The notes beneath the pieces were generated by a model. That model saw nothing but the letters and a program-made list of their open reading frames with translations. It made no database searches and was not told the DNA's origin. A stretch of 64,000 bases of DNA from Aedes albopictus (taxonomy: Eukaryota > Arthropoda > Insecta > Diptera > Culicidae). Shown piece by piece: positions 1-64,000 of this stretch (positions are counted from its first letter, which is position 1; each line of letters starts with the position of its first letter). The position numbers were made by a program, and so were the translations under genes. The DNA lies in assembly GCF_035046485.1 (NCBI RefSeq), contig NC_085138.1:20961440-21025439 (forward strand), given 5' to 3'.

Positions 1-2021
1 GACACGTTGGATACTAGCGGTTCAACGATGACACCAGATACGATCCACCCAAAGTATGTGTCTCGCAGGAGCGGAAGGTTGTCCGCTAGATTCAGCTGGC
101 TTGGCTTCAAAATGTCGAAGAACAGTTCTGCGCCGATCAGTAGGTCCACCTTGTCTGGTGTGTGGAACTCGGGGTCGGCTAGAACCACTCCATCGGGAAT
201 CTTCCACTGGGCAATGTCGATTTTGGACGACGGAATCGTGCCCGTCACTCTCGGCGTTACCAGACACTCGAGGCTGGCCTGGAAACTAGAAACTCGAGAC
301 TTGATCTTCAGGGTTACCTTGTCGCGAGCCAGGGTGCGCAAGGCGTTGATGCCAGTAATCGGGACGTTGGCTGGTTGTTTTGGGAGACCAAGGCGACTGG
401 CCAGTTCTTCGGTGACGAAATTTACCTGGGAGCCGCTGTCCAGAAGGACACGGCATGGATGCGGACGGTTCTTCTTGTCAAATGCTTGCACCACTGCGGT
501 AAGCAGCAGTACCGTCTTGGACGACTGGGCGAAGTTCGACGAACAAGTGGTGGACACGGGCGGGTCCACGGGAGCATTCTTCTGCGCCGACTGCGGTTGA
601 GCCGGGACAGACGGAACCGGCGGTAGGCTTACCACTGACTCCGCGGGAAGGGAAACGTTGGACTTGGAATCTTGACTGGGTGCTCCATCAGCATGGAGCA
701 GGGTGTGATGCCGGCGTTGGCACTTACGACACGTCTTCTCGGAAGGACACTCTCTGGAGCGGTGCCCTTTACGCAGGCAGTTGAAGCATACTCCTGCAGC
801 TCGGACCTTTTCTTGCTTCTGGGAGGGGTTCAGCTTTTCCAATGCTGTGCACTGGACATTTCGATGGGGACCGCCACAGATTTCGCAGGCTTGCGATACC
901 GTAGCGGAAACTGCATGGCTCTTCTGGGGTGGATTCTTCGGAAGCGGCTGGAGCTGCTTCGGCTTCTCCTTGGGATTCGCTGGATGGACGGCTGCTTCGC
1001 AGTTTTCCAGGATCTGGCACCTGGACTTCAGGAAGTCGATGGTTTGAGAGTACTTGGGAAGCTCTCCTTTCTTCTGGCCACCTTCCCAGGCCTTTCGGGT
1101 TGACTTATCCAGCGCGGAGACGATCAGATACACGACGATGTGTTCCGATAGTCCAGTCATGTTCTGGTCGAGGTAACGAAGACTCTCTACATGGCGGGTG
1201 GCTTCGTTCAGGAGCGCACGCAGTTCCTTGTGCGTCTCGGAGGTCATCTTCCTGAGGGACAGCAACCCACGGATGTGAGTCTCCACGATAACACGCTGAT
1301 TCTCGAAGCGGTCGGTCAAAATATCCCAAGCGTAGTCATAGTCACCATCGCTAAGGACCTTCGTATCCAGTACACCAGCTGCCTCGCCGATGAGCGCCTT
1401 GTCGAGGTGATAGAGCTTTATGGCGTCACTATCCCCCGAGTTGTCCATGAGATCTTGAAAGATCGCCTTGAACTTGGGCCAGGCGGCGTAGGTCCCATCG
1501 AACGTCGGAATCGGCGCCTTCAGTGGTTGTTGCTGGATGATCACTTGAGGCGCTGCTGTACTTACCGGAGGTACTGGAGAACTCACTGTTTTCGCTGCCA
1601 AAATCAGCGCTTCGACAACGTTGGAGGTGGCGTAGTGCATGTCTTCATAATCCGCATACTCCTTTTCTTGCTCTTCCATCGCTTCATCCGGTACCAGCCC
1701 CACTATCTGGGTGTGGAGCTGACTGAACTCGGCGTAGGTAGCGGAGAGCCCTTTCGATAGCACGTTCAGCTGCGCCAAGCCAATTTCCTGGTTACTGGCC
1801 AGTGTTCGGTTAATCCTCACCAGCTTCATTTTCACTTGGGCACGCTGCCGAACGGCTTTCTCAAACTCCTTCCTTATTGCGTCATCCATTGCCGTTTCCC
1901 ACTCAGCAAATCCGTGGAACGACGGAGTAGAACTAGCAACGGATGCGGATTCTGGAACCACTTCTCGGTGCTGCTGATCAGCACTGTCGTTTTCTTTTTG
2001 CTGCGACCGCGTCACAGGCAT
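1..2021 (-). CDS. BEL/Pao retrotransposon gag-pol, 5' part, runs off the window
   Basis: Reading the minus strand from the ATG at 2019-2021 gives about 673 codons with no stop up to the window edge; an in-frame TGA lies just upstream (2025-2027). In order I see: an N-terminal helical region; a DUF1759-type BEL gag block (about residues 140-300, with a FDGTYAAWPKFKAIF-like start); a CX2CX4HX4C zinc knuckle (CFNCLRKGHRSREC) near residue 411 with a second Cys/His cluster after it; and an aspartic protease motif LLDSGSQVNFV near residue 525. This order is typical of BEL/Pao polyproteins. Reverse transcriptase, RNase H and integrase would lie beyond position 1. The frame is undamaged over 2 kb, unlike the other BEL fragment at 32690-33810, so the copy may be young. 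It makes the capsid and nucleocapsid proteins and the processing protease of the element. Confidence 0.9.
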   Translation of the reverse strand, partial: MPVTRSQQKENDSADQQHREVVPESASVASSTPSFHGFAEWETAMDDAIRKEFEKAVRQRAQVKMKLVRINRTLASNQEIGLAQLNVLSKGLSATYAEFSQLHTQIVGLVPDEAMEEQEKEYADYEDMHYATSNVVEALILAAKTVSSPVPPVSTAAPQVIIQQQPLKAPIPTFDGTYAAWPKFKAIFQDLMDNSGDSDAIKLYHLDKALIGEAAGVLDTKVLSDGDYDYAWDILTDRFENQRVIVETHIRGLLSLRKMTSETHKELRALLNEATRHVESLRYLDQNMTGLSEHIVVYLIVSALDKSTRKAWEGGQKKGELPKYSQTIDFLKSRCQILENCEAAVHPANPKEKPKQLQPLPKNPPQKSHAVSATVSQACEICGGPHRNVQCTALEKLNPSQKQEKVRAAGVCFNCLRKGHRSRECPSEKTCRKCQRRHHTLLHADGAPSQDSKSNVSLPAESVVSLPPVPSVPAQPQSAQKNAPVDPPVSTTCSSNFAQSSKTVLLLTAVVQAFDKKNRPHPCRVLLDSGSQVNFVTEELASRLGLPKQPANVPITGINALRTLARDKVTLKIKSRVSSFQASLECLVTPRVTGTIPSSKIDIAQWKIPDGVVLADPEFHTPDKVDLLIGAELFFDILKPSQLNLADNLPLLRDTYFGWIVSGVIVEPLVSNV

Positions 2022-2329
2022 TAATCACTGTTTGTTTCTTCGCGCTCTTCTTACTCGGGATTGCGCGCAGTTTATCACTTTCGGACGCGTTTCGAAATTG
2101 ATTTCGTCGCGACCACGCACTGCACCAACTTGTGCAACTTTTACGCAAACGCACTCAAAAAACACTCGCGGCGATGTTTTCGCGGTTTACTGTTCAGTCC
2201 AAACTTTTTTCTGCTCGGGCACTCACAGCAGCAGCAATGTTTTCATTTGGTCCACTTTCCACTTTGGTCCAACCAAGCGTAGCTCGTCTCGTGTTCGTCA
2301 AACACGCACAATCATGCACAGCGTCTGTT

Positions 2330-2640
2330 TCACCACGGAGGATGCCGACGACGCGGGCGGTCGACGCCTCGATCCAGGCAGGATCGTCACACTTTTCCCC
2401 TGCACCACTCGGGCGGCGGCACAGTTGAGGGATTTTCTTTGGGAATTACCACGCGGATGGTGGTGCGATTCAGGCAGAATCGTCTTCACTTTCACTACAC
2501 TTTTCTTGGCGGATTTGCCACTCGGGCGGCGGCACAATCCAAGGGAATTTCACGGGGTGGTCTTGTGGGATTTACCGCTCGGTCGGCGGTCGAATCCGGG
2601 CAAAATCTTCACGGGAAATCACTTCACACACTGATGATCC
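2330..2640 (-). repeat. Imperfect tandem repeats in the BEL leader
   Basis: Diverged units of roughly 70-80 bp recur here. Each carries a CTCGGGCGGCGGCAC-like box, a CGATTCAGGCAGAATC-like box and a GGGATTTTC/GGGAATTTC-like box. The array lies between the LTR and the gag start, so it belongs to the element's untranslated leader. Confidence 0.6.
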
Positions 2641-2779
2641 GGTTCGGAACGGACCAGATGTTCGAGCCCAGCGGTGTGGGTCGAAAAGCAGCGGACTGTA
2701 TGGTCAATTTTGCGGGGGCAAACACGGCGGAACACTTCGCGACGGGAGGATCACTCTCGCGGAAGGGGATTTGGCAAGG

Positions 2780-3104
2780 GCCAACTTTTCTAGGGTGGAG
2801 AAAACCAGAACACGGAACGGCTACGCTTACAAAAACTACATTTATTTTCTCTTCTTTTACATCACTTTGTAAATGATAATTTTTTCACTGTTGCGGCTGC
2901 TGCGCGTCCGATCGGTAGGTCGGTAGAAAACTGTCTGATGCAACCGTTGCGGCTGCTGTTGCTTGGAGCTCGGGGAGAACAGCGAACAGACATACGTTCG
3001 CAGGTGTCGGTCACGCTGGCGGACGCGTGGCGCTCGCTGATAGGCTGTACGATTTTGGAATGGATTGCTTGCAGTGTTTCTCGCTTCCGTCGTTGGACGG
3101 AACA
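2780..3104 (-). repeat. Probable 5' LTR of the BEL/Pao element
   Basis: On the minus strand the sequence starts TGTTCCGTCC at 3104, carries an AATAAA signal (TTTATT at 2841-2846 on plus) and leads into a long leader before gag. The outer end (3104) is inferred from the TG start; the inner end near 2780 is uncertain. The partner LTR lies outside the window, so direct-repeat proof is missing. Confidence 0.5.
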
Positions 3105-3716
3105 ATAACAAAAATGATAACAAAATAATGTACTGGAATATCAAATTGAAAACAGAATGAGTTCTCATTGATAACAAATTGATATCTCATTTTGTTATCC
3201 ACATTTTACGACTTGATATCATACACAGTTCTCAGGGAGTTATCAAATCCATAGGGTAATAACTAAAATTAATAACAAATTTAGTATTCATTTTGATATT
3301 TTATTCGGCATTAATTTACATGAATAAGTAAAAATTTAAATGAGATTTTGTTAATTTAGAAGAATCTCGTGATTGAACACTTGTTTTGTTGATACGATAT
3401 CATCAGAATATGGCCCCTATTGACGGCGTATTATTATCGATTTTAAAATTAACATTTCATTAACAGTCATTTCTAACTTGGTGCCTAAATGAAGAAAAAA
3501 TGTATGGCAGTCGGATATGATATCCTCATAGATATGTAGTAAAACACGAAAACATACGTAGTTCACGACATCCCAGAGCCACAGACATCGGGACTGAAAT
3601 TGAATGACATCGAGCAACGAATTGAGTCGCATTCGGCTTTTCAGTTCTTTCCTTCGTTACCCGGGGAAAAATGATGACATTGGAAAAATAAGGTATCCGA
3701 TTGGAATAGTTATTTA

Positions 3717-3834
3717 TGCAACAAGTTGCAAAATGATGATTTTTTCGGCACGAGTCGTACATTTTCCAACGAGGCTTGCCGAGTTGGATAAATACGACAA
3801 GTGCTGAAAAAATCGAGTTTTGCAACGCGTTGCA
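3717..3834. repeat. 118-bp imperfect foldback
   Basis: The left arm starts TGCAACAAGTTGCAAAAT and the right arm ends in the complementary ATTTTGCAACGCGTTGCA-like sequence. Both arms hold ATTTTTTCGGCACG/CAGCACTTG-type blocks, and the arms pair over most of their length. It is probably a small MITE. Confidence 0.55.
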
Positions 3835-4193
3835 TACAACATTTTTTGCAATTATGAAAAATACCCTTAGTACGATCATTTCTAACTGCTCAAGTGCTCA
3901 GACAGGTCTCAGCTAAAACCACGTGCAGGCATCCATGCGCGTAAGTCCATTTTTCTCAATCAGGTAGGCTATGTTAATAAGTGTCACAACTACTCGGAGT
4001 CACGTCGTCAACGAGCGTTTTTTTGTGCTGCTGCTTCTAACTCTACGTCTGTTTGGCTGATCAAATCAGAATTAGAATCGCTTCTATTCATGTTCGATCT
4101 GCCGAACAGACATAGGAGCAGCCATTAAATAGACAAATTTACACGGAAGAACATTAGTGCTTGAGGAAACTTGTGAAAAGTGTATCATTGTAA

Positions 4194-4262
4194 AGGTGCG
4201 GAAAAGTAGTACTTTTCGGCACTCTTAAAAGTGTCGAAAAGTACTACTTTTCGGCACTCTTG
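4194..4262. repeat. Tandem copies of a GAAAAGTAGTACTTTTC palindrome
   Basis: Two adjacent units contain the palindromes GAAAAGTAGTACTTTTC and GAAAAGTACTACTTTTC, each followed by GGCACTCTT. A third partial copy (CGAAAAGTAGG) follows at about 4273. Confidence 0.6.
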
Positions 4263-5411
4263 AGCTAGTCACGAAAAGTAGGCCATTTCTGCACAGTTCC
4301 GGCAATTGAAAAGTGCAATCTTATGACACGTAATTGCAAAAAAATATTTTAAGCAATTCAGTATCGTAATTTCTATTTTATATTAGTCATTTTAGTATTA
4401 TAATGACTAACTTTTCCGTACTGGTTCATTATGCAACTCAAATTAGTTGTATAATGAAAAAAAAATCATTGCATTAAATTGTCTATGGAACTCGTTGCAA
4501 AACTAGATTGTTGCAACTCGATACATAAATAACTATTACTACATTAATTCTTTTTGGCATAATGAGCAAATGGCATAATCTGACAAAAAAGTCGTTCGGA
4601 AAAATGGCCGTTTGACATAACAATAAGTGAAATGGCATTCATCATTTTCATGTATGATAAATATCTGTGTTATTTTCAAAACTGTGTCAAACATCACGGG
4701 ATTCATCATTTTGGTACGGAGCTACAATGAATCCTTTTTCACGGGAGAAAACTTTAGAAAGGAACACTATGCCAATCGTCTATAATGCCAAACGACTATC
4801 ATGCCAAATGACTTTATGCCAAACGGCCTAAAGTGTGAGAAAACTTGGGGTACTGTGGAACTCTTGTTTTTTCCTTGCGAAAGTGCGAATGGTGCAGTTT
4901 TAAAATATAGCACTGAAGAAATAATCACCCTGTAGATCAAATTTCAAAGGCACAAATCTCTTGAAAATTCGAGGTGTGGCTTCGTCATATCTTCACCTTA
5001 AATCAATAGCATGACCATTACCCAGAATCAGCAAATTACAAATTTTGTGTCAATATGTAAATACAATACTCAGGTACAGGGGATAGACAAAATGATTGGG
5101 ACAGGCAAAATTTTCATTTTTCAAAAAATGTCCAGCTGTAACTTTTCTAAAAGTGCAACAAATATTCTCAAATTTTCACTGTAAGTTGATCAACTAGTTG
5201 TGTATCAGAGGACACAATTTGGAAAAGATCGGGCTATTCTGCACGAAGTTATAAGCACATTAGAAAAAGGTAGAATTATCCGATAGCCAACTTTGAGTTG
5301 TTATATCTCCGGATTCAATGAACCGAATGCAATGAAATTTTGTCCATTTATGACCTCGTTTGGCTCAACTTGAAATTATTAACAAGAGAAAAAGTTATAG
5401 CAATTTCATTA

Positions 5412-6731
5412 CAGTGGTTTTTCGATTTTGTCACGGTTCTATTTAATCACGCTCCATTATATCACGCTCGATTCAAGCACGGTATTTTTTTCGATTTTAT
5501 CACGCTATGAAATTTGATAGTAATATTTTCGAGTACATATTTCAAACTAAGTAGGACATATGAATTGTCATAAGTATGCTACTTTTGCACATTAGTAGCG
5601 TTCGTTCACCAGTTTTGGTCAGTCTAAGGGAAACCACTCCTAAAAAATACAAATTACCTATTTTAAACTACCAATATGCCGATATGAAAGATTTCAATCT
5701 ATATTATGGCCAAAACTAATGCTTCTACCCTAAATGGTTTCAGTGACAAAGGTGATAAGGGGATTCAGACCGGGTTCTGAACTTGATTATCTAGAATCGC
5801 ATTCTAAAACATCTCAAATATTTACCTAACAAACGGAAAGCTATATAAAACTGCAATTTTAACTCATTTCAATCAAAGTTGGTTGGATAAAATCTCGCGC
5901 TCAGTATCATACGGGAGTATCTACAATGATCGATTTCTCTTCATCGATTTTCTCTTCGGCTAATAACTTGGCCTGCAAATCATTTTTGAATGTTTTTGTT
6001 GTTTTAAATGCTAGTCCTAGTCGTCCTTCACCGAAATACACCGAGAGATCATCCGAATATTGATCGTATTTTCCGGAATAATCCGAAGAGAAAATCGATG
6101 AAGAGAAATCGATCATTGTAGATACGCCTGTATGATACTAAACGCGAGAAATGTCAAAATTCAAGCTTTAGAATGCCGTTCGCAATATATAAGCATATAA
6201 GCTTAGAAAGATTCCTAGCATAAGAGAATCTAAAGATGTTCGTCAGAATAGACCATTAAAATCACTTCAACGGCTGTTATGAAATGATCAATTGCTACCA
6301 TGCATGGATGTCATAACTTAAATAATACTCAAGACTGAAAATGCTACTTATTGCTTGCTCACTCGAGGAAACTATTGAGTGCCATTTCAGACTTAATGCG
6401 TTCCATTTCATGTCGCTCCATTTCGTCTTCACTAGTTAGTTGAGGCGTTGAAGGGATATCTTCACATTGCTCTACAATGCAGCATAAATACAGTCTAGGA
6501 TGACTCCTTGATATTTATTGACGGTTGTCAATTTGTTTTTTCAAAATGCTGCTTGAAATTTTCAATGTCTATTGCGTGGTTTGATGTTTCGTTCGGTTTT
6601 TATTTGCTTTTTTGTATTTAGGTGTATTTAGAGTAATAAAAACACTCGCAAAATATGTGTTTCAATTTTATCACGCTCCAGTATATCACGCGATTATTTT
6701 TTTTATTCGTGATATAATCGAAAAAGTACTG
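5412..6731. mobile_element. Nested TA-flanked DNA element, 1320 bp
   Basis: The ends are CAGTGGTTTTTCGATTTTG (5412) and the complement of CAGTACTTTTTCGATTATA (ending 6731), with TA at 5410-5411 and 6732-6733. Subterminal ATCACGCTCCA(T/G)TATATCACG motifs recur at both ends. No transposase frame is visible, so it is non-autonomous. It lies inside 5077-8165 and contains the foldback at 5893-6149. Confidence 0.75.
5893..6149. mobile_element. 257-bp MITE with 67-bp inverted termini
   Basis: Left arm 5893-5959 and right arm 6083-6149 are near-perfect complements (arm start TCTCGCG, core AGTATCATAC, inner end TCTCTTCGG). The central 120 bp is unrelated to either arm. I could not find a clear target duplication. 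The short reading frame on the minus strand here is a by-product of the palindrome. Confidence 0.75.
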
Positions 6732-7001
6732 TAATATTATGATTTTTTAGTAAATTGGTCTATTTTTAATATGCATCTCATTACTTTTTCAATGAATTGC
6801 CACCTATGTTGTTACTTTCTTTCACAACACATCTGCATTCACGACAATTAGAGGGAACTTAAAATAACTATACTTAGCATCTTGAATTTTGAAACGATGT
6901 TGAAATTTAAGAAAATTTGGTGTTTTATTAGAAAAATAATGTAATCGTTATAATTTTCTTCCGTGTTGAGAATTTTAAGTTAAGACAAAAGGCTTTCAAA
7001 G

Positions 7002-7205
7002 TTGTATATCCTTCAAAAGAAGAATATTAAAGATGTTAACAAGTCCAAGGCTTGTGCAGTATCTCCTGTGTGGTCCAATGACCACCCGTATTTATACTAC
7101 CTTAGGTAGACATAATGAATCATACCTAGATATTTAGGTACTGTAATGAATAGTATTTCATGTAGGTAGATATCCTATGCGCACAACCATTAGGTAGACA
7201 CTACA
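7002..7205 (-). repeat. TRIM 3' LTR
   Basis: 204 bp. It contains TATAAATA (minus sense) and direct AGGTAGAYA motifs (plus sense), and matches 7680-7883 except near the outer end (TTGTATATCC against TTTTATATCC). Confidence 0.9.
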
Positions 7206-7679
7206 GTCCTTTCCCCTTTAGAAAACTTCAAAAAAATAACATTCATCACCAAAATAATGATGGCACAAATAAACTGACGAGTCCGTCACTTTCAAAGAAC
7301 ATATCTGTTCGTTAACAAAACTACAAAAACAAAAAAAAAGATTTCGCTATCTCAACATCGACAACTTTACCGAAAAATTACAAATAACACAAATCCATTC
7401 ACCAAAACATAACATACGACAATTCCGCCACAAAATAACAATTTCGTTCACCACAAAAAATAACATTTCGTTATTACCAAAACAAAAAGACAATTTCGTC
7501 AATGCAACATCGGCCAAAAAGAACATTTTGTTCACAACATAATGGCAATTCTACCATAAAAGAACAATTCTGTTCTCCACAAAAATAACAATTTGTTATT
7601 ACCACAACCTGAAAACCAAAAGGAAATAATTTCGGAATAACTCAAAAGAAATCACACGTTCCTTGATCCTCGTCGCCAC

Positions 7680-7883
7680 TTTTATATCCTTCAAAAGAAG
7701 AATATTAAAGATGTTAACAAGTCCAAGGCTTGTGCAGTATCTCCTGTGTGGTCCAATGACCACCCGTATTTATACTACCTTAGGTAGACATAATGAATCA
7801 TACCTAGATATTTAGGTACTGTAATGAATAGTATTTCATGTAGGTAGATATCCTATGCGCACAACCATTAGGTAGACACTACA
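7680..7883 (-). repeat. TRIM 5' LTR
   Basis: 204 bp, the partner of 7002-7205. On the minus strand it is followed directly by the primer binding site. Confidence 0.9.
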
Positions 7884-8169
7884 CAAAGCTCATTATATAA
7901 GTCATAAATTGACAAAATTTCATTGCATGAATCCGGAGATTTAACAACTCAATGTTGGCTATCGGATAATTATACCTTTTTTTCAATCTTCATAACTACG
8001 TGCAGAATAGTCCGATCTTTTCCAAATTTTGTCCACTGATACACAAATAGTGATCAACTTACAGTGAAAATTTGAGAATATTTGATGTATTTTTCGAAAA
8101 GTTACAGCCATTTGAAATTTTTTTGAGAAGACGAAATTTTGCCTGTCCCAATCATTTTGTCTATCTATA

Positions 8170-9100
8170 CATTTAACAAATATTTTGTGAATATAATTTA
8201 ATGTTAAGGAAGCACATTAACCTTTTTTTGGATTTTTGAAATAAAATCTTGTTATCATTGAGTTTTTGAAATGATAACAAAATGATATCTCAATTTGATA
8301 TTAAATAAAAACAATTCGGAACGAAAACTTGTTTTGATTTCATTTTGTTATCAATAACAAAATGAGTTATCAATTTGTTATAGGTTTGTTCTCATTCCCT
8401 GCTCGGGAAGTCATAGGATTTGCCTTGGCTTATTCAATGAATGGAATAAGATGAGACAGTGCTGCTCACTGATCAACGTGAGAAAACAAAACTTAAATAT
8501 TGTGGATCTCCGTGAGAATGAAATAAAGACGTTTCTTCTCCATATCAGGTTCTTGGGTTTATTCACAATGAAATTATGAGACAGCTCTGAGTTCTACAGA
8601 GATATGTTAAAACTCTGCCCGAATGATATAAGTCGCCGTAAAAAATCATCTCATTCGAGTCTTCTTTTCTCACTGGTCATGTGAGATCAAGTATTTTCGT
8701 CTCATTCCACTCACCGATTGAACCAAATCCTTGCTTTGAACTACGACTCAAGTGACGTGATCGAGACCATATGCAAATCAAATGTGGACGAAACGTTTCT
8801 CACTTCGATATATGAGACGATCTATTGTGCTCATTCTGCAAATGGAGTAACGTGACAAAAGTAATTGACTTTCCATTTGATTTACACGGCGAGTAACTTC
8901 ATTCGAGTCGAGATCTGTCACCTCGATATACGTCTCCGACTTTTGTCACGTCACTCCATTCGCAGAATGAGCACATACATCAGCTCATACCTGGTCTCAT
9001 GATCTGGTCTAATATATTATTTCATGTTCAGCCAGTAATGTCCTCGTTTAATTTCACGTCCTCATTGGCTATGCCAAACCAAGATATCTCACTCAGACAT
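8170..9100. other. Non-coding DNA with diverged repeats
   Basis: 8230-8400 carries TGATAACAAAATGATATC-like repeats like those at 3110-3300. 8837-8975 is a hairpin: TGTGCTCATTCTGCAAATGG pairs with CCATTCGCAGAATGAGCACA. No gene seen. Confidence 0.5.
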
Positions 9101-9104
9101 CATA

Positions 9105-9366
9105 CCATCTTCTTCTTCTTTATGGCTCTACGTCCCCACTAGGACTTGGCCGGCCTCGTTTCAACTTAGTGTTCTTTGAGCACTTCCACAGTTATTAATT
9201 GAAGGGCATTCTTTGCCTGCCATTGCATGAATTTGTATATTGTGAGGTAGTACAATGATACACTATGCCCAGGGAGTCGAGAAAATTTTCCCGACCGGAA
9301 CGGGAATCGAACCCGCCATTTCCGGATTGGCGATCTATAACGTTAACAACCTCTAGGCTTATTTTC
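9105..9366 (-). mobile_element. Feilai-type tRNA-related SINE, degraded head
   Basis: Read on minus, it has a B box GGGTTCGATTCCC (9302-9314 on plus), the body ACTCCCTGGGCATAGTGTAT, and a tail GAGCCATAAAGAAGAAGAAG. It aligns along its whole length with the better copy at 43396-43651, but its A box is eroded. Feilai is an established Ae. aegypti SINE family; assignment is by recognition of these features. Confidence 0.8.
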
Positions 9367-9594
9367 TTTTTGGCTTTTGAATCATGACTGATTCTGAGTC
9401 TACGTCTATAAGATGGGATCAACCTATCTATACGAGTGGAGTGAGGTGAGTAATCTCGGTTTGACAGTTCAGTATTCAGCTCTTACACGAACTCACCTCT
9501 AAGGAGGTGAAAAGCTCATTTGCTGTTCTCGACCGAGATGCTTCACTCGTTTCTACTCGTGGAATAGTTAAAATCACATTTGTTGAGATTAAAT

Positions 9595-9805
9595 AAGACA
9601 CTACACCATCTTCGGCCAGAAGCCGCACAGACTGAACATTACTAACATTAGACAACGGACAACACATAAAATACCTAGTGGCCCAGTGGAGAATTTTTCA
9701 TTTGACGAAAAGTTTCCCTCGACTGAAGCGGGAATCGAACCCACACTACGAGGCTTACGAGACACCTAAACAACTGACGCCGCTAACCGCTCGGCCACGA
9801 AGCCT
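9595..9805 (-). mobile_element. tRNA-derived SINE of a second family
   Basis: On minus, a tRNA-like head has A box GTGGCCGAGCGGTTAG (9783-9798 on plus) and B box GGGTTCGATTCCC (9730-9742), with a long insert between them as in type II (Ser/Leu) tRNAs. It is followed by AAAAATTCTCCACTGGGCC and an unrelated body. It is not a working tRNA gene: the acceptor arm does not pair. Confidence 0.65.
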
Positions 9806-10539
9806 ACTACCTATTCTCACTCACAGTTGAATGATATAAATGTCTGAGAATGATTTCACTTTTCTTTGAAATCAAACCATTTCACCATGCTGCAATTGTT
9901 GGACAAAATGAATTGGTCATATGAGTGTGAATGACTTAGTGAGACGGGACAGACAGGGGGAGATGAGGTATAAAACAAACAGAATTTTTCCTCCTTCGAG
10001 TCGACTATTTTCAATTTACCATGTGAGATTGAGCTATCTCACCATAGAGAAAGTCTCACTGTTCCATATGTTTCACTTTAAATAACTTTTGAAGAAGAAT
10101 AACAGATATACTGTTCCCTTATATTCATTTCTGAAACGCGACGACCATTACCCATCGCAAACGAGGGTGAACCGAAGAAAAGGGCACGACCAGAGAAAGA
10201 AAAAAAACTACGAAAAACAGTCATACTGAGTACAAAAAGTCTTAAGGTAAATAAATTATAGCAGAAAAAAAAACAAAACAAAAAAACAGTGTAATTTATC
10301 TGTAAAATAATATTTAATTCAACACTAGAAACAAACCAACACAAAAAAAACGTTAAAACTATGCTGTAAATAAAGAGAAACAAAAAAAATCGAAAAGTAT
10401 GTGGCAGTCAAGCCAAAACACAAGGAACTTTGGTGGCATGCTTTTTGTTGATTAAAAATATCCGAAAGCCTGTTAGACAACTTAGCAATGTTAATGTGCA
10501 ACCTTTACCTGTCAGACAAAGGATTTAAGACGTGAGTGT
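9806..10539. other. No gene seen
   Basis: AT-rich sequence with A-rich runs near 10200-10400. Nothing recognised. Confidence 0.5.
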
Positions 10540-12160
10540 CCTCTGCTGTACGTAGGAGTTGTCTCCATTCGACTCGGTCCCCATGGATGTGCGTCTCCAG
10601 TCACGCACTCTGCGAAGGGTCCACAGATCGTCCTCCACTTGATCGATCCATTAAATCCTGATGATGTGACCCGTCCACCGGAGCCTCCCGATTTTCGCGG
10701 TGTGGACGATAGTTCATTCTCTCACCAATTTAAGCTGCTCTTGGTTCATTCGCCTTCTCCATGTCCCGTCTTCCATCTGCATTCAACACCTTCCGTTCGA
10801 AAACTCCAAGGGCGCGTTCGTTGGTCCTCTGCACGTAGGGTCCATGTTTCGTGCCCATAGAGGACGACCGGTCTAATCAGCGTTTTGTAGATGGTTAACT
10901 TCGTGTTACGGCGAACTTTATTCGATCGTAGAGTTCTGCGGAGTCCAAAGTAAGAACGATTTCCTGCCACAAGCCGTCTCTGAATTTCTCTGCTGGTGCC
11001 GTTGTCAGGGGTCACAAGTGAGCCCATGTACACGAATTCTTCAACCGCCTCGATTTCAGCACCGTCGATAGAAATTCGGGGTGGCGGGCGCTGTAAAACC
11101 TCCCTAGAGCCTTTTGCCATCATGTACTTTGTCTTCGACACAAAGCCGATTTGGTTTCATTCTTTAGTTGGATGTACGTTTCCGCCATCGTCTCAAATTT
11201 GCGAGCTATAAAATCAATATATCATCAGCGAAACCAAGCAGCTGAACGGCTTCGTGAAAATAGTACCACTCGTGTTTATCCCCGCTCTCCGTAGTACACC
11301 CTCTAAAGCTAGCACGAAAAACCATCACCTTGCCGTAATCCTCTGCGAGATTCGAAGGGACTCGAAAATATCCCTGATACTCAAACTACGCACATTACTC
11401 GATCCATCGTCGACTTGATCGATCGTATCAGTTTATCCGGGAATCCGTATTCGTGCATAATCTACGCCGATTTGAAATCGATGAACAAGTGATGTGTGGG
11501 CACGTTGTATTCGCGGCATTTCTTCATCACCTGGCGGGTGGCGAACATCTGATCCGTTGTAGCGCGTTCACCCATGAATCCAGCCTGACATTGCCCCACG
11601 AACTCTCTTGCAATCGGTGATAGACGGCGGCATAGACAGTATCTTGTAGGCAGCGCTCAGTAGTGTGATCGCGCGGTAGTTCCCGCAATCCAACTTGTCG
11701 CCCTTTTTGTAGATGGGACACACCATCCAACCTTTCCTGCGGTAATATTTCCTCATCCCAAATCTTGGTAATGACCCAGTGTAGTGCTCTCACCAGTGTT
11801 TCCCCCATAGTATTTTAGCCATGTGCTACGTCGCGGAGCCATGTACTGCAGCCGAGGTACTACCTATACATATCTATATTCGTGATCTCCAGGTGGCTTT
11901 ATGGATAGGTATGCGGGCGAAGAAAGTGCTTCGAACTACCATACCACGGGAAACGGCAAAGTTTACTCATCGTTGCTCGTTATCATTCGATACGTCGCGC
12001 AGGCTGTTCCGTCCGATCACCGGTTTGTATATTTCTTCCCTTCCTACCTGTTCGTTCATGTCACGCGAAGAGCAGTCATCGTATGTTTGCTCTAACTGTG
12101 CGTAGAGCACTTCTTTCTCCTCATCAGGTCTCCCTTCGTGTGAGCAGTGCACGTTGATGA
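10540..12160 (-). pseudogene. Decayed RTE-clade non-LTR retrotransposon (endonuclease and reverse transcriptase)
   Basis: On the minus strand, fragments appear in the expected order. Near 12150-11900: an APE-type endonuclease piece (NVHCSHEGRPDEEKE, then VNFAVSRGMVVRSTFF and HKATWRS). Near 11770-11680: reverse transcriptase ([29 protein letters not shown]). Then FIDFKSA and GFADDIL. At 11140-10760: the C-terminal part (KTKYMMAKGS, FVYMGSLVTPDNGTS, LIRPVVLYGHETWTL). The endonuclease is cut short where it meets the RT part, and the frame changes several times with stops. The motif set fits the RTE/JAM1-like clade, which is common in Aedes. It is not functional. Confidence 0.8.
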
Positions 12161-12173
12161 TGTTATAGTTTAA

Positions 12174-12269
12174 GGGCCGATTTCTTCACCTCGGCTTAAC
12201 TGGTAAGCCAGGCTTACCCATATAGTTAAACCTGGTTTAACGCTTAAGCCAGGGTGAAGTAATCGCCCC
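12174..12269. mobile_element. Small palindromic MITE
   Basis: The ends GGGCCGATTTCTTCACCTCG and the complement of GGGGCGATTACTTCACCCTG form a 96-bp foldback with a GGCTTAA/TTAAGCC inner stem. The target duplication is unclear. Confidence 0.65.
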
Positions 12270-12339
12270 CAAGTGAGTTTGAAAATGGGATTTTTTGTGT
12301 AACGTAGATTATGGACGTTCCCTTCTGCTTGCATTGGTT

Positions 12340-13015
12340 ACTCTAATTCACCTAAGGATTTCCTGGAGGATTGGCGGAGGAATTCCTGGAGGTTTCTCAG
12401 AAAGAATCCCTAATGTCATTTCTGGAGAAATCCCAGAAGAAATTCCTGAAAGAAGTCCAGATGAAATTGCTAGAAGATTCCCAGAAGGATTTTTTGAAAG
12501 AATCTCAGAAGGAATTGCTGGAAGAATCTTAGAAAAAAAAAATCCTGGAAGAATTTCGGATAGAAGCCTGGATGAATTATGGAGGAATTTTGTAAAGAAT
12601 TCCGGGAGGAACCCCCGTTGGAATTGCTGGAGAAAACTCCGAAGTTATTGCTGGGAGAATCTCAGAAAGAATATCTGGAAGAATACCCTAAGAAACTCTT
12701 GGACGAATTTCTTATAAAATTTTGGAGGAATTCCGCGGGAAATTCAGAGAAATTTGGTGGGATTCCAGAATGAGTTCCTGGAGAAATCATAGAAGGAATT
12801 CTCACAACAGCAAGTCCTATGTGAATATCACAAGGAAGCTGGAAGAGGCTCGAAAGGAACTTCGAGAGAAATATCAGAAGGAAGTCCTGGAGGTATAACA
12901 AACGGATTTCGAGGGGCAATCTCAAAAGAAATTTCTGAAGGAATCCTTGAAGGAATTGCTTGAAGACAACCAGTAGGAATTCCGAAAAGAATCCCTCAAG
13001 GAATCCTATAGAAAA
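12340..13015. repeat. Degenerate tandem array of GGAATTCCTGGA-like units
   Basis: About 680 bp of diverged units of roughly 24 bp built on GAATTCCTGGAAGAAT / ATCCCAGAAGGAAT. The periodicity makes stop-free stretches on both strands, but these have no family resemblance and are not genes. Confidence 0.75.
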
Positions 13016-13479
13016 AAAAACTTCTGGTAGATTCTGGTGTAAGTCCATTTTAATTTAGAAGAAACACTTATATCTCGGTTGCACTCTGGTTGAATTCGCC
13101 CAAAAAACTCATGGGAAAATTTTTAGATTTCCAGTGTCATTATTTTGATCGCGTGGCTGGCAAGGGCACTGGTGTGCAGGGATGGCATTCCGCACTGAAA
13201 ATGTGCACAGTGCAGCTCTTTTTCATATTAAAACCGCGCACACTTGCACTCACACTGAGGAGCATGCCATCCCTGCTGGTGTGCTGTCCGTATTGGTCAC
13301 AAGCTGGATATTACATCTTTCTTCCAGCCAGCGGCGCGATATTTTCAAGAACAAACCGCATCCAGTCCCGGGAAACACTCAGTTAGTTTGTCCGGTGGGA
13401 ATGCCGAGTCTCCATGAGCTGCTCCAGTGAAGTTGACCAATTGCGGATGCCGATCGTCCCGAATACGCATTATCAGAGA

Positions 13480-13745
13480 CAGTCGTGCCTGCTATGGGCT
13501 CAAGAAGAAACTGCGATAAAAAAGTTTCACCCCCACATCAAAATGTACTTGAACAGGACGCTAACAAGTCCGGTGGTCCTCTACGGATAGGAGACATGGG
13601 CCATGCTCGATGAGAACCTACAACAACTAAGAGTTTTGAGAGACGTGCTGAGGACGTTCTTGGCGGCGTACTTGAGGGACGAATGACCGCTAGGTTAAAG
13701 GCCCTCTGCAAAACCAAAGCGGCGCACTGTGGTTCCGCCATAGGT
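13480..13745 (+). pseudogene. Non-LTR reverse transcriptase C-terminal scrap
   Basis: The plus strand keeps CYGLKKKLR, then TSPVVLYG with a stop in place of the next residue, ETWAMLDENLQQ and LRTFLAAY. This is the same region of an RTE-like polyprotein as 10760-11140, from another copy. It has several stops. Confidence 0.6.
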
Positions 13746-14199
13746 CATTAATCTAAAAATTTGACCTCAATGAAATTGTGATATCATTGCGGTAATATCA
13801 AGTTTATTGCTTTAATAACTAGGATCAATTATTACCTTTATCAAATATATGCCGAAACTATTCCGCAGAGCTCTTGAAAGTGGATGATCATGAGTAGATA
13901 TATTATTTGATTTTTTTTTTTCAATTTAAGTCCTATGCATTCATGACTCTAATAAAAAGTCTCATCCATTCGACATAGGGTAATTCGTCAATTGTTGAAC
14001 GGTTAGTACTGGCATTTTGGTTTTCGTTTGTTTTTCCGTGCGTAATTCCACTTTAGTTGAAAAATATCCAGTGAACGTCTAGATCTACTCATTCATTATA
14101 CTGCCTATTGAATTTGTATTCCCTAAAATTCCATTTTCTAAGAGAAAATAGAACATTTGTATGGGAAGTCTGTAACCCAAATGTTGAACGCTTCCTTTA

Positions 14200-14315
14200 C
14201 CCTTCAGCGCGCGCGCTGTTGTAAAAAGCACAACACTACCAAAAAACCTCGCTTTTCGTATACATCGCGAGCGCGGTGCAGTTTCGGTTGTTTGATGGCG
14301 CGCGCGCTGGAAGGT
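14200..14315. mobile_element. 116-bp MITE with CG-rich termini
   Basis: The left end CCCTTCAGCGCGCGCGCTG and the right end GCGCGCGCGCTGGAAGGTT are inverted copies flanked by TA (14198-14199, 14316-14317). Confidence 0.6.
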
Positions 14316-15296
14316 TAAGCTAGCTCATCCTAATGTTGGACCCAGGCTTTCCAAATGTACAGCCTTCTCGCAACAGCCCGCGCAAGGCTGAATCGACACT
14401 CTCTTATGTGTGCAGACCATCTCTCGTTACCGTGTGCAAAACCATCAGTGAGAAATGTATCGCCAACAGCACGCACACGCATGAGCGAAAGATGTATTGA
14501 AACAGCCGCTGCTTCGGCTGCTTGCCTGACAGTTGCATACTCGAGTCGTATCGAGCCGAGTGGGAAACGTCGTGAGTATTGTTGGCCGCATGGCGATGAC
14601 AATCTTCGGCTAACCAAGCCGGCTGTCGCGTAAAGGGTGTCATAGGCTGTCACGGGAGCACATGGCTTAACGCTAAAAGTTATTCACAAAATATGTGCTC
14701 AATAAATATTTTTTTACAGACATGATATGCCTTTCACAAGATGCCCCAGGGGCGGAAAGAAGTTTGTGCCAGTCGTTTTTTAAAATTGTAATCTGGCTAA
14801 AATATACCACTGATGTGAGATTAAACTCTCTTTTATATTGAAAACATGGCAGTGCATTTCACATGCCAATAAAAAATAATGCTATGCAAAATACTCTACT
14901 AGAACAAGACTTACAGGTACATATTCTCTATTTGGAAAAATACATAATACATTAAATGCGTCGAAAATTTTGAGCGTGGGATATACCACGATACTCCGAC
15001 ACGTTCAACAGAAGTAAAATGCTCGGGCCGAGCGCAGCGATTTTCCTCACTTCGTGTACAGCCAACGAGAGACGGTTTGGATGAGAGCCGAGGTTGTCAT
15101 CGGCGAACGAACGCACACACAAAGCAGATTATGTGAGCAGTTCCCGACAGTGATGTTGTACGTCGCATGAGTTTTATTCTGTGGGCTGTCATGAACCATG
15201 CATTCACAAGGCTGTCATGCGAATAAGAGTTTGACAGCCATCAAAATGCTATCATGATGCGGTACTTTTGGGAAGCCAACTTGGACGGTTCTCGCC

Positions 15297-16355
15297 AATT
15301 CTGGAGCTCGATTTGATTAGGTCGAATGTAACATGTACCGCAAACTGAGAAAATGGCAGGCAAAGTTATGAGAAGCAAAATCAAATCTCATTTAACATTA
15401 CAACTGCTAAACTCACATAAAATCTCCCATGTCACACATTTGATCCCAACAAATATACTAACTGCTATGCATTTGCAAATTATACAGAAATAACGTGCGA
15501 TCGATTTTAAATAAAATTTTAGGTCTCTTTGATCGGTGAGATTTCTTTTTCGACCATCTGAACCAATGCCACTTCCGACCTTCTTCCGAACTGTCATTTA
15601 CATTCGACCTAGCTGATCAGACCCTTTGCAGCTTGACAGGTTGTTTACGACTTTGAGGTTAGAATCTGATAAGACTTTTTATCGATTCCTGTTTACATTC
15701 GTCAGGCTCATTCGACCTCTTGCACGGTGTTTGTGCACTTAAGTTATTTTACTTTTCTATAGTTTTTTAACAATTTAACTAAGTTCTCTCAGTGAATTAA
15801 GTGCAGATGAAGAGTATAGTGTTCCGGTGATGTATCTGTTCAAAAAAAGAACTAATTGAGCAGCGGCAGTGGGGTTTTGTGCTAGGTAAAATTGATCATG
15901 TTTCTTACGACCCTCTGCTCGTGGGTGATGGACATTCGACCCACCGGTTGTCTATTTAAAAATGTTATAATTATTAATAAATCCATGCAAGTAAGTACTT
16001 TATTTAGTGAATAATGCACTGCGGTTGTGATAATATCGCAAACATAGCAAATCTATTAAGTTTTTAGCGCAATTAACGAGTTTTTCATAACCACAACAAA
16101 CATTCGACTTTCGTTGTAGAGAATGTGATTTACGGCTATTTGATAAGGACGTAAGTAACAAAACGAGATGCTATGAAAATTTAGCACATACGTCATTAAA
16201 AGTTTTGCTTATATTTTTTCGCTAGGAGTTAAATTAAATACATTGTTTCAAGTGAATAATGAAGTAACTCAAGACGATTATGTTGCTAGGAAAAGCTCAA
16301 TTTTTGTAATTTTGTTACTTAGGACCTAATCAAATCGAACTCCAGAATTGTTGAA
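15297..16355. mobile_element. Candidate 1.06-kb element with 28-bp inverted ends
   Basis: TTCTGGAGCTCGATTTGATT-AGGTC at about 15299-15325 is repeated inverted at 16325-16352 with few changes. CATTCGACC motifs recur inside (about 15602, 15717, 15933). No transposase frame. Confidence 0.5.
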
Positions 16356-16724
16356 CGGTTGAAGCTTTATTCGTAATTGATGACGTATAACCCGACACCA
16401 ACCTATCATTCACCTGTTTTTATTTTGGCCACCAAACCCAACATAGACCCAACAGTTACCCGATGTGAGTCCAACAGTGGTCCAACATTTGATAAAATTT
16501 GACCAGACTTTGACCCGACATCCGATATTTTTTCACTCTGGCGGATTTTTTTCCGGGTTTTTCGGGTTTTGTGAACAGCTAATCCGAGCTAGTGACAATT
16601 CATTTAAATGACAAGGAATCGCTCATTTGAAGAAAGCGCTAGTGGACTGAAATAGTTGTAAACATGACTAGATGCAAAAATGGCTGAAAGATTTGATTAG
16701 AAGCGAAAACGACTGAAGAAAAGA

Positions 16725-17005
16725 TGCCTTTAAAAGCCCCTGAAACACTCCGGGAAACCCATGGGACCCACTCAACCCCCAAGAACACTCGTGGAACTAC
16801 CCTGAAATCCCTTGAAAACCCGTGGGTTGCCCTTGACCTCCTGGAACGCCTTGAAATACTCCTGGGACCCCCTTAACACTCCGAATTCCTCTTGAACAAC
16901 TTTGGAATGCCCTTGAAACCCATTTAAAACCACTGGAATCTTTCTGAAGCCCACTGGAACACCCCTGGAACATCTCTCGAACGCCCTTGAAACCCCATGA
17001 AATGC
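16725..17005. repeat. Degenerate CCCTTGAAACCCC short-period repeat
   Basis: Diverged 11-24-bp units built on CCCTTGAAA, CCCCTGGAAC and CCACTGGAA fill this stretch. No coding meaning. Confidence 0.65.
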
Positions 17006-17792
17006 ACGGTTAGGTAAAGTGAAAAAAAAAATCCGGCAGTCAATGCTCACATCGTAGCTTATGCCAGTGTTCAACAATTGGATCATGGATGCATAATGAT
17101 AGTGTGATAAGAAAAATATTTTTTTCAAATAAAATTACAATGAAAATGTGATTTTAAACAATGTTAAACTGTTAAGGACATCCTTCCAGTTCTTGTAATT
17201 ATGGTGTGCCTTTGATATTTGTGGTCGATTTGCCCGCAAAGCTTATTTCGTAACAGCAATTTCTTAAAATTAATCTTAAGAATTGTGCAGTTTTCGTGTC
17301 ATCAGCGGAACTAAATTTTTAATCAATTTTTTTGACATAAAATATGTATAATTTTGTAAATTAATTAGAGCAATATCGTGACCAACATGTATATGCATCT
17401 ACATCATACGTTTACGTTGGATGAAAATTACTTAAGAAGGATTTATAATAAAATATTCAGAAACTGTTCAATATTTGGGTAGTGTTCAACAATTAGCGAA
17501 TTACCCTATGTTTGGTTGATTGTGTTCGATTCTTACATAGTTGAAATCGATGTTTATCATAAACTAAGATGCCATTCTTTATCAGTTTATTTGAATATCT
17601 TTGACTGAATTAGATGCTTTTTCCACAAAGTATTAAAAACTGAAAATTTTCAACAAGTCGAAAAAAATGTTTCCCCTACCGACCCTTCGGACGTTCTTCT
17701 ATAATCTTAAACAATGATTTACTGTCGAATTTAACTGCGACCGTTTGCGACCAGATAAATGGTAGTCACTTATGTGTAGTACCTTCAATATA

Positions 17793-18268
17793 CCGTGGAG
17801 GGCCCATACTCTGCACCTAAGACTTTTTAAATTTCAATCAGCTGTAATAAATTCAAAATGAAACCGATTTGGCTGAATTTTTGACCGCGCATAGCAATAA
17901 GCCTTGTAATTAAGGGAAAAATACATTTTTATTCAAAACACTCAATTTTTATGTAATATTATGAAATTTCTAAAGTGTGTCAATGTTCCCAATTCTGCGC
18001 ACCCTTTTTTGGGATGTTCCTAATTCTGCGCACATGGAAAAAACTAGCATATTGTAATGAAAACATGATTCATAGACCCAATTCAATTACATTCTTCATT
18101 TTCAACTTTCATACGACATTACGACCGTATTGGAACTGTGCATGTTCCCAACATTGATACTACCAACTTTGATTACTAAGCAAAGTGAATTTTAATCATG
18201 TTATTGAAAAGGATTTGGTAGCATTACTGAATACTACTATGTAAAACTTTTAAGTTATCCGCATAATA
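17793..18268. mobile_element. Left part of an AATTCTGCGCA-type MITE, interrupted by the errantivirus
   Basis: It starts TACCGTGGAGGGCCCATA and carries AATTCTGCGCAC blocks (about 17991, 18024). The right part resumes at 26082 and seems to end near 26540. The errantivirus sits between them. Confidence 0.45.
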
Positions 18269-18272
18269 TGCA

Positions 18273-18694
18273 AGTTAAGATCGAACCCTCCTGGACATTC
18301 CCCATGAAAAGCATCGCCTTCACACCGATGCTCATGGCAACAACAACAACGACAACACCAACGACGACGACGGCGATGCCAGCCCGTTCAACCTCGAGCC
18401 CGCAAGCCGCAAACATCAGCAGTTCTGCCCCTAGCACCCAGAAGTAGAACGGACGCACCTAGCCAGGTCAGCAAGCCCGGCAGCCACCGATGTCACCAAG
18501 TGGACGGACCACATCAGCAGGTTTATGCCAAGCAACAGCAACATGGCAATCACTTCCTGTATTTTTCATAATAAGCACTTTCTTGATAGGTTTCATTTGA
18601 ATTGAAAGACAATAAAGAATTATTACTTTTCCGGACGTCAAGTCGAACAGTTAGTCTTTTTTAAAACCTAGTCTGGATGACGAGACTCAGAAGT
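18273..18694 (+). repeat. Errantivirus 5' LTR
   Basis: 422 bp, starting AGTTAAGATCG and ending CTCAGAAGT, with AATAAA at 18611-18616. A stretch of ACAACAACGAC-type repeats is the LTR copy of the env C-terminal codons, so the open frames here are not genes. Confidence 0.95.
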
Positions 18695-18704
18695 GGCGCA
18701 GTCG
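18694..18704 (+). promoter_or_regulatory. Primer binding site for reverse transcription
   Basis: TGGCGCAGTCG begins with the last base of the LTR. It resembles the tRNA-Ser-type site of the 17.6/297 errantivirus group. Confidence 0.75.
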
Positions 18705-18746
18705 TGTAGTTTTCGGTCGTGAGTGAAAGTGATTCTGCTAACCAAC

Positions 18747-18894
18747 GGGGGATTACCGGAGGAAGAATAACAGTGCTCACCTTGCCGAAACCCAGAACCA
18801 GCTTCGAGAACCAGCGGATTACTGGATACATCGAACACCGGCGGATTACCGGACCAAACGTGGAACATCATCTAGAATACCGGCGGATTACCGG
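18747..18894 (+). promoter_or_regulatory. Four copies of GGCGGATTACCGG in the errantivirus leader
   Basis: Copies at 18747-18759 (GGGGGATTACCGG), 18813-18825 (AGCGGATTACTGG), 18840-18852 and 18882-18894 (both GGCGGATTACCGG). They lie between the primer binding site and gag, where gypsy-family elements keep insulator or packaging signals. The function here is unknown. Confidence 0.6.
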
Positions 18895-18917
18895 CGTTTC
18901 AAAGGATTTTGCAAAAC

Positions 18918-18923
18918 GTAAGT
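18918..18923 (+). promoter_or_regulatory. Candidate splice donor for the env message
   Basis: GTAAGT after CAAAAC, upstream of gag. It is a strong match to the donor consensus and pairs logically with the acceptor at 24026-24027. Inferred only. Confidence 0.5.
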
Positions 18924-19158
18924 AATTTAAGTTTCTTTTTAAGTGGAAATTCGTGACTATTAAATCAGAAGAATATCAAATCATAATTAGTGAAAGTGAT
19001 TACCTCATATGAAAACAAAACTATCTTCCTATAATTAAAATTTATTACCAAAAGTGTAGGTTTAATTAGTGCTTGAAAATCTTTAGAGTGTGTGTTTACC
19101 GAAAAAAAAGTGAAAAGTTTCTTGATTTTTTTTTTCTCATCCGTGCTTTTGTTGAAAA

Positions 19159-20529
19159 ATGGCACAAAGATACGATGAAAACCGTGATCTGCTTCAAATC
19201 CAGGTAGGTGAACTGGAGAACCAGATACGCGAGTTGGCGGGAGCAATGCAACATCGAGATCAACGTATCGTTGAATTAGAAGCACTTGCTGCCAACCAAC
19301 AAATGGGAGCGGCAGCAGCAGTGCAGCAAAATAATTCAGTGGAGAGTGCCTTGCGTGCACTGCAAACACCACAGATTATACGGGTACTTCAACCATTTGA
19401 CGGTAACCCAATAAAATTACATTCGTTCATTAAATCGATTGACGACTTAATGCCAGAAATCGAACGTGTGAGAAACACACCGGCTTACACCGTATGGCTC
19501 CTTGCCATTAGGTCGAAAATTATCGGAGACGCTGATAGCGTACTCGAATTCTATGGGACTAGTTCCGATTGGAGTGAAATTAAATCGAACTTGATAACTC
19601 ACTATAGTGATAAAAGAGACGAGGTGACTCTTACAAAAGACCTATTCAAGATGACACAAAAAGATAAGCCAATCGAAGAGTTTTATAAGGAGATTCAATT
19701 TTGTTTATCTCTAATGGTAAATCAATTGAATCTTAATGAATCGAATATTGACATAAGAAATGCAAAAAACCATTTCTTTCAAGAAATGGGCCTGAAGGTC
19801 TTCCTCGCTGGGCTCAACGAGCCTATCGGGCAAATTATAAGGGCACAATGCCCCTCCTCGCTTAAAGATGCTCTCAGAAGATGTCTTGAGGAGCGTAATT
19901 ATCACCATCAAAAGCCAAAATATAATCCACCACCACCACCATCATCGCGCAAATTTCAATATCCAAACAATCCATTTTTGCCAGGCCCCAGACCTCAACC
20001 ATTACCACGTATTCCTTTCCAGCCAAACCCTTCCACTCCACACCCTTTCCCGCGAGCACCACAGTACGCTAACTCCAACCCTTTCTATCGAACACAACAT
20101 CCCTTCCAACAATTCCCACCTCAACGAACATTGCCTCCAAACCCACCGTTTCGAGCCCAACCTCTAAATCCTTTCCAACAAACACATCCCTTTTCTCATC
20201 AGAATAATCCACCTAAACCAAACTCAGGATCTTTCCGTCATCAAAAACCCAGCCCAATGGAAGTCGATCAGTCGCTAAAGAGTCTAAAAGTAAATTACAT
20301 GAATCGCCCTAATTGGCATGAAATATTCTACACAGAACCAATGGATTACTACGGCCAATTCGGTGATCCATATAGTTTTTACCAATACGAACCAAACGAT
20401 TATTACAACGATTTACCTGTTAATGATCAAGATAAATTTGATAACAATACCGAACAACAAGATACTTCCGAACCAGAGAGTGATACATTAAATTTTCATA
20501 TGGAATCGCCCAAAACGGCAGATACCTAA
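19159..20529 (+). CDS. gag: Errantivirus Gag
   Basis: 456 codons from the ATG at 19159 to TAA 20527-20529. Residues about 9-60 look like a coiled coil rich in Glu, Gln and Leu. Residues 75-260 are the capsid-like helical part, ending in the CLEERNYHH-type sequence common in this group. Residues about 265-400 are rich in Pro, Asn and Phe. There is no CCHC zinc knuckle, which is usual for errantivirus Gag. The C-terminus is acidic. It overlaps the pol frame (-1) by 46 nt. Its role is to form the internal particle that packages element RNA. No damage seen. Confidence 0.9.
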   Translation: MAQRYDENRDLLQIQVGELENQIRELAGAMQHRDQRIVELEALAANQQMGAAAAVQQNNSVESALRALQTPQIIRVLQPFDGNPIKLHSFIKSIDDLMPEIERVRNTPAYTVWLLAIRSKIIGDADSVLEFYGTSSDWSEIKSNLITHYSDKRDEVTLTKDLFKMTQKDKPIEEFYKEIQFCLSLMVNQLNLNESNIDIRNAKNHFFQEMGLKVFLAGLNEPIGQIIRAQCPSSLKDALRRCLEERNYHHQKPKYNPPPPPSSRKFQYPNNPFLPGPRPQPLPRIPFQPNPSTPHPFPRAPQYANSNPFYRTQHPFQQFPPQRTLPPNPPFRAQPLNPFQQTHPFSHQNNPPKPNSGSFRHQKPSPMEVDQSLKSLKVNYMNRPNWHEIFYTEPMDYYGQFGDPYSFYQYEPNDYYNDLPVNDQDKFDNNTEQQDTSEPESDTLNFHMESPKTADT

Positions 20530-23500
20530 AAAGTAACAATTTTTTACCGTATATTAAACTGAGTACTAAATATGGAGAGTTCAAATTTTTAGTTGACACC
20601 GGTGCCAACAAAAATTATTTGAACCCGGAATTAGTTGATGTAAACATTTTTAAGAAATGCAATCCCACAAAAGTGAAAAACATTAGTGGAAAGCACACGA
20701 TCGACAAATACGTTGAATTGGACATTTTCGGGAAAAGCTTGAAATTTTATGCATTGAAATTTCACGCATTTTTCGATGGACTAATAGGCTATGAATCGCT
20801 TAGAGATTTAAAAGCCGAAATTTTAACATCTTCGAATATTTTAAAACTCCCTACTTGTTCAGTAAACATGCTTCGGAAATACCCTGACTCATTCAGTTGT
20901 AATCTGAACGCTTACGAGGAAATTCCTCTTGCCCTTAAAACCAATGTGTCGAATGGCGATTTTTTTGTTGAACATCCACTTCCTTTAACGGACGAAGTGA
21001 TGGTTCTGCCAGGAGTTTATACAGCAAAAAACAATAAGACTACTGTCCTGTTGAAAAACTGCTGTGAAGTTCCAGTAAAAATCAGTCCTAATCGACTTAT
21101 TTTTTCAGAGCTAAATAATTTCGAAGTCGAACAAAAAGTTGAAGATTATGAGCCTGGATACGTGTTTGACAATACATCAATTGACCCTAAGTTGAAAAGT
21201 CAACTTAGAGTAGACCATTTGAACTCGGAGGAAAAACGTAAACTAATGACCCTGATTTCTAAATTTCCCAGTATCTTTTATTTAGAAGGTGACGATTTAA
21301 GCTTTACAAATGTCATCAAACACAAAATTGAAACTAAAGATGAACTGCCAGTTCACGCTAAAAGCTATAGGTACCCCTACTGCCACAAAGAGGAGGTACA
21401 AAAACAAATTTCAAAAATGCTGTCTCAAGGAATCATACGCCCTAGCACGTCTCCTTGGTGCTCCCCAATATGGATAGTACCAAAGAAACTAGATGCATCA
21501 GGAAATCAAAAATGGAGATTAGTAGTCGACTATAGGAAGCTCAACGAGAAAACTATAGACGATAAATACCCTCTCCCAAATATAACCGAAATACTTGACA
21601 AATTGGGAAAATGCCAGTATTTCACGACTTTGGACTTGGCATCAGGTTTTCACCAGATCGAAGTTCACCCAGATGACATCCAGAAAACAGCGTTTTCTGT
21701 AGAACATGGGCTATATGAATACTTAAGAATGCCATTCGGGCTGAAAAACGCTCCAGCGACCTTTCAGCGAGTGATGGATCACGTACTTCGTGACCTCATT
21801 GGAAAATGTTGTCTTGTCTATATGGACGACATTATCATTTTTTCTGTTTCCCTCCAGGAGCATATAGAAAATTTGACAAAAATTTTTGCGGCATTGGAGA
21901 AAGTTAATTTAAAAATTCAATTAGATAAAAGTGAGTTTTTAAAAAAGGAGGTTGCATTTCTCGGACATATTGTTACCGACAATGGCGTTAAACCAAACCC
22001 GAGCAAAATTGAAGCAATTCAAAATTGGCCCATCCCTAAAAACCAGAAAGAACTTAGAGGCTTTTTAGGCATTTTAGGATATTATCGCAGGTTCGTTCGC
22101 GATTTTGCAAAAATCACAAAACCTCTCACTGCTCAACTGAGGAAGGGCGAGAGTGTAGAACATACAGACCAATTTCTAAAAACATTCGCTATATGCAAAA
22201 ACCTTTTAACACAAAGTGATATCCTTCAATACCCGGACTTCGAAAAACCTTTTGTTTTAACCACAGATGCCAGCAATTTTGCCCTAGGAGCTGTCCTCTC
22301 TCAAGGTCCAATTGGACAAGACAGACCTGTAGCATATGCATCTCGGACATTAACAAAAACTGAAGAACGGTACTCAGCAATAGAAAAAGAGTTACTAGCT
22401 ATCGTGTGGGCAACTCAATATTTCAGGCCTTATTTGTTCGGAAGGAAGTTCACATTATATACAGATCACCAGCCTTTGACTTATGCCTTAAATCTCAAAA
22501 CTCCGAACACAAAACTTGTTAAATGGCGTTTGCAACTATTAGAATATGATTTTGATATAAAACACCGACCCGGAAAACAGAACGTTGTCGCGGATGCCTT
22601 ATCGAGGATCACTCATGATTTGAATATAAACGAAAATGACTCAGATTCAGATGATGCGTCAGTGCATTCTGCTGACACAGACGATTCTGAATTCATCAAA
22701 TGCACAGAAAAACCAGTAAATTTTTTTCACAACCAAATTGTTTTAAAAGTTAACGCTAACGAATCCGAGACCTACGAAGAAATTTTTCCCCGTGTACATC
22801 GAAGAACCATAACAAAGGTAACATTTGGCGTGCCAAATTTGATTAAAATACTAAAAGAATATATGGACCCTAGACGTTCCAATTGTATAATGTGTCCCGA
22901 AACGGTTATTCCTACCCTACAATTCGTGTACAAAAACTATTTTAGTAGATGCAAGACTTTCAAAATTTGTATATCTCAAAAAATTCTTATTGACCTTCCC
23001 AAATTAGAGGACCAAACTTCAATCATTGAAGATACTCATGAAACTGCTCATAGAGGCATTCGTGAGAACCTAGAAGAAATCAAAAGAAGATTCTACTTCC
23101 CTAACATGAAACGGAAAATAAGAAAATACATTGTACTTTGTGATACTTGTAACAGAGCAAAATATGAAAGAAAACCATACAAGATTAAACTAGGAGAAAC
23201 ACCAATTCCGAAGCAGCCACTGGAAATCATCCATATGGACATTTACATCGCTCAACCAAACATTTTTTTATCTGCTGTTGACAAATTCACCAGGTACGGT
23301 ACTTTAATTCCAATTAAGTCAAGATCTATCCCCGATATCCGAAAAGCAATAGTAAAGTACATAGCAATGTTTGGCACCCCTACTATGATTGTTTCTGACA
23401 ACGAGCCAGCTATTAAGTCTATAGAGATCAGAGGAATGCTCTCAGATCTCAATATTCAACAATACTTTACTCCAAGCAATCACAGTCAAATGAATGGAAT

Positions 23501-23969
23501 TGTAGAAAGGTTTCATTCCACTATCACCGAAATTTTTAATGCAAATAAACATAAATATGGCGATATGCCGAACAAAGAAAAATTTCTAATCGCTTGTTCT
23601 TTGTACAACAATAGCATCCACACAGCGACTAACCTAAAACCAAGGGAGATACTTTATGTTTCCAAAAACGGGCAGGAACGACCCTTAGACATGGAACGCG
23701 TTATTGAGTTAAGAGATAAGTTGTATGACGAAGTACAACTTAAACTCAAAAAAACGCAGGACCAACAAAACAAACTGCACAACAAGAAACGAGAGGACCC
23801 ACCCACTTTGGAAACTGGAGATGCTGTGTACAACCGGATTCAGGGAGTGAAGTCGAAAATCAAGGATCGCTTCCAGTCAGTGCGAGTAGTAGCCAACCGA
23901 GGTCGCACGTACAAAGATTCAGCAAAAAGGAAACTGCATAAAGAAAAACTCAGACGCGTTCGAAAATAG
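20484..23969 (+). CDS. pol: Errantivirus Pol (protease, reverse transcriptase, RNase H, integrase), -1 frame from gag
   Basis: Open from just after TGA 20481-20483 to TAG 23967-23969, up to 1161 codons; it lacks its own good start and is presumably made by -1 frameshifting from gag. Domains: protease LVDTGANKNYL (about residues 36-46); reverse transcriptase with LDLASGFHQI and VYMDDIIIFS (near 21815); RNase H with TTDASNFALGAVLSQ (near 22262) and TDHQPLTYAL; integrase with an HHCC zinc region (H..H 23037-23055, CDTC near 23140) and a D,D-35-E core (HMDIYI, VSDNEP, GIVERFHS). The C-terminal basic tail (about 23830-23960) is typical. All catalytic motifs are present, and I see no stop or frameshift. 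Confidence 0.93.
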   Translation, partial: YIKFSYGIAQNGRYLKSNNFLPYIKLSTKYGEFKFLVDTGANKNYLNPELVDVNIFKKCNPTKVKNISGKHTIDKYVELDIFGKSLKFYALKFHAFFDGLIGYESLRDLKAEILTSSNILKLPTCSVNMLRKYPDSFSCNLNAYEEIPLALKTNVSNGDFFVEHPLPLTDEVMVLPGVYTAKNNKTTVLLKNCCEVPVKISPNRLIFSELNNFEVEQKVEDYEPGYVFDNTSIDPKLKSQLRVDHLNSEEKRKLMTLISKFPSIFYLEGDDLSFTNVIKHKIETKDELPVHAKSYRYPYCHKEEVQKQISKMLSQGIIRPSTSPWCSPIWIVPKKLDASGNQKWRLVVDYRKLNEKTIDDKYPLPNITEILDKLGKCQYFTTLDLASGFHQIEVHPDDIQKTAFSVEHGLYEYLRMPFGLKNAPATFQRVMDHVLRDLIGKCCLVYMDDIIIFSVSLQEHIENLTKIFAALEKVNLKIQLDKSEFLKKEVAFLGHIVTDNGVKPNPSKIEAIQNWPIPKNQKELRGFLGILGYYRRFVRDFAKITKPLTAQLRKGESVEHTDQFLKTFAICKNLLTQSDILQYPDFEKPFVLTTDASNFALGAVLSQGPIGQDRPVAYASRTLTKTEERYSAIEKELLAIVWATQYFRPYLFGRKFTLYTDHQPLTYALNLKTPNTKLVKWRLQLLEYDFDIKHRPGKQNVVADALSRITHDLNINENDSDSDDASVHSADTDDSEFIKCTEKPVNFFHNQIVLKVNANESETYEEIFPRVHRRTITKVTFGVPNLIKILKEYMDPRRSNCIMCPETVIPTLQFVYKNYFSRCKTFKICISQKILIDLPKLEDQTSIIEDTHETAHRGIRENLEEIKRRFYFPNMKRKIRKYIVLCDTCNRAKYERKPYKIKLGETPIPKQPLEIIHMDIYIAQPNIFLSAVDKFTRYGTLIPIKSRSIPDIRKAIVKYIAMFGTPTMIVSDNEPAIKSIEIRGMLSDLNIQQYFTPSNHSQMNGIVERFHSTITEIFNANKHKYGDMPNKEKFLIACSLYNNSIHTATNLKPREILYVSKNGQERPLDMERVIELRDKLYDEVQLKLKKTQDQQNKLHNKKREDPPTLETGDAVYNRIQGVKSKIKDRFQSVRVVANRGRTYKDSAKRKLHKEKLRRVRK
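20490..20496 (+). promoter_or_regulatory. Candidate -1 ribosomal slippery heptamer
   Basis: A AAT TTT, read in gag codons, lies inside the 46-nt gag-pol overlap (20484-20529) and fits X XXY YYZ. I did not establish a downstream pseudoknot or stem. Confidence 0.6.
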
Positions 23970-24007
23970 AAATATAACATTTCTAATACATTCTTTATTT
24001 TTTTTTC

Positions 24008-24027
24008 TTCCCTCTCTCTCATTTTAG
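24008..24027 (+). promoter_or_regulatory. Splice acceptor for env
   Basis: A T/C-rich tract (TTCCCTCTCTCTCATTTTAG) ends one base before the env ATG. Confidence 0.65.
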
Positions 24028-25830
24028 ATGAAACCGAATCGAACATTTTTCACCGCCCTCATACTGTTCCTGAACTATCAACTATCCCTTACCCAATTTT
24101 CAAAAATCCTAAACCTGAAACAAAATCCTGGCCTCCTTACAATTGAAACCGGCAGTAGCTTTATAAAAATAGGAAACCATAAACTTTTTCACGTTATCGA
24201 ATTAAACAACTATGATCCTATCTTTACAAAACTACTCAAAAATATTCAAGGACTACATAGATTCTCAAACTTTACGGATCTTGTCGAAATTTTGGAAATG
24301 AAATTCAATACCGTTCATAGCATTTTTAACGATCTTCAACCAAAGATAAGACAAAAAAGAGGATTGTTCAATGTGCTCGGAACAACAATAAAAGAAATAA
24401 CTGGTAACATGGACCATAATGATTTTGAGCAAATTTCTAAAATAATAACTGAGTTGCAGATTAGTAATAAAGTATTGACAAATGAGAATAATGAACAGTT
24501 TAAAATTAACCTGCAACTTCAGAATCGTATTAATTCCATAATAAATCGCCTAAGTCAACAACAAAATGAAATCACGAAAAACATTATATCTGCGCGATTA
24601 GAAAATGAGACAAGCAGGAATTTCAAAATTCTTAGAGAAACGATGAAAATTAACTACAATTTGGATAATCTAAAGTCACATCTAGAGAACATTTTTGAAT
24701 CAGTACAGCTTGCTAGAACCAAAGTCATCCCAAAACAAATATTGTCAGTAGAAGAGTTAGGATTTGTCTCAAACATTTTGGAGCAGCAAAATATCAGACC
24801 GAATAGCATAGAACAGATTTATGAGTTTTTAGATTTGTCCGCGTTCTATAATAATACAAGATTAATTTTCATTATTTCAATCCCCAGAATAGATAACACA
24901 ACATACGTTGAATTTTTATTAGAACCTCTTTTAGTTTCAAACAAGACTTTAAAACTTCCAGCCAATGTTGCTTTGCATAATGGTAACAAAACCTACTTCA
25001 CCAAGGAGAAATGCCGAAGGATCGGAGTAACCAAACTCTGCAGTCTCGACAAACTAGTAGACATCACCGGAGACTCGTGTTATTCCAAACTACTGAAAGG
25101 GCTATCCGGTAACTGCACCTTCACTAAGTACCACCAACCTCGGGCAGTAAAAAGGATTACAGACAACCACATTGTAATCACAGATGTACGAAACATGGAG
25201 ATCGATTCGAACTGTGGTTTGACCAGAAGGAATTTATCTGGAACGTATCTAATAGAGTTCCACAACTGTTCTGTTATGATAAACGGTACAAAGTACAGTA
25301 ATGCCGAGTCATATAGAATGGAACCTGCACTGGTAATGTCATTGGACGGTTTGCACATCAACCAACAGACCCTGGAGACCCAACCAAATATTGATGAAAT
25401 CCATATTAGAAATAGGCACCAGCTGGAAACAATAACGAAACAGCATAAAATTCAGACATACACCTCGCTAAGTATGTCAACTCTCTGTTTCCTTTTAAGT
25501 ATTTTTGCAGGCCTTCTATGGATAGTCAAGAGACGAAAACAAATATCTCTTTATCTAGGATCATCCACGGAGTCCAACGTGAACCCGAAGGACCAACCAA
25601 GCAGAACCGAGGTCAACCCAACGAATCGGGACGATTCGTCTCCAAAAGGGGGAGTAGTTAAGATCGAACCCTCCTGGACATTCCCCATGAAAAGCATCGC
25701 CTTCACACCGATGCTCATGGCAACAACAACAACGACAACACCAACGACGACGACGGCGATGCCAGCCCGTTCAACCTCGAGCCCGCAAGCCGCAAACATC
25801 AGCAGTTCTGCCCCTAGCACCCAGAAGTAG
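24028..25830 (+). CDS. env: Errantivirus Env glycoprotein
   Basis: 600 codons, ATG 24028 directly after a polypyrimidine tract and AG (acceptor at 24026-24027), so translation from a spliced message is likely. It has a signal peptide (residues 1 to about 22), a furin-type RQKR site at residues 108-111 followed by a hydrophobic GLFNVLG stretch (possible fusion peptide), several N-x-S/T sites, conserved Cys in the ectodomain (about residues 330-430), and a membrane segment near residues 479-500 followed by RRKQ. The last 58 codons lie inside the 3' LTR (from 25656) and include a Thr-rich run. This is the fusion protein of the insect errantivirus group. It appears intact. Confidence 0.9.
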   Translation: MKPNRTFFTALILFLNYQLSLTQFSKILNLKQNPGLLTIETGSSFIKIGNHKLFHVIELNNYDPIFTKLLKNIQGLHRFSNFTDLVEILEMKFNTVHSIFNDLQPKIRQKRGLFNVLGTTIKEITGNMDHNDFEQISKIITELQISNKVLTNENNEQFKINLQLQNRINSIINRLSQQQNEITKNIISARLENETSRNFKILRETMKINYNLDNLKSHLENIFESVQLARTKVIPKQILSVEELGFVSNILEQQNIRPNSIEQIYEFLDLSAFYNNTRLIFIISIPRIDNTTYVEFLLEPLLVSNKTLKLPANVALHNGNKTYFTKEKCRRIGVTKLCSLDKLVDITGDSCYSKLLKGLSGNCTFTKYHQPRAVKRITDNHIVITDVRNMEIDSNCGLTRRNLSGTYLIEFHNCSVMINGTKYSNAESYRMEPALVMSLDGLHINQQTLETQPNIDEIHIRNRHQLETITKQHKIQTYTSLSMSTLCFLLSIFAGLLWIVKRRKQISLYLGSSTESNVNPKDQPSRTEVNPTNRDDSSPKGGVVKIEPSWTFPMKSIAFTPMLMATTTTTTPTTTTAMPARSTSSPQAANISSSAPSTQK

Positions 25831-26077
25831 AACGGACGCACCTAGCCAGGTCAGCAAGCCCGGCAGCCACCGATGTCACCAAGTGGACGGACCACATCAG
25901 CAGGTTTATGCCAAGCAACAGCAACATGGCAATCACTTCCTGTATTTTTCATAATAAGCACTTTCTTGATAGGTTTCATTTGAATTGAAAGACAATAAAG
26001 AATTATTACTTTTCCGGACGTCAAGTCGAACAGTTAGTCTTTTTTAAAACCTAGTCTGGATGACGAGACTCAGAAGT
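25656..26077 (+). repeat. Errantivirus 3' LTR
   Basis: 422 bp. I find no difference from 18273-18694. Polyadenylation signal AATAAA at 25994-25999. Preceded by the polypurine tract AAAAGGGGGAGT. Confidence 0.95.
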
Positions 26078-26542
26078 TGCACACTCATTATATTTCAGTA
26101 AAATTTACGTTCATTTCTAAAAGCAATATAAACTCTTACGCCATGAAAAGGTGGCACAATCTTTGCTTGCAAACTTAGACTTCTTTCTTGTTACACTCCA
26201 GGGTTTCCTCTGTTTAAGCAAATTCCATGTAAACTCACATCATATGTCCCGTTTGACGTATGCTTGCATGGATACATTGAGTTTCGCCCGGGGTTGATGG
26301 CAAATGTTTGAAACAAGTGGTTAATCCGGTCGAACTATCGGATCAAAAATTCAAGAAGCGTAAATAAGTTTTTAAAGATTATAAACTAATTTTTTGAAAC
26401 GTAATTACAATCACCGGATTGTTAGAAACATAGAATATGGTAGTTATAACTATGGTGGCATTTATATGATGTTTGTTTATTAATTATGTGTTCAAAATTT
26501 AGTGGTAAAATGCCTGCGCAGAATTAGGACCACTATTTAATA

Positions 26543-26963
26543 CCGGTTCCTAATTCTGCGCACCCAAGAAGAACAAGAACACGAAGAAAAGAAGAAGAAA
26601 ACTCAATTGTTTTTGCCGATTCTGATTCCTCGAAGACAGCAGTATAGGATGCGTATAGAGAAGTAAACATTATATTCATTATATATGTCGCAAAATGCTT
26701 CAGCTGATGAGGCAACTTTTTAGCAGCTTCGCTAACGGACACAGATTTCATGTGATTTCCAGTACTTGCAACACCATTTTATTTTTTTACAAAATAATGG
26801 TCATTAGTTTGAAACATTTTTTTTCACAAACTTTTTCATTACTATAGAAACAATATTCAAAAAATATATTTGAAGCTAATATTGAGCTAGCGTCCATGAT
26901 CTTGTCGTATATTAGAGGAAGTGCGCCGAATTAGGGACTGCGCAGAATTAGGGCCGGTCACGG
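26543..26963. mobile_element. MITE with CCTAATTCTGCGCA termini
   Basis: The left end TACCGGTTCCTAATTCTGCG (26541) and the complement of the right end TACCGTGACCGGCCCTAATT (to 26965) match with TA flanks. It adjoins the right remnant (26082-26540) of the similar element that the errantivirus split. Confidence 0.6.
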
Positions 26964-26965
26964 TA

Positions 26966-28188
26966 CTCAAAAACTAACAAGTACCTCCGGTATTGCTTTG
27001 CAGGGAACACTTTTTCCCAACTTTTACCATCTCAATCGGCAAACAGTTTCAACAGTAATAAATCGCAGTCGTCTACGTACATATGAGATGTATACTAGGC
27101 CTGTCCACTTTTTCAAAAATGCTCTTCGATACTCAAGTCCACCCCCATTTTGAGTAGTTACTGGTCAAAATTTCAGCTAAATCCATTGAATCAATTTTGT
27201 GTTTTTCGACTATTTTCGAACTTCAAAAAATCATAGCTACACTAAAACTAAATTAATTAATTCTTTTGGCACAAATTAAAAGATATACTTGTTTGCTATA
27301 AGTTTTCCGAACAACATATGCCAATAAAATTGAAGGAAACATACAGCTGTGTTCATAAAAATAGCAGTGAAAGCCGTTTTCCATACAAAATGGCCAACTT
27401 TGACATACCGTAACTTTATTCTCATATGAGCGATTGAGCTGAAAATTTGACAGCGAACTACAAATATTGTGAATAATGTTATAGCAAAATTTGAGAATTG
27501 TCGAAGCACGTGAAAAAAAGAACACTATGTGACTGTTTTTTTGTGATCGAAAAAACCTTAAAAAGTTGAATTTTTGATAGATTTTGTTCTGGAACACCCT
27601 AATGTACGTGATAAATGGATATTCTAAAACGGCAGCATACTCTCTAATGTTTTGTGGTTATTTGCTTCTTTGACATCCATAATGTAGGAGTTGAGCCAAG
27701 ATTAATAAAATTCGTGAAAGCCAAATGTGCCCTAAAACTAGCTTTTCGGGGGCAATCGCGCAAAAAGTTGAATCGCGTCAGCACTGCATTGTTTTGATTT
27801 TGAATGAGATTTCGACGTTTCTTGGCCTTGTTTGCATTGATAATAGCAGAATAGCAGATTTTGACGTTGTTTACAAAATTACTGTAAGAGTGAAAGAAAA
27901 GGAAATAACTTCGTGCAGTGCCCTATTGATGACCAAAAGGGGTAGTCGGGGTATTGCGAATCTTTTCTGAAATCCCCATACTGGCCAACAACTTGTACGC
28001 CGACAGCCCATGCGCCGGGTTGTGCGCCATACAAAATGTAAATAAAGAAATGTCAAAATGGTTCGCGCCAAGAGCTCTCTCTCCCTAACCTCTCTCCCTA
28101 ACCCTAAGGGGTTCGGATCCATTTTTTATCAACAACATTGAACTTTCTAATGTCTGGAAATAATGTACAACAAAGATATTATTGACGG
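26966..28188. other. No gene seen
   Basis: AT-rich DNA. A block at 27344-27600 starting TACAGCTGTGTTCATAAAAA looks like the end of another TA-target element, without a visible partner end. Confidence 0.4.
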
Positions 28189-28190
28189 TA

Positions 28191-28402
28191 GGGAATCGCG
28201 CCACTTGGGCGGTGGCTTCTATATTCGTCTGTTTTCCACTATAGCTCAGTCAAATTTGAATCAATTGACACAACTTTTGGAATGTGGTGAGATAGGTATA
28301 GTATCTACCCGTGTACAACATTTCAAGTCAATTGGTTCAAAATTGACTGAGTTATGGAATACAGACGAATATAGAAGCCACCGCCCAAGTGGCGCGATAC
28401 CC
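28191..28402. mobile_element. 212-bp foldback MITE
   Basis: The arms begin GGGAATCGCGCCACTTGGGC and, on the other strand, GGGTATCGCGCCACTTGGGC. They pair for about 60 bp and, with gaps, over almost the whole element. TA at 28189-28190 and 28403-28404. Confidence 0.85.
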
Positions 28403-28507
28403 TATTGTATTTTTTTACGAATAATCAGACTTTGGCGACGAAATTGAACTCGTCCTAATATGGTACTAACCTAACATTTATGACACACTTTCGCCTTCTT
28501 TCCCCGA

Positions 28508-28670
28508 TTCAGGCGAAACCAGCTGATTTTGTTATGAAAACATAAACAGCTGGTAGCCGAGAACAATAAGAATGAACGTAAACATCGGTGAACCAGCTGG
28601 TTTTGTTGTGTAAACATGACCAGCTGGTGGACCGAGAACAAAAGACCAATGGTAAACATTGAGACGGCCG
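28508..28670. repeat. Tandem duplication with CAGCTGGT motifs
   Basis: Two copies (about 28508-28570 and 28588-28645) of a unit with GAAACCAGCTGATTTTGTTA and ACAGCTGGT...CCGAGAACAA, about 80 bp apart and moderately diverged. Confidence 0.6.
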
Positions 28671-28854
28671 GCGAAAACTGTCACATTATCGGGCGAGTTG
28701 CAAAAACCCTGCGACTGAGATTGACAGCGAAATCGAAAGCGAAATATGAGTACGACGAAATTTATCGCATCGAAGTCTAAGTCGAAAAAAAAACGCAATA
28801 ATATTGATCAGACTTCTTTTACAGCCGCAAGAGATCATCCACAATCGAACTAGT

Positions 28855-29608
28855 TGTTTAAAGTATCACTTTCTTTCTCCATCGGTAGTAGTATTAATAC
28901 TTGCGAGAATTCAAATGTCTTGATCGACCCATAGTTTCACATAACTGATTAGTGGATGACCTCTTGGCGAACCGCATCTGCTGTTTCTAGTCTGGCAATT
29001 ATTAACTACGTCGCACTTCACTTTTATAATTACATTTGTTTTTGACAATAACAAGCTGGCTAACGAGCGTTCTAGCAGAATTAGATGATAACTACTAGAA
29101 AACTAAACTTAAAGCACAGACAAACAGACGTCTCACTCAACTCACTTCTCATCGTCACCCTTTTTAACGGTTAGTTTAAATATTTTGTAGTTCGCAAATC
29201 ACTCGGTCACGGCGCTCGCATCGTTTTTGCTCCTGTTTGACGTTTGCTCACTACCGCCACCTACCGAGTGGTTTGCGTAACACAGCCTGATTAGCATTGG
29301 GCGATTATGTTTTCGTGACGATGATTTTTATCGCAATTTGTCTCAAGTGATACGTCTGTGCTTAAAGCTTACAAAAGCTTCAAACTAATAAAACGAGCTT
29401 AGTTCTATTAATGCGAGTACTACAAGCTCACCTTTCATAGATTGGTCAATCTGTGACTTTTCAGTGTAGATTGCTCGGCTTATAATAACTAGGTTATCAG
29501 AACAAATTATGATAAATAGATTCTCAAATAATTATAATATTGCAGAACGCCATTGGTCTAGAAACAGTAGTGCGTAACTGATTAATCGTTTTATCAACGG
29601 AGTACACA
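28855..29608 (-). repeat. Possible old LTR, split by a MITE
   Basis: On minus, a purine tract (TTAAGGGAGGGGGC, 29609-29622) precedes TGTGTACTCCG at 29608, as at a polypurine tract and 3' LTR boundary. The MITE 29113-29362 interrupts the sequence, which then continues with TATAAAAG to about 28855. No second LTR was found, so this is tentative. A short minus-strand reading frame just upstream (29675-29905) could be the end of its pol. Confidence 0.35.
29113..29362. mobile_element. MITE, AGCACAGAC family, copy 1
   Basis: The ends AGCACAGACAAACAGACGT (29113) and ACGTCTGTGCT (to 29362) are flanked by TAA on both sides (29110-29112, 29363-29365). Inside are GCATCGTTTTTGCTCCTGTT and TTAGCATTGGGCGATTATG, shared with the copies at 32459 and 53770. 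Confidence 0.8.
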
Positions 29609-29905
29609 TCGCCCCCTCCCTTAAGGAGCGGACATTTGTGCCGTAGCTGTAGGTTCTAGAAGGCGTCTAGAAACTCACTTTTCATTAAGTCCAAGGTTTG
29701 ATACATCGTCGTACTCCGTCCAGTAGACGTATCGCTCAGCGGGGGTTAAAGCGCAGATCGGGGCCAGAGGGTGTTTTGAGATTACAGAATTACAGAAATC
29801 AGCTCTATCTTTATACTTATCAGGCACTGTATAAGATGTAGTTTCAATATTTGGTTCTGTAGCTTGGCTCATCTTGCGTACAAAGGTCGTTAGTATAAAT
29901 TTCAC

Positions 29906-31539
29906 CTGAGCTGTAGATTTGTTTTCATGATTTTACTCATAGTTTATCTCTTTGTACATATGTATGTATGGTTACTTGTATTGTTGGACAAACTGTGATA
30001 TATCAGTACCTACTCGACAAACCACCAACATTCAGGAAAAATAACTTTTATTTCAGTAAGTTATCAATAATCTTGCACAGGAAAATATATAATATATAAA
30101 CCAAGGAAAAGCATCATTCTTGACTGACTGGTTTTTGACTTGTGTGGTAGTTGTCATCCTCTCAAAATTCGTATGATTTTCTTGTAGATTTGTGCGTGTG
30201 CAAACCTTCATCCGCCTTAGAATAACAAATATCGAAGAAATCATCAACATCTTCTCTGCTCGCTCGCGTAAGTCTCACTCACATTCCACAACAGTTATGG
30301 TAAAAATCGTTGGTACACCGATTAAGTATTGTTGATTACAGTATAGTTAAACCTATTACATAATTATACACCACACGCAATTGTTGATTTTTTGTTTGGA
30401 TTGACTTTGCTTATCAATTTAATTTCAGCATTGTTGTGCTCATCATTGCTCTTCACACGGATTGTTTTATCAATTGTTTTAAGTTGTTTTTTTTTCTGAA
30501 TGTTTATGAAGTGTTTTTTTTCTTTCTTGCTAGCTAATAAACGCTCTCACGTGAGGGGAAGCACGTTAGGTTGTACCACGTAAGGGCTATTTCTTTTAAA
30601 TATCAACGGAAATGATGAAACGGGGAAACGAAATCCATACACTATTAATGTGGGGGTTGTTTTGTGGGTTTAATTTTAGTCTTACGGGTTAAATCTATAT
30701 GTTAACAGATGTCAACTGAAATTAACTGCCTTCGATGGGTATACATCGAATCAACGAAAGAAAACAACGGAAAATATGCATATTACTGGGGTTCCTAAAT
30801 AGCTAAAATCATTCGTTTATGCTTTGGTTTTGTGCTTGCACTGAAATACAATCTCTCGCGTTCCGTTAATAGGTATTTAAATATTTCTATTCATTTTGCG
30901 CGGCGCGACTTCGTCTCCGGGCTGTTGTCCTTTTGTAAATTAAAGGAACAATGTTTCTAGCTACATGTGTATAGGTAGGTATGTACGAATTGCAACAAGG
31001 TTTCCTAAGCGGAGATTCGAAATGACCTTATCCGTGTGCTAAATTTTACGCGTAAATGTGTGCGAATAATATGTATAGCTCTCAACATGTGTAAAGTTTA
31101 CGAACAAAAAAAAAAACATAAAGCAAAAAACAACTATTCGACAAAAAAAAACTTTTTGGTTTCGAAAAAGGCACATTGATTGCATTTCGGGGGTACTCTG
31201 CAAATGGCACATTAGTTTGCGTTGAAAAACGACTTTGAGGCACGCGTTTGCCTGCGGGGGAAAGTATCTCTTCTTAAAAAATATCAAAAAAAGGTTTCAT
31301 TTTCTTCTACTACACCTTGAGCTATTATACGGTTTAGTATCTGAGAGTATATTCTGATTAAACCTCGGAGTTTGTTTTTATGTTGTGTGTATGGAAGACA
31401 TCAGTTACGATAAAAGCCTCGTAATTACGTTTGTTGTAGAGTTTTCTATTGTGGAAAAGGAAATGATTGTCATAGTCATAATTTTCCATTATCACCAATG
31501 TACGGTACCGACGGCCGCCTCGATAGCATCTAGGTAAAT
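29906..31539. other. No gene recognised
   Basis: AT-rich DNA with few repeats. It could include untranslated or intronic host sequence, but I see no supported exon. Confidence 0.4.
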
Positions 31540-31830
31540 TGTGTATGGAAGAGTGTGTCCTTGATAAAGGTCCTCTTGATGACTTTAGTAGCAATGTGGA
31601 ATCAGTTACAACGATGACGTTGAGAAGCGGTACAACGGAAATTCGGAAGAAGGTCCTGGGTTCAATCCCTGGTCCGTCCCTTTCCTTTTACTTTGTCTCT
31701 TTCTATCTACTTTCACTCTTTCTATTTTCAACATATACAATTTACGTATATTCATAAGTTCAAAGCCATCGCTAGAACAGAAACGGGTTGCAAAAGCCGT
31801 TTCCCTTCCTTTCAACTTTCGCAGCACAGT
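31540..31830 (+). mobile_element. SINE-like tRNA-related sequence
   Basis: A good B box, GGTTCAATCCC (31660-31670), lies in a tRNA-like context (AAGGTCCTGG...CCTGGTCCGTCC). It is followed by T/C-rich sequence. The A box is poor. Confidence 0.4.
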
Positions 31831-31893
31831 GTCAATCTATCAAATAACGCCTACAAGTTTTGCAACCAATCTATTATCTAAATACATGCCCTA

Positions 31894-32458
31894 CACGGTA
31901 AAAAATCAGCACTGTGATATGAACTGATTGGTACTTGAATACGCACTACTGTTCAATCAGTTTTTTATCAATTACATATCATTTGACAAAGAACATCCAA
32001 TGCCTCTTCAATTTCAATGGAACTTCACATCAATTCGTTGTTGACAATGTTTTGATTTCAAAACTAGAATTAAAAAAAATGTGTTCAGCCGCAGCCAGGT
32101 TAGATACCAGGACCTTCAGAGTCACGATCAACTGTTTTACCACTACACTACTTCATTCTGTTGGAGAGGTGCGAATTGAAGCGAAGCACTTTCTACCACC
32201 TGTCATCTATATTTACTTTCATGCCCAAAACAGTCATTACCAAATCAACAGCTTTTAACTTTGGATCGTATTGCTTTTTACAGTAGTGCAAATCGAAGGG
32301 ATTTTCAGTTTATTTCTCCGGTGGGTTTGTTTTGGTCCTCAAATCAACACTGACAGCATTGCGATCTCAAAGGAAAAGCATATCTGATCATGTTGATTAG
32401 AACATTGAATAATTAAAGGATTTTTCCCTTACATCGAGCGTGCAGAATTTTTACCGTG
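31894..32458. mobile_element. Candidate 565-bp MITE
   Basis: TACACGGTAAAAAATCAGCA (31892) pairs with GTGCAGAATTTTTACCGTGTA (to 32460), with TA flanks. A tRNA-like SINE remnant lies inside on minus (32085-32165; GGTAAAACAGTT and GGTCCTGG...CCTGGC). Confidence 0.55.
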
Positions 32459-32675
32459 TATGCACAGAGAAACAGATGTCACTCTCTGATCGCTTCCCAT
32501 CGATCACCTTTTAACGGATGATTCAAATATTCTGTAGGTGGTCAATTGACCACTCGCGGCGCTGGCATCGTTTTTGCTCCTGTTTGACGCTCACTACCGT
32601 CACCTAGTGGTGGCCCGGCCAAACACAGTACGTTTAGCATTGAGTGATTACGTTTTCGTGACGATGCTTCGGTCC
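32459..32675. mobile_element. MITE, AGCACAGAC family, copy 2 (right end lost)
   Basis: It begins ATGCACAGAGAAACAGATGT and contains GCATCGTTTTTGCTCCTGTT and CGTTTTCGTGACGATG, as in copy 1. The right terminus is missing where the BEL fragment begins. Confidence 0.65.
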
Positions 32676-32689
32676 TATCGGCCGGATTG

Positions 32690-33810
32690 GACAGCGCCTG
32701 GAATGGAATACAGAGCATCTACAGCAATTGGATGCCGCTCAAGATTCCATTCACACCCAAGCCGAAACAGAAGACGAAATGCAAGATGTAGAGGAGAAAG
32801 CTGAACAGTTTGAAAGGATGCTGTTTACCACGAAAGCAATAATTTTCGATTTGCTTCGCAAGTCAAAGGATAGTCGATCGTTGCTTGATGCCCCATCGGC
32901 AGTAGCTGATCTTAACGTGTTCAAACTTCCGCCTATCCAGTTACCAGTATTCGACGTAGTGATGATCCGGATCACGAACGAGTTTTATTAGCACTAATTT
33001 GGCCCGCACACTTCGACTGCAGTCAAACAGCAAGCGATTAGCCATTCGCGGTGCCGGAGGCACAAGTTGTACGACTACTCCAAGGTTCGGTCAAGTCTAG
33101 ATTCAACGATTTCACCGCACAACTGGATTTTGTGGTCATCGACGATATAACCGGAATCATACCAGCGAGAATATACGATCATTCCGACTTGGACCGACGG
33201 AAATAGCAGTAGCGGATTCAAGCTTTTTTAAGCCGGCCAGAATTGACGTCCAGCTTAGAGCCGAAGTATTCCACGAAACTCTTGTTGGGGAGACTATCGT
33301 TCGTCGTAATCTACCTGCTCTGCAAAACACCTCGTTTTGGTTTCGTCGTATCAGGAAAGATGAACAACTCATCGCCGTAACGTAGTGGTCCCCTCGGTTA
33401 TCTACAAACACAACGGGAAAACTATGACGATGCTAACGTGGAAATGCTATGGAACCTCGAAGAACACGACAGTGTTGCATCAAGGAACGATGAAGAATTG
33501 GAATGATGGGCAGTTTATGGAGCAGCTTCCACTGAACCAAAATCCGAATGTTTTGACAGGACTTTAAGCAACGTCAACAAGTTCTTTGGAAACCTGGTTG
33601 GAAACAGTTCTCCAAGGAATATCTCAACACACTGCAGCAACGGATGAGGAATCGACGTTTGACACCGAATTTTGCCAAGGGTCAGTTGGTTAAGGAGGAT
33701 AATTTGCCGCCACTAAAATGGGCTATGGGTCGAATCGTTGATCTCACTTCTGAAAGCGATATACTATTTGCTATTGTTTTCGTAGATCAAGTTCTAGAGA
33801 GTGACATCTA
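32690..33810 (+). pseudogene. Internally deleted BEL/Pao fragment
   Basis: The plus strand keeps a gag piece (QDVEEKAEQFERMLFTTKAI, then LPPIQLPVFD, which marks the start of the DUF1759 region), then protease-region remnants with stops (VVIDDITGIIPA-like). After a jump comes the C-terminus of integrase (WKPGWKQFSKEYLNTLQQR, LPPLKWAMGRIVDL). Reverse transcriptase is absent. Several stops and frame changes make it dead. Confidence 0.75.
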
Positions 33811-34659
33811 AATCTATTGAGACAACTTAAACACGAAGATTGGCTCGCGGACAATGATCAGGTGATAAGGGTATTGCTCTCTCTTCATCTCTCATTGACC
33901 ACATCTGTATCAGCCGAAAATGGAGACGGAGCCTTCTTGATGTTCGGATGTCGCGGCTGACCTAATCGGCAAGATCCGGCAACGTGTTGCTCGGATCCAC
34001 CGTCGGGAAGAAAGACTCGGACGACGATTTAACACACACCGTCTAGAAGATCCTGCTGTGAAGAGATCGTTCGTTGACGGACTTGGAACTCGAGCAGTGG
34101 ATGTCCCGGATAGTGGCAAGACATCAAGTGGCTTTATTAAAACCAATGATGCGGAAGAATGTAATTCCGTCGAAGAATACGTGGATGAGATCCTGAACAC
34201 CAGACAGAAGCTTCAAGAAATTGGGTTTCCAATCAACGATGGGTAGCTATCACTAGTGCTGAACCCGTGGTGATGGGCATGGACGCGTCTGGAGTGAAAT
34301 GGACAGCTGATTAGGTCAAGTCAAAGATTCTTCAAGACGTTACAATTGATGGCTCCAGTTCCGGCAATGTGAGCGGTGCTTTGGCAGCACGTCCTAAGAA
34401 GGCAATGAAGAAGAAAGATAACACCAGCACCCAGTGTTACAAGTGCGAGAAATTCGGACATTATACATCGGAATGTGAAGGCCATTCGAAACAGAAGCAC
34501 GTTAGAGATGAGAAGAGTTCAAGACACCGGAAGGCAGCGCTACTGGTACACTGAAAGGAGCTTTGCAGTAATGACAAGCATAAAAATGTTTTTAAATTTA
34601 CCATGGCAAAACATGATCATCGACCCACTAACGCTTCTTGTGTGCGTTTTGTTTCTTCT

Positions 34660-34760
34660 CACATCAACCGGTTCGATAGCTGAGTGGTAGCGTGCGAGCC
34701 TGGTGATGTCAAGGTTCTTGGTTCGAATCCGGTTGCCAACAGAAACGTTTTTTAATTGAG
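34660..34760 (+). mobile_element. tRNA-like SINE head in copia
   Basis: A box TAGCTGAGTGGTAG (34677-34690) and B box GGTTCGAATCC (34720-34730). The body after it is short and A/T-rich. Confidence 0.55.
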
Positions 34761-34907
34761 TCCATGGTAAAATTGAAAACATAATTCTGTTGAATTAAAA
34801 CGAAACTCAGTCTGCACAAATTTAGTGGAGTAGTGCATTTAAATTGACCCTCAGAATAGTAATTTTCACCGCAAGCCGCCGTTCAGTGTAGTTCATCGAT
34901 CCAACAG

Positions 34908-35162
34908 CAGGGATGAGAACACTTACTTGCGAAGAGTTACACTCACTTGATTTTTTCTCAGCTCAGAAGCGTGCAATCAAAAAACGATGTATGGACGACT
35001 TCTGCCTTGTGGTTTTGTCTAAAAGTTTTCCGAATAGAGTAGGGGTCGTACATGCATACCAAAGTCGTGACAAAGCGGTGAAAGCAACTCTCCACGAGGT
35101 GAGTGTTTCTTGATTGCACGCTTATGAGCTGAGAAAACAGCAAGTGAGTGTTCCCATCCTTG
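34908..35162. mobile_element. hAT-like MITE with 8-bp target duplication
   Basis: The 8-bp duplication TCCAACAG is at 34900-34907 and 35163-35170. The ends are CAGGGATGAGAACACT and, inverted, CAAGGATGGGAACACT. Long subterminal inverted repeats (TTTTCTCAGCTCAGAAGCGT type) run inward for about 75 bp. It sits inside the copia remnant. Confidence 0.85.
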
Positions 35163-36323
35163 TCCAACAGTACTCCAGAAGGATGGATCCTTGATGCAGG
35201 AGCAGGTGATCATATGTGTAGAACAAGAGAAGCATCGATCGATGCCGGATTGCCGGGGAAGTTTCGCAATGAATGTATGTGGCGGATGCATCAGAACTAG
35301 CAGTTGCAGCTTCAGGATCCAAAGAAATCGAAGTCGATGTGAATGGTGAGTGTTCTACGTTAGATGTATCAAATGTATTATGTGTTCCAGACCTGGCTGT
35401 GGATTTATTTTCCTTGAGTCGAATCTGTAAGAAAGGTTACAACGTTGCCGGTCTTGTGTATGAAAAATTCACGAATAAGAAGCCGGATTTGTCAAACCTT
35501 CGAGTCTTTGGATCAAAAGCGTAGGAAGTGGGAGGCCACTTCCACGCCGTGCATTTTCATCGGTTATTCAGCATACTCTAAAGCCTATTGTGTGTACAAC
35601 CCAGCAAGCAAAGAATTGTTTGAAAGTCGAGATGTAATAAAACTGAATGAAGATCCTGCAGCGGAGATGAAGCCAGCTCGTAACACAATCGATGAACCTC
35701 TGGTATCCTTCACAAATCTGTCAAGCGATGCGACTATTGAAGAAGTAAGCCGCGGCTTTTCGGGCCCGTATGAAGTTGATCACCAATATTAACTTCTTTT
35801 CCCGATCAGCCTAGATAGCTGTGTAGGGTCGGTAGCGGTTAGTTCAACTGGCTAAGAATAGCACTACGGACCGCCTGTTCCAGTGGTAGGAATCCACTAA
35901 TCAGGTGACCCCTAATTCATGGTGTTATGCGGCTTTACGCTTACCGTGCCTAGGAATGAATGGTTAGGGGGGTCTTATAAAAACCTAATCGCAAACGGAG
36001 CCTGTGGAGTACCAGGGCACCCTCCACAGTATTTGCCCTTACTGTGCTAACCGGAGCAATAGCGCGGTGGACCTTGTGTTTCTGCGAGACAATCAGCTGC
36101 CCTTCTTCAATCTCATACTTGAGGCTGAATAAGGGCGGGATTATGAAGATGTTGTTAATTAGTTTAGATTTTCACCTATATGGTTTCGCATTATGCGTTT
36201 TACACAGTGTATTCTGTGAATCCTCGCCTTTGGCGCACTCAAATCGATACCGATCTGGCTTTATTGTTGCTGTTCTTTTTTGTGCTGTGATTGTTAGGAG
36301 TTTAATCTTGCCTAGTTTGGGTA

Positions 36324-36908
36324 GTGGCTACGGTTAGGATAGCTCAGATCAATCTTCAGCACAAAAGAACAGCAACGATCAATCTTTGTAGACTTATGCA
36401 AAATGGTACAGCCCAAGTGGCGTTAGTCCAAGAACCTTACTTTCGTAAGGGGAATTTCTATTTAGGAAACCTTGTGAATCCGGTGTTTGCTACTTTCAGT
36501 AAAAATGAAATGGCAAACTCACGTGTCATGCCTCGAGCATGTGTGCTTGTCAACAACGCAATCGTTGCTACACTCATCTCTGAACTAACTACCAGAGATG
36601 TATGTGCTATCACAATAGATGTATCTGTTGGAAACCTCAACAGGAAATACGTTTATTGTTCGGTTTATTTACCGCATGATGAATCATCCCCTACGGATGC
36701 TTTCAAGCAAGTCATTGCATACTGCACTTCAAAAGGCCTTCCGCTAATTGTTGGTAGTGATGCTAATGCTCACCATATAATCTGGGGCAGCTCAGACATC
36801 AATTTGAGAGGCTCCAGTTTGATGGAATACTTAAGTAGTACAGATCTTGGATTACTTAACATAGGCAACCGCCAACCTTCATGGTATCTGCTAGAGAGGA
36901 AGTGTTAG
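36324..36908 (+). pseudogene. Lian-like ORF, endonuclease part
   Basis: Starts near the ATG at 36324. RIAQINLQHKRTAT opens an APE-type endonuclease; VALVQEPYF (the catalytic Glu motif), VYLPHDES and LIVGSDANAHHIIWGSS follow. The final SDHR motif is in the next frame (SDHRYILFEH, about 36985), so a single-base frameshift near 36890 breaks the domain. Confidence 0.85.
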
Positions 36909-38521
36909 ACATAACGCTTTGCTCTAGCAGAATTAGTCATGAGCTGACCAATTGGCATGTGTCAGATGAAGAATCTTTATCTGACCATCGTTACATCTTG
37001 TTTGAACATGTGAATGTTACTTCGCAAACTTTGCGTTTCAGGAATCCCCGGTCAACCAACTGGGATCTCTTTACCGATTTGGTTGCAGCCAAATTTCATG
37101 GATACTCACCATCAATTGACACTCCAAGTGATTTAGATGATGCCGTTGATACTACAACGGCCTTCATCATGGAAGCTTTTGAAGAAGCCTGCCCTCTGCG
37201 GTCTGTGAAGACCACGAGAGGAACCCCTTGGTGGAACTCCGATCTGGCGAAGCTCAGGAAACAATGTAGAAAGAGTTGGAACAGACGACGTTCGGCTGGA
37301 TCGGAGGCTTTCAGGTCGGCTCGCAAGGCCTACCAGAAAGCTCTTCGGTCTGCTGAACGATCCGGCTGGAAAAACCTTTGTACAAATGTTTCCAGTCTGA
37401 GTGAAGCCAGTCGATTGAACAAAATCCTTGCAAAATCTAAGGATTTTCAAGTGAACGAACTTCGTTTGCCAAATGGTGATTTCACTTCCTCTGATGAGGA
37501 AGTTTTAGAATGTTTATTCAGTACACACTTCCCCGGATGTGTGGATATTACATCTTCGGATGAACCTGATGTCTTTTCTTGTAGTTATGATTCTTTAGCT
37601 TCGGCTCGGAGTATCATAACTTTAGAATCGATTGAATGGGCACTTAATAGCTTTGCTCCTTTCAAATCTCCTGGGGCAGATGGGATTTATCCTATTTTGC
37701 TTCAGAAGGGATTTGATCATTTCAAACATGTTTTGAAACAACTACTTGTTTGCAGTTTTGCTACAGGGTATATTCCCAAATCCTGGCGGGATATTACTGT
37801 GAAGTTTATTCCGAAAGTGGGTCGCGCGTCGTATGAAGAAGCAAAGAGCTTCAGACCAATCAGTTTGACCTCTTTTCTTCTGAAATGCTTAGAACGCATA
37901 GTCGATCATCACATCCGTGATGTTCATCTGGCCAATGTGCCTCTTCATGTGAACCAACATGCTTACCAATCTGGAAAGTCCACTGTGACTCTTTTACACA
38001 AAGTTGTTTACGATATCGAGAAGGCATTCGCTCAAAAGCAATCCTGCTTGGGTGTTTTCTTAGATATCGAGGGTGCCTTTGACAACGTGCCTTTCGATGC
38101 CATATTGGAAGCCGCACGGGGTCATGGTATATCTCCAATGATTTCCAATTGGATTCACCAAATGCTCAAAAACCGGCATCTCTTCTCGACATTGCGTCAA
38201 GCGGCGATTAGGAAATTGAGTGTTTGTGGCTGCCCCCAAGGGGGAGTCTTATCACCACTTTTATGGAATCTCGTAGCAGATACGCTATTGAGGCAACTCA
38301 ATAATAGCGGTTTTCCTACTTATGGTTTTGCCGACGACTACCTAACATTGTTAGTCGGTATGTGCATCAGCACCCTTTTCGACTTGATGCAAAGCGCCCT
38401 TCAGGTAGTTGAGGGTTGGTGTCGCCAATATGGCCTTTCGGTAAATCCGAGTAAAACATCTATTGTTCTTTTCAGGGAAATGCGAAACCGTAAATGGTGT
38501 TCGACCTTTACGTCTCTTTGA
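36881..38521 (+). pseudogene. Lian-like ORF, reverse transcriptase part
   Basis: Long open stretch with SPGADGIYPILLQKG, SFRPISLTSFLLKC (finger motif), NQHAYQSGKSTVT, LDIEGAFDNV, CPQGGVLSPLLWN and the catalytic GFADDYLTLL. The -ADD- motif is intact. The frame shifts near 38480 and continues in 38463-39130 (VGVILDSKLSWTPHI, RPILAYGCLVWW). Confidence 0.88.
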
Positions 38522-39140
38522 TTCTGTAATCAATGTGACTGAACAGATAAAGTACGTTGGAGTCATTCTTGATTCCAAGCTGTCCTGGACACCTCACATT
38601 GAGTTCAGAATCAAGAAAGCTTGTATGGCCTACGGGCAATGCCGGCGAACCTTTGGTACAACTTGGGGTCTAAAACCCAAGTATATCAAATGGATCTACA
38701 CAACTGTTGTTCGGCCAATATTGGCCTATGGATGCCTTGTGTGGTGGCAGAAGGGCGAAGTGAGAACGGTCCAATCAAAGTTAGGCCATCTCCAAAGGAT
38801 GTGCTTAATGGCGATGTCTGGAGCGTTCTCTTCAACTCCCACGGCAGCTCTCGAAGTTCTCTTTGACGTTGCCCCACTACACATTCATCTCAAACAAGAA
38901 GCACTTTCTTGCACTTACCGCCTATGGGTACTCGGTTTACTAGAGGAAACTCCTGTGAACCGCAGTTCAACACACACCTCGTTGTTTCCACTTTTGGTGA
39001 ATTGGGACAAAGTTGTCCTTGCTCCAAGTGATCTTACAATTGCTTGTAGTTTTCCATATAGGACATTTTCCACGAAATTCCCTTCCCGGGAAGAGTGGAC
39101 ATCTGGTTATCTGGAGAGAAGTATTTCAGACGGCATCGTA
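38463..39140 (+). pseudogene. Lian-like ORF, thumb and connection
   Basis: Continues the protein after the second frameshift: INVTEQIKYVGVILDSKLSW, PKYIKWIYTTVVRPIL, LQRMCLMAMSGAFSSTP. It stops being element sequence at the MITE insertion (39141). Confidence 0.8.
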
Positions 39141-40022
39141 CACACTAAGAATATTTCACAGAATTCTGTGAAATTTCACCGAAATCTCAACAGCAGATTT
39201 TTCGGTAAACTGTTCGGTGATTTTATGTTTCACCGAACGATTTGTAAAAATTGAAAATGCCCATCTGTCAATTTCACCGAACATTTCGGTGATTTTTTTT
39301 CACAGATTTTCTGTGAATCCATTGTTTTGTTTTGTAGGTTTCACAGAATTTTCGGTGATTTTTATACAAAATTACGGTGATTTTAATTAGTTTATTTGCT
39401 TTTCACAATATCATTCGGTTTATTCTTATTTTTTATAAAATCACAATCAAAAATAGATTGAATTTCAATAATGATGCACAAATTAATATGATGAAAGTGG
39501 TTGTGTTTAGATGATCTGACGATGCACCGGTGTGACGCATTCGGGCCAAGTTCCAGGCACCTCAATCCGGAAGAAACAGCAGATAATTGACTGCAAAAAA
39601 TAATATTATTATGATGTAATTAGTACTTACGGAAACTACCAACCAGTTCTTCGTGATGCTGTTGGAAATTATCCGAAACTTTTTCCATTATTGTGTTATT
39701 CTGCTGAATGTTTCAGATGACTACCTTTGCGGAATAACGGAACAACAACCAAAACCAGCCACTTTTAATTAGACAATTGTTAATGGTTTTACAGTAATCC
39801 GGTGAAAATCGCAGTGTGCGGTAAAATTTTTGGTGTTTAGCGAACCGTAATGTAAACATTTCACAGAATTTCGTAATTTGTTTGCTTTCACCGAATCTTC
39901 TGTGAAACTTTGACAGTTAGATTGGAAAACATTGCATTTCACAGAAAGATCTGTGGAAACATATTTTACAATTTAGATTCGGTGAATAATTTTACAGAAT
40001 TCTGCGATTTATTCTTAGTGTG
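39141..40022. mobile_element. 882-bp MITE splitting the Lian-like RNase H
   Basis: The ends CACACTAAGAATATTTCACA and, inverted, CACACTAAGAATAAATCGCA have TA on both sides (39139-39140, 40023-40024). Subterminal TTCACAGAATTCTGTGAAA and TTCACCGAA repeats are plentiful. The sequences on each side join exactly at the start of the RNase H TDGS motif. Confidence 0.85.
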
Positions 40023-40844
40023 TATGTTACACTGATGGCTCCCTTCTCGAAGGTCGAGCAGGTGCTGGTGTTTATTCTCGTGAGCTAAGGCTGTATCAGT
40101 CTTATTCACTTGGCAGACACTGCACCGTTTTTCAGGCCGAAATCTTTGCTCTTATGTGCGGAGTGCAATCAGCACTTCAGCAGCACGTAATGGGCAAAGT
40201 TCTGTTCAGATAGCCAGGCTGCTATTAAAGCACTTGCTTCGGCTAACTCCAGGTCGAAGATAGTTATCGCTTGTCGTACTCAAATCGAGGAGCTGAATTC
40301 AGCAAACGCTGTTCACCTTGTATGGGTACCTGGCCATTCTTCCATCGCTGGAAATGAATTGGCTGATGAGTTAGCTCGCACTGGAGCATCACATGACTTC
40401 ATTGGCCCTGAGCCAGCTATTCCGGTATCCAAGTGTTGGGTGAAGCTTCGGATTGACACCTGGGCTGCCACTCAGCACAAACAATACTGGAATAGTTTGG
40501 AGTCATGTCGTCAAACAAAATTGTATTGTACTGAGCCATCTCTAGGAGTGGCAAAGTATCTAACAAATCTGTCAAAGCAGAATTGCAGCATGCTGGTCAA
40601 AGCATTGACTGGCCACTGCCGACTCAGTTATCACATGGCGAATATTCAGCAAGCTGATTCATTTGCATGTGATAGCTGTGAATCAGATTATGGAACTTCG
40701 TATCATTTAATATGTAGCTGTCCAGTTTTTGCGCAATTGCGTTTCCGAGTACTCGGGAAACACTTATTAAGTGAAACTGACTTCAGAAACCTGAATCTTC
40801 AGGACGTTCTGTTGTTCTTGACCCGCTGTGGTAAAGAGCTATAG
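40023..40844 (+). pseudogene. Lian-like RNase H and C-terminus
   Basis: Begins CYTDGSLLEGRAGAGVYS (the first catalytic Asp of RNase H) and FQAEIFALMCGV (the catalytic Glu). A frame break near 40205 follows; then VWVPGHSSIAGNELADELAR in the 40359-40844 frame, and a CX2C-type knuckle near 40670-40720 (CDSCESDYGTSYHLICSCP). Confidence 0.8.
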
Positions 40845-41219
40845 GCTCTTTACGCTTTATGCATTATCATAGTGCCCTTTTCAGGGCGCTGTTCGAACCC
40901 ATTGTGGCACGCTTATGCGTTATTACAGTGTCCTTTTCAGGACGCTATGTGAACCCATTGTGGTACGCTTTTGCGAGCATGACGATCCTATTCCCTTACC
41001 TGTCCTTTCCCATGTCCTATCCTTTTTCCTTCCCTTCTCCGTCAGGTAAATGATGAATAGGCTCGTGTTCATGGCGATGGCACAAATTTCCCGAATGGAG
41101 GAGAACGTGCCTCTAGAGCCGACCTACTGATACCTGATACGAAGCCGTGGGTCTACAGATCGTGACGAACCAGATGAACCAATGGTCGTCAGCCACAACA
41201 ACCGTGTGCGCTCCCCTCA

Positions 41220-43060
41220 CAATTTACCCAAGAACTCAAGGATGACGCGTAGTGAGAGGGAGCGCAGAGTTCCAGGAAAGTGTACTTACTAGTTTTGAAA
41301 TGACGTTCAGTGCCATCCCACAGAAACTTGCCCTTTCACAGATACGAGAAATCTCGATAAAGCACGTTGATTCGGCGATCCTGCTGGACAGGAAACATGA
41401 AGTTTCGAGTCAAGAATACGACGACGGCAACCTGCCACCAGCATATGGTACGAAGGACCAACAAACAACGGAAAAAAGCTTTGAATCATGCCGACAGAAA
41501 TCAGGGGATAGATACCATGCAATCCGAGTATCAAGCGTTATGCGACAACGAGACGTGTTGTCTTGTTGACCTTCCCAGAGGACGGAAGCCGTTGAAAAGT
41601 AGGCTTACAAGCTCAAGACGAATGAAGACGGTACGATTTAACGCTACATGGCCAGATTGGTGATAAAAGGATTCTCTTAAGCTAAGGGTGTAGGTTATAC
41701 GGCAACTTATGCGCCTGTTGCTCGTTACGCCACGATCCGATATCTTTTGGCGCAGTCGGCAGAACGGGGTCTTCATGTACACCAAATGGACGGGGTTAAA
41801 GCATTTCTACAGGGAGACTTGAACGAAGAGCAAATTTATATGGAGCAGCCAGTTGGTTTCCAAGACGAGCGTGCCCCGGGCAAGGTTTTGCAAATTGAAG
41901 AAAGCTCTACGGACTCAAACAAGCGAGCATCGTGTGGAATAAGAAGCTGCACAGCAGACTGAAGCGTATGGGAGAAAAATTGAAGGCAAACTGATTTATA
42001 ATTCAGTAACAAATTTTGAAAACGACGTATAATCAATGCTTTACCATTGATTATACGTCGTTTTCAAAATTTGTTACTGAATTGGTGTGTACGTAGACGA
42101 TTTTCTAATTTTCGCAAATGACGAGAAGATGATTGAAGATGTAAAGCGCCAGCTTAGTGAAGAATTCAAAATGAAGGACATAGGAAAGGCAGAACAGATT
42201 CTCGGGCTGCGCGTGATCAAATCAAAAGATGTTGTTTCTATCGATCAAAAACGGTACATTGACGAATTTTTGGAGAAGTTTAATATGAAGGATTGTAACC
42301 CAGTTTCTGCTCCTCTTGATACAAATCAACGACTTTCCGAAAAAAATGTGTCCTAAAGATGATGACGAAAGAGAGAAGATGCGAAAGATTCCATTCCGTG
42401 AGCTGGTAGAAGGACTACAATCCATTGCATAATGTACAAGACTTAATATTAACCATGCAGTTAGTGCAATGAGTAGCTATTTCAGTGATCCTCGGTTTGC
42501 TCATTGGACAGCGGCAAAACGAATACTTCGATATCTCCGTGGTTCCAAAATCTGCAAGATGACGTACAGGAAGATTAGTGATTTCAAGTTTTCTGGCTAT
42601 AGTGATGCGGATTGGTGTAACGACCCCGAAACTCGTCGTTCCTACAGTGATTATGTCTTTCTTCAGAGCGTTGGAGCAGTGACATGGAGTTCTTGGAAGC
42701 AATCAATCGTTGCCCTTTCAACAACAGAAGCGGAATATACGGCATTATCATCGGTTATTCAGGAAATCATCTGGTGGAAAGGATTCCTAGGAATTGCCGA
42801 TCCGGTAACCATCAAATGCGACAAAAAATGCAATCAACCTGTCTGAAAAGGAAATCGGATATTCGGCAAAAACTAAATACATTGACATCAGACACCATTT
42901 CATCAAAGAGCAATTGGAATTGAAGTCAATGAAACTAGAACAACATCCCTGTAATTTACAAGCTGTGGATATTTTCACAAAGGCGCTATCTGGCTCAAAG
43001 TTAATTGAAAACAGGAAGCAACTAGGTGTAATATGAAATTCCGCTTAAGGGGGGAATTTA
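41220..43060 (+). pseudogene. Decayed copia element, 3' part (reverse transcriptase, RNase H, end)
   Basis: RT pieces: VHQMDGVKAFLQGDLNEEQI and YMEQPVGF (41780-41860), then, after the palindrome at 42000-42083, YVDDFLIFANDEKM with the catalytic YVDD (42087). FKMKDIGKAEQILGLRVI follows. RNase H: SGYSDADWCNDPETRRS and STTEAEYTALSS (42590-42760). After a stop the C-terminus reads HKGAIWLKV-like, near 43000. A purine run (AAGGGGGGAATTT at about 43048) could be the polypurine tract. Confidence 0.8.
42000..42083. repeat. Perfect 39-bp inverted repeat with 6-nt loop
   Basis: 42000-42038 and 42045-42083 are exact complements, with loop CTTTAC between them. The arm starts AATTCAGTAACAAATTTTGA. The palindrome replaces part of the copia RT just before YVDD. 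Confidence 0.9.
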
Positions 43061-43229
43061 TTACAGTGCGCGTTATTGTTACTTTGTTAATAAAATCACT
43101 GAAAATGTCTACTTAAGAACAAGATTAGCTCTACTGCACGAAATGGAACTCATGCACCCATAATGGCTCAATGTTAGTGAAATGCCATGTGCCCCTTTCT
43201 GAGCTGTGAAAACGAAGAACCTCATGCTC

Positions 43230-43340
43230 TTGTTCCCATGATATTCACAGCAGTGAGCCACAGTTGAGTGTGGTAAGCATCTGTGAATTCTATCCTAAGG
43301 TCGTAGGTTCGATGCTGGATGTTGGCAATTTTTTTTTCAA
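43230..43340 (+). mobile_element. tRNA-like SINE fragment
   Basis: A weak A box (GAGTGTGGTAAGC) and a B-box-like GGTTCGATGCTGG near 43305, followed by a T run. Immediately upstream of the Feilai copy. Confidence 0.4.
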
Positions 43341-43395
43341 GAAAAATGTCGACAAATCTTGTCTGCTATTGTTTTGATCTTGTAATATCTTAACG

Positions 43396-43651
43396 GGGGG
43401 TCTCCAGTTAGCTTAGTGGTTAAGGCTATGGATCGCCAATCCGGAGACGGCGGGATCGATTCCCGTTCCGGTCGGGAAACTTTTTTCGACTCCCTGGGCA
43501 TAGTGTATCATTGTACTTGCCACACAATGTACAAATGGCAGACAAAGAAAGCCCTTTAATTAATAGCTGTGGAAATGCTCTAAGAACAGTTGAAGTTGAA
43601 GAGAGGCAGGCCAAGTTCCAATGCGAACGTCGAGCCATAAAGAAGAAGAAG
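43396..43651 (+). mobile_element. Feilai-type SINE, full length
   Basis: A box TAGCTTAGTGG (43409-43419), B box GGATCGATTCC (43453-43463), body and GAAGAAGAAG tail. An 11-bp target duplication ATATCTTAACG flanks it (43385-43395, 43652-43662). Transcribed by RNA polymerase III if active. Confidence 0.9.
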
Positions 43652-43815
43652 ATATCTTAACGAGCTTTTATAGAGAAATTTACCATACTAGATTTTGCTA
43701 TTATTTCTGATCTTTTACCTATTATAACAATCAAACCAATAACAGTTTTTGTTCTTCAGTAATTCATTCAGTAATAACTGAATATGCTATTCATTAGATG
43801 TTTCCACCTACTCGG

Positions 43816-44327
43816 GAATCGATGAGATCGTGATAGAAGCGATTGAACGCGACTGTGATTTGACCGATGATGCTGCCCTACTAGCTCAACGGCACTCTGA
43901 CATGCAGAGTAAGCTCAATGACCTAACTGAACACTTCTCTGTGGTTAGATCATCAATGTCAGCAAGACCAAATCGTACATGAAAAAGAGTGGATGGAATG
44001 ACGAAAGGTTTCGATGAAGAGCACAGAGGAATTTTGGAGAAGAATGCAGCGGGGGCGGTAATGCTGCAGCATGAAACATGGCAGAATGTGAAACAATAAA
44101 AACATGAGCGGAAGCGTCAAATCCACCTCTTTCGTGATAAAGAACGCCACCTGAAAGAAGCGAAGTACGAACAACTGGAATTTTGCCATAAGCTCAAGAC
44201 ATTCTACAAGGGACGAAAGGGGAAAGAGTTGATGCTTGAAAGGTGAAAGCAGCACTTCGATGAGTTCCTGAGTGGCGCGGAGAACGTTGGCAAGGGGGAC
44301 CAACGGAACGGAAGAAACGATTAAGTT
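43816..44327 (+). pseudogene. Decayed coiled-coil reading frame of unknown origin
   Basis: One frame runs about 170 codons with three internal stops and no frame change. It has IDEIVIEAIERDCDLTDDAA, LLAQRHSDMQSKLNDLTEHF, then FDEEHRGILEKNAAGAVMLQ, ERHLKEAKYEQLEFCHKLKT and KQHFDEFLSGAENVGKGDQR. The composition is charged and helical (coiled-coil-like) and unlike the retroelement proteins around it. It could be a fragment of a processed host-gene copy or of an unfamiliar element. I do not recognise the family. Confidence 0.45.
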
Positions 44328-44349
44328 AGTGCATCACAGAGCTGGAATT

Positions 44350-45250
44350 AACCAACTCCCACGCTGAGAGAAATTAAAGATCCTTACCATATGGTGGGCG
44401 TTGGATGTGACCGATGTTAGAAAGCTACTGCTGCAAACCCAGTGTTATAGCGGTGAATTGTTTGACTCAGTTTTTCCATAATTTAATGTAGAATGAAATA
44501 CACGACATCACAGTACCTAAATTTCGTAAAATGTGTGTTTTTGAATAGAAAACCGTACAACAAACGTACACTTTGGTAGATTACATTGGTTATTTAATAA
44601 TTTGGATCAATTAGCCTAAATTCGATAAGTTTTGTGCAGGTCCTGCTGCCTTGACTTTCAGTGCTATAAATTTCGATAAAATTTTGCAATTTAAATAATG
44701 TGCAAGCTATGATCACCAATCACTAGTCGAACACACGTGTGCACGTGTATATCGACGAGAAATCTAGGAAATTGCTCTACTTTTATAGTTACATGACGTG
44801 TAGTATAATATTCGCTGCCATTGTCAAAAATATGCGTTTCATCCTATGCAAGAAAGGGGTTTTGAGGGCAACAATTCTCCTTCGTAGATAAATAGAACTT
44901 ATCTGTAGTTTATAGATTTGGATTTAGATAAACGCCCGGATAATCCACAACAAACGAGCGTCTGTGCTCAAATTAAGCCTATAATAAATAGTATATGTTT
45001 GATGTATAGTATAATGTACTCATAATAAATAATGCTTCAGTTTTAAATAAACAAAAAGCCGGTTAACAAAAAAAAACGGAAAAATAGCACTGGAGTTCTT
45101 AAACGCTAGTAAATAGAGCTGCATAGCAAACGGGCAAATAAATATGCAATTCAAAAAACGTTGTAACGGAAAACGACATTCAAAAACCGCGCGATCTCAG
45201 AGTGTCTATTTGTCGATTTTCACATCATGCCTGGCCTGCCATCTTTCTTC
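44350..45250. other. Intergenic or 3' UTR of the zinc-finger gene
   Basis: AT-rich DNA downstream (on minus) of the zinc-finger stop codon. I found no clear minus-strand polyadenylation signal that I could defend. Confidence 0.4.
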
Positions 45251-46360
45251 CTAAATTAGCATAATATTCTCCTCGACGTTCAGCAGCTTATCGCCAATCT
45301 CGTTGGACGAATCGTTGGTCGACATCAGATTGTTCTGCCACTTGAGCTGTTCCTCGTCGAACGACAGCTCGGCGTCCAGTTTCTCCTGGATCTGGTCGAA
45401 CGACGTCTTGAACCGCTCGTCGATCAAATTGTACGGCTGGATGGAACTGTTGTCGTCAAACTCGTAGTTCTCGATCGAAATGTTATCGAACAGATTGTCC
45501 AGCATTATCTGACTATCGATCGTGGTTGGGGCTCCACCGCTGCCACTTGCCCCTGGGGGCGGCGGTGGCATTGAGTGGCTACTACTGCTACTGCTACTGC
45601 TACCCTCACCCATCCCTAGCGACCTCTTTCGCAGGTACTTTAGAGCCCCATTGCCAGTGATGGTCGCCGCACCAACATACCGCAACTCCGACCCGACTAC
45701 GTTGGTCGCTTCCACGAGTTTGATTTTCTTACCCTCCTCTCCCCCTAAACTACTACCAGCCCCATTGCCTATTTGGATTACCTGCTGTTCCTCGGATCTT
45801 CTCTTGAGAGTATTTTCTTCTTCACCGTTGAGTCGCTGTTCGCCTAATCGAGCAGTCTGCTGCTCGACTCCATGAAAACCGTTGGAATCCTCGACGTCTA
45901 CTAGTGTGGTTTGATGAAGCTGACTACCACCCTGGTAGGCGGTCAACATCTCCTCCGGTTGTGCCACTTCATGCATCACGTGGCTTACCGAACCGTTTGT
46001 CTGCTGCTGCTGATGTTGTTCGACGATAGCAACACTATTCTCCAGCAACTGTTGCTGTTTCTGCTGCTGAAGCTGCAACTGTTGTTGCTGTTTCAGCAAC
46101 GCTTTGGCCTGCTGTTTGGCGCACTTGTTCCTAATTTTGCGCTCATTTTTCACGAACAACTCCTGCAGGATCTTCTCATCCTTCACGATCAGCGTGCTGA
46201 TGAATTTGTTCATCTCCTCCTTGGGGGGCGCCCGCTCCGGATGAACCATGTTCAGATGCTTCCGGACCGAGGTTTTCGCCTTCAGCGGCGACCGGTCGCA
46301 GTAGGGGCACATGTAGTACGTGCTGTCATGCATCTCCATGTGGCGCTTCAGTTGGTAGTT
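45251..46360 (-). CDS. C2H2 zinc-finger protein, terminal coding exon
   Basis: On minus the exon begins right after a pyrimidine-rich tract and CAG (46361-46363 on plus), and ends at TAG (45251-45253): about 369 codons. It opens with NYQLKRHMEMH, the end of a finger whose cysteines must be in an earlier exon. A complete C2H2 finger follows (CPYCDRSPLKAKTSVRKH, then LNMVH). Next come a helical stretch (EKILQELFVKNERKIRNKCA), a Gln-rich tract, Ser and Pro runs, and an acidic C-terminus with FDNISIENYEFDDNSS. It is probably a nuclear DNA-binding regulator. The codons and composition are host-like, with no decay. I cannot name the orthologue. Upstream exons are not visible; some could lie in or beyond the N gap. 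Confidence 0.85.
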   Translation of the reverse strand, partial: NYQLKRHMEMHDSTYYMCPYCDRSPLKAKTSVRKHLNMVHPERAPPKEEMNKFISTLIVKDEKILQELFVKNERKIRNKCAKQQAKALLKQQQQLQLQQQKQQQLLENSVAIVEQHQQQQTNGSVSHVMHEVAQPEEMLTAYQGGSQLHQTTLVDVEDSNGFHGVEQQTARLGEQRLNGEEENTLKRRSEEQQVIQIGNGAGSSLGGEEGKKIKLVEATNVVGSELRYVGAATITGNGALKYLRKRSLGMGEGSSSSSSSSHSMPPPPPGASGSGGAPTTIDSQIMLDNLFDNISIENYEFDDNSSIQPYNLIDERFKTSFDQIQEKLDAELSFDEEQLKWQNNLMSTNDSSNEIGDKLLNVEENIMLI

Positions 46361-46380
46361 CTGCGATTGGGGTGAGAAGT
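46361..46380 (-). promoter_or_regulatory. Splice acceptor of the zinc-finger terminal exon
   Basis: Minus-strand ACTTCTCACCCCAATCGCAG ends at 46361, directly before the exon. Confidence 0.8.
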
Positions 46381-46504
46381 AAGTTCGAATTAACCTTTTG
46401 TAAAAATAATTACAAGAAAGCTGTTATGATAGAACAGATTACAGATTATGTACAATGAATTCTCAACCAAAAACAATTATTTCCTTCATTCATGATGATT
46501 TGAT

Positions 46505-46845
46505 CCGGGAGAAGGAAACGGCCAAGAACATCTAGGCGACGATGGAAGGTGTCTACGCCAAGAAGTCGATTTCGTCATAAACACTCATATGCAAACAACT
46601 CGCAAAACTCAAAATGGCGAAAGATTCGGCCATCAGGGACCGTCTGAAGACCTTCGTCCGGAAACTCAAATCTGCGGGAGCGAATCTTGAAGAACGCGAT
46701 TAGGTTTCGTAGCTGTTCGTTACTCTTCCGGAATCCTACGATCCGTTAGTGACAACTTTGGAAAACCCTGGACGAAGACAAATTTACCCTGGTTGCCGTA
46801 TACAACGACAATACCAACGAACTCGAGATCCTGCGTTGAAAGTTA
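46505..46845 (+). pseudogene. copia gag scrap
   Basis: KSISS, then KMAKDSAIRDRLKTFVRKLK, SAGANLEERD, LFVTLPESYDPLVTTLENPG: the UBN2/copia gag pattern, with stops. It lies in the first visible intron or upstream flank of the zinc-finger gene. Confidence 0.7.
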
Positions 46846-47150
46846 TTTAGCAGGATCTACAGAAGGAAAGTTTTACAAATAAAGTTTCTCAATTAAACCC
46901 CGGCTCTAAACCTTTTTGGAAATTGACAAACATTTTGTGAAAGTCTCAGAAGCCTATTCCTGCGCTGAAAGAGGATAACAAAACATTATTAACTAATTGT
47001 GAAAAAGCACAAAAACTTGTCAAACAGTTTGAACGTACGCATAACTTCAGTATAATTCTCACTAGTGCAATTGAACATCAGGTTGTCCGCGAAGTCGAAA
47101 ACATTCTCAATCATGAGAACATTTTCGACAATTCATTGGGCACTGATTTG
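46846..47150 (+). pseudogene. Jockey-clade non-LTR fragment, cut by the gap
   Basis: LNPGSKPFWKLTNIL, KPIPALKEDNKTLLTNCEKA and QFERTHNF are the linker between endonuclease and RT of Jockey-type elements. It ends at the N run. Confidence 0.65.
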
Positions 47151-47650
47151 NNNNNNNNNNNNNNNNNNNNNNNNNNNNNNNNNNNNNNNNNNNNNNNNNN
47201 NNNNNNNNNNNNNNNNNNNNNNNNNNNNNNNNNNNNNNNNNNNNNNNNNNNNNNNNNNNNNNNNNNNNNNNNNNNNNNNNNNNNNNNNNNNNNNNNNNNN
47301 NNNNNNNNNNNNNNNNNNNNNNNNNNNNNNNNNNNNNNNNNNNNNNNNNNNNNNNNNNNNNNNNNNNNNNNNNNNNNNNNNNNNNNNNNNNNNNNNNNNN
47401 NNNNNNNNNNNNNNNNNNNNNNNNNNNNNNNNNNNNNNNNNNNNNNNNNNNNNNNNNNNNNNNNNNNNNNNNNNNNNNNNNNNNNNNNNNNNNNNNNNNN
47501 NNNNNNNNNNNNNNNNNNNNNNNNNNNNNNNNNNNNNNNNNNNNNNNNNNNNNNNNNNNNNNNNNNNNNNNNNNNNNNNNNNNNNNNNNNNNNNNNNNNN
47601 NNNNNNNNNNNNNNNNNNNNNNNNNNNNNNNNNNNNNNNNNNNNNNNNNN
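47151..47650. other. Assembly gap, 500 N
   Basis: Exactly 500 undetermined bases, so the gap length is probably a placeholder. Confidence 0.98.
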
Positions 47651-48865
47651 GCCTAACCGGGTGCGATTCAGGTCTATCGGTCGATGACCAACACTGGCAA
47701 CGGAGATGGATGGGAGAGCTTGTACACTCGATCGGTCGCAGTTATCGGTACCTGACCACCACGGGTGACTTGGGCTGATGGGATGATTGCTCACCGTTTC
47801 CTCCAACGTGATAATATCCCGAGTTTTCCGACGTGGTAATCGGTCCCTGACCGAATACTCCGAATTAAGATAAATGGTGTTTGAGAATCTGAAGTTGTAG
47901 TCCGATCATTCATTAGGCCCACTTCCTGATGGTGTCCGGGGCTCTGCAGGGCCTCAGAGCTAGGGTCTGAATTCTATAAGGATCCCGAATAAAAAATACA
48001 GTAGAAAAACCGAACGTTGTATTGTAGCAGTACTATTTAGAACCATATTTTTACAATAGACAACACTGTAAAAATAAAAAATACAAAAACAATTAGATGT
48101 AATGTAAAACACCGTACCGTGAATTGGGTTCTTTAGGGGTATCCAGATTATTGCATAATCGGAATCTTTGTCCAAAAATGAGTCGATATCCAAAATTTCA
48201 TATTTTTTGGTGCCCGGGAACTATTTTTAAAAGGCATTTAAAGTTTGTATGGGGAAATTTTTTTGTTCGGGATGAACTGTCACTTTATCGATTGAACTGT
48301 CATTCTATCCACGGAAATTAAAACTGTTTTGTTTAGTTAACCATCAAAACAAAGGAATTGGAACGCAATAAAATCACCTTAGACTCAGAAAATTGAGCTC
48401 TTTCAATTAGGCTAAACAAAATGGCAATATTTAATTCACTAAACAACCCAATTGTAAATAAGATTTTTACAATATATTATACAGGTTGTTAAGTATCGTA
48501 ACAATATAAAAAAATATTTTTCTTCATATATATTTTTTTGCAAAACCATACATTTTATTGTTAATGAATTGTTCAAAATACTGATTCGTGGGTTTAAATA
48601 TACCGTACATTGTATGGTACATGAATGGTTTCAAGCAATAAAATGTACCGTAAATAAATTATTTCAAATTGTAATTTCACTACTGGTTATACATTTAATT
48701 AAATGGTTTTGGAATGGTTTTCTTTTGTTATGTTGTATTGTTTTACATTACATAAACCATATATTGTAACATTATCTTGCCATTTTCCTCCTGTTAATGG
48801 CATCTTAGGCTTATTAGATTTATTAGAATGCGCTTTGGGAATTATCCAGAGCGTTTTGGATAACC
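47651..48865. other. Non-coding, AT-rich, short palindromes
   Basis: 47651-47960 is moderately GC-rich and may be a 3' tail of the non-LTR element before the gap. 47990-48770 is AT-rich with palindromes such as ACCGTACATTGTATGGTACA. No gene. Confidence 0.4.
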
Positions 48866-49361
48866 CTTCATATCTAGATTGAGTTTAAATAAGGGCGAAA
48901 GTAACATGAGAGAGTTCTCTTCATCGACCCTCTCTTCTGCAAATTAAAGTGACAAGATGCAAATAGGGTCCTAAAATTAGAGACGAAATCTCGCTTATAT
49001 TGAATAATACGATCAAGCATGGTATTCTAATCGGAATTGTACTTCACTCGAACTTGAAAAACAAAGGAATAGTGAGAAAATTCGAAATAAGTAAAATGGT
49101 AAATAGTTCTACTTTGACATTTGAGGTCAACCTTGTGTGACTGAGCTCGACATTTTTCGCACTGGGATTTCAAAAATGTTCCTATCTGACATACACGGTG
49201 AAAAAAATCACTCAAAGTATGTGTTATAAGCTAGGGACGAGACAAAAGGCTAAAAAAATAAAAAAATATATATTTTCAACTACGGTTAATAAAAACGTCA
49301 AAAAATGAGTAAATATGTACTCTTGAACCATACATTATGGTTTAAAACAAGAATCCTGATA

Positions 49362-49629
49362 CCGTCTACCCTCGTTGGTTTGACCGCATCTAATCTGAAC
49401 ACTTTTTAATTTGACCCCCTCTAATCTGCACATCGTTCAAACTAAAAATGGTTCAAACGTCATTCTGCTCATGGAACGTGGTGAAACGGAACGCAGAATC
49501 AAAACAAAACTGCAAAAAGGGTTACCATCAGGGTGTTTCTCGATGCTCATAGGGTTACTAGAAGTTCATATTAAAAATGAACCCCGTTGGTTTGCATGAG
49601 GTGTCGTTCAAACCAACGGGGGTAGACGG
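49362..49629. mobile_element. 268-bp MITE
   Basis: The ends CCGTCTACCCTCGTTGGTTT and, inverted, CCGTCTACCCCCGTTGGTTT are flanked by TA (49360-49361, 49630-49631). The frame across it is a by-product. Confidence 0.85.
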
Positions 49630-50399
49630 TAGAACTTTAGGAGCCTATTCAATAGAACTTTTATACACTTAGACGCTAGATTGCATCGCAACCTACCCGC
49701 ATAACCATGAACCATACTAGTACTGTATACTACACTGTTTACAACTATTCCCTACAGTATCTCAACAGTGTCACATAACACCCAAACTAACAATAAACCA
49801 ACAGTACCACAAACGTTTTCAACAGTGTGACAGATGGTTATCGAGCAAATTACAGTATGGGAAATAGGCGGTTAAGTTATGTTACAATAAAAAAACGCGC
49901 ATTTTCTCGAACAAAATTTTTCGATTACAGTTTGTCAAAAGGTCAATATACTATCCATTTTTTGCTCATTCTACTGATTAGCAAACAGTTCTAGAGCAGT
50001 GGAACCATAAAATTAAAAGAAGAATAATCGATGTATGTGTAATTATCACTTTACAGTTTCATACAGTTTTAACAACAATATGGTATACAGTTGTGTTTGT
50101 CCTATGAGTGAATTAAATGCAATTATTGCGTATTTTTTCACTACTGGACACTTTAAGATTACGGAAACGTAAAAAGAACTGCGTGATTGAAATCAATCCG
50201 TTATTTATTCAAAGAACCTTATTTTCTCAAAAATCGAAGAAAAGAGTAACTCAATTTGAAGTAATCCCGCAATTTTTGATAACATTCAGCTAGTGTCCAG
50301 CAGGAAAAGTGGTGCACTTTAAATAAGAAAAAAAAACACTCGTTGGCAAAAATCATTTCATTTAAAGCATTAAAATTGTACAATCAAAGCTTATCCAAC

Positions 50400-50930
50400 T
50401 AAACTAACTTTCACAGCTGCAAACGTATCATCAGGGAGTCCAGTTCCTAGATACCTAGGAGGTTCTTGTAGTATTCTTCCACGTCCAACAGTGGCCCTTC
50501 GAATCGACAAGAATCAGCGAAAACTTTTCCTGGTCCGTTGTTTCCTCGAAAAGTCGGCATATCTATTATCCGGATCGAATGCTTCCCGCAGTAATTTTAT
50601 CGGAAAGTGTGTTCCGTGACGTTATTCAGGTTATTCCGAACTAGTCGAATCGCAGGCACACTTCAAGCCTCGCTTCAAGCCATCGAATTTCGTTCGAACA
50701 CCCTTTTTAGTTGCCATCCGGCGGCATATAAAAGTTCCGCAGACTTCCTGACGGAACCGGATCAAATTTTGCTGCAGGTAAAAAAAAAACAAATAAGTAT
50801 CAGCAAGAATGCAAACGTAATGAATTTACTTACCAAATTCCTGTTGCTGGTGGAGGCTTCAAGTTTAACGAATAATTTCCTATGGTTTTTAATTTTCTGC
50901 CGATTAAATTAATTTAATCATCGCGTTAAA
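50400..50930. other. Moderately GC-rich stretch without supported gene
   Basis: It carries some open frame (50607-50912), but no motif, conserved composition or splice logic that I can defend. It lies within the 48870-51502 repeat-bounded region. Confidence 0.3.
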
Positions 50931-51502
50931 TCGGCTCTCGAGTTAAACTAAAACAAAACGATTTTTCGGTACTGTCAGAGCGAGGGTGCATGTGGGAAAG
51001 TCGATATGAAAATAAACATCATTCACAAATACTGATGTGCGGCACTATTTGACAAATGGTTGAGTAAAGGCTCAACGTTGTGAAACGCATATGTAGAAGT
51101 GTGTTTTGCAAATAGAAGATGCAACAGTTTCACAAAAGGTGATCTCACAGTAAAATGGTGTATGATGAGTTTTCATGGTCATATCATTTGACAATGTGTA
51201 AACACTATAATATATTGTTACTGATTGGTATGAATTATTGATACTGTTCTTCATAGTATGATGCATCAGACTTTATATTGCTCAACCTAAAAGCAACTGT
51301 ATGTGATAGGATAACCTCAACAAATAGAGGACATTTACTGTTTGGAACTTAAGACAGACTGTATATTGCTATGCGGGTAGCGATTTATGATAAAAAAGTT
51401 CAACCATACTTGCATCTTGTCACTTTAATTTGCAGAAGAGGGAGTCGATGAAGAGAACTCTCTCATGTTACTTTCGCCCTTATTTAAACTCAATCTAGAT
51501 AT

Positions 51503-52056
51503 ATAGGATCGCCCACGTCTAAAGTGTAGTACGCACCTCAAAAGTACTGTGGAAAAGGATAGGACAAGAAACGGTCAAGAAATGATTTCGTTGTCAAAAT
51601 TTCTTGAGCGGTCCGCAGCTGGAAAGAAATGAAAATTGTGTAACGCTCGTAACGCCTGCCGGGCAAATCAAATGGAGCTGTCACTTTTCCTTGCGGAAAA
51701 ATATTCCGTTCAATTATTCCTCAAGGAAAAGTGACATTTTTTCCCATACTAATCAGTTGTCAAAATTCCTTTGGTAATTAAAGGGATTTTTTCTGGAGTG
51801 CTTTTCTTACCAGGTGCATACCAGACTTAAGTCTGAGTTAGTCTCTGATTGCATTAACAGTTGAAGCTTAGGCTCCCATGCCCCACCAGCCAGATAACCG
51901 GGTTTTGCAAACTTGGCATTATTTGTGGCAACACTTTGAGCGGCATGATGGAACTATGCCGAGCGCGCTAAGTGTTATTAGACCACTAATGTAGTTGCAT
52001 GAAGTGGGTGACGAGGTACATAAGTATCATTACAGCGTGCTTAACTGTTATTGCAA
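51503..52056. other. No gene seen
   Basis: Holds a partial foldback (CACTTTTCCTTGCGGAAAAA against TTCCTCAAGGAAAAGTGACA, 51679-51735). Confidence 0.45.
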
Positions 52057-52058
52057 TA

Positions 52059-52372
52059 CAGTGAGGATTCGCTCGTTGGGTCACGACTGCGCCCCGATTA
52101 GCGAATCGTGTTCGTTCGTTGGGGCAACTGACAACTGATCAAAATGCTCTAGACACACGCAAGTGACGAGCAATACGTCACGAAACACTCACATACTTGC
52201 GCAAACGGTCTGTATACAGGAGCTGCGATGCGACGACGGTCAGACGTCAAACTCGTTTTGACATCGATTTTGACATTGACAGTGCTTTTTAGTTGGGTTT
52301 TGCCCCAGCTAGCGAACATCCAACCATCGAGATAGCCCATCTAACGAGCCGCCAACGAACGAATCGGGACTG
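52059..52372. mobile_element. 314-bp MITE
   Basis: The ends CAGTGAGGATTCGCTCGTTG and, inverted, CAGTCCCGATTCGTTCGTTG have TA on both sides (52057-52058, 52373-52374). Confidence 0.85.
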
Positions 52373-52374
52373 TA

Positions 52375-53396
52375 TTGAGGCACCAGTTTGACTAAAGTTT
52401 GAAATACATAACAACTCATGAGATAACTATCAAGTTCGATTCAAATATAAGTTAGGTTGAAAAGCGAACCCGCAGACGAACCTATATTAAAAGTCATTTC
52501 AGTGTTCAGTCCAGTCCATATGTTAAAGATGGCTCTACGTCAAAGATAAAGTTTGTCAATCGCATTTGATTCGATTGTGGTCGAAGGCAAGTTCACATGA
52601 GAGAAGAGGAGAAAACTCCCCTAAATGCAAATACAGCAAGAATAGTGTTGAATTCATCCACTGATTTACGGTAATCTGACCTGCATCTTTCCGGGTTGGC
52701 CTACATTCGTATTTCTCTCGTCGCACTCTACACACCTAGCCTGCCATATCTCTTGGACCCCTGCTTGGACCTGCAGTTCTTAGGACATCTGGTTTACCAC
52801 TGATTTAAACATGTTATTGACTTTAAATTGATGATTCAACATATTCACTTTTTTTCTCTTTGCTTTCCTTTGCATCAAAAAAGTCACAAACATCAACAAA
52901 ACAAAGCACGGAAAAAATCTTAAACTGAATAAATCTGGTGTTTGATTTGAATAGGTCGAATCTGCATATAGGAATCACAGCAAACATACGACCTTCAAAT
53001 CGAACACCAGAAATAATTACAAATTCACGGAAAAATAATGTTTCGGAAAAGTGAATGGTTCAAACGTAAGAAAAACAGTATAATATATTGTTACATAAAA
53101 ATCCACTTTATTGTAGCTGGTACACTGTATGGTGCAGGAATGGTTTTCACTATACATTCTATGATTAGTTTTTATCCGGGATACCTTATGAAAATTGACT
53201 GGGCAAGTTATGACTAATTTTTATAACATAAATTTATAAAAAATGCCAAACTGTGCAGACAACTGATCAAAATGATCCGTGCAAAAAGATTGTACAACTA
53301 TGCAGACTGGAATCGAACCATAAACGTCGAGATCACTGAGCTCTTTTTCAACCCACACGGTTATCAACGCTTGAAGATATGGTGTTGCTAAATATG
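52375..53396. other. No gene; one tRNA-like remnant
   Basis: Non-coding. A minus-strand tRNA-like segment at about 53300-53372 has B box GGTTCGATTCC (53309-53319 on plus) and is probably a SINE remnant. Confidence 0.45.
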
Positions 53397-53398
53397 TA

Positions 53399-53647
53399 CA
53401 GCATCCGCTCGATAACTGACTGCTCTTTAACTGGACTGCTTTTTAACTGGGCGCTCGATAACTGGGGCAAAGTCGAGTTAAAAAGCAGTTATCTGTCAAA
53501 AATAAGCGAAATATAACCTCACATTTTTCAAATCGGTAAACAAAACAAAATATAACAATAGCCTCCGGCTCCGGAAGCTCAGTCCAGTTATCGAGCGGCG
53601 CTCGCTTACTGGACTGTCGACAAAGCCCAGTTATCGAGCGGAAGCTG
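53399..53647. mobile_element. 249-bp MITE
   Basis: The ends CAGCATCCGCTCGATAACTG and, inverted, CAGCTTCCGCTCGATAACTG have TA flanks (53397-53398, 53648-53649). The GCTCGATAACTG box repeats inside at both ends. Confidence 0.88.
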
Positions 53648-53769
53648 TATAAAAACCAATCTGTCAGTTGACACTGCGTCATTGGGCAATCTTTCTCGTT
53701 GTCATGGTCACTAAATTGGCGAACTCAGTCTTGCTTTGATGAAAACGGGCGGAGCCAACTGACATTGAA

Positions 53770-54026
53770 AGCACAGACAAACAGACGTAAAACTTCGAAC
53801 ATTTTTCGATTCAAATCATAGTCACGGAAACATATTCGCCCAATGCTAAGAGGACTAAATTTGGCCGACCACCAACTTGGTGGCGGTAGTGAGCAAACGT
53901 CAAACTAGAACAAAAACTATGCGAGCGCCACGGTTGGGCAGTTGGCCAACTATCAAATTTTGAAAAAGACCGTTAAATCGGTGTACGATGAGAATTATCA
54001 GAGTGTTACGTCTGCTTGTCTGTGTT
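53770..54026. mobile_element. MITE, AGCACAGAC family, copy 3 (reverse orientation)
   Basis: The ends AGCACAGACAAACAGACGT and GTCTGCTTGTCTGTGTT are flanked by GAA (53767-53769, 54027-54029). The body is the reverse complement of copies 1 and 2. Confidence 0.8.
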
Positions 54027-54573
54027 GAAAGCGTCGCTTTAAGAAAACCAGTATTGGGCGATTTTACTGGGGGAAACATGGAGGAAAACTGGCGTCAGAA
54101 ATCGAACTGAATTTGTTCCTGACATTTATGTCTTAGTATTAAGTCTAATTTAATTAGTATTATTCAATAAAAGTGAGATTTCGTCTTTTATTTTAGGATC
54201 CTATTTACTGTTTCTTGCATAGTTCTAGCCTCGGTTCTAGCACAGATGAATTTGTTTGTAGCGTAGCGAATCCGTGACGACAAAAAGTCGAACATTTTCC
54301 TTTCTGGGTTTATCCCAAGACTTGCGGTTTCATTTTCCATTATGTTCCATAGCAACACCAACCAGCAATTTGCACCTTGACCCTATTTTTGTTTTGTTGC
54401 TGGTGCTGTCAGGCGTTGTTTTGCTTCCAAAATTTCTAAACAATCCGCCCGCGCGCTTCCAAAATTTTGTCGGTGAAATCGGTTCCTCAAGGGCTTCCCA
54501 GTAGTTCTGTAGTGCCAAACAGTTTGTGCGTATTATACATATACACTTATGTGCCAATAACCTTCTCCCAGCC
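54027..54573. other. 5' flank of the GT31 gene
   Basis: 54155-54212 is an inverted copy of 48962-49010. The remainder up to 54573 probably holds the promoter and 5' UTR of the downstream gene. I see no TATA box. Confidence 0.4.
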
Positions 54574-56125
54574 ATGAGAAAGTTCCACCGATTTTTGGTG
54601 TTCAGCGTCGCTGCGCTCGTCCTGTACCTGGTCTATCGCTATTCCTTCCCGGTGGACAGCGAAGGGAACTACCTCCACCGACGAACCGACGTGACAGCTA
54701 GAACAAATAAATTCAAATTTGTTGCCCGCGACGCCATGATGAAAAATAGCCGAACACTATCGCCACCTCTATAACGGCTCGCGATGATTTGATAGCTCGA
54801 CACCGAACCCCCGTGTGTTCATATAGGAAACGGTTCGCGTCTGCGCTGATTTGACAGAAGCGATCGCTCGCTTCAGTGGTCGACCGTTAAATTTGGGGGG
54901 GACACTTTTGAATCGCCACTGTCACGTCGGTTCGTCGGTGCTACCTCTTTCTGAAACCCCTGGAGAGTAGTGGGAACGGAGTTCTTACGTTGCTGCAGCA
55001 GTCTGCCGACGATCGGCAGACGGACGTTGATGGTGAAGGGGCAGATGAGACGGAGAGGGAACCGGATCCGAAGCGGTTGGTAAATCTGACCGATTTCCAG
55101 TTCCGGATCGGAAACGACATCTGCAAGGAGAACGGGAGCTACTCGGAACTTTTGGGTGGGTGTTGATGGGGTGGACCCTTTCATGAGAAGATGTTTTATA
55201 ATGAATCTTTGTTTCAGGTGTAATCATGGTGACGTCCTACGTGGGAAACGATGCGCTGCGGGCAGCGCACCGGCAGGCCATCTCCCAGCAGAAGCTGATT
55301 TCGATGGGTCTATTACGGATATTCTCCCTCGGGGAAATTCCAGAGCGGGAGCGGTTCATCACCCAGAAGGCGCTTCAAAGCGAACAGGATCTCTTTGGGG
55401 ATCTGATTCAGGGAAATTTTCAGGAAGCCTACCGAAATCTTACCTACAAGCACGTTATGAGTCTTAAGTGGGCCACGGAGCACTGTCGGAGGGCCAAGTT
55501 CGTGGTCAAAATGGACGACGACATCGTATTCGATCCGTTCTTCGTTCAGAATCACCTGTCGGATCTCGGCCATGGAAAGGACCAGCCACAGGGGTCACTA
55601 TTGGCCGGATTCATGTTCAACAACAAGAAAGTTATCCGGCTGAAGGCGAACAAGTGGTTCGTGTCGCGGGAGGAGTTCCCCCGGGAGGTCTATCCGCCGT
55701 ACTTGTCCGGATGGTTGTACATCGCCAATCAGCGGGCGGCCCGGAAGTTAGTCCTGCAGTCGGAAGTAGTTCCGTTCTTCTGGATCGATGACACCTACGT
55801 GACGGGGATTCTGGCCGGCCAGGTCGGGATCAAGCTGCACAGTCTGAACAAGTGGTTCAGTGCCAATTCGGAATTCCTGGACTGCTGCATCCGGGACATG
55901 AAGCGGTATTCGTACCAGTGCGATTACTATGTGGGCCCGAACGGGGGCAACAGTCGACTCATAATGGACTTTGTTCAGGAGTTGGAGCGTTGCTACGACA
56001 ATGCTTGCTATCAGCGGCCGAGTGAGAAACCACTGACCAAGACCTGTGTGGCGGAGTACAAGAATACCGTGCAACAACAGCAGCAGCAGCATGGGACGGC
56101 GTTGGTCAGCATGATGCGGCTCTGA
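54574..56125 (+). CDS. GT31 beta-1,3-galactosyltransferase-type gene, exon 1 disrupted by a MITE
   Basis: Coding parts: 54574-54675, (MITE), 54948-55155, 55218-56125, with a 62-bp GT-AG intron at 55156-55217. Without the MITE and one duplication the frame is 1218 bp, 405 residues, normal for GT31. ATG 54574 has a good context (CAGCCATGA). Residues about 6-23 are a membrane anchor (FLVFSVAALVLYLVY), so it is a type II Golgi protein. The catalytic domain starts near residue 90 (LTDFQFRIGNDIC; VIMVTSYVGNDALRAAHR). The metal-binding KMDDDIVFD is at about 201-209 and WIDDTYVTGIL at about 292. A Gln run precedes the C-terminus. The expected activity is transfer of galactose or N-acetylglucosamine in beta-1,3 linkage; the substrate is unknown. 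As read here, translation from the ATG would end at TAA 54772-54774 inside the MITE, so this allele should be null unless the insert is removed in RNA. Confidence 0.88.
54676..54940. mobile_element. 265-bp MITE inserted in the GT31 coding exon
   Basis: 22-bp perfect terminal inverted repeats (54676-54697 starting CACCGACGAACCGACG; 54919-54940). A 7-bp target duplication CTACCTC is at 54669-54675 and 54941-54947. No coding capacity. The right terminus contains no AG that could serve as an acceptor in frame. Confidence 0.92.
55156..55217 (+). other. Intron of the GT31 gene
   Basis: 62 bp, from GTGGGTGTTG to CTTTGTTTCAG. Splicing after TTG-G joins to GT-GTA and keeps the frame into VIMVTSY. Confidence 0.9.
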
Positions 56126-56126
56126 G

Positions 56127-56132
56127 GTGAGT
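56127..56132 (+). promoter_or_regulatory. Splice-donor-like sequence just after the GT31 stop codon
   Basis: TGA-G followed by GTGAGT: the stop is at 56123-56125 and the donor at 56127. It may mark a 3' UTR intron. Confidence 0.4.
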
Positions 56133-56500
56133 AATCTTGCTAGGTAGAATAGAATAATGCTTCAAGGAGTTATCTGGCAAGAGATTTGCAGCTCCATCTG
56201 CTCGACAAACAGGTAGAATTGAATGGCCTTCTTTCAGATTCTATAGAATATTGCTATATCAAGAAACGTGACTTTCGTATGAATCTTCGAACATGTGCCA
56301 CCGATCGATAGAAGTAGAATCATTGCCGAACAACATTAAACAGATCACCAGGGGTGGTAGCAGGGTCGTTTCTTTACTTTATTTTTGTTGAAGTCAATCA
56401 CAGCAAGCCTTGATATTTCTAGTTATGGATGACACTTGTTAAATAAATTAATTCCTTTCTAACCACTACCGAAGACAGACGTCTTAGCTACTCCCTACAA
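56133..56500. other. 3' flank of the GT31 gene
   Basis: AT-rich, no gene. Probably 3' UTR, then intergenic DNA before the copia remains. Confidence 0.4.
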
Positions 56501-56509
56501 GTTATGGGC

Positions 56510-58544
56510 CTGTCGCTGTGAAAAAAGTTCAGTTCTGGAAGATGGAAAGTTCTCGAAGTCAATCAAGCTTCGGCGGATCTTCAAGTCTCCCGTCCATCGA
56601 ACGACTGGCGGGACGCCAAAACTAATCGTCATGGAAGTTTGCAGCGAAAACTTTTCTTCAGCTGGAAGGACTCTGGGATGCCGTAAAGCCCAAGCAGAAC
56701 GACGACGGAACATTCGAAGCGGTAGAAGAGCGGAAGGAACTGCACGCCCGATTGATGCTGTTCCTGCTTCTGGACCCGTCAATCTACGTCGAAGACGCAG
56801 AATCGGCCCGCGCCGCGTGGGACAAATTGGAAACGGCGTTTGACTGCTCCGGCAAATCGGCTTGCTCCCAAGCCTATCAAGTCGGATCTGGAATCGTGCG
56901 ACTCAATGAACGAGTATGTGAACCAGGTAATTTCGACGGCGAATCTACTGAACGGCATCGGATTCAAGTTACCGGATTTGTGGGTCGAAATGGTCCTCCA
57001 GGCTGGCCTTCCGAACCGGAAGAATATCGACCCATGATCATGGTGTTGGAAAATTCTGGCGTTGCCATAACACGAGACTTCGTGAAAACCAAGCTGCTCC
57101 AAGAGCAACCGTTGCTAAGCAACCGGAAAAAAAGCCATGCCTTCGCTACCAACAAACGGAAAGAAAATTTCAAACCGAAAAACCAGCCTACTGCATCCGA
57201 GGGCCCGAAATGCAGAAAATGTGGTCAGCATGGATACATCGCAAGGGACTGCAAGGATTCCAGGAAATGTGAGACGTTTTGCACCATGCTTTCCACGTTT
57301 GACAACGGGACGCGAACGACTGGATTTTCGACTCGGCGGCGTATGCGCACATGACGAGCAACAAGCAGCTCCTGGAGAACCTCGTAAACGCCAACGGTAA
57401 GGCTGTTGCAGCAAATGGTGGTACGATGGACATCGTTGCCTGCGTTTCGGCAAATCTCCAGCCGAAATGCAGGAGCGAAACGGTCTGGCGGAGCCTGCCA
57501 ACTGGACCATCGTGGAGATGGCACGATGTTTGCTGTTCAAAGGCAACCTATCGAAAGGCTTCTGGGCGGAGGCCGTATCCATCGCGGTTAACCTCATCAA
57601 CAGTTCTCCTACTCATGGGCATAACATGACTCCAGAGGAAGCGTGGAGTGGAAGGAAAGCGATAGTTCAAGTTCCAAAGCAGAAGCGGCGCAAGTGGAAT
57701 CCAAAATCCCATGAATGCATATTGACGGGCTTCGATGAAAAAACCAAAGGGTATCGGCTATACGATCCGATAAAGAAGTCAACTGGTGGACTGGCACTGT
57801 TGGACAACAATACCTGGACTCTCACCCCGCTTCTGAAGGGCCGAAAAGCGATAAAGTGCAAATGGCTGTAAAAGACGAAGTGTGATGTGACTGGAAACCC
57901 TCAAAGAGGCAAGGCACGTTTGGTCATCAAAGGCTATTCCCAGCGAAAGGGGGTAGACTACGATTAAACATATGCCCCCGTCGTGCGGCACAGTTCGCTG
58001 CGATACCTTTTCGCCCTGACTGTGAAGCATGACCTCGCAATAGACCAGATGGATGCAGTAACGGCTTTTCTGCAAGAGAATCTCGACGAAGAGTTTTACA
58101 TGGAGCAGCCCCCCTTCTTCGTTGACGGAAAACGGAAGACGATGGTGTGCAAGCTGAAATAGGCATTGTACGGCTTGAAGCAGTCCAGCCGAGTTTGGAA
58201 CCACAAACTGGATGCGGCTCTGCGACGTTTCGGCCTGATACCATCACAATTCGACCCGTGCGTGTACGTCGGCATCAGAGGAGGCAAGATGATGTTCGTT
58301 GCGATATATGTCGACGACCTGATGATCTTCAGCAACGACGAAGCCTGGAAGAACAAATTGAAGCATCAATTATCTTGTTGCTTTCGGATGAAATATCTGG
58401 GACAAGCGCAACATTGCCTTGGGATCCGGATTGGTTGAAGTAAGGACTCTATCCCATTGGATCAGGAGGCCTACATCGAGTCGATACTTAGGCGATAGCG
58501 ATTCAACATGGATCGGAGCAAACCAGTGAAGGTGCCGATGAACT
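56510..58544 (+). pseudogene. Decayed copia element (second copy), gag to reverse transcriptase
   Basis: Gag: CDSMNEYVNQVISTANLLNG and MVLENSGVAITRDFVKTKLL. Zinc knuckle CRKCGQHGYIARDC (about 57214-57255). Protease site DSAAYAHMT (about 57330), where the catalytic DSGA-type triplet is changed. The integrase is reduced to its C-terminal part (ERNGLAEPANWTIVEMARC, WNPKSHECILTGFDEKTKGY). RT: QMDAVTAFLQENLDEEFYME, then ALYGLKQSSRVWNHKLDAAL and IYVDDLMIFSNDEAW (YVDD). There are stops and frame changes. It continues after the solo LTR at 58875-59146. Confidence 0.85.
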
Positions 58545-58869
58545 TGTGTGGGCTACGTCACTGATGTTGGACTAGCACGTGCATCCACCCTCGCTAGGAA
58601 ACATCGCACGAGTCGACATACAGTCGACCTGATGAATATTTGAATCTGTATCAGATCTAGGCAGGCCATGCTTTTCCCAGGCCATTCAGTTTACCCTTCC
58701 CGTGCCAACAGTAAGTGTTTTCCGGAGCAATCCACAACCCCGACGAAAGAGCCGAGCCGATTGGGAATCCTCCATCTAGCACAGGTACGATAATTGATTC
58801 TTTATTAAACATGTAATAAGAACGCTAAGCGATTCCTATCGATCCTGGCAATTATCCTAAACGTGCACA
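58545..58869. mobile_element. Solo LTR (325 bp) in the copia remnant
   Basis: Starts TGTGTGGGCT and ends CGTGCACA, with the 5-bp duplication GAACT at 58540-58544 and 58870-58874. Removing it and one GAACT rejoins the copia frame (VPMN then CSEKLTKD). The family of the LTR is unknown. Confidence 0.8.
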
Positions 58870-58874
58870 GAACT

Positions 58875-59146
58875 GCAGCGAGAAACTGACGAAAGATGTG
58901 AGCCCGAAGGACGACGATGAATCGGCAACCATGAGTGGCGTCCCCTATCAAGAAACTGTCGGGTGTTTCATGTATTTGGCGCAGAGCACTCGGCCGGATA
59001 TTCTGTTCGCGGTTAACACTCTCAGTCGGCTCAACAACAATCCTGGACTCAAGCACTGCAACGCGGTGAAACACGTTCTGTGTTATCTACGCGGTACTTC
59101 CGGTTTTAAACTGGAATATAAGAAGAATGCGGACATGGATTCCTGA
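58875..59146 (+). pseudogene. copia second copy, RNase H lead-in
   Basis: EKLTKDVSPKDDDESATMSG, VPYQETVGCFMYLAQSTRPD, LFAVNTLSRLNNNPGLKHCN and CYLRGTSGFKLEY are the usual copia block before RNase H. It ends at a stop where a third copia copy begins. Confidence 0.8.
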
Positions 59147-59156
59147 AGCCAAATGG

Positions 59157-60500
59157 AGGAAACTGCAGCATTTGGAAGACCAAGGTGGAGTTCCTTCTCA
59201 TCCGAGAGGACTTGTGGCAGTACATTACTGATACGGAACCGGTGGGTGCCGAGGTCAACCCGACAAGCGAAGCTGCCAGGGCAGAGTGGAACGGTGACGA
59301 CCAGAAGACTCGGGTGACGATAGACCTCCTGCTGGAGAATAACCAGCTCAACCTGATCAAGGACTGCATGACTGCAAAAGCGATCTGGGAGCAGCTACGG
59401 AGACATTACGAGAAGGTAACACTAACGTCCAAAGTGTCCATTCTCAAGCGGATCTGCGACAAGCGTTACTCCTACGACGAGGACATCAAACGGCACATTT
59501 TCGAGATGGAAGACCTTTTCGAGTAGCTGACGTATAACTTCTAACAGTATACAGGTAGCTATGGTGCTCCGGAGTCTACCGGAATTATTGGCCAACATTG
59601 CCCACGACTTTGGACAGCAGGTCAGACGAAGAGCTGACATTGGATTTGGTCAAGTCCAAGGTGGTCGATGAAGTAGCGAAACGTTGTTCGTCTACTGTGT
59701 CGGATTCGGTGCTCAAGACAAAAATGCTACAAAAGAAAATGCTTTGCCATTTCTGCCACAGACCGCGACACAAGCAGAAGCAGTGTCCGTCTCTGAAGGA
59801 GAAGCATAACCCGGAGCAAAGGTCATTGGAAGGTCATCGTGAGACACGAAACCAACCACGGGTGCAAGGGGCTCGTCAAGAAACCCGGAAGAATTAGCAG
59901 TACTCATTCCTCACGACGGGGTCGGAAGCGAAGTCGAATGCGTGGATAATTGATTCAGCCACAACGTCGCATTCATGAACCCAAATCAATGACAAGTTGA
60001 TCGTTAGCCGTTACTGCAACTTCCTGTCGAAGGATGAGCAGGTTCGGACCGCCGAACTCCGCTCATTTGAGGTAGCCGGGCATGAGCGCGATATGCGGAA
60101 GTAAGCCATAGTGGAAGAAGTACAGTCGCTCGAAGTAAACTTCACATGGGATGTTGTTCGTTTGCTGACAAACAAGAGAACGAACGATTGGCTGCAAATG
60201 GATTTTCTAGAAGAAAACGGACTTGAGTGGACCGCCTACGTCGAGCGAACCAAGCACATCGACACATGGTTCAATTTAGTTAAGGAGCTAGTCAGCAATG
60301 GCGTGGTGAACATAGGATGGTTGGCACGTGTGAAGATAGAGAAGATGCAACAGAAAATTGGTCTACATCCTGCCGAGCTTGAGGAGGAGTGATGGAGATC
60401 AATGCATCTTAGTTGATGAAGCACCAGTCATAGTAGACCAAAGAATTTGAATTGAAAATAAATGTTAGCTTACTCCACGCTTTCAACAAAACCAGTTGGG
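59157..60500 (+). pseudogene. Decayed copia element (third copy)
   Basis: Gag from about 59157: KTKVEFLLIREDLWQYITD, LLLENNQLNLIKDCMTAKAI, WEQLRRHYEKVTLTSKVSIL. Zinc knuckle CHFCHRPRHKQKQC (59747-59788). Protease-like WIIDSATTSH (about 59940). RT and integrase are missing; the end of RNase H follows (ERTKHIDTWFNLVKELVSNG, about 60245-60300). Large internal deletion and stops. Confidence 0.75.
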
Positions 60501-60539
60501 TTTCATTCCTCTCTAGGAATGCGGAAATCTGAGCAAGAT

Positions 60540-63340
60540 TGATTTCGAAGCTGGAAGTCGACGAAAACCGCAGTCAACGAACAAGAGGAAGCGACCAGCA
60601 AGGTCACCCTGGAGAACCTCGTGGAAGAATGACATCGCATGGCCAACCTCAAAAAGAACGCACGGGTGGTGGAGAACGAAGAATCACGAAACGTCAACAT
60701 TTTCTCCCGCAAATCGAAGAATCCTGTGAAAAATTCGAAAGTGCCCAAAACGTCCTGCTGGAAGTGTGGTGACCAACATTGCGTATGCGAGTGTCCATTC
60801 GCTTCGCACACATGTTCCAGATGCAAGCAGCAAACCTACGCCCTCGAAACCTTTCGAGCAGACGAAATCCAGAGAGAACGTGAAGACGAGGAACATCCAC
60901 ATCGTCCGGAACGTCGGAAGCAAGTGGAAGTTCATGTTGGTCGAGTTCAACGGTACAACAGTCACGATTCAGCACGACTCGGCGTCCGACATCACCATTA
61001 TCGCCGAAGATACTTGGATCAGCATCGGACAGCCACCCATTCAATCGATGGAGGAATTTGCGGTAACAGCTGCTGGTGGCCACCTCAATATTCTCGCCGA
61101 GCTCCAGACCGAGATCACCATCTGGAATGTGACCAAAATCAGTCGCATTTTCATCTTGGACAGCACTGAACTCAACAGCAGCTTGGTCAACGTCGTACAC
61201 CAACGTCCTCACCAACAACCCGATGTATGCGTGAGTCAACTCAATCAACACTTCCCGAAGATTTTTCGAAGCACGTTAGGTAGGTGTACTAAAGCGCAAG
61301 TGAAGCTTTAACTGAAGCCTGATACAGGTCGTTCCTATTGCCCGAAGCAACCCGTAGCGTTCTCTGCGCTTCCCAAGGTAGATGAACGTGTAGATGAAGA
61401 ACTCGAAAGGTTCAGGTAGATGAAGAACGGTATTATTTCTCCGGTTCGATTCTCGGATTGGGCAGCTCCAATACTGCCCCCACTCGCATAACAGTCCCAT
61501 ATGAATAGGAAACCCAGCAAAGATGGGACTTTAATGAGAGTGGGGGCAGAATAGTCGTCGTACACAAAGCGGACAATGCATCGATAGCCCCCTGGAGTCA
61601 TGTCGGCACCCTGCGCTCTCCAGTGCATCATCGACAGCATCTCGAGAGTCAAGCCAGTTCAGAGGAAAGACGTTCAGCAGCTCCGTTCCTACCCCGGTGC
61701 TGTGAACTACTATTGTCGATTCGTGAAGCATATGAAGAAGCTCCGGGCCCCTTGGACAACCTGCTCAAGAAAAATGCCCGCTGGAATCGAACCGACGAAT
61801 GCCAGCAATCCTTCGAGCAGTTCAAGGCCATTCTACTCTCCGATCTGCTGCTCACCCACTATGACCCATCCAAGGAGATCATCGTCGCAGCAGATGCATC
61901 AAAGTACGGCCATGGCACTGTCACCATGCATCGGTTCCCGATCGGCGAAGTAAAGGCAATCGCCTCATGCCTCTCACTCACTAACCCTGGCAGAGATGAA
62001 CTACGGACAAGTGGAGAAGGAAGTCTTCTTTCCTGGTTTTCGCTGTCACTCGCTTCTACAAGATGCTGTACGGACGCCACTTTCTCCTGCAGATCGATCA
62101 TTGACCGCTCCTCAAGGTTTTCGATTCCAAGAAGGGTATATTCCTGGCACCAGAACAGACTTGTTAGAATCCCAAAATGGCCGCCACAATGGCCGACTTT
62201 GGCACCTACTCACGATTTCGAGCGCACAAATCTTTTCGCAAACACAAGCGAGCAAGAACAGAATAACAAAATGCACTGTTGTTTGAAGCTTGAAGCTTTG
62301 AAGCAATTGCTTCTTGGGATTTATGCGCCTGAAGTTCTGATGCACTGTTAAAGCGGGATTTTAAAACGTTTGTCCTTAACACTGGTCTGGCTTCGCTGGT
62401 CCAATCGACGGTTATTACTATTTCGTCATCGTGGATTCCGCAACCTTGGATCTACATCGTGAGACGTTTTCCCGTTTCGGCAACCCGAACACTCTGACCA
62501 CGGACAATGGTGCGTAAGTCACCAGCGTGCAGTTTCAACAGTATGGCCGTGAAAATAGTAACACCTACACTGCTCCCTACCATCCGCAGCAGTTCAACTG
62601 TTGATTCAACGGTCAAGCGGAACGTTTCGTTGGCTCTCTCAAGCGCGGTTTCAAGAAGTTGAGCAAGGGGGAAGGCTCACACACACTGGATCACCTGCAG
62701 ACATTCCTTTCGGTGTATCGCTGAACTCCAAATCGAAGCGCACAGAAAATGACGTCTCCCGCAGAAGCTTTCCTCGGTACGCATAATTTTGGACCTCTTG
62801 AAGAAGCCTGCTCAGTGCTCATGTAGCCTCAGGTGCAAAGAACCTCTAGCAGAATGAGCAGTTCAATCGCCGGCATGGAGCAATCAAGCGCGACTTCGAA
62901 GAAGATGACCTGGTGTACGTTGAATAGCATTTCTGGAATACCAAGTCATGGATGCCAGGTCGAGTCATGTGAACCAAATACGTTCTCACTACGATACCAC
63001 CGATACCAGTGCGCAACTACTATGGGAAATATTGTTCGATAAAGGACAGCTACAAGCTACAGCGGTACTGGCTGATCCCGGAAACAGCCTGATATTGTCG
63101 AAGCTCCAATTCCTGTTGTAATTCCGCCATCGGCCTTGCAAGAACTTGCGGATCTAGTACAAACTAAGTCTGGCATGAATAACGTTCCGCCGATTAAAGA
63201 TGATGGAGCTCCGACATTACCACCGCCACTGCCATCGGAACCAGTTGAAGGATATCTGCGGCGAGAATTCCAAGATGGCTATCGTCCTACGAGATATTCT
63301 AAGAGGCGGATATGTAGCCAGCCACGCCTGATATAGATAT
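60540..63340 (+). pseudogene. Decayed Ty3/gypsy element
   Basis: Cys-rich knuckle region CWKCGDQHCVCEC plus CSRCKQQ (60757-60830). Protease-like MLVEFNGTTVTIQHDSASDI (60933-60990), with DSAS in the catalytic place. RT is broken. RNase H lead-in NARWNRTDECQQSFEQFKAI and IVAADASKYGHGTV (61768-61920). Integrase: RFGNPNTLTTDNGA and NGQAERFVGSLKRGFKKLSK with a stop between (62480-62670), then MTSPAEAFLGTHNFGPLEEA. C-terminus near 63136-63336 (PSEPVEGYLRREFQDGYRPT). Many stops and shifts. A small palindrome at 61473-61548 is inserted in it. Confidence 0.8.
61473..61548. mobile_element. 76-bp palindromic MITE
   Basis: CTGCCCCCACTCGCATAACA on the left and the complementary AATGAGAGTGGGGGCAG on the right. 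It lies within the gypsy remnant. Confidence 0.65.
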
Positions 63341-63428
63341 TACTAATAGTAATGGGCTTAGAGAATAGAACTAAATGTCATTAGCTAGCCAACCACCAAC
63401 CAAGTCAGAAGTAGAGTGCCTTTAACTT

Positions 63429-63548
63429 AGAGTGGCGTCAATGTCAAAATTGGAACAAAGATCATGTGTCAAACTGCTTTCAAATCCATACAAACGCGCG
63501 TTCCAAATGAGCAGGAGACCTGTCAAAATCGGAACATGACGCCACTCT
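63429..63548. mobile_element. 120-bp palindromic MITE
   Basis: AGAGTGGCGTCAATGTCAAA on the left; inverted on the right as AGAGTGGCGTCATGTTCCGA. It separates the gypsy remnant from the last copia fragment. Confidence 0.7.
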
Positions 63549-63562
63549 CCCTTCCAGTCACT

Positions 63563-63930
63563 CTAGCTCCTAGCGACTCCTTTTGCTTCACCGATTTCTC
63601 CGTTTCGTCTTTGGTGCTTCATATCTTCCGCTGGCAACCGTGTCTCAACACCTTCGATGTTCAGGTATCGTTCCCGGGCCGTTACTAGTGCGTCGTATAA
63701 ATCCGGCAACGACTGAAATAGCAATACCATCAAATCTACTTCGTCCACTTTTGCTTCAGCTGTCTTCATCTGCTGAAACAGGTGATGAGGTGCTGCCGTA
63801 TCCGATCAATTTGGATGCAAACATTGGTACTACTGGTACCCTCTCTTCTTTGGCCGTAGTCTTCTTCATGATGACTCCCAGGCATTCGTTGGCCAGAATG
63901 CTTACGATGAGGGCCTTTACCTTCCGTTCC
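63563..63930 (-). pseudogene. copia gag fragment (fourth copia copy)
   Basis: Minus strand: VKALIVSILANECLGVIMKK, then, after a frame change near 63785, MKTAEAKVDEVDLMVLLFQS, LPDLYDALVTARE and VETRLPAEDMK. This is the UBN2/copia gag. It is the only copia remnant here on minus. Confidence 0.75.
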
Positions 63931-64000
63931 CGATGAGAATTGCTATCATATCATGTTCAGCGACCGAGTTGCTGTTCCAGCTGTATTCCGTTCCCGAACT

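Follow-up and report, generated by a model that had tools for sequence, protein, structure and literature searches.

An inverted-repeat element with a 7-bp target duplication interrupts the first coding exon of a GT31 glycosyltransferase gene in Aedes albopictus

The glycosyltransferase gene and its broken frame

Enzymes of the GT31 (Galactosyl_T) family are beta-1,3 transferases of the Golgi. A gene of this type lies in the Aedes albopictus DNA analyzed here, a stretch of 64 kb referred to below as the window, and an element which we assign to family A stands inside its first coding exon (Table 1). The inverted ends of this element (54676-54697 and 54919-54940, 22 bp each) are 100% complementary. 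The directly repeated CTACCTC on its flanks is exactly 7 bp long, the next outer bases being A on one side and T on the other. A first-pass annotation of this DNA had described a MITE-like element within a coding exon, with perfect 22-bp termini and a CTACCTC target duplication, and our measurements agree with each of these points.

Table 1. Features of the window, numbered from its first base.
Feature	Position	Strand	Description
Coding exon 1, GT31-type gene	54574-55155	+	element inside; 34 codons precede it
Target duplication, left copy	54669-54675	+	CTACCTC, native codons
Family A element	54676-54940	.	265 bp, non-coding, 22-bp perfect inverted ends CACCGACGAACCGACGTGACAG
First in-frame stop	54772-54774	+	TAA, within the element
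Target duplication, right copy	54941-54947	+	CTACCTC
Native intron	55156-55217	+	GT-AG; donor matches 6/9 and acceptor 11/12 consensus positions
Coding exon 2	55218-56125	+	Galactosyl_T domain and stop codon
B1, family B	53772-54024	+	253 bp, ends CACAGACAAACAGACGT / CACAGACAAGCAGACGT, 7-bp duplication TTGAAAG
B2, family B	29115-29360	-	246 bp, 7-bp duplication CTTAAAG; one end minus about one 8-bp repeat unit
B3, family B	32463-32669	-	truncated; single end, no duplication seen
Third, unrelated element	53399-53647		249 bp, inverted ends matching at 19/20 bases, TA on both flanks
Inverted-repeat unit	13176-13276		101 bp, ends GCAGGGATGGCAT, 6-bp repeat TGGTGT
Retroelement with envelope-like frame	19156-25827		gag-like, pol-like and Baculo_F-like envelope frames of 457, 1161 and 600 residues, all open
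Open frame, 674 residues	3-2024	-	DUF1759, aspartyl protease, zinc knuckle
Non-LTR retrotransposon-like frames	36306-40841		reverse transcriptase 36860-38518, RNase H 40191-40841
Copia-type gag	56626-57351		PF14223, E 2.4e-07; about 500 bp past the glycosyltransferase stop codon

When the element and one copy of the repeat are omitted, the frame that begins with the ATG at 54574 stays open for 405 codons across a single GT-AG intron; an alternative in-frame donor at 55162 would yield 407 codons. The product of exon 2 matches Pfam Galactosyl_T (PF01762, E 5.8e-40) and has KMDDD, with D203-D205 invariant across an 18-row alignment, as the earlier assignment to GT31 with a DDD motif had proposed. 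The solved structure closest to the gene product is that of beta-1,3-galactosyltransferase 5 (8zwp, E 1.1e-24).

The insertion falls after codon 34 of exon 1 and adds 272 bases, a multiple of three plus two. Read with the insert in place, the frame runs through 34 native and 32 foreign residues (66 in total) and ends at the TAA at 54772. The native codons ahead of the element appear to include a single-pass anchor. The 66-residue stub retains the hydrophobic N-terminal stretch and is without the catalytic domain. The first in-frame methionine downstream lies just ahead of a TSY that is conserved where the domain begins, so that a product restarted there would be without the anchor. From the early stop we infer that the allele is null. 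As a query the stub gave two protein matches, both to its native half only; its absence from the protein collection says little because short predicted proteins are poorly represented there.

The intact form and the alternatives at the locus

The predicted protein of the empty site was searched against approximately 5.8 billion proteins, and 446 matches at E 0.001 were obtained among 7994 candidates scored. The best match, P0001, is annotated as beta-1,3-galactosyltransferase 5 of Aedes albopictus, and the protein that follows it has 89% identity (best 120 of the 446 matches examined). Compared with the dipteran beta-1,3-galactosyltransferase 5 / CG3038-like GT31 proteins, the gene described here equals the Ae. 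albopictus member at 405/405 residues over 100% of its length, and differs in that its coding frame is interrupted. Since the empty-site frame and P0001 are identical throughout, the match indicates that the gene is also recorded intact in the species. The first-pass annotation had called the frame otherwise undamaged, which the comparison bears out. It had also called the insertion probably polymorphic and recent. The former gains support, as a full-length identical Ae. albopictus protein requires an empty site; the latter fits the perfect ends, the perfect repeat and the absence of amino-acid differences, none of which dates the event.

Eighteen proteins were aligned. Seventeen of them span the insertion point, P0001 included, and the remaining one (P0028) starts downstream and is uninformative. 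The point is unbroken in all 16 other relatives that cover it. Fifteen of these are 68-93% identical, namely 12 named mosquitoes (Armigeres, Ochlerotatus, Culex, Wyeomyia, Uranotaenia, Toxorhynchites, Topomyia, Sabethes, Malaya and three Anopheles) and three others, and the sixteenth is from Drosophila. Most relatives read NYL/FLKP, where the slash marks the point; FL follows it in 15/16 and LH in Drosophila. Two more exon-1 proteins are also continuous through the site. Judged from these proteins, the insertion site is neither an intron nor a variable region.

The insert might nevertheless be a new intron, that is, an exonized or intronized element whose complete or nearly complete removal by splicing leaves a working enzyme. 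A total of 226 GT-AG pairs were tried and 27 of them keep the frame. The pair 54691/54965, for example, would give a protein of 404 residues in which HRRTD replaces FLKPLE, a change that the N-terminal stem would probably tolerate. Against this, none of the eight equivalent registers for removing the 272 bases is GT-AG, which leaves no exact restoration of the native sequence, and all 27 frame-keeping pairs lose or replace native residues. Twelve of the 27 were scored, and their donors match 2-5 of 9 and their acceptors 7-8 of 12 consensus positions, versus 6 and 11 in the native intron. The relatives, moreover, are without an intron at the insertion point. We consider a functional new intron most improbable; leaky splicing of the allele is possible but unlikely. 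An origin of the locus as a decayed second copy, or as an assembly artefact of collapsed haplotypes with the working gene elsewhere, also appears improbable. The scaffold is joined, with a 500-base N gap of round size at 47151-47650, and the intact protein might derive from another copy. The coding sequence nevertheless has no lesion besides the insert, which is unexpected for an old pseudogene given its complete agreement with P0001, and the precise ends and duplication fit transposition rather than a misjoin. Our preferred reading, in which we have high confidence, is that a small non-autonomous DNA transposon has inserted into exon 1 of the GT31 gene of Ae. albopictus and created a loss-of-function allele of a gene that the species also has in intact form.

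Families A and B in the window

With up to three mismatches allowed, the family A end matches at two places in the window, both of them the element's own ends, and at none in 100 shuffles; no further family A copy was found in the 64 kb. The longest stop-to-stop frame within the element has 57 residues and no relative in the predicted-protein collection. The folding signal of the inserted sequence as RNA (z -4.9) comes mostly from its inverted ends, and we do not count it as evidence. We scanned the window for 13-bp inverted ends (at most one mismatch) abutting an exact direct repeat of 5-10 bp. Four places were found, versus none in each of three mononucleotide-shuffled windows. A looser scan with 10-bp ends gave 6 in the window versus 1, 3, 2, 3, and 1 in five shuffled windows, and these loose criteria taken alone would not be convincing.

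The 13-bp scan recovered B1, which lies 549 bp upstream of the ATG and 651 bp upstream of the family A element. Two further copies were missed by the scan and found by BLAST with B1: B2 (74% identical over 245 bases, E 5e-39) and B3 (E 1e-28). Family B thus has three copies in 64 kb, with exact 7-bp duplications in both complete ones, and the duplication is exactly 7 bp in 3/3 complete elements when family A is included. A multi-copy family, as the term MITE implies, is shown for family B only.

The first 17 bases of the two families agree at 14 positions, with a probability of approximately 1e-6 per fixed alignment under equal base frequencies. The ends of A and of B each contain two near copies of an 8-bp word (7/8 and 6/8). 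The string ACCGTTAAA occurs in A (at 49 bp), B1 (47 bp), and B2 (48 bp), each distance being counted from the same end, and its shorter form CCGTTAAA is present in all four copies at 47-49 bp from one end (47 bp in B3); we put the chance of such a shared position at 0.004, a rough estimate. Outside this box the interiors are not alignable. Interiors were compared six times, and 11, 32, 145, 4, 131, and 128 of 500 shuffles reached the best local score; a second shared motif, GGTGGCGRTAGTG, has opposite orientations in A and B, which counts against kinship. We read A and B as two families probably mobilized by the same or sister transposases. Because the ends of A are perfect while the copies of B differ by about a quarter, we read family A as the likely younger of the two. 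The 7-bp duplication looks like a trait of the lineage. Its length had been called unusual for common DNA transposons, which is partly right; the two related elements of the window also have it, as does Galileo in the available text of PMC4168063.

The strings were also searched elsewhere. The 22-bp end of family A had no match in viral contigs of a collection without mosquitoes, and a 20-base piece of it had one match in genome contigs without mosquitoes, in an actinobacterium, which we take for chance. The end of family B had one match in the mosquito-free viral contigs (L001, 601 of its 4528 bases inspected), likewise taken for chance, and an 18-mer from its interior had none in the mosquito-free contig collection. 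In the literature searched, which takes in few subscription journals, the end strings and the interior of family B were unmatched in any relevant context, and the string matches in the text available were confined to papers that, by their titles, deal with cytomegalovirus and mouse gut; a Repbase or TEfam entry may exist.

Other mobile sequences are present in the window (Table 1). Within 1.3 kb reaching from the upstream flank into exon 1 lie three different short inverted-repeat elements, the unrelated one at 53399-53647 among them. The pol-like frame of the retroelement at 19156-25827 includes reverse transcriptase, RNase H, and integrase, and the domains of the frame at 3-2024 are combined in what we take to be the manner of BEL/Pao elements. 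Neither an Rfam search nor a tRNA search gave a match anywhere in the window.

A candidate transposase and the meaning of the allele

The element would have arrived by cut-and-paste insertion. A transposase provided by some other locus of the genome would bind the ends of the element and cut the target with a 7-bp stagger, and repair of the gaps would double CTACCTC. The 272 added bases shift the frame by two and introduce the early stop, so that the allele would yield only the 66-residue stub with its membrane anchor and no catalytic domain. The three 15-base target sites are palindromic at 13/21 pairs, which is equalled by 0.0007 of random window triplets. As transposon target motifs are always palindromic according to the available part of PMC4168063, this palindromy says cut-and-paste and no more.

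Which superfamily supplies the enzyme is an even question in our judgment. Our best guess, at about even chances and unproven, is a P-like transposase for the A/B lineage, because duplications of 7 bp are also known from Galileo, a P-superfamily element. The 7-8 bp duplications of that superfamily are matched by the 7 bp found here in all three complete elements. The candidate box, at 47-49 bp and at one end only, may correspond to the subterminal binding site that the superfamily has at approximately 40-70 bp; the distance between the 3' end of the P element and its THAP site is 41-51 bp, as given in the accessible text of PMC3688188. An element of another superfamily, hAT, Mutator-like with an off-size duplication, or undescribed, is equally credible. 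No transposase was seen in the window, where none of the 10 ORFs scanned (of 35 with at least 130 residues) matches a DNA transposase that could serve as an autonomous partner. The ends here begin with CAC, unlike those of hAT elements, which begin with CAGNG. Elements of the hAT and MULE types are common in mosquitoes, and the sections available of PMC3706591 and PMC5225508 group both with P as makers of 4-10 bp duplications. In the portion of PMC5225508 at hand, each of the 14 MULE families described from Ae. aegypti has duplications of 8-9 bp, and in 12 of the 14 the ends exceed 100 bp, which contrasts with exactly 7 bp in 3/3 here.

Two candidates were rejected. For a Mutator-like (MULE) element a duplication of 8-10 bp is expected versus the 7 bp of the three complete elements. 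The Dada superfamily shares duplications of 6-7 bp and differs, in the excerpted account of PMC3706591, in having no terminal inverted repeats and in targeting small RNA genes; the element here has 22-bp inverted ends and sits in a protein-coding exon.

Among known systems, and within the parts of the cited papers that were available, the P-MITEs of Anopheles gambiae (PMC1562414) resemble families A and B as short non-autonomous mosquito elements whose ends are inverted, whose interiors are unrelated, and whose duplications are long and exact. They differ in that their duplications are 8 bp and the ends of their parent P elements 27-31 bp, versus 7 bp and ends of 17-22 bp here. Galileo of Drosophila (PMC4168063, PMC3573991, PMC3688188, each in part) shares duplications that are mostly 7 bp (PMC4168063), with 8 bp in three D. 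willistoni copies, and a palindromic target; its subterminal transposase-binding site lies approximately 70 bp in. Its ends are very long, unlike those of A and B, and each of the three duplications here agrees with its target GTANTAC at no more than 2-3 of 6 bases on either strand. Muta1 and the other Ae. aegypti MULEs, as far as the text of PMC5225508 goes, share the Aedes host, insertion in or near genes and, in most families, short subterminal tandem repeats; they differ in their 8-9 bp duplications and mostly long (>100 bp) ends. The ends of the ATon elements differ from those of A and B in the part of PMC3422177 available.

A P-superfamily (Galileo/1360-like) transposase may serve this lineage, which has CACMGACRAACMGACGT ends, 7-bp duplications, and the box CCGTTAAA approximately 48 bp from one end. 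The fullest version of this reading, in which the duplication length is fixed, the box is a subterminal recognition site, the lineage is an undescribed and recently active Ae. albopictus MITE lineage moved by such a transposase and the allele a fresh segregating null, is tentative and in our view rather doubtful.

At the level of the gene, the finding is a sound and fairly ordinary insertional null allele, a textbook insertional mutation as far as sequence can tell. New here is that the element has relatives, and that a lineage sharing the 7-bp duplication occurs in the same window; this and the existence of an intact record from the species lend the case a slight extra value. The allele would be a clean natural knockout of a mosquito GT31 gene that shows close conservation at the site among its mosquito relatives, and since the empty form is on record, a comparison of carriers with non-carriers would be feasible. 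The ends, the length of the duplication, and the putative binding box that the related elements provide may help to trace the transposase, and any current activity, in this invasive vector.
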